Assembly: GCA_019044685.2 (NCBI GenBank)
Contig: JAGTXX020000011.1
Location: 1,550,001-1,614,000, forward strand
DNA from: Nannochloris sp. 'desiccata'
Taxonomy: Eukaryota; Chlorophyta; Trebouxiophyceae; Chlorellales; Chlorellaceae
Direction: 5' to 3'
DNA length: 64,000 nucleotides
The first letter of the stretch is position 1; every line of letters starts with the position of its first letter. The notes under the pieces are model-generated. The model saw only the letters and a program-made list of their open reading frames with translations, was not told the origin of the DNA and made no database searches. Below, one piece after another: positions 1 to 64,000 of this stretch. The position numbers were made by a program, and so were the translations under genes.

Positions 1-2122
1 ACACCTGCCCCCCAGTGGTACCTATCAAAACCATCTTTGCAGCAGTACCATGTGCAGTTTTAGTCACTCCTAGCGTGGAGACTGCCAGCCGGGTCGTAAA
101 AACTTGTCGTTCAAAGGTGGGGGGTGTTGTTGAGACGCTGGTGGCGGTGGCATTTGCTGCAGCTGGTCTGTTGAGCGCCAAATCCAACACAGAGAGGTCA
201 GCAGGGGCAGGGTGATAACCATCAAGAACTGCAATTTGCCATCGTTCCATTTCTACATTCCAATAATGGTATGCTGCCCAATTTTCACTTACGATACCAT
301 GAACTGGCCCCGCAGCCTCCGTGTGGACTTGAGAAAAGAGCACTTTACCTGTCACAGCGTCCAAAATTGAAGCAATTATACGACTATTCTGAGAAGAGGA
401 GGAAGCTTTTCCTGCTACTACTAACAACGTGTTTGGACTGAGATGTTTCAACATGATGCCGCCTCCTGGGATTGGTCTCGCAGCAGAATATACACTTTCT
501 TCCGGATCTCTCGCAGCAACAGCTAAAATGCTCATTCCACTCTCTTTCGGAGCAGCATCTACAGTCCAGACCAATCTTTCTTTTCCAGTAGAGTCGAATC
601 CGACGCCTGAAATGATACTGCTGCCTTTGACAATACGCCAATGTACCAGATGCTGTGCCTGCTGTGCAAAAGCAGTACGGGCGCCTTCTGTACGAGGCAC
701 AACAGAAATCTGAGAAGCACTAGAACTAGGAATAATGATTGCATAGACTTGTTGGTCAGCGCTGTCTTCATGATACGAAATACCCAGCGGTACCACTTCT
801 GCTCCTTCAACTGCCCCATCTTCAATCGTTTCCTCATTTTCCACTTTGCCAGTATGTGTATTGATAACAGTAATAATTAAATCCTTACCAACAGGGCGGA
901 ATGCAGCGATCAATGCATCATGGAGAACGTCGTGAGGTGTTCTCCAAGAAGCCAATCTGTGAGGTGCAGCGGCGGCTCCGAAATCGAGCGACCACAGCAC
1001 ACGTCCATCTCCAGTATGCAGTGCTAGCACTTTACCAGTGGCTGTAGTTACAACGAGCTGACGACGGAAACCATCCGGATCTCTGGTAGGGCGTAATCGA
1101 TCAGAAGTTAAGGCTCTGTATCGTTCTATAGCAGCAGTTTCGGGCGGAGTAGCTAAACCGACTTGAGCCTTCAAGGCCACTAGTTGCATTTGAAGGGCTT
1201 CTGAGGTTGAAGGCTGTTGTGCAGCCCATTGCGCTTCATTTTCAGGGGTGGGGGCAGGTAATTCTGCAAATAAGAAGTCGACAGTAGACGCCAAAGCCTC
1301 GTACCTGACCCATGCTGCTGCACTACCATCAACACTGCTGCTGTCGAGAATAAAGTAAGCCAAGGTGCCTTCCTGAAGCTGCACGAGAGCTTGACCTGAA
1401 GAAGGACCAACAAATGCTCCTGCCACATCCAATATCTCCCCATCTACGGTCTTGATTTTCAAGCTAGGATCCATGATTTCCCTCCCGTCGGGGAAAGTAA
1501 TCTGCAGCCCAGCTTCAACCACTTTGGCGACGATTTTGCCGTTGATAGCCGCTGCTGCTGTTGATGATGTTTTTGAGGGAGTACCTTCAGTTGAGCAACT
1601 AACACCGGTTTTTAATGTATAACAAGTAACTGTATTATCACATGAAACCAAAACTTTATCCTTTCCTGCTGTATCAGTTACAAGACTCATATTTGCCTGA
1701 CCAGAGAAGCACCCTCCTTTGCTGTTGCCGTCGTCCGTTGCCATTGCGGGAAGGTAGAGCTCCCACAACATCTGCCCTGAAGGCCCAAAGGCACGTACAT
1801 AGGACAAAGTTGTGAGAACAACAGCCACATCTGCAGTGGCTTCTAGGGCTGTAATTTGTTCAGCGTCATCCAAAACGACTCTCCAAGTGACCGAGCCATT
1901 ACCGTTACGCAAAGATGCAACGACGCCGTTTTTAGAAGCTACAACGATATTATCATCTAGAAAGCGAGCAAATTTAACATCGCCTATGTTTTGTTTGTGC
2001 CAATCGTATTTTCCGGCTTGATCTTTGTATATTGCACTGACAGAAGAAGAGAAGGTCATCAATAAGAACACAATGATCAGAGGTGATGAAGCCCTAGGAA
2101 GAGTGATCTTTGAGCTGCGCAT
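1..2122 (-). CDS. EMC1: ER membrane protein complex subunit 1, 3'-truncated by window edge
   Basis: An open frame without a stop runs from the ATG at 2122 to the window edge (707 codons; animal EMC1 is just under 1000 residues, so the C-terminal part is missing). It starts with a basic and hydrophobic signal peptide ending near SSSVSA, followed by YKDQAGKYDW, the hallmark start of mature EMC1. Beta-propeller-like repeats follow. Near residues 600-640 the conserved GPVHGIVSENW and YHYWN motifs appear. EMC1 is the large lumenal/membrane subunit of the EMC insertase, which places tail-anchored and multipass proteins in the ER membrane. It is divergent from OGG1, sharing a 246-base promoter region. 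The call is firm; only the missing end is uncertain. Confidence 0.93.
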   Translation of the reverse strand, partial: MRSSKITLPRASSPLIIVFLLMTFSSSVSAIYKDQAGKYDWHKQNIGDVKFARFLDDNIVVASKNGVVASLRNGNGSVTWRVVLDDAEQITALEATADVAVVLTTLSYVRAFGPSGQMLWELYLPAMATDDGNSKGGCFSGQANMSLVTDTAGKDKVLVSCDNTVTCYTLKTGVSCSTEGTPSKTSSTAAAAINGKIVAKVVEAGLQITFPDGREIMDPSLKIKTVDGEILDVAGAFVGPSSGQALVQLQEGTLAYFILDSSSVDGSAAAWVRYEALASTVDFLFAELPAPTPENEAQWAAQQPSTSEALQMQLVALKAQVGLATPPETAAIERYRALTSDRLRPTRDPDGFRRQLVVTTATGKVLALHTGDGRVLWSLDFGAAAAPHRLASWRTPHDVLHDALIAAFRPVGKDLIITVINTHTGKVENEETIEDGAVEGAEVVPLGISYHEDSADQQVYAIIIPSSSASQISVVPRTEGARTAFAQQAQHLVHWRIVKGSSIISGVGFDSTGKERLVWTVDAAPKESGMSILAVAARDPEESVYSAARPIPGGGIMLKHLSPNTLLVVAGKASSSSQNSRIIASILDAVTGKVLFSQVHTEAAGPVHGIVSENWAAYHYWNVEMERWQIAVLDGYHPAPADLSVLDLALNRPAAANATATSVSTTPPTFERQVFTTRLAVSTLGVTKTAHGTAAKMVLIGTTGGQV

Positions 2123-2368
2123 GGTGTCGTTACTCTCTGCAGCTTAAAATTTTCAAAATATATTGCTGGATTGTATTTCCTTTTGTTAAACAGGGTTGAG
2201 TTTTTGGAGGAGCTTTTCTTTTAAGAAAATTTGCAAAAATCAGCTCGATTTTGTCTGAACTTCAAATTCAGTCTTACTAATCTGCATGCTGATGTAGATT
2301 TGATTAATTATCTTGTGGGTTTGCGCGCGTATCAGGTTATCGGCGTCACCTGAGCCTTTGATTGTTGT
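2123..2368. promoter_or_regulatory. Shared upstream region of EMC1 and OGG1
   Basis: This 246-base AT-rich gap lies between two divergent start codons and must hold both promoters and 5' UTRs. I see no recognisable binding site in it. Confidence 0.5.
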
Positions 2369-3853
2369 ATGATCGCAAAAATCTCTAGACGCTTTTCAAA
2401 CCTAAATTTTGCGCTTGCCACGACTTTCACTCCTCTCAAACAGGCTTCATACTCATTGCTTGCACCGCGTGCTACCCCTAAATTCCCTCGACCTCCCTTC
2501 CCGCGTCGATCCCTCTCATCTTCTTTTCCCGCCATTGCCGTCATGACCCCTTCTACCCCTGCCCCAGGATGGACCCTCCTAGGAACCCCGTCTAGAGAAC
2601 TCCGTCTGGAATTTACTTTACCTACAGGTCAATCTTTCAGATGGCGTGAAACTTCTCCAGGCTCTGGAGAATTTACTGGGGTCCTCGGCCGTCGAGCTAT
2701 GACCTTACGCCAATTGGAAGGAGACGTAGCGTATCAGGTCCTCGCCCGTACACCTGATGCATCCCCTTCTGAAGATACCGCTGCAATAGCTGATTATTTC
2801 AACCTTTCAATTAATCTTAGCGAATTATCTCAAAAATGGATTGAAGCTGATGTTCATTTCAATCGTCTTTCCACCGTTCTTCCCGGAGCCAGAATGATGC
2901 GGCAAGACCCTGTAGAGTGTTTATTTTCATTTATTTGTTCACAAAATAATCACATTTCGAGAATTCATGGCATGGTGAACCGTTTATGCCAGCTGTATGG
3001 CACCCCTTTGCCTATTGGAGAGAATACCACCCTTGTTGAACAAGAAAATAGTGCAGGCAAAAACGACAACAGGATGAATGAGAAGGACAGTTCCTTAAAT
3101 ACTATGCTGTACGCCTTCCCTACCTTGGAGCAACTGGAAGCTGCAACCGAAGAACAACTCCGCGACAATGGATTCGGCTACCGTGCTCGCTACATCGTCG
3201 CTGCAGTAGAAGAGCTCAATTCAAAGCCCGGAGGTGGTGCCGCCTGGCTCACCGGGCTCCGGAAGGTTCCCTTTGATGCTGCCCTGGAATCTTTATGTAC
3301 TTTACCTGGTGTGGGCCCTAAAGTAGCAGCCTGTGTTGCATTGTTTTCTTTAGATAAGCATGATCTGGTACCTGTAGATGTACACGTGTGGAATCTGGCT
3401 ACCAGAAGGTACTGCCCACAATTAAAAGGCAAAACCAACAACCCTAAACTGCATCCTATAGTACAAAATGCGTTTATCACGAAATTTGGTCCATACGCCG
3501 GGTGGGCACATAACACGTTGTTTATTGGAGAATTGGGGAGTATGAAGGAACGCGTTGCTGCTATTAAGAAGGAACATGAGGAAGAAAGCGATGTCACTTC
3601 TTCTTCATTGGCGTCTTCTTCTGATAGCGAGAGCGATGGCGAGGAGTTTTCTATTGCTTCTCCCGTAAGTAAGAAGGTGAAAATAGAAGTTAAACAAGAA
3701 GATGCAGGGCCTGGACCAGAAATTGCCACTCCTGCTCAGCTTGAAAGTATCAGAGGTGGTGAAGGTGGTCGAGACAGAAAGCCGAGAAAGGCGGCAATCA
3801 AGGCGAATAAAAAAATTAAAGCCTCTGCTGCCATTGAAGTAAAGATTGAATGA
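2369..3853 (+). CDS. OGG1: 8-oxoguanine DNA glycosylase/AP lyase
   Basis: The protein has 494 residues in a single exon. It removes 8-oxoguanine from DNA in base excision repair and then nicks the strand. The N-terminal OGG domain is at about 68-170 and the helix-hairpin-helix GPD domain at about 175-400. The hairpin LPGVGPKVA carries the catalytic lysine K318, and VPVDVH carries the catalytic aspartate D337. A 58-residue Arg/Ser/Pro-rich leader precedes a second Met (residue 59, position 2543), so long and short forms could reach organelles and nucleus. The tail from about 400 is an acidic serine-rich segment followed by Lys-rich NLS-like stretches. It is convergent with the RAD5-like gene. 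Confidence 0.95.
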   Translation: MIAKISRRFSNLNFALATTFTPLKQASYSLLAPRATPKFPRPPFPRRSLSSSFPAIAVMTPSTPAPGWTLLGTPSRELRLEFTLPTGQSFRWRETSPGSGEFTGVLGRRAMTLRQLEGDVAYQVLARTPDASPSEDTAAIADYFNLSINLSELSQKWIEADVHFNRLSTVLPGARMMRQDPVECLFSFICSQNNHISRIHGMVNRLCQLYGTPLPIGENTTLVEQENSAGKNDNRMNEKDSSLNTMLYAFPTLEQLEAATEEQLRDNGFGYRARYIVAAVEELNSKPGGGAAWLTGLRKVPFDAALESLCTLPGVGPKVAACVALFSLDKHDLVPVDVHVWNLATRRYCPQLKGKTNNPKLHPIVQNAFITKFGPYAGWAHNTLFIGELGSMKERVAAIKKEHEEESDVTSSSLASSSDSESDGEEFSIASPVSKKVKIEVKQEDAGPGPEIATPAQLESIRGGEGGRDRKPRKAAIKANKKIKASAAIEVKIE

Positions 3854-3882
3854 ATGGATGGATTAATTTAAACAAATTAATG

Positions 3883-3887
3883 TTACA
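3883..3887 (-). terminator. Putative poly(A) signal TGTAA of the RAD5-like gene
   Basis: TTACA on the + strand (TGTAA on the gene strand) lies 92 bases past the stop codon of the RAD5-like gene. TGTAA is the usual green-algal polyadenylation signal. A CT-rich microsatellite at about 3929-3950 lies between it and the stop. Confidence 0.4.
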
Positions 3888-3978
3888 TTTATAGCTAGAA
3901 TATCTATGAATCTATCTATTTAAATTAATCTCTCTGTCTCTCTCTCTCAGATGATATTCGATAATTTATTGATTTTTT

Positions 3979-6833
3979 CTACTGCAGTTGCATGAGTAAA
4001 CGAACGTCTTTTAACCTCGCAGCTCGTACATCTTCCGCCACTTTCCTTTCAAATGCCGCCTTCATCAGTTTCCGTTTCTCGTCTTGCAACTCCAGCATTC
4101 TTTCTTCAATACTTTCCTTGACCACATAGCGGTAGATACACACTGGCCTGATTTGACCTAAACGGTGGACCCTATCTGCAGCTTGCTCTTCTACTGCAGG
4201 GTTCCAGTATGGATCGAGCAAATGAGCGTGATTTGCAGCTGTCAAATTCAAACCGACACCACCAGCCTTTAAAGAAATTAAAAATACCCGGGGTCCAGTC
4301 AGATCGCTCTCATCAGCAAAGGCACGAAGCATCGTATTACGCTTCGCAGCCGGGGTTTTACCATCTAAACGACAAAATGTAATACCAGACTGGCGTAATG
4401 CAGTGCCGACGAGGTCAACCATGCTCGTAAATTGTGAAAACACCACGTGCTTTTCTTCAGAATTACAAGAAAGCGCTGCGTTTATGGTGCCTAAAAGAGC
4501 AGAAATCTTTGCTCCACATGGTGCTGCACCACTGCCACCCCTAATATCTCCTCCTTCTTCTTCACCACCACCAGCGTCTTCTACAGGTTCAGGCTCAGGA
4601 GGCAGCTCCACTAATTCCGAGTGAGAAATCGGTCGTCTACATAAAGGACAGTTTGCTTTATCTTTACTGATAACCGTATCAATGCATCTTTTGCAGAAGA
4701 TATGCCTGCAAAGCGTAATACACGGATGGGCGATGTCACACAAACACACTGGACATTCGTTGTCCAGTCCCTCACGGAGGAGCTGAAATAGGTGCTGGGT
4801 TGCTTCAGATGTCAGACGAGACGTAGCAGAAGGTGCTGCTGCAGTTAAAGATGCAAAGGACGGCTCATTACTCGAGACTAAACTTGCATCACAGCATATT
4901 TGGCGTAAACGGAGGATGATTTCAAGAATTGCAGTGTAATTTGACATCAACGTTCCCGCAGAAAGGTGCCGAGCCACAATCGCTCGACCAGAAGACTCCC
5001 ACCGATCGTATTTTAACCTAGCAGCGGTATCAAGCTCTACAGGGATAATATACACCTCTTTAGAAGGCAGAGTTACCAAAGGAACTCCATTACGCTGCGT
5101 ATTTTTAGTCCTGCGCAAGGCCAACGAACCGACGAGTGATTGCAGCTTCTTTACCGCCCCTTCTTCACCGTGCACGACTGGTCTCTCTACTGCCCTTCTA
5201 AACAGCGTCTTATCTCCTAAAGGATCGACCTTCAGATACGAAACCAACCCGTGCAAATCACTAAGAGAGTTCTGAATAGGGGTCCCAGTTAAACCCCAAC
5301 GACGCTCTGCAGATAGTTTCCTTACCACTTGAGATGTCGTTGTTGCCGGGTTTTTTATATAATGGGCCTCGTCTGCTACAACGCGAAGCCATTTCACAGC
5401 GTTAAGGCCATTTCTGGACCCAGATTCGGAGACTAAAGTACCATACGTGCTTAAAACGACGTCGTACTGACTAATCTGCGCTACTCGTCTATCTCTATCA
5501 TGCCCATGGTAGACAAGGACACTCAGAGCCCCAGCGGCCACATGCTCCTCAAATTGCATTGCCCAGCCAGGCATCACAGATAAAGGGCAGATAATCAACG
5601 TCGGTTTTGGTCCATCAGCACGAGGTAATTCTTGATCAGGAGGAGCAGAAGCGAGAGTAGTAGGAGTCTTAGTCTTAGGCTGTTTCTTTTTCTGTTCCTT
5701 CTTTGATTTGCGAGATTTCTTTTTAGGGCGTTGTTCCTCCTCGTCTTCTTCTACTCCCTCGGCTGCAGCAGCATTGCTAGCATCTTCTCCATTTGTAAGG
5801 CGGAATCTTTCAGCAGAGACACCAGGGCAGTTGGTTGCTATTAAAGCAATCGTTACCAAGGTCTTACCTAGAAACAAATAATAAAATACAAAGTGCACGA
5901 TAAAATTCAGAATTGCAGAACAGAAAAGATATTCCAATGACATCCGGAGCACAGGACAACACAGTTATGAAATCATTTGTTTTAAATATATTTAAAAAAC
6001 GCCATACCTAATCCCATATCATCAGCTAGAATTCCTCCGCGCGTTGGCTCGGGTCTCCTAGTAGAAGTAAAATTAGTCAAAGTATGGAAATAACTACTAG
6101 TTCCTTGTGCCTCCCAAAAGACAGGAAGCGTATTTGAGTTTTCTTGAGTAATCATCCATGCCAAAGCTTCCTTTTGGTGCGGATAGAGAAGGGTAGTGAT
6201 AATCTCTGAAGGCTCCATCTGTGCCCGGGGACCGTCTTCTGTCATCAAGGAATCGAAAACGGTGTTGACACGTTCTGCAACTTGTTTGGCAGTGAGACGT
6301 TGGGCTTTGGGGGCAGCAGGTGCTCTCGAAGAAGCTTGAGATTGGGATCTTGAGGCTTTGCTGGTAGATGCACCGGCACTGCCGCCAGGGGGCGGGGTGA
6401 GGAGAGCAGCTGAAACGAAAGAAAGAGGGCAATTTGCATAGGCGCACGCGCGTCTTAAGGTTTCTCTGTCGGCTTCATTGCCATAAATATCCATAACTAC
6501 AGGCATTTGGAATTTATTCATCTGTCCATAAGGAACAAAGCCTTCAAAAAGAAACTTGCCAGTGTCGACCAACGGCGAGAGATGTTCCACCACAGTCCTC
6601 GGAATGTGGCCCACTTTTTCGTTACGGATGTTGTCTACCCTTATGGCGAAGCGATCATACGGGTTATCAGGCTCTCTAACGAAGAACACCATCTCGTTTT
6701 GGTTCACAGATCCAGTGTAATATTGAACCCCAACGACCCGTGTTCTTATTGAACCCAAATAGTCCAGCTCAATGCTACCATCTTCATTATCAAGCTGTGA
6801 CTGTGGCGGAGTTAACTGCGATGGAGTCGCCAT
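3979..6833 (-). CDS. HLTF/RAD5-family SNF2 helicase with HIRAN and RING domains
   Basis: Two exons, 6833-6008 and 5867-3979, are separated by a 140-base GT-AG intron that falls inside Walker A (MGLG|KT) and give 904 residues. The HIRAN domain (about 28-103) binds 3' DNA ends. The SNF2 helicase has GGILADDMGLGKT (267-279) and the DEAH box (441-444). A C3HC4 RING finger (about 647-685) sits between the helicase lobes, the arrangement diagnostic of RAD5/HLTF. The C-terminal lobe ends in a VHRLGQ motif. A Lys-rich linker after motif I may be an NLS. By family, it polyubiquitinates PCNA and remodels stalled replication forks for error-free damage tolerance. Human HLTF is about 1009 residues, so this copy is slightly short but complete. 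Confidence 0.93.
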
Positions 6834-7235
6834 CTTGTTAAACGAATCTCCATTCTCTTGGACAAAAGAGATTGCGGTCGGGATGAAAAACTAGTACCCG
6901 ACAGGGCACTAGTTGAGTTCAGACCCCTGTTAATTAAATAAATCTGTATCCCTAGGTTACTTATTTTTAGTCTTGAGAGATTATTATTTTTAGGGGTCGA
7001 AGTTTATCACTTGAGTCGAAGCAAAAATCGAAAAAAATCAGCGATCGCGAGTCGCAACAACCGTTGAACTGGCCCGAAATCAAATTTCTTCCTCGCTCAG
7101 ATTATATAAATCTCAACTTGTTGATGTTTCGGAATGCCTTACAATATTTTTAGTGCCGTGTGATGGCATTATTCGTGACAACCAAGCATCCCCATTATTG
7201 TGATCATTTGATTTTAAAACCATATAAAATCAAAT
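6834..7235. promoter_or_regulatory. Divergent promoter region of RAD5-like and TOP3B genes
   Basis: This is 402 bases without a gene, between two divergent starts. It includes a short inverted repeat (CTAGT...ACTAG, about 6890-6913). At 7070-7080 it also has TGGCCCGAAAT, an 11-mer that recurs in the terminal repeats of the element at 52.3/54.4 kb. No known factor site is assigned. Confidence 0.45.
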
Positions 7236-9851
7236 ATGGCGCCATCAATCACTGTTCTCATGGTAGCTGAGAAACCTTCTCTTGCAAAATCCATTGCAGA
7301 GATCCTCAGCAATGGCCGAATGCATTCGCGCCACACAAATTTAGACGTCCATCAGTGGGACGGTCAGTTCAAAGGTCTCCCCGCCACTTTCAAAATGACT
7401 TCTGTTATAGGCCACGTACTCTCTATTGATTTTCCTTCAGATTACCAAAGCTGGGAGAAGGTTGATCCTGGTACGCTCTTTGAAGCACCAACAGTGAAGA
7501 GCGAAGCCAACCCAAAGGCTCGAGTCTGCCGCCATCTGCAATCGGAAGCAAAAAACGTTGATGCTCTTGTTCTCTGGCTTGATTGCGATCGAGAAGGTGA
7601 AAATATATGTTTTGAGGTCATTGAAAACACCGAAAAATGGATGCGCCCTAAAGAAACTCTTCACCCTGCGTTAAAACAGCAAAGAACGTTTAGAGCTAAA
7701 TTTTCCGCCATCAGCGCGCCTGAAATAAAAGGAGCAATGGCTAGCCTTATCGTCCCCAACCAAGCTGAAGCTTTAGCGGTAGATGCTCGCCAAGAACTTG
7801 ATTTGAAAGTCGGTGTTGCGTTCACGCGGTTTCAAAGCCGTTATTTCCAATCTAAATATGGAAATTTGGACAGTTCGGTGATATCGTATGGGCCCTGTCA
7901 AACACCTACGCTTACTTTCTGTGTTGAACGCCACCAAGCGATCCAAACCTTCACTCCAGAGTCATTCTGGGTCGTCAGACCCAACGTAACCAAATCTGGG
8001 CAACGATTACAGCTTGAGTGGGCACGTGGTCGGGTCTTTGACTTTGAAATAGGATGTTGTTTCCAACGACTAGTCTTAGAATCTCAAAATGTACGAGTGG
8101 TCGACGTGATTGAAAAAGAAGAAAGAAAACAACGACCTCCAGGATTAAACACCGTAGAAATGTTGAAAACAGCGTCGTCTTCGTTAGGAATTGGTCCTGC
8201 ACATACCATGCAGATTGCAGAGAGACTCTATACTCAGGGATATTTGAGTTATCCAAGAACAGAATCTTCCGCCTACCCGCCAAATTTTGATTTTAATGAA
8301 ATTTTAAGCGCACAGCGTAGCCATCCCATCTGGGGTGAGTATGCCACGACGTTGATGCAACAAGGGTACACTAGACCAGGTGGTGGTGTCGATGCCGGGG
8401 ACCATCCTCCTATTACCCCGGTACGACTGGCCACCGAGGAAAGTCTTGGAGGTGGAGATTCATGGAGATTGTACGATTACGTTGCCCGTAGTTTCTTAGG
8501 GTCACTTTCGAGTGATTGTGTCGTACGTAAGAATAAGGCCACGTTTGAAGCGGGGAAAGAAACTTTTACTGCATCTGGAATAACAGTGCTGCGCCCTGGG
8601 TATACCTCCATCATGCATTGGAAAAAAGTTTCTTCCGAGCCATTGCCAGCATTGACCAAAGGGGAGACGTTGGCTATGAAAGATGTTGAGCTTGTAGATG
8701 GTAAAACTGGACCTCCTGATTACTTGACAGAATCTGAATTGATTGGTTTGATGGAAAGACATGGCATTGGCACCGATGCTTCCATCCCTGTACATATAAA
8801 TAATATATGCGAACGTAATTTCGTCTCTATACAAAGTGGAAGACGTGTTGTACCTACAGAACTTGGTATTACATTGATTCGAGGGTATCAAACAATCGAT
8901 CCTGAGCTGTGCAAGCCACAAGTCCGTGCGTACGTGGAGAAACAAATTGATCTGATTGCTAAAAACCTAGCAGACAAGCAAGCTGTTGTAGATCATTGTT
9001 TATTACAATTTAAACAGAAATTTGCATATTTTGTGGGGCACATAGAACGTATGGATCAGTTATTTGAAGCTTCATTTTCTCCCTTGGCCTCTTCAGGACG
9101 GGTTTTGAGTAAATGTGGACAATGTTCCCGTTATATGAAATTAGTCGCTTCAAGGCCTTCTAGACTCTATTGTGGGACCTGTGAGGAGGTATACGCTGTG
9201 CCACAAGGTGGCTCTATCAAATTATATAAAGAATTAGTCTGCCCGTTGGATAACTTTCAATTAGTTTTATATTCACTAGGTGGCCCCGACGGCAAAACCA
9301 CACCAATTTGTCCATATTGCTACAATTACCCTCCTTTTGAAGATGCTCTTACTATTGGAGATAAAGCAAATGGCGGGATGCCGTGTACGACGTGTGAACA
9401 TCCTACCTGTCGCCACAGTCCTGCGAAAAATGGTATTGGTGCTTGTGCTGCCTGTGAAAATGGCACTTTAGTACTAGACCCGGTGTCAGCGCCTAATTGG
9501 CGTGTGAATTGCAATATTTGTGATTTCTTAATGTATCTCCCGAAAGATCTGCATAAAGTGAAGGTGGGGAGCGCTGAATGCGATGAGTGTGGGCTGGCTA
9601 AATTAGAGCTAGATTGGAAGAAAGGAAATTTGCCGGCCGGGATCAAAGGAATTGAAGAAGGGGTCGCATATTCTGCGTGTGTGGTCTGTAATGAAGCAGT
9701 GGCTGGGTTGTGTGAGGTCAAGCATGGGAGAGCGCATGTTCGGAGGGGAGGGAGAGGTGGTGGAAGGGGCAGAGGCAGGCGAGGACGGGGCAGAGGCAGA
9801 GGGAGAGGAAGGACAAAAGAAGATGCTCTGATGAGCTTCCATGCTTTTTAA
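7236..9851 (+). CDS. TOP3B: DNA/RNA topoisomerase III beta
   Basis: The protein has 871 residues in a single exon, matching human TOP3B (862). The toprim domain begins at the N terminus (VAEKPSLAKSIA, 10-21) with the acidic DCDREGE motif at 116-122. The active-site tyrosine is Y339 in GYLSYPRTES. The C-terminal third has several CxxC zinc-finger pairs (about 625-820). The protein ends in an Arg/Gly-rich RGG-type box (about 826-860), which in TOP3B mediates RNA binding and RNA topoisomerase activity. The enzyme relaxes negatively supercoiled DNA and unknots RNA by single-strand passage. It is divergent from the RAD5-like gene. Confidence 0.95.
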   Translation: MAPSITVLMVAEKPSLAKSIAEILSNGRMHSRHTNLDVHQWDGQFKGLPATFKMTSVIGHVLSIDFPSDYQSWEKVDPGTLFEAPTVKSEANPKARVCRHLQSEAKNVDALVLWLDCDREGENICFEVIENTEKWMRPKETLHPALKQQRTFRAKFSAISAPEIKGAMASLIVPNQAEALAVDARQELDLKVGVAFTRFQSRYFQSKYGNLDSSVISYGPCQTPTLTFCVERHQAIQTFTPESFWVVRPNVTKSGQRLQLEWARGRVFDFEIGCCFQRLVLESQNVRVVDVIEKEERKQRPPGLNTVEMLKTASSSLGIGPAHTMQIAERLYTQGYLSYPRTESSAYPPNFDFNEILSAQRSHPIWGEYATTLMQQGYTRPGGGVDAGDHPPITPVRLATEESLGGGDSWRLYDYVARSFLGSLSSDCVVRKNKATFEAGKETFTASGITVLRPGYTSIMHWKKVSSEPLPALTKGETLAMKDVELVDGKTGPPDYLTESELIGLMERHGIGTDASIPVHINNICERNFVSIQSGRRVVPTELGITLIRGYQTIDPELCKPQVRAYVEKQIDLIAKNLADKQAVVDHCLLQFKQKFAYFVGHIERMDQLFEASFSPLASSGRVLSKCGQCSRYMKLVASRPSRLYCGTCEEVYAVPQGGSIKLYKELVCPLDNFQLVLYSLGGPDGKTTPICPYCYNYPPFEDALTIGDKANGGMPCTTCEHPTCRHSPAKNGIGACAACENGTLVLDPVSAPNWRVNCNICDFLMYLPKDLHKVKVGSAECDECGLAKLELDWKKGNLPAGIKGIEEGVAYSACVVCNEAVAGLCEVKHGRAHVRRGGRGGGRGRGRRGRGRGRGRGRTKEDALMSFHAF

Positions 9852-9878
9852 CAAATAATTATATAAGTATTAACTTTG

Positions 9879-9883
9879 TGTAA
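9879..9883 (+). terminator. Putative TGTAA poly(A) signal of TOP3B
   Basis: TGTAA lies 28 bases after the TOP3B stop codon, in the position expected for the green-algal signal. Confidence 0.45.
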
Positions 9884-10000
9884 CTATGCAAAGCAGTGTG
9901 TTGAAATTGTGTTCATCTCATATTACAGCAAATATTTATATGTCAAAACGAGCACTGCCAGCAGCTGGAATTTAAAAGACGTTTCTTATTTAATATTATA

Positions 10001-10761
10001 TTAATCCGCCTTTTCAAAACCTCCACCAAATCTACTGCTCTCTCCAGTTACATCTTCTACAAAATGTCTCAGCTGTTTATTATACGTCCGTGCAACACTG
10101 AATGCAGCTATCAGCATCGCGACACCGCCAAATGCAAATAAAACAACCAGACCTCTGTGGGTGTCCACTTCGTGCCGGGCAGTCCATTTATAATAGACAG
10201 GAATGTGTTTTGGCCACAGATTAGGGTCTGCAAACTCTTTTTTCACTTTTTCATAATGTAGATCTGTTCTTTTTAAAGCTTCTACATGAGCTGTGGAGCT
10301 TACTAAGGCATCTCCTGAGCGGACAAGGTCGATTATGAGAGCGGGGGCTTCAGGAGCTCTGCTGCCGATTAATTGCAGCCAGGAGGTGATAATACGATCT
10401 CCATCAAAGCTAAATTGGATTTTATAATCATCTGTTGTGTGGATGCCTAAGGGCTGGGGGATAGGGAGAGTTATTGTGCGACTGATACCAAATTTTGGGC
10501 AGTGTGTGCCGAGGACGTCATGCCATTGCGTCCGTTGCTGTAGTTGGTTTAATTAAGGAGGTATAGGGAATAGAGGGGAAGGGGGGCATGGTTAGATATA
10601 TGGTGATGAACAGATCTCTTGCATTGAGTGCAATATTTTATTATTGATCAGCTTACCCCATTGAATTGAGCTTTTCTTGAAGTCGGGACGAAATCCCCTA
10701 CGATGAAGTTGCCGCTGGCTACGGCCGATAGTAGCAGCGTGGTTAGTACTACCTTCAACAT
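10001..10761 (-). CDS. Secretory-pathway single-pass membrane protein, conserved plant/algal type
   Basis: Exons 10761-10657 and 10537-10001, with a 119-base GT-AG intron in phase 0, give 213 residues. Residues 1-16 form a clear signal peptide (MLKVVLTTLLLSAVASG), followed by a conserved-looking lumenal part with one short Cys-containing motif (GTHCPKFG). One membrane helix lies at about 164-185, and the 28-residue tail is Arg/Lys- and Glu-rich. The layout (lumenal N, one helix, short cytosolic tail) fits a type I ER/Golgi protein. It resembles uncharacterised plant proteins sometimes labelled Expp1, but I recall that family only loosely, so no function is given. The gene model is well supported because the signal peptide appears only after splicing. 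Confidence 0.75.
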
Positions 10762-11154
10762 GTTTATTTGCATATAATCTGTTAGAGTTGACGAAAATCC
10801 GAGTAATATTTGAATAACTTGAAAACTAAAAAGGAAAGATGGAATAAAGAAGCAGCGCCGCCCCTATAAAATCGCATTTTCACATATAAGTGCATTCATC
10901 GTAACTTTAGAAACACTTCAAAGCTGGTGTATCTGGCTGCGGAGCGAGAGTGCTGGTCCTGCCGCCACGAAATAAAAGTTGCAAGTCAAATCCAAAAGAC
11001 CCAACAGACAAGTAAGCCTCCAATTTCAACCCAAATTAGTTCGTATAGCTCCCATGAATATAAACACTGTTACACTTATCACAGTTTACTTACAAATGCG
11101 CTATATTTTTGTTCCATCTACAGATTCTTCAATTTATTTCTTGTTGAAATAAAA
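10762..11154. promoter_or_regulatory. Divergent upstream region with a likely 5'-UTR intron (11012-11123)
   Basis: No coding is seen here. A GTAAGC donor at 11012 and a pyrimidine-rich CTACAG acceptor ending at 11123 define a probable 112-base intron in the 5' UTR of the G-patch gene, leaving about 30 leader bases before the ATG at 11155. The rest should contain the promoters of both flanking genes. Confidence 0.5.
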
Positions 11155-12666
11155 ATGGCAGCTATCGAGGCCCAGAAACAGCGCTACCAGGGGGTACAGA
11201 AAGAATCTGCCGGGTACAAGTTGATGGCTGCTATGGGATGGAAGGAAGGGGAAGGCCTTGGCGCATCGAAACAAGGAATTAAAGAACATATTCGAGTTAA
11301 GAAAAATTACGAGAATTGGGGTGTCGGTGCTGTCTCAGCGGCTGATAGAGCTAAAGAATGGACAGCAGGGATGGCTGATTTCCACCGTGTTCTTAGTACA
11401 TTAAGTGAAATTACGTCGCAGCATGCTGGGAAGGAACCAGGAGAGGGAGATAGCGAAGACGAGGGTGCAGCAACGACTTCTGATGAGGAGAGCGATGCAT
11501 CCGATGGCGAGAGACTAAAAAAGAAGAAAAAGAAGGAGAAAAGTTCCTCGAAAAATGTTCCTAGTAAAGCGGAAAAGAAGAAGAGAAAGAAAGAGGAGAA
11601 GAAATTAAAACAACAAGAGAAAAAAGTTAAGAAAAATTCTAGGAACAGAGGCGGCAGTGACGATGACGATGACAAGGATGAAGAGGAAGCTGTTCCTGCC
11701 AAGCGTGCCAAGGTAGCAACGCATTTAGGTCGTTTTAAGAAACGCGAGTCTGCTAAAATGGTTTCTAACTACTCTTCGCATGATTTAGCTGCAATCCTAG
11801 GTGAGGACCCTTTTGCTGCGGCAGCTGCAGCGATAACGGCAGCAGGCGGCAGATCAGGAGGGCAGCAGTCTTCTGGTGGCTATGAAAGCGATAGCGAAAG
11901 CGATTCTGATTTAGAAGGTAATATCAAGAAAAAAATGGAGAAATCTTTAGCTAAAACAAAGAAGATAATCACTATTCAAGAGCACCAAGAAGCCCAAAAG
12001 AATGCGGAACAAGGATTGAAAGACGATGGAAGAGATGATGATAACGAAGACTTGACAGAGTACTGGTGGTCTTCGTACTTCGTTCGACGTGGTAAAATGG
12101 GCTCGCTTCGTCGTACTGCACCCAACCGTGCTCGTGGATTCTCTGAACAAGATCAAACTGACCTCTATACAAAAGCACAGGCAACACAAGGACGTGTGGG
12201 CCTCGGGAGATCCTCGATGCCGAAGAAAGTAGCTGGAGCCAGGTGGGAGGGAAAGAAAAAGAAGCTTGGAAGCGACAGCGAGGATAGTGAAAGTGAAAGC
12301 GAGCAGGAGAGGAGAGAGGCAAAGGAAGCTGCTGCATTAGAAAAGAAAGAAGCAGAAGAGGAAGAGATCAGAGGGGTTGTGGTGGTGTTGCCAGGTGGGG
12401 GTGGGGGAGTTGCCCCCATTGAAAAGAGAAAGAAAGAAGGCATACAAACAATAGAAGGAAGAAAGATTAAGTGGAAGAAGGTCGTAGCTGATGTTTTAGC
12501 TAGAGAAAATAGCGGTAGTATGAAATTAAAAGCTGTTGTCAAGGCAGTGATGGAGGCTGAAAAACTCGATAAAAATAGAAAGACTGAAGCTTCAGAGGCG
12601 ATTGTTATCGTGGTGGAGGGATCTTCCAAATTTAAGCTTGATGGAAAGAATGTCAAATTAGCTTAG
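11155..12666 (+). CDS. G-patch nucleolar protein (PINX1/GPATCH4-like)
   Basis: The first in-frame ATG is at 11155, giving 503 residues; the frame is open further upstream only through non-ATG codons. A G-patch at about 17-60 has MGWKEGEGLG, QGI and HIRVK, the spacing seen in PINX1 and GPATCH4. From about 85 to 190 the protein is an alternation of acidic serine clusters and long Lys runs typical of nucleolar proteins. The last 65 residues, after a Gly-rich loop, form a compact basic domain (KIKWKKVV ... GKNVKLA) like the winged-helix end of LYAR-type nucleolar proteins. G-patch proteins activate DEAH helicases, so a role in rRNA processing is likely by family and is not shown here. Confidence 0.8.
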   Translation: MAAIEAQKQRYQGVQKESAGYKLMAAMGWKEGEGLGASKQGIKEHIRVKKNYENWGVGAVSAADRAKEWTAGMADFHRVLSTLSEITSQHAGKEPGEGDSEDEGAATTSDEESDASDGERLKKKKKKEKSSSKNVPSKAEKKKRKKEEKKLKQQEKKVKKNSRNRGGSDDDDDKDEEEAVPAKRAKVATHLGRFKKRESAKMVSNYSSHDLAAILGEDPFAAAAAAITAAGGRSGGQQSSGGYESDSESDSDLEGNIKKKMEKSLAKTKKIITIQEHQEAQKNAEQGLKDDGRDDDNEDLTEYWWSSYFVRRGKMGSLRRTAPNRARGFSEQDQTDLYTKAQATQGRVGLGRSSMPKKVAGARWEGKKKKLGSDSEDSESESEQERREAKEAAALEKKEAEEEEIRGVVVVLPGGGGGVAPIEKRKKEGIQTIEGRKIKWKKVVADVLARENSGSMKLKAVVKAVMEAEKLDKNRKTEASEAIVIVVEGSSKFKLDGKNVKLA

Positions 12667-12712
12667 TTTATACAGATATAGAAGTATTTAAGAATCAATT
12701 ATCATCAATATG

Positions 12713-12717
12713 TGTAA
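12713..12717 (+). terminator. Putative TGTAA poly(A) signal of the G-patch gene
   Basis: TGTAA lies 47 bases after the stop codon at 12666. Confidence 0.4.
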
Positions 12718-12915
12718 AAATTAAAATCGGTGCATATTCATCATCTCCGGCGGAAGCTTCACAGCTAATATTCACTTTTCTCAAGAAAAGGAAAGATGCC
12801 AGCACAGCAAGCATACTCATATTTATTCAAAGCAACAATTCACACCTACAGCACATCTTCTTAGGCTCTTGGATTGCGTGCTTGATAGATTTCAAAGGAT
12901 TTAAATTTGATCAAG

Positions 12916-13794
12916 ATGAACAGCTATCCTTCCAGCGTCGCGAGGCGTGATGGTCAGGAAGAGAGTATTATTTCCCTCGTATCTAGACCTCTACGCACCC
13001 GCAAGGGGCTTACAATATCTGGCCTATGGTTGTTTGGGCTATTCGCTTTATTCCTCGCACCCGCTCCTTCCAGGATCACCCCAGAAAAGCTGCAAGCCTA
13101 CCAAACCAGATTAGATGACGCTCGAGGACTCATGAAAGACCTCTCTTTGGCAGAGAGGCAGCTTATGGATGCACAACTTGCCCTTAAAGACGTCTCAGCA
13201 TGGTTTTGGCGCTGGCGACCTGAGCACCGACAAAAAGTCCTTGCAAAGCGGCCAGCTGTTGATGCCGCAGAACGACGAGTTAGAACTTTGCAGAAAGAGC
13301 GTGATGGAATATTGCGGGATGCAAAATCTTCACTCGGTCTTTGGTCAGAAGCAGGCTTGGAAGAAAGTCGGGAATTGTTATGGGCGAATTTCCAGGGCGG
13401 CAGGGTGTTTGCCCAGCGCCAAACTCTTTTTGATTCAATCTTTACGTTGATTGGCAGCCGGGAGAAGGATTGGTTTTTCATTTTAATTCAAATTCTATTT
13501 ACTGCATTGGTCAATTATACTATCGGAACGGTGATTTCAATCTTCACTTTTGTGCTGGCCTTACCGTCGTTGCTGTCGTCCTTTGCGCCGTCCTTGCCGA
13601 GCGCTCTTGCCTTCTTTAGTGTTTCTGTACTGGCAGCATGTAGCCTCGTAGTCACGTACTTGACGTTGTTATATGGGGCTGGTGCGGCAGTTGTGGCTAC
13701 CACGGCACACTTTGTGGTGTTGCAGCGGCAAAGGATTGAAGCAAGCGGGGGAAGACCAGAGCAGCTGAGATATCAACGGAGCCACTATGATTAG
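12916..13794 (+). CDS. Multipass membrane protein with central coiled coil, function unknown
   Basis: The first ATG is at 12916, giving 292 residues in a single exon; an upstream in-frame TTG is ignored. One hydrophobic helix lies at about 33-52. A charged helical, likely coiled-coil segment follows at about 55-145 with Trp-rich DVSAWFWRWRPEHRQKV. Three hydrophobic segments lie at about 187-265. The C terminus is hydrophilic and basic. I do not recognise a named family, though similar proteins probably exist in other green algae and plants. There is no obvious signal peptide, so the first helix may act as a signal anchor. Confidence 0.7.
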   Translation: MNSYPSSVARRDGQEESIISLVSRPLRTRKGLTISGLWLFGLFALFLAPAPSRITPEKLQAYQTRLDDARGLMKDLSLAERQLMDAQLALKDVSAWFWRWRPEHRQKVLAKRPAVDAAERRVRTLQKERDGILRDAKSSLGLWSEAGLEESRELLWANFQGGRVFAQRQTLFDSIFTLIGSREKDWFFILIQILFTALVNYTIGTVISIFTFVLALPSLLSSFAPSLPSALAFFSVSVLAACSLVVTYLTLLYGAGAAVVATTAHFVVLQRQRIEASGGRPEQLRYQRSHYD

Positions 13795-13802
13795 TTAGAC
13801 AA

Positions 13803-13807
13803 TTACA
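13803..13807 (-). terminator. Putative TGTAA poly(A) signal of HCF164
   Basis: TTACA on the + strand lies 75 bases past the HCF164 stop, just beyond the end of the convergent membrane-protein gene. Confidence 0.4.
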
Positions 13808-13881
13808 TTTTCGGCTTAATATGTATATATAAACTATTAATAGTACAGCCGTGTAAAACAGAGCAATAAAATTTCAAAAAT

Positions 13882-14595
13882 CTAAGCATGATCTCTCGGC
13901 ATTGCCGTTGATGATGATGAAGAAGAACTCGCCATCGCTGCATCAGGCCGCTGTAATGGAGAAGCAGCACCGGACATACGAGCATATGGCAACGGTTTCC
14001 CTTCAGCCAGTGCTGCAAAGTCCCCTTCGAGCACCTCTTTTGGAAGTTTGCCCACTGCCGCTGCTTGTGGCTTTCCATTGCTATCCAAGAACACAAAGTG
14101 AGGGATACCACGAACACCGTATTCTAAAACTTCAGGTGCCCATTTGGTGTTTTCAATATTGAGCATGACAAAATTAACACGATCGTTGTATTCTTGTTCA
14201 GCTGCATATGTTTGGGGCAGCAATTCCCGACATACCTCACACCAGTCAGCGTAGAACTCTAATACAGTAGGCCGTCCACTAGATAACGCGGCGTCTAATG
14301 GCACAGAGCCTGCTTCTAATGCTGCGAATGAGGGACCACCAATTGAGAGACGGGCTGCAAGGAAAAGGGCAGCGCCAAGGCCAACAGCGCCGCCAGCGAG
14401 AAGACTGTTATTGTTAGGAGCAGTTGGGGGAGCTTGTGTGGGTGCTGTGGGTGTTGATTCTTGTGGCTCATTAGGTTGTTGTTCTGCACTGACGGTAATT
14501 CGTCTGCAAGCACGATTATTTGGTCTGGTAGCTAAGAATGGCTTTTTAGAAGAAGATGCCAAAGACATGCGCTGACTACCCTTGAGGGAGATCAT
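13882..14595 (-). CDS. HCF164: Thylakoid membrane thioredoxin-like protein HCF164
   Basis: The protein has 237 residues in a single exon. Residues 1-40 look like a plastid transit peptide (Ser/Arg/Lys-rich, no acidic residues until about 38). A membrane helix at about 64-86 is followed by a lumen-facing thioredoxin fold. The active site WCEVC (118-122) within [13 protein letters not shown] is the characteristic HCF164 variant, and the cis-Pro loop GIPHFVF follows. HCF164 passes reducing power across the thylakoid membrane and is needed for cytochrome b6f assembly. Together with the FTR subunit at 20.1 kb this places two redox-chain genes in the window. The C-terminal Ser-run tail is lineage-specific. 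Confidence 0.93.
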
Positions 14596-14792
14596 GGCTA
14601 AGGACAGTATGATATTATAAATACTTTTTTATGCCTAGCTGGTGTATTTTGTGGACCGAAAAGCTTGCAGACTTGATTCTTGATTTCCATTTTGTTTTTT
14701 CAAACGATTTTCCATCAATTTTGCATTAAGTTTGCAGACTATTGGGACCATTGGCATTTATATCGATTCTACAATATTTCATCAGTGCACTC

Positions 14793-15848
14793 ATGCCGTT
14801 AACAGGGCGTTCACTCGCTATTTTCCGCGAATTAATAAACATGCCGACATCTAGCCTTCTACTTCAATTTTCTCGTGGCTTTGCAACCCATGGACTCTCT
14901 GAAACAGGTCCTAAAACTTCCGGATTACTCCGATTTTATAAACATGTTTCCGTTAAAGAAGCTCCTGGCAAGGTAATAAAACTACCTTTGATCAGTTGAT
15001 TGATCACTTCATTTCGGCCCCCAACGCCCAAGTCTCTTCTAAGCTGAATTTCTCTATTCTTTCTCTCCCCAAAATCAAACTACAGGCTGGATATCAGATA
15101 ATGCTGGATAATCGTGTCCTCAAAACACCAGCCAGACACCCTCTCATAGTACCTACTAAGGCCCTTGCCCTTGCTATCGCCGCTGAATGGGAGTGGCAGG
15201 TAAAACGCTAAAATGTTAAATTTTCGGTATATAACTTCTAAAAACAAACCTGGGACATATATATTTCTCGCTGATAATTTATTATCTTTTCTTCCTGTGT
15301 AGATTAAACGTATCGATGCATCCACAATGCCTCTCATGTCCCTTGCCGCTACCGCAATCGATCAACCACAACATCGAGACCTAGTGATAGAAACAATGCT
15401 ACAGTACGTACCTACAGACCCAGTTATATGTAGATTAGAACCAGGGCTAATAGCAGATAAACAGGCAGCGGTATTAAACCCTGTGTTACAATGGGTAAAG
15501 AAAGAAATTGGAGCTACACTCGAGACGTCAGATTCAATTTTTGGTGCTCAGCTGCCTGAAAATCAAGCGAATAAAATACGCAAATACCTTCAGAAGATGG
15601 ATAAATGGGAATTAACAGCTGCAGAACAACTTGCTGCGTCGTGCAAGTCTGTTTTATTAGCTTTAGCGTTTGTTAAGCAGCAATTAGGGCTGCATGAAGC
15701 GATGGAGGCTACTCGGTTGGAAGAGGATCATCAAATTGCTCAATGGGGTTTAGTAGAAGGAGGGCATGATATTGATTTATCTGATATTAAGGTACGGGTA
15801 TCTGCACCATCGGTATTCATGCGGCTATTAAGGTATAAAAATGATTAG
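14793..15848 (+). CDS. ATP12: Mitochondrial ATP synthase F1 assembly factor ATP12
   Basis: Three exons (14793-14972, 15086-15199, 15303-15848) with GT-AG introns of 113 and 103 bases, all in phase 0, give 279 residues. The N terminus is a mitochondrial-type presequence (Arg, Ser, Leu, no acids for the first dozen residues). The ATP12 domain follows with conserved blocks DNRVLKTPAR, AIAAEWEWQ, MPLMSLAATAID and the C-terminal LEEDHQIAQWG near a GHDIDLSD motif. ATP12 is a chaperone that binds the F1 alpha subunit during assembly of the alpha3beta3 ring. The ATG at 14793 is the first in frame; an upstream TTG is not needed. Confidence 0.92.
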
Positions 15849-15855
15849 ACATTTT

Positions 15856-15860
15856 TGTAA
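15856..15860 (+). terminator. Putative TGTAA poly(A) signal of ATP12
   Basis: TGTAA lies only 8 bases after the stop, and the next gene starts 155 bases on, which illustrates how tightly genes are packed. Confidence 0.35.
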
Positions 15861-16014
15861 TTTAGTGAAGTCAAAATAACACCGCCGACGAACACAGAAA
15901 TTTGGTTAAAAATTATGGCCCTCTAAAGCCACCCAATCCAAAATTGAACAATTGATCTTTGATAACTAGGATTATCGAATTTATAGAAACCAAGAGCATG
16001 CGTTAAACTGTGCA

Positions 16015-17085
16015 ATGAGAGATCTGATTTACGTCAAAAATAATGAGCTGCAATCTGTCGCACCTCCAAGTATCAAGGAATTTTGCATGGCAGCTCCACG
16101 TGGAGCATATACTACTCTTCAAATAGCTAACGATTATTTCGCAGTTGATTTCAGCCTGCATATTGAACGGTTGATCAAGTCCATTGCAGCTGTCCACGCC
16201 ACATTAAATTCTTGCTATGCCAACTACTACACAGCCTTAGCACGGGGCCAGGTAAGTAGCAGCCAATCTAAGTCATCATCGGATGATTATCCTACTTTCT
16301 TAGTTCACATCGGTAAAGAGATCACCCCCTCTTGCCTCTGCATACAGGATTCCCAAGAGGCGCTGGTGCTTCAAGCAGCAGTGCTGCCTTCCCTCCTCTT
16401 AGCTCTTACAACTGCAGAGAAACGCTGCGAACAAGAAACACTAAAATTAGCTACAATAATCGTCAGCCCAAGTGAGGATCAAACTACTCCAGCATCTTCT
16501 TCTTCTTTGAGTATCCACGTTGCAGTGGCTCCCGACCCCCGTTGCTTACAACTACAAGAAAACACGTTCGCTACTGTTCTAGGTCCACCTCGAGAGGTTC
16601 CAATAGGCAAAGACTCTGGCTGGGTTGCTCAAAGACAGACATTAGAAGCACTCCGTCCTCCTGGCGCTGCCGAAATTCTTCTAACCACTCAACAAGGCGC
16701 TTTATTAGAAGGGCTAGTTACTAATTTGTTTATAATAACGCGATCAAAAGACGGAGAAATCGTGCTACAGACTGCAGGTATGGGTGATGGAGTTGTCTGG
16801 GGAACGATGCGCAAACGCGTGTCTGAAGCGTGTAAACAATTAGGCCTAAAAGTATTGGAACAGCCGCCTGCAGCGGCAGAGCGGGCAACGTGGCAAGAAG
16901 CATTTTTGACGAATGCTTTGCGTGGTGTACAGCCTTTGGATCGAATAGAGTGCGATGAACGGAATGTATGGGGGCTCGAGCCTTGGGTAATAGAGTTTTT
17001 AGAGGTACCTGGGCAATGGACTGCCAAGATCCAAGCTCTTGTTGAAAGTTCTTTGCAGCGTACCGACCTTAGAAATTTATCGTAA
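16015..17085 (+). CDS. PLP-dependent class IV (fold type IV) aminotransferase-like protein
   Basis: The protein has 356 residues in a single exon. The start of the class IV fold is RGAYTTLQIANDYFAVDFSLHIERL (about 29-53). The putative PLP lysine is in GKDSGWVAQRQTLEALRPP. The cofactor-binding block is LLEGLVTNLFII, with TNALRGVQPL near the C terminus. The family includes branched-chain aminotransferases, D-amino-acid aminotransferase and aminodeoxychorismate lyase. The wording of these motifs is closest to the plant D-amino-acid-aminotransferase-like group of unproven substrate. No clear transit peptide is visible, and a Ser/Gln/Lys-rich insert lies at about 82-92. The substrate cannot be called from sequence alone. 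Confidence 0.8.
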   Translation: MRDLIYVKNNELQSVAPPSIKEFCMAAPRGAYTTLQIANDYFAVDFSLHIERLIKSIAAVHATLNSCYANYYTALARGQVSSSQSKSSSDDYPTFLVHIGKEITPSCLCIQDSQEALVLQAAVLPSLLLALTTAEKRCEQETLKLATIIVSPSEDQTTPASSSSLSIHVAVAPDPRCLQLQENTFATVLGPPREVPIGKDSGWVAQRQTLEALRPPGAAEILLTTQQGALLEGLVTNLFIITRSKDGEIVLQTAGMGDGVVWGTMRKRVSEACKQLGLKVLEQPPAAAERATWQEAFLTNALRGVQPLDRIECDERNVWGLEPWVIEFLEVPGQWTAKIQALVESSLQRTDLRNLS

Positions 17086-17982
17086 AGTTGTCGTTTTTTT
17101 TGTTTATAGTATTTTACAAGGCTCTGTTGCTCGTAAAAGGTTGACAAAGTATAAAAAAAGAAATGAATAAAGGAAAAACACAAAAATAAAGGAATAACAG
17201 ATGTATTTTAATCTCAAATCATAGATACAGTAGTACTGTGGACGGCAATATTAAAAAGAAAGAGGGAGAAGCGTACTTGCTCCTCACAGAATTTTAATTT
17301 ATCTTATAGTAAGAGTCTTTGAAACCCTATTGGCTCTGTACAATAAAGATGTGAGTGGAAAACATTTGGTTCTGTGTGGTTGCCTTGGCTAAAGAGACGT
17401 CGACACACGAAACAGAAGTAAAACAAAGAAGAAAGAAAAGGTGTTCTGATGGAAGCATGTGACAGAGGGGAGGGGGGGGGGGGGGGGGCGAAATTCTCAA
17501 CGATAGATAGAGAGAGGTAGTAAGAGTATAAATAGCATAGATGAATAAGATAAAAGAGGGGCAGACAGAGCGTGTGAAAAGGGGAATATTCATAAAGGAA
17601 ACACCAAGAAGAAAAATAAAATCAGCCCATTGTCAAATATCTCGATCAACCAAGATCGGTATTTATGATTTTTTTACTATTACTTTGATGAAAAAAGCTT
17701 GTAAACTTGTCAGCGATATGGAAGAAAGAGGCCAACCGCTCCTTATTTCAAATTTTTTATGTATCGATATGCAAAAGATATGCAAAAGATATTTAGAGAC
17801 CCTACCCCGACGGAAGGAAGAAGCATTCTTGGGACTGCTTTCCATCTTTCAGTGCTGGGGGTCAACACTGTAAAATAAAAACCCGAGAGAATAAGAAAGT
17901 ATGTTTTATTACGAAAATGGTATGATTATTTTGCAAACGAGATAAACAAAGCAAAAAGGAAGAAACGAACATAAACATCTTA
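17086..17982. other. Noncoding gap between convergent genes, with a 17-base G run
   Basis: These 900 bases are the 3' ends of two convergent genes. The region contains a G homopolymer at 17472-17488, preceded by more G-rich sequence and purine-rich DNA. An ATG-started frame of 110 codons (17541-17873) ends on a TGTAA at 17869-17873, but its composition is AT-rich and featureless and I do not call it a gene. A TGTAA this far (784 bases) from the aminotransferase stop could end a long 3' UTR or a separate + transcript. Confidence 0.5.
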
Positions 17983-19145
17983 TTAAGGTTGAGGATACGG
18001 GAAGGTGGTAGTACTAGGAGGGAGCAATAATGCCGCAGGCAGAGATGCTGCTGAAGATAGGGGCAGACCACCATGGCCATGGCCACCGTTACAGCCATTC
18101 ATATTTCGGAGTTGATGAAGTTGATCAAGGTTGCCAGGCGTCAAAGTTTGGTCAAGCATCATTGCCTGCGTACCACTAAGAGGTAAACTTGCACTACGAG
18201 CAGCAGCACCATGTGCCATTTGTTCCTTAGTACGCCTGTTTTCAGTACGAACAGGCGTTTTGGACGCAGAAACACGGATTGGAAGAGGGCCAAGGAGTGC
18301 CCCAGTGCAGCGAAGAGCACCGGCAGCACCTTCAGCCGTGGCAAATTCTACAAACGCAATCTTTGTGTCGTGCTGTGCATCCCCTAAGAGTCTAATTTTC
18401 GATACAGTACCGCAGAGGTTTAAGAAAAAGGCATGTAAAGCGTCCCTTTCGACTGCCCGGTGGATATTGGCAACATAGACGGTGCGCGACACTGCTGCCT
18501 GTTCTTCATAAGAACGAGGCAGATATTGGTTGTTGACAGGGACAATTGCAGTTTTGGATGGGCTGACTTTAATAAGGGTAGTTCCCAAGGTTGTACCTGT
18601 GAGACTCAGCGCGTTGTGTGCACCAAGCTCTGTTTGGAATTCTATAAAAGCAAATCTCATGGCACTGTTGGCATCGCCGCAAATGCGACAGTCAACGATC
18701 GGACCGCAGTGAAGGAAAAAAGTGGCTAAATCACGCTCAGCTACTGCATGATCGACGTCATTGATATATACTGTGCGTCGTATCTGCTCTTCGTTACGGC
18801 GTTGGCGTGGAGGGCCACGTTTTTGCTGGTTGGCAAGACCTAGTTGGAGTTGCTGGACCGCTAAAAAAGGGTTGTCCATGGGGCTTGTTGATGCGGGGTT
18901 CTCTTGATTGTTGATGAGAGCATAGTTGAGATCTGTTGATTGAGACCTTGATGCCTGGTTTTGCAGGGCTTGGAGTTGGGCAAGAAGCACTGCGGGAGAC
19001 AAGGGAAAAGCAGCAGGATGGTGTTAGGGGTTCAGGGGAAAAGAAGTGTCAGAAACGTTCCGAGATGGCATTGAATGTGATACTCACCATGTGGTGCCCC
19101 CAGATCTGTGTCGTCGATCCCCAAACTTGTCGCTCTGCTCGCCAT
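17983..19145 (-). CDS. Two-RRM RNA-binding protein of the CID8-13 type
   Basis: Exons 19145-19088 and 18989-17983 (98-base GT-AG intron) give 354 residues. RRM1 (about 90-165) and RRM2 (about 180-255) carry the hallmark wording of the plant CTC-interacting-domain proteins: RTVYINDVD, CGPIVDCRICGD, VSPSKTAI and RTVYVANI, LLGDAQHDTKIAFVEF, VSASKTPVR. Plant members bind poly(A)-binding protein through an N-terminal PAM2 motif. Here I see no convincing PAM2 in the first 85 residues, so PABP binding is uncertain. The C-terminal 90 residues are low-complexity (Gly/His/Ser/Leu). The role is likely cytoplasmic mRNA regulation by family. Confidence 0.88.
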
Positions 19146-20063
19146 TGGGAGGAATGAGCTGCCTGCAAAACTTGCCACGTGTGGTTAAAAACTCTGCTCA
19201 AACACGCTAGAATTTAGGGTGGGTGGCAAGTCGTACCTTCGAGACTGTTAAAGGCAACAGCTTGTTGCATATAATGGCCGGTATGGAATAAAGGAAGAAA
19301 TAGGAGCCTCCTATGATTGCTGCATTCTTGCTTTTGCCTTCAAAACTATGGCCTTTTTTTGAGGAATCGGCAAATGAGATCTGCAGATTTTTAATTTATA
19401 TCTGACGCTATCGTATTGACAGCCTGAGGGGTATTTTTGGTTTTAAATTTGAATCTTTGTGCCTTTCGAAGAAATAATTTGAGCACCGCGGCCTTGATAC
19501 TCCAAGAGAATGGATAACTCAAGGGCATATAAAATTATAAATAACAAAAACAGAGGGGTCGCAGATGCGTTTGCTTAGGATGATTGATCTCGAATGATTA
19601 TGCGATTTTTTTGCAACATTTGACGACCTTGAACTTTTGTCTCCACTGGGTTTCTGATGGTTGTCGTGATTCTATCGCGCCGAGAAGACACAATTCTGGT
19701 CTACAAAAGGCTCTGGGAACGTACATCTGCATGCTATTGGAGCATAGGAGACGTTGGATTATGGAAACAGAAAATGAGGAACTACTACGATAATTGCCGG
19801 CACCACCACCGCCAATGGCGGTGGACTTCAAGAAAATGAAAATTTTGAACTATTGTCCAGGGAAGATGTTATATGTCTACCTCTTGCCCCTCGTACCATA
19901 TAGTTGTAGCTGCTGTTCCGTTATTTTAAATCCTCATGTACGATTCAAATTATTTAATCAGGTAGGGTAACTTTCTATTTCACCGGCCCCAACAACTACT
20001 TTAAAAATGAAACCCTGGCAACCCCACAAATTAATTGCATTTACCAATAATAACATCACAAAT
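19146..20063. promoter_or_regulatory. Divergent upstream region of the CID-like and FTR genes
   Basis: About 918 bases without a credible gene. It holds the promoters and 5' UTRs of the two divergent genes. An ATG at 20007 is in frame with FTR and upstream of the preferred start; it would add 19 residues that do not look like a transit peptide. Short frames here show no coding character. Confidence 0.45.
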
Positions 20064-20830
20064 ATGTCGAGCTCACTCAAGTTTAGTCTTAGACAGGGCC
20101 TGGTTTCCAGGAGGGCTTCATCTTTACAGTCTCGACCAATTTCAGCCAGGCAGAGGCTAGTAGTTCGCGCCACAGCAGGTGATTTATTCACTTATTCTAT
20201 CGCATATATCATTCATACTATCGGAGTGAACGCCGAGGCTATGCCAGCTCTCTATCTTTGAAACAATCGACTTATCACCTTTTGTTCATTTTAACTTGTT
20301 TTTTCACAGAAGCGGAGATTACCGAAGAGCACAAGACTCTCGAGATCATGAGAAAGTTTTCTGAACAGTATGCAAAGAGGTACGTTGGAGATTCAATGGA
20401 TGGTACGTTGGGTGAGAGAAAATAAAAAATAGTTGATTCTATCCATTTGCACGGTGCAGGTCAGGAACCTACTTTTGCGTGGACAAGTCCGTCACAGCGG
20501 TGGTGATCAAGGTAATTTCTAGACCTTCTGTGTTCCTTAATTAACCGTACGGTGGCCGACCCTTTTTCTTAGTCTCATTATTGTTTGTTTTTGATCTTAC
20601 AGGGACTTGCCGAGCACAAGGATGAGCTTGGTGCACCTCTCTGCCCTTGCCGCCATTATGACGACAAGGCTGCTGAAGCAGCAAACGGATTCTGGAATTG
20701 CCCTTGTGTCCCTATGAGAGAGCGCAAGGAGTGCCATTGCATGCTCTTCTTAACAGAAGATAACGATTTTAGAGGCGAGGATCAGACGATGACATTGGAC
20801 GAAGTTGTTGAGGCAACTGTGGGAATGTAG
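20064..20830 (+). CDS. FTRB: Ferredoxin-thioredoxin reductase catalytic (beta) chain
   Basis: Four exons (20064-20178, 20310-20379, 20460-20511, 20603-20830; GT-AG introns of 131, 80 and 91 bases) give 154 residues. Residues 1-37 are a Ser/Arg-rich plastid transit peptide. The mature part is nearly invariant FTR-B: IMRKFSEQYA, then the cysteine set YFCVDK, CPCRHY, NCPCVP and CHCML that binds the 4Fe-4S cluster and forms the active disulfide. It takes electrons from ferredoxin to reduce plastid thioredoxins in light regulation. It is the most intron-rich gene here. TGTAA at 21020-21024 is a candidate poly(A) signal. Confidence 0.97.
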
Positions 20831-21080
20831 AAAGACGGAAACCTGCCAATCATACACATTTTTTTCGATATCTGCATTCATTTTTTGACTGGTCGTTTTA
20901 TTTAGCACGAGTGTGAACCAGCGAGCGAGTAATATTCTTTTAAGAGACTAGGTCCTACCCTTCGTTCCTATCCTATTTTTCTAAACTAAATCCAATACAA
21001 ACTATCAACTTTCATGACGTGTAAATAGCAATAAATAAATGAATAACAAATAGAGTGATATTATATTGTACCGTGCAAAT

Positions 21081-22010
21081 TTACTTTGTACGATTACTAG
21101 GCAGTGGCGTCTCCGATGACGCCGCCACATCCAGGGCTTTGAGCATCGCTAAAGATCTTTGTTCCGCTGCTGCCACCATCCTGTCCGCTGCCAACAACTC
21201 TGCACTCGCTACATCTCCACTACTTTCTAATAAATTTAATGACATGTTTACAGCTGCTTCTAATTGCTCTAACGCGCTGTTCGCTGCTGTAGAGATCGCA
21301 GCAACAGCGTCGCTTTCCTCTCTATCGCTGCCGCCATTTTTCTTTCTTCCTCCTCCTTTTCCAGCATTTTTGATCATTTCAATCTGGACTTCTCTGCTTG
21401 TTTCATCCCACTCGTCTTTCACTTTAACTGACCCATTGCCTCCTCCTGGTAAAGAAATCACAAAATTGTTGCCCGGCTTCCAAGCTGCACCGACGTCCTG
21501 GCCATCTGCTTCACACACTACATACTTGTACTCTACACTGAGCTCTTGACTGAAGTTGAAGAAGAAAGAGAGAAGAAATTCTTATGAAAAACTATTTCAA
21601 TAAGTGAGAAGGTGGTAAGGTACTTCTTTAATGCTTTCCTTGAAAGAGGAAAAGGGAACCCAGCGGCGGGGAAACCCGACTTTGTTCTTTAGTAACTTAC
21701 TCTGCTGGGAGTTGGGCTTCTGCAGACCAGATATCTCCTTCAGCCCATACCATAGGTAATGCATTATCGAGATTCCAGTTTCCTAAGCTTTCACACCCTC
21801 CAACTACTCGGAGGTGTTGGCCAAAATAGGTATGGAATGGGATGCTAAACCGAATTGTAACAGTGCCACCTGCAACGCAAACAATATGACGAGTCAGCTT
21901 CAACTACGAGTAATTGTGTATTAGAAATTGGGTATGATGCTGAAAATTGTACCTTGAGCAGCCTTGCAGGCGACTTGTCTATAATTGAGCGATCTTGCAG
22001 TTCCGATCAT
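21081..22010 (-). CDS. CBM20 starch-binding domain protein with Ala-rich helical tail
   Basis: Exons 22010-21953, 21869-21701 and 21549-21081 give 231 residues. A CBM20 domain spans about 20-125: VTIRFSIPFHTYFGQHL, GNWNLDNALPMVW, then WSAEAQLPA and VEYKYVV, with the starch-contact tryptophans in GNW and AAWKPGN. No catalytic domain is attached. After a basic Gly/Lys linker (about 145-155) the last 75 residues are an Ala/Glu-rich amphipathic helix, possibly a coiled coil. The N-terminal 19 residues are short for a plastid transit peptide. CBM20-only proteins in plants and algae act as starch-binding scaffolds. A plastid phosphoglucomutase lies 4 kb away. Confidence 0.85.
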
Positions 22011-22246
22011 TATACAAAATTTGCTGCAAAAGTCGATTTTTTTGTGAAAGGTATGTTTTTAATCAATATGATTTTTGACTTAATACTTTACAACGGGTGC
22101 TGTGTAGTATATCTTTAAAAATTATGATATCTGTTCTTGTGAGCGCCGACAGCGATGGGGTTATAGGCCAGCAAGTGCTTGACAGGGACGGAAGGAAAGA
22201 GAGCGAAAGGAACACATCAGATAAACTAGATAATATGGCTGAGCGT

Positions 22247-22758
22247 TTAATTACTGGGCATAGCCCCAAGCTCGCTTGCAATGCGATTTTGGAACTCTTG
22301 AACAGCGCCCGCAGCGGCTACCAGCTCGGTGCCGGTGTTTTCTTGAAGTTGCTCTGCATACAGGCAAAATGGAAAAGAAGATTATTAGAATAGGCTCATT
22401 TCCCGTTTTGGTTAGTCTTGCCTGACGTGCAAAAGAGCGTACCTATTTCAGAGGTTTTTTGAGTAACTCCGGCTTGGTAGGTGCGAACAGCCGAGGCTAC
22501 CTCAGACGTCTTTGGGCGCAGGATATCAGAGATATCCTTGTTCATACGCCCAACAATCTCATTGAAAAGCCCGAAAACGCAGCTTTCCAAGCTGTCTGCT
22601 TCAGGTGCGTGTGCTTTGCTTTCAGAGCTGTTAAACGCAGTCTGCAAAAGTAATGAGGAAAAGGAGGATAACAGCACGAATTTTCTTTGCTGGGTTCTTT
22701 ATACATTAGTTTTAAAAGCTTCATAGCAGGTGCATACCTCTTTGGCATCCTCAGCCAT
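22247..22758 (-). CDS. Small helical protein, function unknown
   Basis: Exons 22758-22738 (only 7 codons), 22641-22443 and 22353-22247, joined by GT-AG introns of 96 and 89 bases, give 108 residues. The protein is predicted largely helical: an acidic start, a central SCVFGLFNEIVGRMNKDI segment and heptad-like Gln/Glu-rich stretches to the end. Splicing gives one continuous frame through three exons, which supports a real gene. I do not recognise the family; a small subunit of a larger complex is plausible but unproven. Confidence 0.6.
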
Positions 22759-23177
22759 TTTTCTCGCTGCTTGCAGATCAAGGTTTGAAAGTTTCAGTCA
22801 CTGAGTGAACCAAAAAAGGCAGCCGAGCCCTTGCAAAAACAATTCCAAGCTTCTGAAAAGAACCTCGCGGCTGTCTTTATGGGTAAACGAGTTTGTTATA
22901 TTTTATAAAATTTATATAATTTATAAACCCGGAAAAAGTTTAAATTTTTATGAGAGATTTAGGGAGAGAAGTCTGTTTTCTGAGAGGAAACACCCTGTGT
23001 TGATTTCTTAAGCAAGGTCAACGCTTCCCATATTGCCTTCAGTAGCCAATTCGCAATAGATATTATTATTATTATAATCTTTGTAAAAACTTTCTGCATT
23101 TATACATACCGCTCCAGGGTCTCAACTTACGAGGCCACTTGACCTCAGCTTCAAGCTGAGCTTGCTTTTCTCGAGCG

Positions 23178-24418
23178 ATGAACAGGTGAGCTTGCCTGCA
23201 CTTCCCCTGCCTGAAACAGCGGCAAATATTACATACATGCTTTAAAAGGTGATCTTGTGAAACTATAAAACCCCATCCCATACTATTTCCTCCTCAGAAA
23301 CCAAGGCCAAGGCCACCCTGCAGCGCCTTTCACGATCGCCGGGAATCGCTTCAGCCGGCCATGGGTCTCCAACCGCAACCCTTTGCAGCAAGTAATGCCA
23401 GGCGCATCTCAGATGTCGACTGGTGGCAGCTATGGAACAGCGACTAGAGCAAGGGGGGGCCTTCCTATGAACCGCCCAGCAGTCGGGCCGAGCTCTCAGC
23501 AAGCGCCTGCTCCTGTTGCTGGGCACACTCCTTTCCCCTTTACAGCTCCTTGGTCTCAAACACAGCCCTCGCAGCATGATTACGATTACCATCAAGGCTT
23601 GCGGAACGCTTCTGGAGCTGATACTAGTCAGCCAGCAGCATTTGGAGGCGGAGGTTTCTTAGAGCCCCTCGCTCACAGCCAACCTTCGCACACAGCAGCA
23701 ATGCTTTTAGAAGAGCTTCAAGGTAGATCTGTTCCAGCTCCTATCCCTGCTCCTGCTACAGATAAAGAAGAGTCGTTACCTCTCTTAAACCAGATTCTGT
23801 AGGTTATTCCAGAGCTTTTCCGAAGGAATTGTTTTTGTCTACAGCATGTTTCCCTAAACTTTTCTCTTCCTCTTCTTGTTGCGCAGGGAAAAGCTCGCGG
23901 CCTTTGAGAAGAAGCAAGACAACCTGCAGAAATCTCTTGAGGCAGTCAAAGCTCAGATGCGGACTCAAGCTACTTTTTTGGAACCTACCGCTGATGTTAT
24001 GAGCCAAGCCTTAGTTTTTATGAAGGACGCGGCTTCAAAACAAGCGAAGATTCTTACAGAATTGGCTGTGCAAACCTCTCCTTCTCTGGTCAACCTAGCT
24101 CCTCCTCCCCCTCTCTCTACTAAGCCTACCTCTGCTCCTATAGATCAACTCAAAGATAAAGAAGTAGCGCCAGCACAGCGAGTACGAGCTGCTGCAGCAA
24201 TACAACCCACTCAGCTCTTCTCTGCCCTGGTTGCAGAAAAAACTTTTGTCGGAGTAAAGCGCCCTCGCCACCATGTAAATGAAGCAGCAGCAGAAGAAGA
24301 AGAAGAAGAAGAAGAAGAAGAGGATGATGAAGATGAGGTCTCATCTAGACTGGCAAGAAGAGTTCAGCGACATCGCAGAATGATGGCTCAGTCAAAAGCA
24401 CTTGCTCCAGAAAGATAA
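23178..24418 (+). CDS. Low-complexity protein with central coiled coil, function unknown
   Basis: Exon 1 is just 8 coding bases (ATGAACAG, 23178-23185), followed by 23298-23798 and 23887-24418, all GT-AG, giving 346 residues. The N-terminal half is Gly/Pro/Ser/Gln-rich and disordered. A coiled coil lies at about 165-195 (LEKLAAFEKKQDNLQKSLEA), followed by a Pro-rich stretch. A run of about 12 Glu/Asp at about 305-320 precedes an Arg-rich end that could be an NLS. The layout resembles meiotic or chromatin scaffolds, but I cannot assign it to a family. The tiny first exon rests on splice signals and frame alone. Confidence 0.6.
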
Positions 24419-24642
24419 ATATAAAAATACTCTTTGTCCTCCATTGCCATATAAGATAACCAGATTTTCTTTACATGCCTTATTGCAATATAAGTACAAA
24501 ATCTAGTAGTGATTCAAGTCAATTACTCCCAAAGGTCAAGTACTTGTCACTCGTCGTCAGTAAATAGTACATAGTCAAAGTAGTTCAAATAGAATCTAAA
24601 ATCTTTTTCCGCAAACACAAAGTAAGAAATATCCTATCTCTC

Positions 24643-25920
24643 TTACAACAACACTTTCTTTCCTAGCGCAAGCCTTGGTGCAATCTCATCTCTATACAAC
24701 AACAGTGCCACTTCTTTGGCTTTTGACTCTATCATCACATCGACGTCTGCCTCTCTCCCGTACAAATGAATAGGACCATAGACAAATGCAGAGTGACGGT
24801 GTGGATGCGTCCGTTGCCTTTCTGGACATTCTGGCATCTCGCTCCAATGCACTACAGGCCTCACCCCAGCTGGCCAGGTGCTAATTGCAGTTTCAAAAGC
24901 TTCTTGTTGAGTTTGTCCACCGGGACAGAATTGATGATGGTGAAAATCAAAAGTGATTGGGATCCCCGTGGCACGATGGAGCGGGAGCAGGTCGGTGACA
25001 CTATAACTATTTGGTCGGTCGTCGTTTTCGACCGCAAGACGGTGTCGTACAGATTCACTCAAGGAACGAAATGTCTGTGCAAAGCGTTCTACTGTACGGG
25101 GCTTGCTACCGTATACGCCCCCCACGTGAATGTTAATTTTATTCCAATGGGACGGAGGAAAGCCCATGAGATCAAAGACACGACCTTGGATTTCTAGATC
25201 TGCAATACTACGAAGACGGACTTCTTCGTCAACAGACGCAAGCTTGATAAAATGAGGAGGGTGATTGGTTAATCGTTGTCCGTAGCTTCGTGCTAATTCC
25301 CCGGCGGCTGCTAATTCCAAGCAAATTTGTGCAAAATCAGGAAGAGCTTCTAATTCGTATTGACCAGACCATGGGAATAACTTACTAGAGACTCGAAATA
25401 AGTGAACACCATTGTCATTATTCCATTGAATGATACGTGTTAAATCACGGCAATTATTTAAAGCAAGCTTGCTCACGTGATCCAAACCACGAGACGTAAA
25501 AGTCCCTTTGTGGCATGACCGATTCGTGAAAATACGTTCACTACGCCCGAGGGTGAGATTATCACATGCGTAGCCTAAAGTGAGGTTTGATGGAGGGGTT
25601 GAACCAGTAGAAATATGCCACGGGTTGCTAGTAGTACTGTCTAAATGAAAGTCTTCTTCTTCTTTTTGTTCCTCATCGTCTTCGGTTTCTAGGGCGGGCA
25701 TTGCTGCAGCAGCTAAACGACGTCTTGTGTCACGGGGAAACGTTCCTAATGTGTAGAGATCACTGCGCTGTGTTGCTAGAGGGATATTGATTTTCCTGCG
25801 CAGCTGTTGAGCGAAGGCAGCTTGCACACTGCTAGACCCGCTCGTTCTCATTGTTGAGCTGCTGGCTAAAGATGTTGGTGATCGCAGTGCTGCGGCCAGC
25901 ATCATGGCCGCTTTCTTCAT
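24643..25920 (-). CDS. uvdE: UV damage endonuclease, UvdE/UVE1 family
   Basis: The protein has 425 residues in a single exon. The UvdE TIM barrel starts at LGYACDN (115-121) and continues through IIQWNNDNGVHLFRVSS. The metal-site residues by family alignment are H220, H265 (NIHVGGVYG), E298 (AVENDD), D325 and H328 (FDFHHHQF), H358 (VVHWSE) and E398. The enzyme nicks 5' to UV photoproducts, a repair route known from fungi and some bacteria and rare in the green lineage. The first 110 residues are extra, Ser/Arg/Ala-rich then acidic, and may target an organelle. The lysine two residues before H358 in classical enzymes is V356 here. Confidence 0.9.
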   Translation of the reverse strand: MKKAAMMLAAALRSPTSLASSSTMRTSGSSSVQAAFAQQLRRKINIPLATQRSDLYTLGTFPRDTRRRLAAAAMPALETEDDEEQKEEEDFHLDSTTSNPWHISTGSTPPSNLTLGYACDNLTLGRSERIFTNRSCHKGTFTSRGLDHVSKLALNNCRDLTRIIQWNNDNGVHLFRVSSKLFPWSGQYELEALPDFAQICLELAAAGELARSYGQRLTNHPPHFIKLASVDEEVRLRSIADLEIQGRVFDLMGFPPSHWNKINIHVGGVYGSKPRTVERFAQTFRSLSESVRHRLAVENDDRPNSYSVTDLLPLHRATGIPITFDFHHHQFCPGGQTQQEAFETAISTWPAGVRPVVHWSEMPECPERQRTHPHRHSAFVYGPIHLYGREADVDVMIESKAKEVALLLYRDEIAPRLALGKKVLL

Positions 25921-26315
25921 GCACAGTTCTCAATAAGCATATAGAGTGCGAGTATAGATGATACTAACTCGCTGTATTTTGGCTAAAAGAGAACAAGTTT
26001 TTAATATCGAAATTGGCGCGATGAGTGATTTATTATTTGCCAACAGCGTTCTTAGGCGCTGAATAGCAGTATTTTAAGATACCCAACACAATTAATGTTA
26101 TGACTAGCGACTTACATTGTGCCCTTTTGAGGGGGATTCAAGTTGGGACACCAAGGCGCTGAAACTGTGAACATATCTCAGCTCAAAGGAGATAGATAAA
26201 GTCAATGCAGCAGCGCATTTTGATAACATCAATTTCATTGTCTCTTCAAGTTTCTGTAAACTGGGCGCTAGAGGATAAATAAACCTCAGCACCGTCTTTT
26301 TTGCTTCAACTCTCG
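25921..26315. promoter_or_regulatory. Divergent upstream region of uvdE and phosphoglucomutase
   Basis: This is 395 bases with no gene. It contains the two promoters. I see no repeat or recognisable site. Confidence 0.4.
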
Positions 26316-28652
26316 ATGCAGAACTGCACCCTGTCTTCCACCCGCTGCGGGGGATCATTTGCTACAGCACACACTAATCCTAGTACGAAACAATCTTCTC
26401 CATTCAGGTAGGATGATAAAATTGAGGGTGGGTGGTGAAATTGGGACAAGTAAAAATCCAGGGCTGGTCTGCCTTGGTGGTTGACCCACAATTTCAAGGC
26501 ATTGGGATTCAAAGGATCGCTTCTGAGGGTTCCGATGGGCCATCAATGCACATCAGGGTCACTGACAGCTTGACAAATTGCAACATGTGGTCGATCCACC
26601 ATGAATCTTGCAGCTGGAAAGGTGTCCTTCCAGTTGATGACTTGTTACGCTGCGCGTTAGCTTCTTAATCCAAAACCTATGCCGTTATCGCATTTCTAAC
26701 ATTGCTTATTTTCTATTACTGTGCTCAGGGCTGCTAACAAGGCAACTGGCTTGTCCCAACAATTTGGAAATCTTTCTGCTTCTTTGAAAGAGCGTGTTTC
26801 TACCCGTGCTCAAGCGTCTTCCAGCCCCATTGCTGCTGCTGTCAAGATGGAGGTGAGCATTATGAAATAGAGCATTGGGCCGATCGCGATTTTTGCCCAT
26901 AGCTTTTTACTGCCTTGATCTTTATCTCGCTCCCCTACCAACTTGTAGAAAACTGATCTTGTCTTTCTCAAAATGCAGGGTGTGACCGTAACCACTGTCC
27001 CCACCAAGCCCATTGAAGGCCAAAAGACTGGCACCAGTGGTCTTCGCAAAAAGACCAAGGTTTTCATGTCTGAGAACTACCTTGCCAACTGGGTTCAATC
27101 CCTCTTTAATGCTCTTGGCGACGAAGCCAAGGGCAAGACCATCGGTATTGGTGGAGATGGTCGTTTCTTCAACAAAGAAGCCGTCCAAATCATGCTTAAA
27201 CTTGCTGCTGGTAATGGTATCCAAAAAGTTGTTGTTGGCAAAGATGCTATCATGGCAACTCCCGCCATGTCTGCATTAATCCGCCGCCGTGGTCTTTATG
27301 GAGGTCTTATCATGTCTGCTTCCCACAACCCTGCCGGCATTGATGAAGATTGGGGAATTAAATTCAACTACTCTGCTGGTGAACCTGCCCCTGAGAAGAT
27401 TACTGATAAGATTTTCGGTTTCACTCAATCCATTTCTGAATTGTTGATGGCCGACATTCCCGAAGTCGATCTTTCTAAAATTGGAACTACTAAAATCGGT
27501 TCTTTCGAGGTCGAAGTCGTTGATTACACTTCCGACTACTTTGCTACTCTTAATGAAGTATTTGATTTCGATTTAATCAAAAAGTTTGTTGCCCGCTCAG
27601 ATTTCCGTTTTGTTTTTGATGCCATGCACGCCGTCACCGGTGCCTACGCTGCCCCCCTGTTTGTAGACAACCTTGGTGCCAGTGCAGACTCTCTCCGTGA
27701 TGCTGTGCCCCTCCCTGACTTTGGCGGTGGTCACCCAGATCCCAACTTAACCTACGCCAAGGAGCTTGTGGAGATTATGTTTGGCAACAACGCTCCTACC
27801 TTTGGAGCTGCCTCGGACGGTGACGGCGATCGTAATATGATTTTGGGAGACCATTTCTTCGTCACCCCCTCTGATTCTGTTGCTATCATCGCTGCCAATG
27901 CTCAAAAGTCCATCCCCTACTTTAGCAAAGGATTGAAGGGAGTCGCCCGCTCAATGCCTACTTCGGGCGCCTTGGATCGCGTAGCTTCTGCCCTGAAGTT
28001 GCCTTTCTACGAGACTCCTACTGGATGGAAATATTTCGGTAACCTCATGGATGCTGACCAATGCAGTATTTGCGGTGAAGAGTCCTTTGGGACTGGTGCA
28101 GACCATGTTCGTGAGAAGGATGGTCTCTGGGCTGTCTTAGCGTGGCTTTCTATCTTGGCTACCAAGAACGCTGATGTCCCCGAAGGTGGCAAGCTTGTCA
28201 CTGTCAAGGACATTGTCATGGACCACTGGGCTACCTATGGCCGTAATTTCTACTCTCGTTATGACTACGAGGGAGTGGAGTCAGCTCAAGCAGAGTCAAT
28301 GATTGCTCATCTTGAGACGGTGATCAAGAGCTCCTCAAAGGGTCAATCTTTCGGTAAATATACCCTTGATACTGCTGATAACTTTACATATACTGACCCA
28401 ATTGATGGATCTGTTGCTAAAAACCAAGGTATTAGATTTGTATTCTCCGATGGATCTAGAATTATTTTCCGTCTCTCTGGGACAGGCTCAGCTGGTGCCA
28501 CTATCCGTTTGTATATTGAAGCGTACACAAAGGATGCTTCTACCTTTGAATCTGATGCTCAAGATGTGCTGAAAGATATTATTGGTACCGCGTTGGAAGT
28601 TTCCAAACTCCAAGAGTTCACTGGAAGGGATAAGCCCACTGTGATTACTTGA
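26316..28652 (+). CDS. PGM: Plastid-type phosphoglucomutase
   Basis: Exons 26316-26407, 26729-26852 and 26979-28652 (introns of 321 and 126 bases) give 629 residues. The first two exons encode about 70 residues rich in Ser, Thr, Ala, Lys and Arg, a good plastid transit peptide; the mature enzyme begins near [10 protein letters not shown]. The phosphoserine loop SASHNPAG carries S187, the Mg loop DGDGDR is at 352-357, the sugar-specificity loop GEESFG is near 440, and the phosphate-binding [13 protein letters not shown] is near the end. It interconverts glucose 1- and 6-phosphate in starch metabolism. Codon choice is more C-ending than its neighbours, consistent with high expression. TGTAA at 28868-28872 may be the poly(A) signal. 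Confidence 0.95.
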
Positions 28653-28981
28653 GAAAGGAGTCGAGGGAGAAAATAAGTGTTTCTTTTTGCATATATAAAA
28701 TTACTACTCTATTGGTAACACGGTACTGCTTCTTTGCTTTCTTTTAGTTTCTATTATTTCATATATGCCTGGCGTGCTTCTTTTTGTTCTTGCATACCCA
28801 GCGCCTTATTTTCCGTTGTTTCATTTTTTTTAAACCTCCCCCGAACAAATCTCATTTTCTTTTTGTGTGTAAGACTGTACTTCATTAAACAGTAATTCAG
28901 CAAACAGATTATATTAGATTACGTACATGTAAGAACGTATACCCAGAACCACATCTAAAATTTACCATCGTTCCATTGATA
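28653..28981. other. 3' flanks of convergent genes, no gene seen
   Basis: 329 T-rich bases hold the 3' UTRs of phosphoglucomutase and the mL40-like gene. Nothing else is seen. Confidence 0.4.
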
Positions 28982-29593
28982 TTATCGTTTTTTTGTTCCT
29001 AGAGTTCTTCTGCCGGTTTGCTGTGTCTGCGCCGGTCCTTTTTCTACTTCTTCTACTGGCGGTGTTTCTGTCCAAATTTGTCTATTTGAAGGGAACGGGG
29101 TCTCATCAGGGACCATGGCAGCTGCTTGAAGGTCTGGAGGTAGTGCTGCTATCGCTGCTTGCTTCAATTTTAGTTTTGTTGTGAGATCAATTTGCCATTG
29201 ACGGTGTTGTTGCATTCTTAATCTGCTGTACTCTTTAGCCCTGCAAATATAGAGAATATGATGCGGGCGGAATTTGTGTTAGTCCTTCGCAAGGAAACAC
29301 TGCTGAATAAAGGATCTGCTAAGAAATATTCTGCAAAGAGTAAATAACAAAACTGTGTCTTCTCACCTTTTTTCGGCTTCGGCCAATTCTTCTGGGGTCA
29401 TGGTAACGTCGTCTGCTGCTTGTGGTTCCAACGCTTTCATCATCAATTGCAATTTACTATCACCTGAGCCCGAATCGGTTTTAGTTACTTTAGTGGACAT
29501 CGCTGCTGCTTGCTGCCTACTAAAGCCTGATGCTAAAATTGAAATGTCATTGTGTGGCAAGCGCAGAACCAAAGTTCGGCGTAGATTCTGCAT
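28982..29593 (-). CDS. Small organellar protein, probable mitochondrial ribosomal mL40-like
   Basis: Exons 29593-29367 and 29240-28982 (126-base GT-AG intron) give 161 residues. The N terminus (MQNLRRTLVLRLPHN) is Arg/Leu-rich and presequence-like. The middle is a charged helix rich in Glu, Arg, Gln and Lys, followed by a conserved-looking AAIAALPPDLQAAAMVPD and TPFPSNRQIWTETPP, and a basic tail. This helix-then-TPFP-x-NR-x5-TPP pattern resembles the plant proteins assigned as mitoribosomal mL40. My recall of that family is imperfect, so the name is tentative while the gene model is good. Confidence 0.55.
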
Positions 29594-29763
29594 CTGGGTT
29601 TTGATCTAAATGAACTTTTAAAGCTAATGAAATTAAAATTTGTTGCGATGATTGTAAATTATAACTTTCATGAGAAGTTTTTTAAATGGCAGGTCAAGAG
29701 TTTGGTGTATTTAATTGATTGATACAATAAAAGTATCATAGCTGTTTCCCATCTCGTGTTCAA

Positions 29764-30671
29764 ATGCCTCGTGATCTGTACAAGCCCTACTCTATAGCAG
29801 GCCAAACTGTGTTAATCACAGGCAAGTTTGCATTTGTCTTCTCAGATCACCCACCACACTTTCCAAAGTCCATTGTCGTATCTAACCCAACTATCTTCTT
29901 GTTTTCTCTTTAGGAGCAAGCGGTGGCATCGGAGAAGCCTGCGCATGGCGTTTCGCAGAAGCCGGCTGCAGACTCATCCTCATCGCTCGCCGAGCTGACC
30001 GCCTCGCTTCTTTAAAGCAAGAATTAGAAGACGAATATTCTGCTTCTGTGCACACCATCGATATGGATGTGACAGATATCCCAACAGTCATGAAATTGCC
30101 TACAAAACTTCCTTCAGAATTTTCTTCAGTGGATATTTTAGTCAACAATGCCGGACTTGCTTTAGGCGTCGACGCTGCAGACGACGTGTCTAGTCTTGCT
30201 GATGCACGCACTATGTTTGAGTGTAACGTCATGGCTGTCATCGCCTTCACCAAAGCGTTTGGATCGCTGATGCGTGAAAGAAACTTCGGCCATATTATAA
30301 TGATGTCGAGCATTGCCGGTAAAGAATTCTATGCAGGCGGCAGTGTCTACTGTGCTACAAAACACGCATTAGAAGCCTATACTGGCGGAGCGAGACATGA
30401 TTTTGTAGGCACGAATGTAAGGGTGACGATAATTAGCCCTGGGGCAGTGAAAACTGAGTTTTCGGTTGTGAGATTCAAAGGCGATCAAGAGAAAGCTGAC
30501 GCTGTCTATGATCGCATTCACCCCTTGACCGCAGCTGATATTGCAGATAACGTGCTGTACGCTGCAACACGACCTCCGCATGTGCAGGTTGCGGATATAT
30601 TGGTGTTTGCGACGTATCAATGTAGCGCAAAAGGGTTGGCTCGAGTGCTTCTGGAAGGTGGCGGTAATTAG
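29764..30671 (+). CDS. NADP-dependent short-chain dehydrogenase (YdfG-like) with GC-AG intron
   Basis: Exons 29764-29821 and 29914-30671 give 271 residues. The 92-base intron begins GC (AG|GCAAGT) and ends TTTAG; no other junction restores the glycine-rich TGASGGIG cofactor loop, so a GC donor is required. Other family motifs are the NNAG loop, catalytic Ser in MMSSIAG, and YxxxK in VYCATKHAL. The C-terminal PGAVKTEFSVVRFKGD is typical of YdfG-type 3-hydroxy acid/serine dehydrogenases. The physiological substrate is not known from sequence, and no targeting peptide is seen. TGTAA at 30776-30780 follows the stop by about 105 bases. Confidence 0.88.
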
Positions 30672-30753
30672 AATAAAATACATATTCTATGTATACACCC
30701 TCTCCTCTCCCATCGTTTTCAAATATATTTGAATGCTATTTTTTCCTTTATAC

Positions 30754-30758
30754 TTACA
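30754..30758 (-). terminator. Putative TGTAA poly(A) signal of the NUP50-like gene
   Basis: TTACA on the + strand lies 63 bases past the NUP50-like stop. A GAAA/GGAA microsatellite (about 30788-30816) sits between the two. Confidence 0.35.
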
Positions 30759-30820
30759 AGGCTAGGAAAGAAATGTGTAAAATAACGAAAGAAAGAAAGG
30801 AAGAAAGAAAGAAAGCAGTA

Positions 30821-31879
30821 CTACTCCTTTGTTGTCAACTCACTAATTTTTCCAGTTAGCTGTTTCTGTGCATCTACACCAGCACATTTAAACAAGTGCA
30901 ACCCATTTTCTTCAGGAGAATCTGGTGTTTTTCTAGATGTAAGCGGCATCATGAAACATGCTTGCCTTTTCTCTGGGACTGTATATTTAATCCCTTTATA
31001 TAAGCCAGCGTTGATCATTATAGTCCCAACGTCATTAGTGAAAACAAGGAATGGGGAAGATTCAGGTGCATTCTTCATTCTACGGATAGTTAATACCCCT
31101 GGTCCTCGATCTTTCCATTTACCAGAGTCCTGGCTCATGAGGTTGACTCGTGCTGATTGCAAAATATCAACATTGCTATCACCGAGCTGAACTGATGGGC
31201 CGGTTTCCTCTTCCTGTGCTGCGTCCTCGTCGTCCTCGTCGTTTGCAGGAGATGCTGCTGCAGGTGCAGTACCTGTGCTAAATCCAGTGAATCCTCCAGA
31301 AGCAGGGGCTGCTGCGAAATTGAACGCTCCAGAAGGAGCGGCGGTGGCAGAGGCTGGAGCCATGGCCGCAGCAGAAGTGCCTCCTAATCGGCCAAAGACA
31401 GAGCCATTACCTGCTTTAACAACTGTACTTGTGTCTGAGATATAATTGATTACGTCGCTGTATTCTTGAACGAGTTTTTTAGCGTAGGTAAGGTAGTCTT
31501 CAACGCCTTCTGTCCAAACTTCATTCTTGTCTTGATCATTGACCCAACTGCGAGCAAGATGGAGAAATATTAACTTTTTGATTTACATCATGTTTTATCG
31601 TAGATGATAGTAGTGCTCAGAGCTCGGGAAAGCGGCGCGATGATGAAATAATTCTCACCTAAGGAATTGGGAATTTAAAGCAGTAAGGCTTTGAGCGAAC
31701 TTTGCCCTCTGCTCGGCAAAAGAACATTGTGAATGTATAGAAAATAATTTTGGTAAATGATTGAGACGTGGAGGAACGCTGAAAGAACATAATTGCTGCC
31801 AAATTTTATCATTTTAAAAACTCACTTTGGCATCAGGATCATTGCTGCTTGGCTGCGCCGCAGCTCCAAAATTAAACAT
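30821..31879 (-). CDS. NUP50: Nuclear pore protein NUP50-like with RanBP1 domain
   Basis: Exons 31879-31826, 31708-31659 and 31547-30821 give 276 residues. The N terminus MFNFGAAAQ and later GFTGF supply FG-type repeats. A helical NUP50-like segment follows (ALNSQFLSWVNDQ ... WTEGVEDYLTYAKKL). After an acidic linker, a Ran-binding domain occupies about 160-270 (KWKDRGPGVLTIRR ... LFVFTND-like strand, then KYTVPEKRQ). NUP50 binds importin alpha and Ran at the nuclear basket and speeds recycling. The exon 2 acceptor is a tandem GAGCAG, so one glutamine may be optionally included (exon start 31711 or 31708). Confidence 0.88.
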
Positions 31880-32241
31880 ATTGATGCGCGATCTGGTCTT
31901 TCAAGTACTTGGAAATTATGTTTTTGTCTGAATATCAAATCTGTCCTGCGGACAATGGCTGCATTTATTAGTTTTGTGGGAGTTCATGCAACGCTGCTGC
32001 CCCCCACGCTTTGAAATTAAGCCTAGCAGCTAGCTTCAGCCCTCCAAAGCTGCTGATTGGCCCTCGATCTCATGCTTTATGAGTGATACAATAAGCCTTT
32101 AATGGATTAACAGATGCATGAATTATGCTTCACAAATTTTGAAATAAAAAATAAAAAAAACCCGGCGGTTTACAGAGAGAAAAACACGAAATATTCGTTC
32201 AATACATATATTAACATCATTAAAATTAGTACTAAGTTTAT
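31880..32241. other. Intergenic region with a small hairpin
   Basis: 362 bases between two tandem minus-strand genes. AGCAGCT ... AGCTGCT at about 32025-32055 can form a 7-base stem. An A-rich run at about 32145-32160 follows. No gene is seen. Confidence 0.35.
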
Positions 32242-32847
32242 CTATAGAGTTTTAATCAGATTCCTACTTCTCAAAAACCTGCAAGTAGAATAATTATGAA
32301 AAATGTTTAGCTTTTAGTCTTCACCGACAATTTAAATATTTGAAAGCCTCTGTTCCTGATTCCTACCTAGCTACGGTTGGTGTGAGAGCCAACGTGATTG
32401 GCGTTCTAACTGGGAATAATGCTTTATTGCAGATAAAGGCTAAGGCAAATGTAGAGCTACCTCCTGAAAGCATTTTATCAAGCCAACTCTGGTTTTCAGG
32501 CGGCGTCACATCTGCTGCATCATAAACCTTGGAAGATAGCAAGCCAACCTTGGACAGAGCACCACGCACGTCTACTTTCTGATCAACAGCTACATAACAA
32601 GCTGCAGGTGTAAGATGGGGATACAATAGGAACTGTTAGCCGTAGAATTAAGGTGTTGAAATTGAACTACGAACCAGGAGACGAGCGGAATGCAGAGACA
32701 CTGTTGGCGCCGATGCTGCCGCCACTAACCTGCCAGAAATGATGTGTAGACTACGAGATGCACGCCGATTCCAACTTTGCCATATTTTCTAAACAAGTCT
32801 TTAATTTTGTTGCCTGAGGCTTGAAATTTAGGTGGAGTGGTTGACAT
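32242..32847 (-). CDS. DUF1279/FAM210-domain protein
   Basis: Exons 32847-32730, 32601-32367 and 32278-32242 (last exon 12 codons plus stop) give 129 residues. The opening IKDLFRKYGKVGIGVHLVVYTSFL is the DUF1279 signature: an amphipathic helix leading into a membrane helix. A second hydrophobic segment near the end runs through LALTPTVARFL. FAM210 proteins sit in mitochondrial or plastid inner membranes and affect organellar translation in animals. No long presequence is present. The 3' mini-exon is needed to complete the ARFL ending. Confidence 0.75.
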
Positions 32848-33107
32848 TATCTGGAATGAGTTGGGCTCTTGCTAAATGCAATACGGAAGTACATATGATG
32901 TTTCGCGTTGAATGAGCGCTTATTAAGGACTTGGGCAGAGGGCAAACTAGCCTTCGTTTCTTGCACACAATTAAGCCAAAAGACACCCACTATAGATAGC
33001 GCTGCTAGGCTCCTGGCCAGTTATTATTTTTCCATACTATATCATTTTTCCATCGCATTCAGTTTCCATCCTCACCCAATTGCATTCTCTTTTCAACATA
33101 TTTCAAA

Positions 33108-33851
33108 ATGGCATCTCTGCAATTTGCATGCAGCACTACTGTTTCAGGGAGCAATGTTCCGTTAACAGCTTTCAGACCACAGCAATTAACTCAAAATACA
33201 CATTTCAGAAGACGCGCTGCACGGTTTCAAATACCGACCAAGATTTATGCGACTTCTCAGCCAGAGGCAGCGGATATGACGTCAGAGGCAGCGACAGCAG
33301 CACTTACCTCTGAAGAACTTCCAACTGCAGCACCTACCCCTGAGGAAATACGTGTCCGTACTGAAGTCACCCGCCGTATCAAAGAACTCGGTCGCCAGGG
33401 CAAAGCACGCGAAGCAGTAGGAGAACTCGCTGCAATGGCAAGATTAGGCGTCCAGCCCGACACTCAGAGCGCCACTGCCTTATTAGATGCCTGCATGAGA
33501 TCAAGGAAAGTTGAAATTGCCGAATCTGTCTTTGACGAACTCTTCAATGGGTTACTATCCCCTGATGAAGTTACTTTTGCTGTTATGTTGCGTGGATATG
33601 GTAGTCAAGAGCCCCCTCGATGGACTGCTATTTCAAATGCGATTGCTACAATGGAGAAAGATTTTGGCATTTCTGCATCAACTCTAACGTATAATGCGTT
33701 ATTGGATATTTGTAGTAGAACAAATGACATTACACGTGGATCAGAGATTATTACACGAATGGTAGCAGCTGGTATTGAACCTGATGATTTTACTCTAGAG
33801 GCCGTGAGACAGAGGAAAAGTTTGAGATCTTTGATAAAAAAGACCTTTTAA
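33108..33851 (+). CDS. Organellar pentatricopeptide repeat (PPR) protein
   Basis: The protein has 247 residues in a single exon. Residues 1-45 are an organelle transit peptide (Ser/Thr/Gln/Arg-rich, no acids). From about 85 there are four consecutive P-type 35-residue helical repeats: RQGKAREAVGELAAMARLGVQPD, a second ending LLSPDEVTF, a third around STLTYNALLDICSRTND, and a fourth GSEIITRMVAAGIEPDDFT. PPR proteins bind single-stranded organellar RNA. With so few repeats the target cannot be read. TGTAA at 33939-33943 is a likely poly(A) signal. Confidence 0.85.
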   Translation: MASLQFACSTTVSGSNVPLTAFRPQQLTQNTHFRRRAARFQIPTKIYATSQPEAADMTSEAATAALTSEELPTAAPTPEEIRVRTEVTRRIKELGRQGKAREAVGELAAMARLGVQPDTQSATALLDACMRSRKVEIAESVFDELFNGLLSPDEVTFAVMLRGYGSQEPPRWTAISNAIATMEKDFGISASTLTYNALLDICSRTNDITRGSEIITRMVAAGIEPDDFTLEAVRQRKSLRSLIKKTF

Positions 33852-34034
33852 AAATTCTTATTCTATTCTTTTTAGCTAACTTTCTGAAGTTTTTTTTATC
33901 ACTGATGGGCAATTAACCTAGTGTACCAATTTTTCTACTGTAATTTTGATGCATTCGAGTTCTGTGGGAAAAGAAAAAAAGTGTAGCGGCACCTCGATAC
34001 AGGAAGAAAAGAAATATCAAAGCTTATAAACTAC

Positions 34035-37000
34035 CTACTTGCTAGCTTCCAACTTTCTTTTTAAAGGCAATACCGCTGTCGCAGCACCTTGCACATTCCC
34101 ACCACCACCTTGGTCAGCTATAACTCGTCTTAAATGCTCTATAGCAGCCAGATTAAAGCCCATTCCATCTTTCAAACTCTGTACCCGAGATCTCAACAAG
34201 CCTTGCAGTTCTGTTAATACAGGCCTCGCTGAAGGAGTCGCCATCAATTGCTGCATATGTACACGTAATAACAGCGTAGCTACACGGCAGAGAAGCTCCA
34301 CTTGAGCCCCACGCCGTAACCAGGGTGCAAGGTAGCCCAGCAGGCGAAGCGCGTCGGTAAATGGTAGTAATAAAATAGCTTGCTCTAATTCACTACCGCG
34401 AACTTGACTGACAGATCGTAAGACGTATTCTGAAGGTGATAAGCCCAGCATTAGTGGATTAGGTGCTACAGTAGCTACAGCACTATTTTTACCACCACCA
34501 CCACCATCGGTGGCTCGACTGTCATCTTTTTTCTGATTCTTTCTTTGCGCTTCCGCCATGGCTTCTTCTATTCTTTCTTCTTCAGTTGATGCCATATCCA
34601 AAGCCTCCACGATCGCATCAGCTGCCGAAACAGTTTCCAACGTCTTCTTCCCTGCCGGAACAACTCCAGTACCGCCAACACTTGCAGTACCATCTTCAGC
34701 TACAACTCCTCCATCAGGGCCTAAAACCAAAGGCCTCGCATCTTCTCTTCCTAAATCTTCCTCAAACAAGGATTCCAACCTCTTTTCTTTCTCCTCCTCC
34801 ACAAAAAATGGCTCTTCCGTCCTCTCCCATCGTCGCAAGCCCCGATCATGAGATCCTGTAACAACAAAATCACCTAGAGAGGACACAGCCATAGCCCAAA
34901 CTTCACCCTGATGTCCCTTTAATTGCAATAATTCTTCAAATTTATCCCCATCCCAATATTTTACCACACCGTCTTTTCCAGCGGTGAACAAGTAATGTGT
35001 CTTAGGAACAAAGGCAACAGACATCACTGAGTCATTATGAGCGAATAAAGATCGATGGCAATCTCCGAAATCTAATCCCCAGATCTTGAGATTCTTATCT
35101 GCAGATCCTGTGGCTAGTAAAGTACCGTCACTGGAAATATCCATCGACAGCACGGGAAGTTTATGGCCATAAAGAGATAAAAAGAATTTCAAACTTTCTG
35201 TAAAGAAGACACGCACAGTCGCATCTAATAATGCAATTGCGAGTAACTTTCCATCCGGACTGACACGGACGCATAACACATCGTCAGTCATGGTTAAAGT
35301 ACGACTGTGGGCAATACTTAGTTGCGGACGACGAGGGGCTTGACTACCATTCTTCTGTTTTGAAGCCGCTTTGCCTTTGTTTTTCTTCTTTCTCTTTTTG
35401 TTTTTCTTACTACCACCCTCCTCTTCATCAATGTCATTCTCACTGTCTTGTTCCTCTTCTTCTTGATCAGATTCACTATCAGAAGGCACTACGAGATCCC
35501 ACTCCCAAAATTTCACTTCTTTGTCAGCACTCCCACTAACAAAACCACTGCCATCTGGTAAAGCAGCAATCGACCATACCGGCCCAGAATGCGCTTGTAC
35601 ACTCGCGACTTGCGTCGATGCAGCAATATCTAATATCTCTAAAGTGCCTTCTTTGGTTCCTACGACTGCGTGTTTGTTACCGGGGACAAATAAACTGCAT
35701 AAGCCATATCCAGATTCTATGGTTCTAATACAGGCACCAGATCTTGGATTCCAGATTTTGACCCCGGAATTTGAGGTAGAAAGTACCATGGAGTCATCGG
35801 AAGAAAGTGTGACTGCACGGATATCTGATCTATGGCCATGATTATCGATTGCTAACAACTTGGATACTTCAGTGGCCGTGTTGGCGTCGGTTTTTTCATA
35901 GTTGTTTTCTTTAATCTCATACACTTCGAGCGAGTTGTTCGCGAGAGCGAGAACGAGACGGGAAGGAGCACGACGGCCCGTTGGTGGAGCCATTGCTGCT
36001 GCAGAGACTTTGTGTTTACTACGGATTGTAGCTATCAGTTCCAGTTCATCAACCGCTGAAAGTTGGTCTTCTTCTTCTTCTTCTTCATTGTCCGCTTTTC
36101 CATTACCTGCATCCTTCTTACCAGTTCTTCCTTTTTCTTTTCTCCTCTTTCTTCTACGTTTCAACCTCTTTTGTGCTTCAGCATCTGATCTTACTCTCCA
36201 CACTTCGGTGACTTTTCCCGCTCCTTGTCTCATCAACAACGCAGCCCCATCCGAAGCCCGCGCATACCTGACTGTACCTGCCCTTTCAGTTGCAGTACAT
36301 TTGACAGATCCCATTTCTTGTAATACATCTTCATCAGCCTCAGCATGCACAGCATACACCCTCAATTCTGAGTCAGCAGCACCAACAGCAAGTCTTTTCT
36401 GTGAAAAATCGACATCTAGAGCCCACACTTCACCACCACGGCATGCTACAGTTTGACAACAATGCTGAGTATCTAGATCCCAGACTTTAACGAGCTCATC
36501 TTTACTTCCAGAAGCTAATCGGCCTTGTCCGGCACCTTCAAGAAACGCAAGATCAGTTATTTGGCCTCTATGCCCAGATAATCGAAATAGGCCACATTCC
36601 GCAGAGACATCCCAAACAACAATAGCGCAATCTTGAGCTCCAGAGGCTAACAGGGCACCAGAAGTGGAGAAACGGAGGGCTGAAATGGCGGAGCGGTGAC
36701 CACTAAAGGTACATTCACAGTCCCACGATTCAAGACCCCAAATACGAATTGTGCCGTCAGCGTAGCCAGCAGCAATTTGGTTAGAGATCGGAGAAGATAC
36801 AATGCACGTGACTTCTCGAGAGGCTTTTCCAGAGAGGGCGGGAGGAGGGATGAAGGAACGTACCTGTAGGAATAAGTAGAAGAAGTTTAGATTTTAGAGC
36901 CAAGACGGTAAAGATTCCAAGATTGATTTGGAAAATGTAAGACTATAATTAATAGAACCAGTCCAAATACAAGAAATGCATCTACATCGATATACAGCCC

Positions 37001-37175
37001 ACTTCTATAAACCTATAATTCTTACCAAAACAGCCTGCTTCACGTCCCAGACAGAGACTCTTTCAAGGGATGCAGTGAAAAAGTATTTGCCGTTGCGATC
37101 ATAGCATACACTGGATTTACTGGTAATCACACCCCACGAGTCAGCTAGTTCGTATCTAAGGTATGCTTTCACCAT
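34035..37175 (-). CDS. UTP12: U3 snoRNP WD40 protein UTP12/WDR3 (DIP2)
   Basis: Exons 37175-37026 (50 codons) and 36863-34035, with a 162-base GT-AG intron, give 992 residues; human WDR3 and yeast Dip2 are 943. The N terminus KAYLRYELADSWGVI is the conserved start. Two seven-bladed beta propellers with many WD units occupy residues up to about 640. Acidic and Lys-rich insertions at about 270-300 and 470-520 are lineage-specific. The C-terminal UTP12 helical domain (about 820-970) has LLLPFTDALRLLGYLAPWLRRG. UTP12 is part of the UTP-B module of the small-subunit processome, acting in 18S rRNA processing in the nucleolus. It is tandem with GRWD1. Confidence 0.93.
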
Positions 37176-37442
37176 CTTCTTCTAATTTATCTATTTATTT
37201 TTAAAATCAAATGTCTGCATGCATCACAAATAATGTCTTTGTTCGCACAATTCAAGCCTTAAACCCACATGTATATGTTCGAATCTATTTATATTTTCCA
37301 TGCAATATACTGAATCATGCACCAGTGCGACTAGAATCGCCTTTCAAAGCGTTCATTTCACCTGTCTAAAGTCTGCTGCTGCCGCTGCGTCCTCTCTCCC
37401 TGTGGGTTTCAAATCATTACATTCTCTCTACACAGAATTTAA

Positions 37443-38940
37443 CTAAACATTCGCTGGTTTGAAGATATTAAACCCATCTGCAGCTGTAGTCACCACCATC
37501 CCAGGTATATGTTTATGCCAATGCCCTTCCTTCAAATCACTCTGTCCAGCATGCAGAAACAACAACTGCGCTGGTAAATCTGCCGGAGCTGCTACATTCG
37601 TTTCTGGCGCCAACGCCGCTTCTTCTTCAGGATCACGTTCTACCGCCAAATCCCATACACCAAGGGTATTATCTGATGACGTTGTCAGTAGCATTGAAGC
37701 TTCATGAGGGCACCATTCCACCGACGTAACAGGCCCTCGATGATGAGTAAAACTAGCCACCGGTGCAGCTGTTCCAGGCGAAAACTGCCTTAAATCCCAT
37801 ACTTTCAACGCTCCTTCATCGCCACCAGATGCCAACATATACGCAGTCAGTTTATTCCATGAAATTACGTTCACATCTGTATCATGTGCCGTCACCGCCA
37901 ACATTGCTTTAGCAGTTTCTCGGGTATCCCAAATTCTGATCGTTTTATCGACAGAACAGGAAGCAAATACGGTAGATTCAGTAGGGGACCATTGGATATC
38001 TTCAACTGAGGCGTCATGCCCCTTCATTGCCCCGCCGACAGCCCATTTTCCACTGGGGGTAGGATCCCAAACATGGATCTTGGATCGACAGTCGCCCGAG
38101 GCCAACCTCCCTACAGCTAATGGTGACCAATCAAGGGCATACCCTTCTGCCGAGTGGGTATGTACCTGCCGAGCGTTGACTTTAATGATTTTCCCACTTC
38201 CTGCAGCAGGTTCAGCTTCATTTGCCAGCTCTGTGAGTTGTTGAGACAAATCCCATACTTGTACTTGAGCGGTGTCTGCCCAGGAGGCAATGACATGTGG
38301 TTGTTGTGGCATTGAGCGGATTCGATTGATTCCTCCAGTGTGGGCAATTTTCTTCACGTGTAATTTGGCGTCTTCTTGTTCGTCTTCATCATCGCTATCG
38401 CTTTCTTCACTTATCATGTCCTCATCTGAATCAGAGCCATCACCACCGTCTTTCCTTTTCTTTTTACCGGCAGCGGCAGCAGCACCGTGTTTGCCTTGTG
38501 TGAGGTTTGAAACTTTCATGACAGCGAGGTAATTTAGTTTTGAGCTTGCTGCTTGGGTGCCTGCGACCATGAACATTGTATGGGGGAAAGCACGGCGGTC
38601 ATCGCCTAAACTGTCAGGGACAATGTCAAAACTGAGAGACGGCCACTCTAAGGACATGCTGCTCATGCAATCGTATGCTGTGGGGTCATATTGTAATGCT
38701 TCATCTCCGTCAATGGTGTCTCTGCCAGGGACAAAGACTGAGGGTTTGAGACCTTCCTCGCCATCTTGATCTTCTTCTTCCATCATGGGATTATTGCTGG
38801 CCGAGGCTTTCTGCAATTGATTTGAAACAGGAATGTTAATTGCGTGTTGAAAAACACTGTGGGTGTGTTTCTTGTATATCGATATTGCTAATAGATCCTA
38901 CCTTGGCATGGGGAGGCTTTGCCGCCCTCTTTTTCCTCAT
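37443..38940 (-). CDS. GRWD1: Ribosome-assembly WD40 chaperone GRWD1/RRB1
   Basis: Exons 38940-38902 (13 basic codons) and 38810-37443, with a 91-base intron, give 468 residues (human 446). An acidic N-terminal segment is followed by the CAF1C-like histone-chaperone region (YDCMSSMSLEWPSLSFDIV). An acidic Ser-rich loop precedes a seven-bladed WD40 propeller with GYALDWSPL, DKTIRIWD and ALKVWDLRQF. The C-terminal GHWHKHIPGMVVTTAADGFNIFKP is characteristic. RRB1 binds ribosomal protein L3 and loads it into pre-60S particles. Two adjacent ribosome-biogenesis WD40 genes here share orientation but are otherwise unrelated. Confidence 0.93.
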
Positions 38941-39390
38941 TTTGCAACTTTTAAAATTGATTTAAATCTGACAAGAAATCTAACGCATGCGCTTCTAAAA
39001 GCAACTTAAGACGTTAATTGTACAATATTATTTGGAAATAAAAGTGAAAATAATACAGGAAATGCTGAACAATTATGTGAATTGCGGTTTAAAGTTACGC
39101 CGGGCGGCGGAAAAGAGGAGCTAGCAGAATTGCGCTGGCCGCCAAACCCTAAATATGCCTAAAAAAGCCGGGCTATCTTGGGCAACCAAAAATTTCGGTT
39201 GCCGGGTAGATGTTTTGGTTGCCCACTTTCAATCGCTATTTTTGTGTTTAATTGCTGGGTTTGCTTCTTGAAGATAGCGCTCCTCGGGGTAGAGCGTCCG
39301 ACTGCTAATTTTAACTTCTGGTGCTCTAATACCTCCTCCTCACAACCTTTCCCCTCTTTTCTTCTTCATTACAATTCTAATTTTCAACAC
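38941..39390. other. Intergenic region with a 13-bp stem-loop and a tRNA-half-like stretch
   Basis: 450 bases between GRWD1 and the Nudix gene. Perfect 13-base arms TGGGCAACCAAAA (39179-39191) and TTTTGGTTGCCCA (39213-39225) enclose a 21-base loop that holds a third, competing GGTTGCC. About 50 bases on, 39280-39313 reads like the D arm and anticodon arm of a tRNA (GTAGAGC, then CCGACTGCTAA) but no T arm follows. The rest is AT-rich promoter and 3' UTR. Confidence 0.55.
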
Positions 39391-40247
39391 TTACAAGTCA
39401 AACATGCCAGTAGATTTAGCATATGTCAACACAAACATCAGCCCCGCACTCTTCCCCAGCGATTCGTCCATCAAAAATGTCTCTGCCCCTGCTACCGGTA
39501 ATGCCACAACCTCTATCGCTTCCCCATGGTCAGCCAGTCCACCTCCTACCCCATCCTTGGGCATCGCAAGCATGCTGTCATCGACTTCTGCAGCGAAGAT
39601 AGTCTGTCTGCTCCCACTAATACCCACAGCAGAATTGAATGAAGTGATTTTGTTTAAATTTGAAATGTCGATATCAAATCCCGTTTCCTCCAAAATCTCT
39701 TCTTGGGCTACTTGAAATAAAGAAAGTTCAGGTTTATCACCGACAATACCAGCACAGAGCTCAAAGGTAAAGCCATGATGAAGAGGCAAAGAAGAAGGGA
39801 AGGCTGTTGTTGCCGCTCCTTGTTCTTCTTCTGCAGCAGTTCTGACGGCCGTGGCATACACAGCAGGCCTAAATTGCCTCACTAAAATAAACGCTTTGCG
39901 CGTTGTATGATACAAAAGAATAGCTACAGATGCGTGGGAACTTACCATATCCCAGCGTCGTTTCTTGCCATCTAATTTGAAGAATACTGACTGAGGCTTT
40001 ACAAATAAAGACGCTTTTGTCAAGGGCTCCACCAAAATGTGTTCCGGGCCACCAAGGCGAGATAATATCTCAGCAGCAGGGACGCCTTGAGGCAATGGTT
40101 CAATACCATGGGGATATAAATCTACAGAATTAGTATCATGTAAAGCTGTTGCCGTGGTTCTAGTAGTAATAGAAGTCGCAGTGGTGGTGTGGGTGTGAAG
40201 TTTGAAGTTGCCAAAAAGGGAGCTAAACGTGTTATGCCGTGTATGAA
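39391..40247 (-). CDS. Nudix hydrolase, NUDT14-like (UDP-sugar pyrophosphatase group), first exon unassigned
   Basis: The coding exon runs from a strong acceptor (pyrimidine tract then TAG, exon start 40247) to the stop at 39391: 285 codons. The Nudix fold contains LVRQFRPAVYA, ELCAGIV, and the Nudix helix QEEILEETGF, with Glu in place of the usual Arg as in animal NUDT14, then GISGSRQTIFAAEVDD. NUDT14 hydrolyses UDP-glucose and related sugars. There is no in-frame ATG before the conserved core, and none in any frame between the exon and the upstream TVP38 stop. The start must therefore be in an exon further upstream, or be non-ATG. The exon phase fits the TVP38 leader exon. Confidence 0.82.
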
Positions 40248-40329
40248 CTACAAGCGAAAAGGAAAAGAAATAGTGGGAGTAATATACTGTAAATTCAGCT
40301 ATTTATTATCTTTGAGGTACAATTTTAAT

Positions 40330-41465
40330 CTATCTTCTCCCTCCTTGAAGCGGCTCTTGTTCCTCCTCCTCCTCTTCTGAAGCTTCTTTCAGCGCCTGAG
40401 AAGCTGCTCTACTGATTAATACTGTCGCCCCTAAAGTCGCCAAAGCTCCAACTCCATACAATACAAGCTGTAATGGGGACGTCACCACCCCAGCAGCAGT
40501 TTCTGCAGCTGCTTTGCCTGCTCCGCCAAGTGCCACGTAAGCAATCGTACCAGGCAACATTCCCGCCCAAGAAGCCCCTATATAGCTTCCTAGAGGAATA
40601 CTTGTCAAACTAAGTGCATAATTCAACAGAGAAAACGGCACTAAGGGACTTAATCGAAGTAAAAGTACGATTTTCGCACCCTGAGCAGCTATTGCTCGAT
40701 CTACTGCAGCGAATCGAGTATCCTCTGCTGCACGGCGAGCGACTGCAGGACGGGCAATGTATCTTCCTACTAAGAATGCTGCTGTGGCGCCTAGAGTTGC
40801 TGCGATTGAGACGACAATCGAGCCGGATATGGGACCGAATAAAAACCCAGCTGCTACTGTCAACACCGATGCCGGTATTAAAAACACAGTAGCAATTACA
40901 TAAGCTCCGATGAAGAGAATAGGACCCAGCGGACCAGCTGCTGCGATAGCGGCTTCGAGACCGCTCACTGCATCCTGTAGGCTGAATGCTTCAGCTGGGA
41001 GAGGGAGAGCGACAGCGGAGATGATGCAGAGGAGCAGCGTAGCTGGTAAACCAGAGGAGATGGATGCTAGGAAGGGCGAAATTGTAGAGGAGACGGTGGA
41101 AACAGAGGAAGGAACAGGAATCCTAGCAGTCAACAAAGCAGGGAGCTTTGACATCTCAGACGCGGGGATGATCTTTTCAATGGGGGCTTCGTAATCAGAT
41201 TGGCGAGGAAGAAGGATGTCTACTCTTGAAAGGCTGTGAAGAGGCTTGCTGGAGGCAGGAGCGGAACAATGGCTGTGCCTGGAGGTCTTGCCTGCAATGG
41301 AATGAAGGAACCTCCAGGGCACTCGTCATTAACTGCTCATATTAAAAGACATAAAAACGCAAGTGTCCTTATGTGTCCCAGAAGCGTACCTTTGCTTTTA
41401 ATTTGTTTCGATGTGAATGTGATCAAATTTCCCACGCCAGGTAAGAAAGAGGACACGCAAGCCAT
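40330..41465 (-). CDS. TVP38/TMEM64-family (DedA, VTT domain) membrane protein, probably plastid
   Basis: Exons 41465-41390 (25 codons) and 41291-40330, with a 98-base GT-AG intron, give 345 residues. Using the leader exon replaces a GTG-started frame and yields a Ser/Lys/Thr-rich organelle transit peptide. The VTT core has GPLGPILFIGAYVIATVFLIPASVLTVAAGFLFG, split across membrane helices, and the LLLRLSPLVPFSLLNYALSLT amphipathic re-entrant motif typical of the family. The end is Glu-rich. VTT proteins include lipid scramblases and SNARE-associated Golgi proteins; plastid members in algae are of unknown role. Confidence 0.85.
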
Positions 41466-41848
41466 GCCAAACCTGACAGTTGATATTGGAGATCAAGAAA
41501 ATAATTAGAATGATAGAATTAGGAGGAGGGAGTGCGAGGAATGATGCCGATTTTATCGTGTGAACCCGTGCAGAACTTCACTGAAGTTGAGTCGACTTGA
41601 ATCAATTGAACTCCAACATTGAAGAAGAACCGTGTGATAAGAAATTGAAGCTTTCTCTTCAGCTTCTCAACCTTATCATGAATGTATTAAACAGAGACTT
41701 GCATCAATATGAAGAGCAATGAACATGAAAAAAAAAAAGGAATACGAAATTGTGAAAGCAAAAACTTTCAACGCCAATTTTTCAAAAACTTGTACCCAAA
41801 AATGATTTAAATATTAGCCATTATCTTTCAAATCACTTGTGTAACAGC
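41466..41848. other. Intergenic region, nothing recognised
   Basis: 383 bases between tandem minus-strand genes. It is AT-rich with an A run at about 41729-41740. It holds the TVP38 promoter and the MGST3 3' UTR. Confidence 0.35.
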
Positions 41849-42453
41849 TTAAACAGCACCCATAGCAAGTTGGTATGCAAAGCGGAAGACAGCTCCCAAC
41901 AAAGTAAGGGTTCCAAAATACTGAATCCACCCGTTCATTCTCTTCTTAGGTTCGCCAGTGCAGTAGCCCTTGAAATACAGAATTCTGCCAACGTTGTACA
42001 TCAATCCAGCTACCGCAGCTGTAATAGGGAACCTGACACCAGCAAGGATGAGCATAGGATAAAAAGATATCAAATTTTCAAGAGAGTTTTGGTGAGCACG
42101 CTGAACACAGTTGAACTCATTGGCGTTCTTGTGGGCGGAGTCAGCGTAAAGAGCAGGGTAAGGGACATTGAAAGCTTTACGGGCTTTCATTACACCAGTG
42201 GCCATGTAGCCATGCTGCAGGAAAAGGGGCGGAAGTAGAAAGGGTTTATAGAAGATGAAGATGAAATTCTTAGAAGATTGCGGAAGGCTGTCGTGATAAA
42301 AAAAAAAAAAAAAAAAAATAATAATAAAAAAAAAGGCGTGCCTAGTTGGCATAAAGAAGTTGACCAGTGGAGACTCACATGAACGAGGTATGTCACACCA
42401 ACGGCGGCAAGGACATAGCCGTGAGCTGGAACGAGCTGAATCGCAAAAGTCAT
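41849..42453 (-). CDS. MGST3: Microsomal glutathione S-transferase 3 (MAPEG family)
   Basis: Exons 42453-42379 and 42214-41849 give 146 residues, the usual MAPEG length. Four hydrophobic helices are present. Diagnostic motifs are KARKAFNVPYPALYAD, FNCVQRAHQNSLE (glutathione-binding loop) and GRILYFKGYCTGEPKKR. MGST3 is an ER-membrane glutathione transferase/peroxidase in eicosanoid and lipid-peroxide metabolism. The 164-base intron contains a long T-rich run on the gene strand (A/T tract at about 42299-42333 on the + strand), an unusually extended tract that may be length-variable. Confidence 0.93.
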
Positions 42454-43214
42454 CTTTGATCAAATTTTTGGTCAGGTCGTTTAAATTGATATTTAACCAG
42501 AGATACCCCAGCTAATCAAACTATTGTCTACTTTATTAAATAACAATAATGCAGTTTGAGGAATGTAAGCGGGTAATTACGTAAACTCTGACAGTTTTTT
42601 GCTGGCCCCACGCTCAGCGTGATGCTGCAGTGGGAGCTCCTGCAATTCTAGTACCTAAAAGCTATAGAATGCACACCGGGAGCTAGTAGATCACGATTCT
42701 GCAACAGTATTAGTAAATGGATTGCTGTTCGCTTCCAGTGTGACTGCTGAGAGAAGCAGAAGAACAAAGTAAAAGACGGGAATGCTGACGGCATCAGAGG
42801 AGGCGCTTGATTAGATTTCCTGATTAGATTTTCCCTCTATTTTTGCGAGGTGCAAATCAGTGAAGCAGTAACATGAACTTGATGTACATCTTTTAGCTGC
42901 CGAGGTCGCGTTTGCAATTCTTTCCGACTTTCTCACTGTAGCTGCAGCAGCTGTTGCTGCGTTGACAGAACGTTTTCAATAATTTATGGAAAAATAGTAT
43001 AGGCTGAGAGAGATGCGGTGCGGTATGAGAGGGAAATTCTGCAACAGAATGTAAGCAAACCCGTGATTGCTTTGAAATCAAATTTTCAAATTCTGAGACT
43101 TAGTAGTCTTTAAGGAAAGGAAACTTTTGTACAAGAAATTCTCATTTTGACTTTTCAGTAAGAGCTCCAAAGTTATTTTTTTATAAAGTTATTTATCTGC
43201 ACTAAATTATCAAT
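42454..43214. promoter_or_regulatory. Divergent upstream region of MGST3 and SPO11
   Basis: 761 bases, one of the larger gaps, with no credible gene. Short frames (up to about 60 codons) lack coding character. It presumably contains the promoter of the meiotic-type SPO11 gene. Confidence 0.4.
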
Positions 43215-44396
43215 ATGGATTTATTCAATCTAAACGCATCGCAGCTTGCAGGCAGCGCTCGGGAGGATGCAGAACATTTTTTGGGCGAGGAAGTGCCCAG
43301 CGCTGAAGCTGAGACCGAGCTAGATGATGAAGGCCTTGACTTTGGCTTGCAACCTCAGGAAGTCATTGCAAGGATTGAAACCTGTGCTTTGTGGCTGGCC
43401 CAGCAGGTTTCTGCAGGAAGCTTGCCTGATTTTCTGCTCTCTAGCTCAGCTGGGCAAAGCAACCTCGACCGCTCGCTTCTTGGTCGCCACCCTGACAGCT
43501 CTGAAAGATTTGCTAGGCTCTTCTCTGCATTAGATATTTGCCACGAGACTCTAGTAGCTGCAAGCACATCAGCTGAGCGAGAGCTGCATTATCGTGTCAA
43601 AACTCTTCAAGTTTTTGGAAGCCAGGTGCACCTGCGAGAAGCTGTGCAAGATGCCGTGCTGTTGCTCCGTGTGCCCCGCTCTTCTCTAGGTATCACTTGC
43701 AGCAGTAAAGGTTTAGTTTCTGGAGCTCTCATGATTCGCAGCTCAAGCCTAGGGGTTACTGACTGTGCGCACGCTGCTTGCTTGGAAGGGCGCCCAATTC
43801 CAGGAAACATTACTACTATCTCCGAGTACTCCTTCTTTTCTCAAGCAGCAGCTATTCTAGTAATAGAAAAGGATACTGTCTTCCAGCAGCTCTCTGCAGA
43901 CCCTTCTATTGGGGGTAGCGGTCGCTTCATCCTCGTTACTGGGAAGGGTGTTCCTGATCTAGCTACGCGGTGCTTTTTATCTGCAGTGCACTCTGCCTTG
44001 CCTACTCTCCCTCTTCTAGGCCTTGTAGACTGGAACCCTTCCGGCGTAGGAATTCTCTGTCTCTATAAATATGGTTCTCGCCGTATGGCTGAATCAGCAC
44101 GATATGCTTTGCCTGCTTTGAAATGGCTCGGTGTTCGCAGCCAGTTGCTTCGCAGTGCTGCCGATGCAAGCGCCTTTCAAGAACTGTCTTTAAGAGATCG
44201 TGCTCTTTTACCTGGATTGAGAACCCAGCTTCAAGCCGGAGGAGAAGAAGAGCTTTCTTCCTGGATTCAAGAGCTAGATACAATGGAAGCTTCTGGAAGT
44301 AAAGCTGATATTGAGGGTCTGTATTCAGTGTGTGGTGGTGCTGCAGGCTTGGGCCCCGTGCTGCAGCAGCAAATAAGAAGTGGAGAGTGGATTTAG
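43215..44396 (+). CDS. SPO11: SPO11 meiotic DNA double-strand-break protein, SPO11-2-like
   Basis: The protein has 393 residues in a single exon. The winged-helix 5Y-CAP domain has ERELHYRVKTLQVFG with the catalytic tyrosine Y126, followed by VPRSSLGITCSSKGLVSG. The toprim domain has the metal-binding glutamate E218 (ILVIEKD) and LLGLVDWNPSGVGILCLYKYGS. The second acidic residue of the usual DxD is N274 (D-W-N). As I recall, DWNP wording marks the plant SPO11-2 branch rather than SPO11-1 or TopoVIA. SPO11 cuts DNA to start meiotic recombination, so a complete copy implies a sexual cycle. TGTAA at 44601-44605. Confidence 0.9.
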   Translation: MDLFNLNASQLAGSAREDAEHFLGEEVPSAEAETELDDEGLDFGLQPQEVIARIETCALWLAQQVSAGSLPDFLLSSSAGQSNLDRSLLGRHPDSSERFARLFSALDICHETLVAASTSAERELHYRVKTLQVFGSQVHLREAVQDAVLLLRVPRSSLGITCSSKGLVSGALMIRSSSLGVTDCAHAACLEGRPIPGNITTISEYSFFSQAAAILVIEKDTVFQQLSADPSIGGSGRFILVTGKGVPDLATRCFLSAVHSALPTLPLLGLVDWNPSGVGILCLYKYGSRRMAESARYALPALKWLGVRSQLLRSAADASAFQELSLRDRALLPGLRTQLQAGGEEELSSWIQELDTMEASGSKADIEGLYSVCGGAAGLGPVLQQQIRSGEWI

Positions 44397-44628
44397 CAAA
44401 GAGCTTTTGGGGAGAGAAGATAGATAGGCGTGCCTCAGTGTTTATAAACATGTTTTACCGAGGCTTCAATTTAAGAAGTATCTGGGTTCTATAGAAAGAA
44501 AGCGTTAAACGATTCATACATTTCGCAAGTTTAAAAAATAAAAACTAGAAACACAAGTAAAGAGACACAATTTAATACACTGAAAAAGGTAATTACTTCT
44601 TGTAATTTATGTTGTTGCCAAGAGCAAT

Positions 44629-47600
44629 TTAGTGTTGTGGCGACGGTACATTTGCATTTGATGCAGCTCCAAGCACTCTTCGCAATTGATCTACCAGGCT
44701 ATCATCATTGTGGCCATTTACTCCTCCTCTTCCTACAAAAGAAGAAGGCCCTTCACCTTGGTGGTGGTCAAAGCTTTCTTCAGCTACTGGGACTACTTTC
44801 AAAGGCCCAAATTTATCCGCGAAATTGAGTCCTCTATCGAAATACTCTGCAGAGGCAACTAAAAGAAGAGGTGCAAGACGCAGCACACGAGAAAGCTCAG
44901 GCAAGGTGCCCAGCAATTTTTTATCGCACACAGCTTGAAGCTTGGCAAGGTGTGCGTGGACGGTGGACGCTGAAACCAACAAAGCTTGCTGCGCATCAAG
45001 AGTAGAGTGTAAGATGGATACAAAATTCTCAGTTTCTAAAGCACTCAGGCCGAGATCTTCGCACAGCATGGGCAGCGTGACAGCTTCTTTAATAGCTGGC
45101 GCAGCAGATTCGTTCTTTTCAGGAGAAGAAGAAGATGTAGCGGTAGAAGCTGAGGAAGGAACAGCAGCTTCTGTTGAAGTAGGAACTAAAGAAAAGGAAG
45201 AAGGAGTAGAATCATCGACTGCGGCATCCAAGTTGCCTTGCAACACTTCTTCTTCATTCGAAAATTTTTCGGGTGTGTGCGACATCAAGCTTCTTCCTTT
45301 TCTCTCTTGCTCTAATCTAGCAGGTAAAGAAGAAAGTCTGGTATCTGAGTCTTTATGCTTCACAGAAGTCACCAAGGGACACGTTGCAGACGAAGATTTG
45401 AAAGAATCACTATTGCCGCTACCACCAGACCCGGGTGCGACAACAACAAGCAACTCCTTAGCTCTTGTCAAGCCAGTATATAACAATCTTCTGGTCAGCA
45501 TTCTACCATGCTGTGGAGACAACGCCATAACTACATGCTTTGCCTCTCCACCTTGCGCTTTATGCACTGTAATCGCATACGCAAGCTCCAATTGCGCCAA
45601 CTCAATTCCCTGGTACTCTCTTCTGGACTCCCCGTCAGCTGCGGCTCTCCCACCAGATTGTGGGAAATCTACTATAAGCCGTCGCTCACGAGGATATACT
45701 TCAACAATATAGCCCTGATCACCGTTAAATACATCTTTATCGTAGTTATTTACTAATTGCAGCACCCGATCACCTACTCGAAATACCCGCTCTCCCGCTT
45801 GAGCACCACCGCCACCAGCAGAAGGAGCGCTCAACACACCGGAAGGACCTCCATGTGCGCCACGTGATACCTCATGTTTACCAGCTTCAGGTGGATTGAG
45901 TAAATTTTGAAGCTTGAGATTTAACACAGTAGAGCCTGTGGGTCCTTTCCTCATAGGTGTAATCACTTGTAGGTCAGATTCAATAAAACTAACATCCCCC
46001 GCCAAGGCGCCGACAGTTTCATAAACGAGATCAGGCACAGAGTCGGCATCTGGAGAGCGAACAATAAACGCATCTGTATCTGAATTCAATAGCTCGTCAG
46101 CATTGGGATTCGCATGACGTAATTTTGGTACTTCACCTTGTCGTACAGCAAGTGCCCCTGTCACAATCGATGACTTGGCAGCTTGTCGGAAAATTTCTCG
46201 TAAATCCACTACAGGCGCAATTTTAGAGTGAATTAAGGAGTGCAAAACCCCTCCAGCTCCTATAGGAGGTAGCTGATCGACATCTCCGATTAAAATAAGC
46301 TGAGTAGAAGGTTGCAAAGCCTGCATCAATGCTGCAGCGAGCGGTAAGCTCAACATGGAAGCTTCATCCACTAGTACGGCATCTGATTGAAGTTTATTGG
46401 ACGCGCCGAGTTCAAAAAACCCGCCAGGACCTGAATCAATATCATCTCCATTCATTAATACCTCACTAGCACCAACAACTCCAGATATACTATCGTCATC
46501 GGCACCGGCCTTGTTTCCGTCACCCGGAGCAGCAGCAGCACTACTAGTAGTTGAAGAGTTGTCCCCACGAGGTTGGAATTTCAACAATCTATGGATAGTT
46601 GATGGTTCAATACCTTGAATGACACCCATGCGTTGCGCAGCACGGCCAGTAGGGGCAGCGATGTGCACCGTCTTGCCCTGAGCACTCCATAGTTTAACAA
46701 TGGCCTGGACTACCGTTGTTTTTCCGCACCCTGGCCCCCCCGTAATCACAAGTAATGGAGCATCAGAAGCAGCTTCAATAGCAGCACATTGACCCTTGGA
46801 CAGCTCTACACCATTGGTGTTCTGATTTGCGCTAATCCATTTCTTGATACGCGCGATTCTTGCAGCAGAAGGCTTTTTCGGTAAAGACGCCTTTTCGCCT
46901 GCTGCTTGGGCTACCGCCACCTCTGCTTTGTGGAGCCGAGGTAAGTAACACCGCACTTCAGGGCCCCATTTAAACGGTACATTTGGCGGCATATCTTCTA
47001 AATCAGACAATTGAAGACCAAAACGGGGTCCAGAACTGGCAGCGTTTGTGCTACTAGACGTTTGTGCCGCCCAGGCGTCCCATTGTAATTTTAACTTTTC
47101 CGCCGTCTTGGGGCCTATTCTTTTGCAACGTGCAAGCTCGCGAACAGCATCAATAGGCGGAAGACTAAGAATCGAAGGTAAATTAACACTATGGATGTCA
47201 AACATGGCTGATATTTGTTGAGAAGTAGCTCCACTAAGCCGCTGAGTCACCATCATCTTTAACGTCTCGTCAACCTTACCATCACTGCTGCTGTTGCTAT
47301 TGCCGTCTTTATTGAAGACTGTATTTTGACTGTGTGCTCCACTGAAAGCCCCTCCTCTTTTCTTACCACTTTTTCCATTTGTTGCTGGCGATGTAGGGGT
47401 AGAAAGTGAGGAAGAAAGGTCACCGCCAGGCTCTGCAACTAGTCTGCCAGTTTCGTGCATGTGTTGAGCTACGAGATAAAGAGCTTCATCACGTGGCCAA
47501 GGGTTGCCTACAATGATAGAAGAATTTAGTTTAGTAGAAAAACGGATTATTTAGTTTGATAAGAGTAAAATAAATATAGAACAGCAGACAAGAAAAGGGG

Positions 47601-49125
47601 ACCAAACGTAGAATTAAAACTACAAAAAAGAAAAGCATATTTTCTTGTTTTTTTTGGCGCTCTTACCATGGAGCATTCCCAAGTCATCTAACAGCTTTCT
47701 AGCTTCATTCTCCAATGTTGACCACGGTAGATACGTATGCCCTTCTCTCTCTGCAGAGATTACTAAGCAGCGTTCCACAGCTGCAACAGCACGACTGACT
47801 AAGTCAGCTGGTGCGTACATAGCTGCTGCTACTTTATTTACCGCCGTGAGCGGCAATCCGAAAGAGCCAAGAGCTGCGTATGGATCAGTAGTTACCACTT
47901 CTTGTGTTCTCGACGTTAAAGATTCAGCGACGCGTTGTGCGAGAGCAGCAGGAACGCCAGCGTCACGTAAGAATTGAGATCCTAGACGCGCATCTTTTCC
48001 AGCATCCCACCCGTCTTTAATTTTCAATGCTTTGCTCCTACCAACTCCCTCACAGGTACTCAACTTTGCTACCGCGTCTGGAGAATCTAAGATATCAACG
48101 ATATCTTCTTTATATCTATCTACCATACGCTGAGCCGTCACAGGGCCTACTCCAGGCAAGATCCCACCAGATAAGTAAGCTACTAAATCGGAGTGGCCTA
48201 CGGGGCGGAGCTCGTCAAAGGTAACTGCACGAAGCTGCTGACCATATTGATGGTGTGTAGTCCACGCCCCAGTCACACGGACAGTCTGGCCGACAGCTAT
48301 TTGTGGTAAGGTACCTACTATGGTAATAACTGGCTTTCTAGGTTTCGCGTTTGTGGTTTTACCATTGTTGCGTTGACGGTTTCGTGCGCTGGCGGCAGCT
48401 GTGGAAGGAGCTGTTTCGATCATTTCTGGGACGTTATCAACAAAATCGGGATGTACAGAGAGACGTAGAACTGTATACGCTGTTTGTGGAGATCTGTAAT
48501 GGACTTTTTGGACTGCTCCTTGCAAAATAACTGGGCCTTGGACAGCGCTTCCCACTGCTGCGAGAGCCGTAAGGGCGTCGCCTCCTTCTCCTTGTAGCTG
48601 GTTACTTATTTCAGATAGCGGGGTATCTAGTTGAGGTAGAGCTGAGAGTGAACTAGGAGAGTACGTTGTTATGCCTCTCTGCTGCAAAGATGTGGTGATT
48701 GTGTTGGCACCAGAGGCAGTGGTGGGGGTTGCAAAAGACGCTCCTGGAGGGAGGCCAGATGGTGAACCGTTGCCACGATCTCCACCTCGGGATGAGATGT
48801 TACCCCAAGAACTGTTAGGATGTAGTTCAGAGGTGATACGGAGACCTGATCCGTGGCGTCCAGACGCAAGGCTGCGTGCTTGCAGCAACATGTGAGAAGA
48901 CGAATGGCGGCCCACTCCTGAGAATGGGCAAGACGGTCCCTGCCGGCCGCTACTGCAGGCGAGTGCTCCGCTGCGCGACCGAGCAAGCGCCTGCATTTCT
49001 ACTCCTCGAATACTAATCCAAAGTGCGTTGGTCGGGGAGGAACTGCGAGCAAAAGGGGTCGCAGAGCGAATGCTAGCTAGGAGACGCTCAAGCTCTATCA
49101 GCAAGGACTTTTTCCACCTTGTCAT
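44629..49125 (-). CDS. RecD2-type superfamily 1B DNA helicase with long N- and C-terminal extensions
   Basis: Exons 49125-47667 and 47507-44629 (159-base intron) give 1445 residues; bacterial RecD2 is about 750-820. The first ~170 residues are Arg/Ser-rich, perhaps organelle-targeting. An OB-like domain and helix-hairpin-helices follow (GILPGVGPVTAQRMVDRY; CEGVGRSKA; CKRIGPKTAEK). The helicase has Walker A GGPGCGKTT (743-751), APTGRAAQRM, DEAS (867-870), GDVDQLPPIGAGG, an SH3-like insertion, VHKAQGGE and YTGLTRAKE. The tail from about 1190 is disordered, then 1298-1386 is helical and mTERF-like. RecD2 is a 5'-3' helicase in bacteria; here an organellar or nuclear repair role is inference. Confidence 0.9.
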
Positions 49126-49534
49126 ACGAAGTAAAAGTCATTTCTATGTCAATCAGTCAAGGAATGATACGAATTTCTTAAGTCAGCTTAGTCAGTGAAA
49201 TTTTTTAATAATAATCCTTTTAGATTTGTGTTCAGGGATGCGAAATAGCGCGAGTGCTCCTAAGTGCGCCCAAATGCCAGCAAAGCGGTGTTGAAGTCGG
49301 TAGGTGTTTAAATAATGCCGAATTGGACCAGCAATGGAGTGGGTTTATACTACTTGTCGAGCCTTAGCTGCGGTGGAAATCATCGCCAATTTCAAACTTG
49401 TATTGAACAATAGTTAATAAAGACCAACATTTTAAAGTCATTTGATAACGTATAACACACCACTGTTCTCCCGTAAAAGAAGATACTTTGGCTACATAGT
49501 TTAGGAAGAGCTCTAGTTTGAATTTGAAATAGCA
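49126..49534. promoter_or_regulatory. Divergent upstream region of the RecD2-like gene and PSF2
   Basis: 409 bases with no gene seen. Presumed promoters for two DNA-replication/repair genes lie back to back. Confidence 0.4.
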
Positions 49535-50540
49535 ATGGCATCGATCCGCCACCAAAGCATGGTGTTTACACCAAAAGAGGTATGTATATAACCTCATCAA
49601 CTTCCAACATAATCAGTGAAGCCCCTGGAGATATCATTTAACACATGTTCCTATTCTCTTCAGATCGATTTCTTCGCCAAGGATGAATTGGTTACAATAG
49701 TTCCAAATTTCTCCCTCCCCACTGAGGATAGTAACTGTTCTTGTATGATGGTACGTATTCACGTGCATAAATGGGACTTAGCGTGATTTGATTGCCTCTC
49801 CAAAACCCCAACTTGATTTTACTTCTCAACTGACTCAGTGGCTGCTTTGATTTTTTTCTTTGTTATTTTGCAGGGTGACTTCGGTCCATTTCAGCCAAAT
49901 AGAGAATGCCTAGTCCCATTATGGCTAGCTTTAGCACTTTGGAAAAGAAGAAAATGTACAATTAAGGCTCCAGAATGGATGTCAGCAAATTATTTGCAAA
50001 GTAAGAATTTGGTCTTTTGTCGCCATTGCCTCTGCCTGCTATTGTGGAAATAAAAGTAGTTTAAATCTTTTAAATTGCAAACTACTCCTTGTTTTCAAAT
50101 ACTTTCATAATTTATCGTTGCTTCCAGGTGTCCTTGAGCTTGAGAGACAAGACCCTAGTAGTTTCCAACCTCTCCCCTTTCATTACCAAGAAGTTGCCCA
50201 TAGCCTCTTCACTGCTGGCACTCAAGAATCTTTGCCTCGAGAAGTCTTTGGAGACGAACAAGCCAGAGTGCGGGATCTGGTGAATCTAGTACAAAAGACA
50301 CGATATAACAAAATTCTTCAAGGTTTGGGCATGATGTCGGAAGCAGCAGCGGTGAAACTTAATAATCTATCGGCAATGGAGTTGAATGCTGTGAGAGCAT
50401 TCTTCACAGGGGCATTAGATCAATTTCATAGATATAGTAAAATGGGAGATGTGGATGCAGGAATTGCACCTGCGACAGTTGCGGCAGGTGGAGAGCAGCA
50501 AGCGCAGCAGCCTGTGCGCCAACTGCGTCGAGGCGGGTGA
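49535..50540 (+). CDS. PSF2: GINS complex subunit PSF2
   Basis: Exons 49535-49579, 49664-49750, 49874-50000 and 50128-50540, all GT-AG, give 223 residues (animals about 185). The start FTPKEIDFFAKDELVTIVPNF is the conserved GINS A-domain opening. It is followed by GPFQPNRECLVPLWLALALWKRRKC and APEWMSANYL, then the helical B-domain with EVFGDEQARVRDLVNLVQKTRYNKI. PSF2 is one of four GINS subunits that bind MCM2-7 and CDC45 in the replicative helicase. The Gln/Arg/Gly tail is extra. Confidence 0.95.
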
Positions 50541-50893
50541 GAAGAAGAAGAAAAGATCAGAAGGTTTCTTCTTTAGTTGTCATATTATTTTCATCTCTCT
50601 AACTGTATACCCTATGATCCTGTACTTGTGACTCATATTTAACGCTTACAACGGTAGTTTTCATATCGCAATTTGTAGAAGATGAAAGACAAAACACTGA
50701 GTAAAGGGACAGCGTGGAAGCTTGGTGCCCAACTTTGACTTTGAATTGAAGTTTTAAACAATTGGCACCCAAGAGGTCGGCAGAGAGCATGTAAACCTCC
50801 TGATAAAAAAATTGGAATAATGTTCTAGATAACTCTAGGTGCTTTACAGCGGCGAAACTGTGCGTGTAAGTTAAAATTATCGCTAATTTGAAA
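50541..50893. other. Intergenic region, nothing recognised
   Basis: 353 bases between two tandem + genes; no repeat or RNA gene seen. Confidence 0.35.
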
Positions 50894-52089
50894 ATGACAG
50901 ATCAGCAAACACAGCCGAGTAATGCGTCCCCGTTGCCGGAAATTCTGCTCTTTGGCTTTACTAAACCTTGCGTATACATGATAAGGGGCAAGTCGGTCAA
51001 CGGTGTTTACCATTTGTGAGTTCTTTTTCCACTTGAAATGTTGCCATGTCTCCTTAGCCCCGCTTGATTTGAACAGCACTGTCGCTTGCTCTTATATCTA
51101 AAACTGCTGTCCTGTCCACTGCAGAGCTCTGGAGGTGACTGATCATACTGATGAGGGCACCTATGCATCCGCCTTTTCACTAGACTCCCTGACAAAGTAT
51201 TGGGTGAGATTTAAGTTTCTTCAACCTCTGCCGAATGCCATGTATGGTTGCTGCCCAGAGTTAGTGCTACCTACCTAAATGCCGTGTTTTGTTTCGATTT
51301 TACAGGATGAGGAATTAGATATTGCACCGAACGATGCAGCCGTCACGTTGAAATGGCTCAAGACTGCTTTTGGCGTTAGCGGTGGAAACGCTGCAAGACC
51401 CCCAAAATGGATTCCAACAAATAGAGCTCCAGGGCAGAGCCCTCAATTAGAGACGCTATATCAACCTCTTCTTGACGATCAAACAAGTAAAGAAACTCTC
51501 AGGTAAGAGATTTGAGGAATTTCTGCAAAGTTTGGACTTGTTTATTTTATCTTTTCCCCCGGCCCCGGGTACATTTTTCTATGTTTGCTAATTAGACTGT
51601 TTTTTCGCTACTTACTGCAGTCTCCCGCCTAAGAAGTTCCCTCTATTAGGGAATCTCACCCCTAAATTAGCAAATGAAGTCCGTGCCAGCATTACCAACG
51701 CCGCCATTCAAAAACAAATAGCGACAGAAGCTAAGCTGGCCGAGTGTGAAAAACAGAAGAAAAAGTTGGCTGTGGCTGCAGAGGCTGTTCGTGAGCTGCG
51801 CGAAGACGGAGATACGCGAATAGAACAGATTCTAGCCATGATGCGTAAACTAAATGGAGGGCTGAATGCACTAGAAGCTGATGAACACGAAGAAGAAGAA
51901 GAAAAGAAAGCAGGCGGAGCAGTGGATACACTGCCCTCCACCGAAAAACCTCTTCGTGCTGCTAGCCAATCTGGAGCTGCTGGGAGACGTAAACCATCTC
52001 TTAGAAAGCCGCAGAGTCGTTTTGCTACTGGAAATGCAGGTAAAGGAAGAAAAGGTGGAGACATGAAAGTTTTAGGTATAAAAAAGTAA
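50894..52089 (+). CDS. Unrecognised protein: compact N-terminal domain, coiled coil and basic tail
   Basis: Exons 50894-51015, 51125-51203, 51306-51502 and 51621-52089, with GT-AG introns of 109, 102 and 118 bases, give 288 residues. About residues 15-90 look like a beta-rich globular head (EILLFGFTKPCVYMIRGKSV ... GTYASAFSLDSLTKYW). A linker is followed by a long Lys/Glu/Ala helix (about 150-205) with heptad character, an acidic run of five Glu near 220, and a Lys/Arg/Gly-rich end that could bind nucleic acid. A head-plus-coil plan is shared by XRCC4-superfamily and kinetochore proteins, but I see no diagnostic motif and assign no function. Confidence 0.65.
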
Positions 52090-52256
52090 GCTTTTAGTAG
52101 AGGGTTGGCCGCTAGGTGGAATAAATAGTTAAGATACAGCTCCTTTACTTTCTGTTTTTAATGATTTGGATTTGATATAAATAAAGAATTTTATGTTTCA
52201 TGTGTTTGATTTTAGGAACGATTTCAGCATTTACAAAAAAAAAACTTCAGTCTAGG

Positions 52257-52265
52257 TTGAGGCTC
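52257..52265. repeat. 9-bp direct repeat (left target-site duplication)
   Basis: TTGAGGCTC directly abuts the left terminal inverted repeat and is repeated exactly at 54391-54399 just outside the right one. Confidence 0.88.
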
Positions 52266-52309
52266 GCATCACCGGTCTTTCCTTCTGGCCCGAAATAAGC
52301 TTAAGGGCC
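52266..52309 (+). repeat. Left terminal inverted repeat
   Basis: A 44-base repeat beginning GCATCACCGG and ending AGGGCC, inverted copy of 54347-54390. It lies 100 bases upstream of the ATG of the + strand cargo gene and so could also carry its promoter. The inner edge is a GC-rich palindrome (AAGGGCCCCTT). Confidence 0.88.
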
Positions 52310-52409
52310 CCTTTGGTAGCCTATACTTCATTTCAAGGTTAAATTTTCACATCATTGTTTTTGTAAGACACTAAACTACTTATTTAACCCCGCTGTTCGC
52401 CTTTTACTT

Positions 52410-53813
52410 ATGCCAGAAAGAATCTTTGGCATTACCATCAATGATCAAAGGCTTCTTGAGTCTTTGCAGTTGCTTCCGCATGATGCAAAACGCGAAGAAG
52501 AACTTAGACAGTTGAAACATGGGCCTAAGAGGCTGGAAATATTGCGCTCGGGTATAGAAGTTTCTGAATTGGCTAATGTGATCGGGGTAGCTCCTCAGGG
52601 GCTTACCCACGATTTAATTTCCAGTAAATTCAATCCTAATTATTCTAAAACAGTTCCTTGTTATGGAGAGGAGCATGAACGCGACTCAAAAGAGGCTTTT
52701 CTGGAGTATGCCAAGGTATGATCACCTTCCCCGCTCCGTCTGATCTAATCAAACTTGCTGATACACTGCAATATCACACAGTACTCTCAATTTCCCCTGC
52801 TTCTCGTAGAAGACTAAACAAAGAGTAAAATTATATGCGCCTGGAATTTTTTCAATTAAAGATGCACCGTTTATTTATGCCGCCCCGCATTTTATTCAGA
52901 CGGCACCGACCACCACCTTGCTCTATGTTTTTAATGTGAACAAGGTTCCAGACTCGCTCCCTGCCCACGTGAAAGTTCAGGTAGTTAGGTTATATATCAA
53001 CTAGCTGACCTGGATGTGCTTAGTACTCTTTGTCTGCCATATTTCATCGCTTTTGTGACGCTCTTGCCTTGTTTTGTTCCCACCCGAATGCAGGTGGTTG
53101 CAGCGTTGGCACTTACGGAGGGTCCTGTTTTCTCCAAAACAGGGATGGAACCTACTGCACAGATTTATTTCTGCCCTTCTCAAGGTGATGGTGTCATTTT
53201 TGAAGTTAAATATGGAGATAACGAGCGCATGGAATGGAAAGAAAAGAGAGCAGCAGCGGTCCCGTATTTTCTGCAGAAAATGTTGCCCTACCTTGCAAGA
53301 AGCATCAATATGGGTCAGCTGCCTCCTACTTCCCCAGCTATCTCATCACCACAACCTACACGTACTTATCCTTCTGCTATACAAGCTCCAGCATTAGATC
53401 AAACCCCATCTGTGGCCGTAAATAAAAAGGTGCGGGATCCTACAAAACCCAACCGAACCGGCATAGTACGAGAGATTTTCGATGCTGAGGATGAAGGAGA
53501 CAAAAAGGCAGTAGTTGATTGGGATGGAGAACCAGTGAAACAGCGAAAAGCTAAATATCGCGTCAAAAACCTTGAAGTTATTCCAGTATTAGGCACTTAT
53601 GAGCTGCCTGATGCTGACGGGCAATACGTACAAGTTGCATCTTTTTTAGAGGTTCTAGGCTTCTCAAATTCTGATTTAACCTTTGCTTGGGACGCTCGAT
53701 CTGGGGCAGCCCTGTGGCATCTGCTAATGCGTTTATGCAAAATCTGTCGAGGATCCCCGGTGGCGGTGAAGGCGGACTCTTCGAAAGATACCCGTTTGGG
53801 CTCTAGAGCTTGA
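52410..53813 (+). CDS. Unrecognised cargo protein of the TIR element, with SH3-like segment
   Basis: Exons 52410-52715, 52810-52980 and 53094-53813 with GT-AG introns, all in phase 0, give 398 residues. The N-terminal 230 residues look globular and non-repetitive (MPERIFGITINDQRLLESLQ; FIYAAPHFIQTAPTTTLLYV). After a Pro/Ser linker, about 300-355 resembles an SH3/KOW-like beta domain (TGIVREIFDAED ... KAKYRVKNLEVIP). I recognise no transposase catalytic motif or zinc finger. The last 72 codons overlap the coding region of the antisense gene, so the true C terminus may be shorter. Spliced, continuous frames support a real gene. Whether it moves the element or is captured cargo is unknown. Confidence 0.6.
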
Positions 53814-54091
53814 TTTGAAGCTATAGTAGTACCTCCCACAGCATTAATAACCTTGCTAGTACCCAAATTATTAGAAGAAGGGCCAGCAGAGGTTGTAGGT
53901 AGCTTCTCTAGTGATGGTGCCGTCTGGCCATCAAATGCAGCTGCTTGTTCACCACGCCACAAGTTTCTCACGGACCGCCCAATGCCTGCAATAAATCAAC
54001 CATATTTACTTAAGATTTATCAATGATAATTCAGGCGAAATTAATCAGCGCAAGGCTAGTATTGCATACCTGCCAATGAGATTGAAGCCAT
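53597..54091 (-). CDS. Small unrecognised cargo protein of the TIR element
   Basis: Exons 54091-54070 (7 codons plus one base) and 53985-53597, with an 84-base GT-AG intron, give 136 residues. The product is hydrophilic and probably disordered (Ser/Thr/Ala/Lys), with KRVSFEESAF and a final CTYC pair. Its last 217 coding bases lie antisense to the end of the + strand cargo gene. Splice signals and a start in good position support expression, but the composition leaves room for a spurious call. No family is recognised. Confidence 0.45.
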
Positions 54092-54346
54092 ATTAACCAG
54101 CGCAAATTAAAGATGATTAATGCTACTAAAGTTTGCGTATACTTATATGTATTCGTTGGGAAGTCCGCGATCTGATTGAATCAATCTTGCAGTTAAGATC
54201 TAAAGCATGCGAACAATTTAGTTGCCCATGAATCTAGCAGGGGGACATTACAACCGCTTTGCTGCAAGAAATATAATATCATTGATGATACAATTGAGGT
54301 CTATGCAAATTATTTGTTAAAAAGATAGCGGAATAAGGCTGGAGGA

Positions 54347-54390
54347 GGCCCTAAAGCTTATTTCGGGCCAGAAGGAAAGACCGGTGATGC
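54347..54390 (-). repeat. Right terminal inverted repeat
   Basis: Inverted copy of the left end, 43 of 44 bases identical. Its outer end abuts the 9-bp repeat at 54391. It lies about 255 bases upstream of the minus-strand cargo gene, in the same orientation to that gene as the left repeat is to its own. Confidence 0.88.
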
Positions 54391-54399
54391 TTGAGGCTC
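54391..54399. repeat. 9-bp direct repeat (right target-site duplication)
   Basis: TTGAGGCTC, identical to 52257-52265 and immediately outside the right terminal repeat. Confidence 0.88.
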
Positions 54400-55581
54400 C
54401 TCCCGTTCCTATAGTGATGTTTATATCTAGTTGTTCTTTGCATGTTCGGTGCATTTGTTCGTTCCCTATTAGCTGGTGTAAAGTTCACTATTGAGTAAAA
54501 AGACAAAAAGAGAAGCTAGACACTCGCTTAGTAAGTATTAAGACTCTTAGACACCGTCATTTCTGGGCACGAAAGTAACTTACTAAGTAAGTTACTTCTG
54601 ATGATTTAGTAAATAGCACATTGAGTAGCTTTCTGTGTTTCAAGAAGTAATTTAAACAAGGGTTCAATTTTCTATCAATTAGATTTGATAGATGAAGCCG
54701 CTTTTGTCCCGGATAGAATGCCGTTCTGTCTGCAATGCAAAAGTCATTCGCTTCTGCCGCGCGATTTTATTGTCACTATTATAGTGACTATAGTACCATA
54801 TATGCTGATTGTTTTCCCCCGGGGCCCCCTGAAGAAAATCAAGGATGACGTACTCGCTGAGTTAGAAGAAAATTTTGAGAACAACAGCAATTCCGCCCTC
54901 ACTGGCAAACGCTCTGGCGACGTTGGAAAATCGTTAGTAACTATGAAATTGAATTTTTTAAAAACGTTTTCGTTGTATTTTGGCAAAGAAATTGGGGCCA
55001 AAGCTTCTGTTTCGCCCTTGGCGAAGTCAAAGCATTTCTGCTTAAAATGGAACAAGACTACTTGCAAATCGATGTCAAGCTGTGTCTCTCCCTCAGGCGT
55101 AGGAGCTCATCAAGATCCCCGCTTGGTCTGCCTGGGTTAAAAGTCACGAACTTCACCCTCTGTTGGACGCCATGGAAAATAAGGCCAAGGAGGTATCTGG
55201 AGCGATATGTCAAGTTGTGAAAAAGAAAAATAAAGTGGCAGAAGGGACGGAGAATGCTATTAGCCTTTCTTTTCTCTCCCACTATTTGCGCTGGTTCATT
55301 GCTTCCACGGTTCTACAATCTTTATATAATCTTTGCAAGATCAATCTACGTACTCAAGAGGAGGCTTACCCGGCACGCCAGAAGGAACTTGCTGCCTGCA
55401 GACCAAAGTTAGCTGAATGCTGCTCCCACCCGCTGCCATCTTTAGTTTTTGCTTTTCTTGACGCTGCCTCCATCCCCTTTTTTTGAGCATATTGCCTACT
55501 TTACAAATTTTAAAAGCAGGAAACGACACCCAGGTAGGACCATTATTGCATTCGACTGAGTTTACTGCAGAAAGCGGCTGA
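54400..55581. other. Gene-poor flank of the element with palindromes and weak open frames
   Basis: A 25-base palindrome with 12-base arms lies at 54573-54597 (AAGTAACTTACT, one base, then its complement). A 17-base palindrome with 8-base arms lies at 54772-54788 (GTCACTAT, T, ATAGTGAC). Weak + frames occur at about 54700-55140 and 55163-55486, in different phases, and I could not join them by credible splicing. This may be a decayed gene or noncoding DNA. I call no gene here. Confidence 0.45.
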
Positions 55582-55929
55582 CTACATAAATACGTCTTTT
55601 AATTGATGGTGTTGAAGTGCAGCTTCTAAAAATATTTGCAACCCCGCCCCCGATGGCTCTGCAGCCAATTTTAATATAAAATTTCCATCGATGTCTCTCG
55701 TTTTGTCAGGTAAACGAGCAAATATAGGTAGATATCTATACGCTAGATTCTTATCCAGGCCAGGGTGATATAGTAAAGCCTCTGAAACCTTGTCAGCCAA
55801 CTCAGCTGTTGTTTGCTGCTGCTGCTGTTGTTGTCGTTGATGTTGCTGCTGCTCCGCCAGCCTTTGTCGGCGCTTCTCATGCGTTACCGCTAAGGAACTC
55901 ATTTGGGCAGCGGAACGCTTTGGAGGCAT
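55582..55929 (-). CDS. Small Gln-rich protein, function unknown
   Basis: The first ATG is at 55929, giving 115 residues in a single exon. A basic N terminus (MPPKRSAAQM) is followed by a charged helix running into a Gln-rich stretch (about 33-46, coded by CAG/CAA repeats at about 55805-55855). The C-terminal half looks folded: ELADKVSEALLYHPGLDKNLAYRYLPIF ... GNFILKLAAEP. I do not recognise the family. The frame is open upstream without ATG, so an upstream exon is possible. Confidence 0.5.
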   Translation of the reverse strand: MPPKRSAAQMSSLAVTHEKRRQRLAEQQQHQRQQQQQQQTTAELADKVSEALLYHPGLDKNLAYRYLPIFARLPDKTRDIDGNFILKLAAEPSGAGLQIFLEAALQHHQLKDVFM

Positions 55930-56312
55930 TGCATTAAGAGCGATGTGCAAATTGGGTAAAATCTACAAAAGAAAAGATGGCCACATAAGCTGCTTAACAT
56001 ACGTAAGCGAACTTTTCTGCAAAATCAATTATGGAATAACGGGCACTGTGTTTCCTCTGCAACGCCCTTCCTCCTATAAGTCGGAAGAGATTCTCTTCGA
56101 ATTCAGAATTCAATTCTTTTCAAAACAAAGTTTGTTGTGTGAAGAAAGTTGCTAATTTTAGCTACGGTAGTAGCTCAAAATTATCGCAACATATATATAA
56201 AACCTTGTGTATTTTATCAAGCTTGAATTGAATTTGAAGGCGCGTTGCTAGCGCGTTTAGCGCTTGACAATTTTGAATGAAATGGGCAGATCAATCCGAC
56301 TAATTTGTTGAA
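55930..56312. promoter_or_regulatory. Divergent upstream region, nothing recognised
   Basis: 383 AT-rich bases between the Gln-rich gene and the large acidic-tailed gene, divergently transcribed. No clear element is seen. Confidence 0.35.
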
Positions 56313-59300
56313 ATGGAGGAGCTATTGGCGAGCATTGTGAGACTACAGGTATGTTGATCACTTACATGTTTATGAAGTCACGATAACGACCCGTTTATTG
56401 CTGAGGACTCTGACGTTCTCCTCTTTACTTCTTCTCCTGATCAGGGCGACAATGTCGTCAGGGCACTTCAAGGTATGCTACAGCAAGCCAAGGTCGCCTT
56501 AAAACCTGGAAATAAATCCTTTAAATCCAGATCTACACAGCCAACAACGTCTCCAACAGCAGCTACGGTTGATAAGAGAGCTTTAGCATGCGGTATCATT
56601 GCTCTCCTGCAACACTCTTGCACTCCTGCCGCCACTGCTTCTCCCGCAACTGCCGCGGATAATGACCTTTCCAGCTTAATATCTGAAGCTTTAGTTGATG
56701 GAATGCGGCAACAACCATGGCTTTGGGAGCGGCTTGTCCGTCACCATCTAGATTATCTACTTCAAAATCCTGAAGCAGTGGAATTATTAACTACAAGTAT
56801 ATCTCGATTAGACGCTCAGGTGGTCAGTCGAAGCTGGGCTGTCCTTTCTTCCCAGCTCCGTCACGTGGACCCCATGGTCCTGTGCTCTTCTCCTGCTTTG
56901 GGGACCTTCCAACGTGCTGCATTAAACCAAGTTAGCAGCTGTTTTCGATTGATATCACGTGATGTATTGCCGAGTTCTGGTATTGCTAATGTGACTGCAA
57001 ACGTCAGCGGTACTATCGGCAATAACATCACGAGTACAAGCAGTACTGCCACTAGTACAGAAGTAGATATCACCCTTTCGTTGCAATTGCCTGCTGCTTT
57101 GTATACACTGCTCTACCTTGTAGGGGTGACAGACCAGCAGGGAGCCTCCAGTTCATATAGTGATCAAGAGTGTGTAGAGAGTGCGGCAGCATATACTTCG
57201 ATGTTGTTAACTGAGCTGTGCACCCCCGAATCAGTTTATAAAATGCTACAATTAGAAAGCCTACGACATCAAAACAATAATAAAGCAGCAGCTAAAAAGA
57301 AGAGGGATACAAGCAGCAAAAATGATGCAAAGAAGAAGCAGAAAGAAGAAGAATTGAAAGACGTAGACGAGGACGTAGAAGAAGAAGAAGAGACTGGACC
57401 TAAATTAAGTTTCGAGAATATATCTAAGATCTACTCTGCTATGTATACTTCTACAGTGCTTATGGAAGCAGTACTTACTTCCCCACAGCTGGCACAGAAT
57501 CTATTCACTAGTACAACTACAGATAAATCTACGACAGTGCCACCACCATCACAACTCACGAGAATTGCCGTGCTGCTGTCAATGCGGTGGGAACTCGCCC
57601 AGCTCCTTGCAGCAGCAGGAATAACGCCAGGTACCTCTCTTGGCAAGTCTTTTTTTAAAGCTGCACCTCCATTATGGTCCCCTCAGACCTGTGCAGCCAT
57701 TATAGATGCTGCTGTTACAAGCCCCATCCACCGCCAGCAGGGGAGCGCCCCGGCGCTCACCCTCCCACCTGCGATGCTAGCGCATGCATTAGAGTTAATT
57801 CAAGACGCTCTTAATGCGAATACTGGCAATTATAATGAAGATCGTATTGAATTTTTATCGCAGCTGTTGCAGAGGGTGATGCAGGTGCAAGAAGCGTGTG
57901 CAACAGGGGTGCTGACTCCTCATGCTGCTGTGCATGCTGGGCCTGTACATCACGTGTCTTTGGCAGCTGCACGGAAACTGCATACTTTACTCCTTGCGGA
58001 GGATATATCTGCCACAGACAGTAAGAAGAATCTAGAAAAGAATAGCGGTGGTGGTGGTCAAAATGGGTCAAAGAGAAATGGTCCTGCTGCGCCTGCTGCG
58101 TCAAAGCGGAGAAAGAAAGGAATTGGAGCTCAACAGGGTAATGGTGGTCCAGATGCTGTGGCTGCTCTGATGCGTATGTTTACAGCAGGTGGACCATATC
58201 TTCAAGCAGCTTTAACGGAGGTAACAGCACCCGCTCCAGCACCTACCACCATTGTTGCTATTCCAAACACCAAGCCTGAGAGAAAAAGAATCACCCCCCA
58301 AGCAATAAAAAACCCTGCAACGTTCAGTAATACTGAAAATACTGGGTCTCTAATAGCGAATGATCAAGAAGAAGAAGAAGACGAGGAGGAGGAAATCGAA
58401 GAAGCTGCCCCAGGGGCTGGAATTGCCACCCCTTGGGTTGGGACTGTTGGTGGAGGTACGTTTGGTCGTGTCGTGATGGCTTCAACCCTAGATATGGATG
58501 ACGCGACAAGAGAAGCAGCATGGCAAGCTTATATAGCAGATAAAGAGAAACTTGTGGAAATGCTTGGTGATTCTGCATATCACGAATGGTACGACGAGAC
58601 AGCGCACCCTCTCTCTGCTCGTACAAATAGTACTAGAAATTCAAATAACATAGACACATTCTTTGATGCAATATTTGGCGGTGCTGGAGAAGCAGGACAG
58701 GGCAATGGTGGGCACGGTAGCGATGGATCATATGGTTCTTCTTTGCCTCAAACTATCCTCGAGACGTCTTTATTATATCCATGGCAAGCTGCACTTGCCG
58801 CATCTTTGCACCTCGCCCTCTCTATTCTGACAACTGTTACTGATAAAAATACCGTATTATCACCCAACACCTCTATCGCTGACATCTCTAAGACTGCTGC
58901 CGCTGTGCTGTGTCAGAATCTCGTCTCTGTAGAGCATCGCAAAGCGTCTGCAGCAGCAGTTTTGAAAATAATTGAGCCTACACATAGTCGTAATACATGG
59001 CTCGCTTCGTCTAAGGGAGCGGAACTCTACCCTGCGTCGGGCTCTTTACTTCATTTAGTCTATCAATTACGGTCATTGTTGCTAAGGACGTCAAGAAGGA
59101 CCTCTCCAGCGATGCTAGCAGGGTATTTGGCATTGGCTCGGTTTATTCTAGATACAGCAGCGATAAAAGAAACTGATGACGCTGCGACTACTACTTCTGC
59201 TGGAACAGCAACAGCGAATAAAGCTCCCTGGCTTCCATTGAGGTATGTTGGGCATGTAGTTAAGAGTTTCTGTTGTTATCCACCTCTCCTTGCAACTGCT

Positions 59301-60506
59301 TTTAATACAACAAGCGCGCAGGCTCTCCCTAGATTAGCCGTTGCAGGGGCGGACTCTGTTGCTGATAGCACAGCATACGCAGCAGGCGTGCTATGGTTAA
59401 TAGTACAATTCAATTCTAGTACGGGGCATAGGAAAGCAATTCGACCAGAATGGCTTAATGCAGCGATTCCAGAAGCAAGATCTCATCCTCTAGTTGTAGC
59501 AGCACCTTTTGTGCGAACCGCTGCTGCAGCAGAGCTACTTAGTCATCTTGCTGGGGAATGTTTTGCGAGTATTGATGCTGTTGTTAATGATGATGATTCT
59601 GAGGGCATAGTATGTGCTTCTCTGATGCCCTTGATCGATGCCTGTGCTGCAGCTGCCTTCAGTTTGCGCCTTGAACAAGAACAACACCAGGAAGGGCAAG
59701 CAAATAGCTCGACACAAGCAACCGTATTATTAGGTCACCCTAGCTCTATGGCATCGTTGGCAAGCTTGTCGAGTCTATTAATGACCGCATTCGCTGATTC
59801 GGCGGAAGCTCTAGCTGCTGCCTTGGATACGACAACTGCCACTACTGCTGCCGGCACCGCCACTCGGAAACTCTTAGAAATTGAACAGCGTGCAAGTTTT
59901 CTAGGGATAGGGCTAGAATTTATTGAAATTGTATCTCTTGTCGCTCCACTATTACAAGAAGCAGGAACCAACCCTTCCAGTACCGCGGTATTGCCTGTAT
60001 TGGAAAGGTGTACCGGGGTCCAGGGATCTTGTTTAGAGTTATTACGAACCTTTTCTGAAGATTCTGATACGTACCTTGCTGCTGTTCGTGGTTTAGAGAA
60101 TGCGCCTGTACTTGCACTGCCTCCTGCTTCAAATGATGATGGAGAAGATGAGGAACAAGAAGGAGATGACGGCGAAGAGTTGGCTGATGAGGAGGATGCT
60201 GAAGATGGCGCCGAGTATGATTCTGATCGAGTTGAATTGAGTGCATATGAGCGAAGAAAACGGCTTAAAGATATTCGCAACCCCTACCTTCGTGTGATTG
60301 TGGCTGAATCTCGTCGGGTTGCTGGGGGCGCTGCTGACGGTGAGTTGTCAGATTTAGAGGACTTTATTGTGGCGAACCCCGAAAGAGACTATGGGGATTT
60401 TATAGCTGATCATTTCCCTATGGCTCAAGAGAGTGATGGGGATGAGGAAGAAGATAGTGAAGAAGAGGATGAAGGTGGGGTTGGTGGCACTGGCAGCGCT
60501 CGTTAG
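56313..60506 (+). CDS. Large Ala-rich helical protein with acidic tail, probably nuclear
   Basis: Exons 56313-56348 (12 codons) and 56445-60506, with a 96-base intron, give 1365 residues. The product is Ala/Thr/Ser/Leu-rich and mostly helical, compatible with HEAT-like repeats, with Lys/Glu-rich low-complexity inserts at about 275-310 and 535-560 and an acidic one near 630. The end carries long Glu/Asp runs, then a conserved-looking block LSAYERRKRLKDIRNPYLRVI and LSDLEDFIVANPERDYGDFI before a final acidic tail. The layout recalls nucleolar scaffold proteins such as MYBBP1A/POL5, but I cannot confirm that family. TGTAA at 60550-60554 follows the stop. Confidence 0.65.
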
Positions 60507-60578
60507 AAAATGTTGATAACAAAGCAAGCTCATGTATACACAGTTTTCGTGTAAAAAACTTAAAATTAATTCAATAAA

Positions 60579-62143
60579 ATGATGCACACTTCAACAATGC
60601 TACCTTGCGTATATTTTAGCTTAATTATCGCAACTGTGATCACTTTTAATTTACCTAAATGCGCTGCAGAACAGATCCCAATAGCAGCTGATATGGCCGA
60701 TTCTTGGCAACCGGCATTACATAATATACGTATGGATGCAACGGAACCCTTATTTTGCTTTGTAGTGCGTACTTACTGGGGGCATGGTGATGCTCATGGC
60801 GGGGGACTCCGTCGTTTTCTCCGCTCCCTCCAAAGGCAGCAACATTCTAGATGGGAAGCGGTGCTTCTTGTAGCAGATAGCAAACCTTTCGTTGATCTAC
60901 ATCATATCTTACTAGATCTCAATGATACTCGAACCTGGGTATTCGCAGAATGGGTAAGTTTACTGCGGTTTTAAGTTGAAAAATATTTGCCTCTTCCATT
61001 TCTCTCTCTTAAAAAACCAAACCAAATTTTCTATTTTTTTTTCTTCTTTTTCATATTCTACAGATTGGCTCTGAGTTTGCTCCCAAGCAACCAAACGGTG
61101 CCTGGGCTCCTCATTATCATGGTCTCCTGTACAACCTCACTGACGATGCCATCCAAGTATGCCCGCCGGAGACTCAATGGCTGGTAGTAACCAACGGGGA
61201 CAACGAATATGGGAAGAGCTTTCTAACTAGAGTACTTGAAGGAGAAGAAGAAATAGAAAGTAGAGAGCTGACACTAGAAGGACATGAGGAAGAAAGAATC
61301 CCGGCTTTACCTCAGCAGCCGCCAGATATCATAGCATTTGATTTTTACAGTCGATTTCAAAGAATAACCATGCCAGCATGCGACAGATTTACCTTTCAAA
61401 CTGATTCTAGTTCTGGTCCATCTCCTCCTGCGCTCTGCAAACGCAATAATTTGAAATGGTGTCAAACTGACTTGGGCGCCGCTGCTCTTAATTACCAGCG
61501 CTTCCAAGCAGAAAATCGAAAATTTGGAGATATAGTTGATCACGATCCTTTCCACCGACTTCTGGGCGCTGAGTCAGCAGATGGTGTTATGATGGAAACG
61601 CTCGTATACGATGGGTGGAAAGTAGCCCACGTGAGGAACATGTGTTTATTTGTCCATGCTCCTTCTATTCAATCGTGTGCCTGGCAGGGTGGGGTATGGG
61701 ATGATCGAGATCTCATCAAGATCTCGGGTGGAAAGTGTTTGACCCAGGTCGAGGCAGATGAAATTTTACTTGAAGATTCCAAAAAGGAAGGCAGACATAG
61801 TATAGAGGAAGTGAGGGTTGATGTTTCCAGCGATGGGAGAGTAGGCAGTGAATTTGAAGGGTTTGTTGAAATCGATCATTCCGGTGAAAATAACAATGAA
61901 CATAGTTTGAAGCAGGTGCGGTGTTTGCGTCGAAAGGATTATAAGGAAGAGCACGTCTTGGGTTTGACTCAAGTGTGGTATAGTGAGTGGTGTGTAGATA
62001 GGGAAGACGAAAGCGACTTTAGAAACATGTTTACTACGTTTTATCCGACAGATGCAGCGATCGAGGCAGCCCAAGAGGCAGCTCGCCGACATGCTGAAGG
62101 AGAAGAAGAAGGGGTAAAAGAGGAAAAAGCTAGTACTGGGTAG
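60579..62143 (+). CDS. Secretory-pathway protein, glycosyltransferase-like
   Basis: Exons 60579-60953 and 61064-62143 (110-base intron) give 484 residues. The N terminus is a signal peptide or anchor (residues 5-30, hydrophobic, ending near KCAAEQ). About residues 55-210 resemble a GT-A fold: PLFCFVVRTYWGHGD, RRFLRSLQRQQHSRWEAVLLVADS, then WLVVTNGDNEYG in the place of the metal-binding strand. Several cysteines fit a lumenal location. The C-terminal part is acidic with DFRNMFTTFYPTD. A GT2-like enzyme is the best guess; no donor or acceptor can be named. The acidic tail and lack of a retention motif leave the compartment open. Confidence 0.55.
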
Positions 62144-62487
62144 ACAATTTTAATAGTATTGTATTCAGATGTATTTATATTATTCTCATGTACGAATAAG
62201 AACTTGATAATTAATTGTACTATCGATACACTTTAACTTTAAAACAATTTGAGAATGTCTTTCGTTTATCTCACAGAATGAGCTCCTCCAGGAGAGAACC
62301 AACTTATTGAAGCTTTTTCGCAGCAAGCTGCGTGGGTTGTAATGTATTCTTTACTCGACTGAAACTGTTTTTACACACGTAAACAAAGAAAAAACAGAAA
62401 AAAGAGAAGGAAACAATTTTAACAAACTAAGATTTCTGTTATCTAATCGCTGTCCCCACCTTCCGCTTCCATGGGAGCAGATCCTCC
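62144..62487. other. 3' flanks of convergent genes, no gene seen
   Basis: 344 AT-rich bases between the stops of the glycosyltransferase-like gene and SSRP1. Confidence 0.4.
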
Positions 62488-64000
62488 TCAAGTACCAGGA
62501 GCCGATGCAGGATCATTATCACCATCAGAGTCAGATCCAGCACCAGCAGCCTCTGCTTTCTTTTTATTATACGCCTCCATCTCGAGAGCATACCGGCCTT
62601 TATCCTCTTCAGCCTTCGCATCATATGGAGCCTTTTCCTCAGGAGTTAAGCTCCTCCAAAGCTCACCAAGTTTTTTGCCAACTTCTCCAAAGGCAATTCC
62701 AGGGTTTTCAGTCTTAATTTGCTCGCGTTTTGCATTACTGAAAAACATAAACGCAGCAAGTGCTTTTTTGGGTGCATCCTTGTCTTTCTTTTTTCTGGAT
62801 TTCTTGGCTTTGGTTCCTCCGTCAGTGCCTTCAACTGCTGCTGCTGCTGTTGAGGTGTTCTTAGGTTTCTTCTCCGTCTTGGCTTTCTTACGAGGAGCAC
62901 CATCTTCATCTTCAGCAACAATTTTAGCGCCCCCTTCTCCGTCACTCTCCTCGTCATCATCGCTGCTGCTTCCTTCACTGGCAGCAAAGTCTTCATCCTC
63001 TTCATCGCTGCTACCACCGACGTCGCTGTCACTACCAAAGGCAGCTTGAGCAGCAATACCAGCATCGACACCGCCAGCAAGATCCTCGGCATAAGAGGAG
63101 ACTACAGCACCTGGGCCCCTTTGGGCTTCTTTAAAGTTCTCAATACGAAGCTGTTTGGCTTGAATATATTCAAACATGTTCGCCCATTCAGAACGAGGGA
63201 TACTACGGAAGACGTGCTCTTGTCCGCCCTTCATACGAACAGCCAAATCGAATGTCTTTGCTGCGGTAATTCCTGTAGCTTGCCGTAAGAACTCAACAGA
63301 CTCAACATCGTCGTAGGGCATGAGAAGAGGAGGTTTCTGTACATAGAAAAACGCACGTTCCAAGGGGTAGATATACCCATCATCAGATTTGTAGTTGCAA
63401 CGAACAGCATATCCTTCTCCTTGGGAATCACGGAAGGTTCCAGGGCGAGTGAGTTTGGCACCAGAAAGGCCACGTAAGACACGAGCAAAGACATCATACG
63501 TCGCACCACGCATTTCTTTGCTAAGTTTGGCACCTTTAGCGTTCTTTGCAGCCAGTTGTTCTTCAGACAGGTCCACTTCAACAGTGATTTCTTCATCATT
63601 GTGGAACTGGCAAAGCATCGTGTTGTAGAAAGTTTGACCTTTACGGATGGGAGGGTCTAAACAGACAGCGACGAGCGTTTGCGGGGTGTTGCTTTTAGGC
63701 AGTACAAAAATACGCTGTATAGAATCGTACTGCACACGGAAATCTTGGGCCTGGCCGACCAATTTAAGAGTTGAGGCGTAGAGCTCAGTATCAAATCTGC
63801 CACGAGGAACAAGCACACCAACAGAGTCAAAGGTAGAAATCGCGTCGCCAGTAGCTGCAGCAGCATCGACAAAGCCGCTGACAACGTCGAAAAAGACTTT
63901 GGAAGAAGGGAGAAGGGGAGGGGCTTCTCCGTCGGCGCCTTCTGCCATGGTCGGGGGAGCAGGAGGGGCAAAATCGGGGCATCCTTTGGGGATGTGGAAG
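62488..64000 (-). CDS. SSRP1: FACT complex subunit SSRP1, 5' end beyond the window
   Basis: The frame is open to the window edge; 503 residues are visible. The ATG at 63948 is internal, since the conserved FHIPKGCPDF precedes it in frame. The middle has the double PH-like POB3 domain (LVPRGRFDTELY, VLPKSNTP, LDPPIRKGQTFY; later YPLERAFFYVQKPPLL and SIPRSEWANMFEYI). An acidic Ser/Asp/Glu stretch, a Lys-rich region and one HMG box (KKALAAFMFFSNAKR ... GELWRSLTPEEKAPYDAKAEED) complete it, the plant/animal SSRP1 plan. FACT moves H2A-H2B during transcription and replication. The N-terminal ~150-200 residues are missing. Confidence 0.95.
   Translation of the reverse strand, partial: FHIPKGCPDFAPPAPPTMAEGADGEAPPLLPSSKVFFDVVSGFVDAAAATGDAISTFDSVGVLVPRGRFDTELYASTLKLVGQAQDFRVQYDSIQRIFVLPKSNTPQTLVAVCLDPPIRKGQTFYNTMLCQFHNDEEITVEVDLSEEQLAAKNAKGAKLSKEMRGATYDVFARVLRGLSGAKLTRPGTFRDSQGEGYAVRCNYKSDDGYIYPLERAFFYVQKPPLLMPYDDVESVEFLRQATGITAAKTFDLAVRMKGGQEHVFRSIPRSEWANMFEYIQAKQLRIENFKEAQRGPGAVVSSYAEDLAGGVDAGIAAQAAFGSDSDVGGSSDEEDEDFAASEGSSSDDDEESDGEGGAKIVAEDEDGAPRKKAKTEKKPKNTSTAAAAVEGTDGGTKAKKSRKKKDKDAPKKALAAFMFFSNAKREQIKTENPGIAFGEVGKKLGELWRSLTPEEKAPYDAKAEEDKGRYALEMEAYNKKKAEAAGAGSDSDGDNDPASAPGT

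Follow-up and report, generated by a model that had tools for sequence, protein, structure and literature searches.

The stretch of DNA analyzed here, hereafter called the window, comprises 64,000 nucleotides of a contig of Nannochloris sp. 'desiccata' with a GC content of 44.8%, and holds a 2,125 bp segment (positions 52266-54390) that is bordered by inverted and direct repeats and in which two spliced genes can be read. The question raised by this locus is what kind of element it represents. A preliminary description, prepared from the sequence without database searches, regarded it as a recent terminal inverted repeat (TIR) transposon with a Mutator-like 9-bp duplication, and proposed that it was either a gene-capturing non-autonomous element or the carrier of a new class of transposase. 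The first of these statements was borne out, while the element is almost certainly a non-autonomous derivative, generated by internal deletion, of a two-gene Mutator-like element (MULE). This assignment is based on its ends, the 9-bp duplication, its identity to a full-length, MULE-encoding parent and the presence in the same genome of a further family arranged in the same way.

Ends and target site duplication

The two 44-nt TIRs pair at 43 of 44 positions (98% complementary) and are directly bounded by perfect copies of the 9-bp target site duplication (TSD) TTGAGGCTC, both as first described (Table 1). By a simple base-composition estimate, the probability that 64 kb of DNA contains two exact inverted copies of 37 bp no more than 3 kb apart is ~1.5e-14. 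A search of the organism's own genome (one assembly; 21.55 Mb in 18 contigs) for further copies, as had been advised, revealed four that possess both ends, each with a different 9-bp flank, the duplication being exact in three of the four and matching at 8/9 positions in the remaining one, which supports insertion. The advised search for an empty site in this one assembly returned none from either side: the left 1-kb flank matched its own locus only, and the right flank matched its own locus and two stretches of 68-69 bp at 88%. The window furthermore contains no Rfam match at gathering scores, and the upstream neighbor of the element, at window positions 49536-50540, resembles a GINS-complex subunit (Psf2-like).

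Table 1. Features of the MULE derivative, in positions of the window
Feature	Positions	Strand	Basis or remark
Left TSD TTGAGGCTC	52257..52265	none	Perfect 9-bp repeat
Left 44-bp TIR	52266..52309	+	Inverted-repeat comparison; same end found at other copies
Accessory (second) gene, exon 1	52410..52715	+	Spliced frame; parent protein identical to annotated P0005
Accessory gene, exon 2	52810..52980	+	Spliced frame
Accessory gene, exon 3, up to deletion junction	53094..53636	+	Parent residues to ~340 of 461
Out-of-frame tail finishing the 136-aa frame	53597..53635	-	Antisense accessory DNA
Internal deletion junction	53636..53636	none	2,824 bp of parent absent; 1 bp common to both sides
Transposase exon 2, 5' part only (N-terminus)	53636..53985	-	Spliced frame, protein comparison
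Out-of-frame tail finishing the 398-aa frame	53637..53813	+	Antisense transposase DNA
Transposase exon 1 with start codon	54070..54091	-	Spliced frame
Right 44-bp TIR	54347..54390	-	Inverted-repeat comparison
Right TSD TTGAGGCTC	54391..54399	none	Perfect 9-bp repeat

The full-length parent and the origin of the window copy

Using the window element as the query, the own-genome search identified a 4,949 bp parent copy at C12:1260855-1265803, flanked by the TSD TCAACAAAT. The window element consists of the first 1,371 bp and the last 755 bp of this parent, with zero mismatches, one base common to both parts and 2,824 bp missing. The minus strand of the parent encodes a spliced protein of 910 aa with matches above the cut-offs to PF10551 (MULE; 34.6 bits in the whole-genome scan) and PF21056. 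This transposase displays the motif D294-D357-C376xxH379-W466-E486 (P0001 numbering), i.e., D-D-CxxH-W-E, as well as two CxC..CxH motifs. The SWIM zinc finger is common in the MuDR group; the Pfam SWIM score of the parent transposase is 13.2, under the cut-off of 19.6, and the score is also under the cut-off in family 2 (see below) and above it in the relatives P0003 and P0004. The plus strand encodes, convergent with the transposase and in three exons, a second protein of 461 aa, which matches an NCBI protein from Nannochloris sp. 'desiccata' (P0005) from end to end with 100% identity. A PDB sequence search with the transposase yielded no credible match. P0001, A1 and P0004 found no relative in IMG/VR (in scans seeded by a few peptide patterns), nor did P0003 in prokaryote genomes or P0005 in PLSDB.

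Comparison with the parent explains both of the frames that had been recognized in the window element. GT-AG splicing indeed yields products of exactly 398 aa (plus strand) and 136 aa (minus strand). The 398-aa product represents the accessory protein cut after residue ~340 and continued on the antisense strand of the other gene, and most of the C-terminal KOW-like domain of this protein (modelled at residues 330-391) is lost from the window copy. The 136-aa product represents the transposase N-terminus, being 98% identical to residues 1-125 of the frame in the parent, and is devoid of a DDE motif because the internal deletion took out that part. The complete transposase gene is absent from the window copy, in which the N-terminal piece alone is left, consistent with the original remark that the element carries no known transposase.

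The MULE route of excision and insertion with 9-bp duplications is established for the superfamily, and for the present element it is read from the anatomy. By analogy with MULE biology, the transposase would bind the 44-bp ends, excise the element and insert it elsewhere with 9-bp staggered cuts, and the window copy would be mobile only where the transposase is supplied in trans. The 1-bp overlap at the junction suggests that the deletion may have resulted from interrupted or end-joined repair following a break or excision.

Other copies and a second family

The four additional copies of the window family (family 1) that possess both ends include the parent. One is a fold-back copy of 1,818 bp (C6:454061-455878; L010:2062-3879), composed of two inverted left parts of 957 and 871 bp, with 99.9 and 100% identity to the parent sequence, and flanked by a TSD matching at 8/9 positions. 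Another, at C10:368958-370712, exhibits 84-87% identity, stops in both genes and the TSD TGCCAGAGG. A degraded relic at approximately C1:316.7-317.2 kb carries pieces of both genes. The remaining copy (C6:1367674-1367732; L012:1175-1233) is 59 bp long and contains little beyond two inverted ends, with a perfect 9-bp TSD, GGCCAGGTG, on either side. This copy may represent a mobile unit close to the minimum, or else what is left of an insertion deleted in place, and it hints at how little end sequence may be needed. An isolated piece of 51 bp (C9:466367-466417; L013:1368-1418) matches exon 1 of the accessory gene at 90% identity, and no further element sequence was found in the surrounding 3 kb.

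When the transposase and the second protein served as queries, a diverged MULE family with the same two-gene layout also emerged, designated family 2, with six elements. Its full-length copies, of 5,243 bp (C10) and 5,235 bp (C9), are 99.5% identical, and its TIRs are perfect over 58 bp. The C9 copy displays, relative to that on C10, an 8-bp gap inside the longest transposase frame and may therefore be broken. The second protein of this family is 100% identical over 99% of its length to an NCBI Nannochloris sp. 'desiccata' protein. Two shortened copies, L044 (C6; L044:2335-5647) and L047 (C1; L047:2837-6148), possess the same deletion junction (2357|4286) and different TSDs (CAGGCAAAC and TACCTACAA, respectively), which shows that a deleted copy reached a second site, either by moving there or by being copied. 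L045 (C15) carries a different deletion, and L046 (C2) is rearranged.

The family 2 TSDs are exact in four of the six elements, match at 8 of 9 bp in one and were not found in L045, a copy lacking 3 bp at its right end; across both families the 9-bp TSD is exact in 8/11 copies, carries one mismatch in 2/11 and was not found in 1/11 (L045). The junctions overlap by 1 bp in the window copy and 2 bp in L044, that of L045 shows no overlap, and for the C6 fold-back copy two alignments give 6 or 10 bp. Fold-back and deletion copies would be the expected leftovers of interrupted repair, or of end-joining after breaks.

The second protein

The second protein of family 2 comprises a RecE/lambda-exonuclease-like domain and a KOW domain. 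The exonuclease domain is recognized at 2.3e-13, and the predicted structure has a nuclease-like fold of the YqaJ/lambda-exonuclease type, with VIA alignments that extend into a weakly modelled part (residues 53-90). The best scores of this family are under the cut-offs for PF09588 (YqaJ; 17.5 vs 22) and TIGR03033 (26.5 vs 68), and exon 2 of the gene alone gave no Pfam match. PDB sequence searches returned no credible match with the family 2 protein (E 1.5) or with the database relative P0008, and no exonuclease with either of these or with profile A1, the latter finding SPT5 (0.039) and ribosomal L24/L26 KOW proteins. A Pfam match of the second protein to FLQE3_permease (E 0.0065 to 0.1, <17 bits vs a cut-off of 60) was dismissed as noise.

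For family 1, to which the window element belongs, the link to exonucleases is indirect. Its second protein matched neither phrog_434 nor YqaJ, and TIGR03033 at 0.011 only, while its model (pLDDT 47.9), too poor over residues 1-264 to judge the fold there (<50 for residues 1-151 and 154-264), produced VIA rows of KOW/Tudor type only and none of an exonuclease. The second proteins of the two families are homologous by profile comparison (E 1.2e-11; profiles of two and three sequences). Furthermore, phrog_434 matches the database relatives P0008 (source jgi; 4.3e-5) and P0009 (source lgn; 2.8e-6), of which P0009 also matches YqaJ at 0.038 and P0008 does not at E 5. The second protein of the full-length copy seems to be derived from a DNA exonuclease of the virus type.

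P0008 and P0009 possess SLDY...VEIK, the letters of which we assign, by alignment, to the D...ExK triad. This triad is lost in family 2, where SLNY...VQMK (N128, Q140, K142) is present in all five copies that keep the region (L046 lacks it), i.e., D has changed to N and E to Q, and it is absent from family 1, where the aligned letters are APHF...YVFN. A single pair was compared, the parent with the C10 copy: the dN/dS of the second gene was 0.23 over 207 codons, covering approximately residues 1-215, and that of the N-terminal part of the transposase was 0.46 over 127 codons. The C10 copy is decayed and holds stops, so that constraint before decay was probably stronger, and by this comparison of coding sequences, thin evidence as a single pair is, the second gene still looks constrained.

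Alternative explanations

MULE-like ends, a 9-bp duplication and the lack of a complete transposase in the window copy are also what would be seen in a Pack-MULE, in which host gene fragments are captured between MULE ends. This explanation is highly improbable, as the parent contains the entire window interior as its own transposase and second gene, and the own-genome matches to the interior and its proteins, whose counts are lower bounds, are element copies, relics and one 51-bp piece (90%). For the window copy, gene capture is ruled out by the colinear parent, and of the proposed gene-capturing non-autonomous element it is the non-autonomous part that holds, the interior consisting of the truncated ends of the parent's two genes. 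The same comparison leaves hardly any room for the 398-aa protein itself being a new class of transposase, to which the position of its frame between good TIRs and the nuclease-like fold of its family 2 relative could be taken to point: a MULE transposase is carried by the parent, the frame encodes a shortened product that ends out of frame, and the nuclease residues are absent from both algal families. That suggestion was consequently abandoned in favor of internal deletion of the parent MULE's own two genes.

With the window element assigned to an internally deleted MULE, the role of the second protein can be considered. It may assist transposition, or repair at the donor site, by binding DNA or DNA ends; we regard the case for such a helper role as evenly balanced. 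We lean slightly towards the broader proposal of a two-gene MULE lineage whose dedicated second protein would combine a lambda-exonuclease/RecE fold with a KOW/Tudor part, its triad lost in this alga, and would bind DNA ends, at the break in the donor or where the element inserts, without cutting them, in convergence with ISL2EU. The main rival to the helper role is a role in silencing or transcription via the KOW part, in which the protein would be a KOW/Tudor-like transcription or chromatin factor, either anti-silencing or expression-driving, and the exonuclease-like domain a relic without a role. This appears rather unlikely, given that the family 2 exonuclease domain is still recognized at the value stated above and that the low dN/dS comes from the N-terminal portion of the protein.

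Relation to known systems

In MuDR, mudrA and mudrB are convergent and deletion derivatives are driven in trans. Like maize MuDR and other MULEs, the algal elements combine a MULE transposase, TIRs and a 9-bp duplication with a second ORF beside the transposase, as is mudrB. The lambda-exonuclease/KOW-like nature of the algal second protein may set it apart from MURB. MULEs generate duplications of 8-11 bp and possess the genes mudrA and mudrB (PMC6446971). The algal TIRs (44 and 58 bp) are shorter than the hundreds of bp called common in that paper, whose table also has groups with such short ends (PMC6446971). Extra ORFs are likewise present in the MULEs Mutyl of Yarrowia and Hiun of Arabidopsis, of which mutB is given as DNA-binding, vanC as anti-silencing and vanB as of unknown function, and the word exonuclease is absent from the text of the paper (PMC6446971).

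A second ORF of YqaJ type, of unknown role, has been described for ISL2EU of the PHIS superfamily (PMC4482050). The transposase of ISL2EU has DDE, HTH and THAP domains and its target is A|AT|T, whereas the algal element has a MULE transposase and 9-bp duplications, such that neither the PIF/Harbinger-type transposase nor the AT target site of ISL2EU is present; unlike in ISL2EU, moreover, the D...ExK residues are not kept in the algal families. Among the open-access papers listed, as judged by titles, abstract starts and term counts (subscription papers being mostly outside this scope), none dealt with a MULE that has YqaJ or a lambda exonuclease as its partner. The sole paper found to contain both words is a clam genome paper, in which YqaJ and MULE domains are both listed as expanded. 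MULEs with second ORFs and ISL2EU with YqaJ are known, while we have not seen a report of a lambda-exonuclease-like partner on a MULE.

The window element itself is an ordinary shortened non-autonomous MULE derivative. The presence of compact two-gene MULEs, with identical or near-identical copies, in a genome of ~21.6 Mb is suggestive of recent activity. Should the second protein prove to be a retired exonuclease with a role in transposition, these elements would offer a testable system for the roles of mudrB and of the ISL2EU YqaJ proteins.
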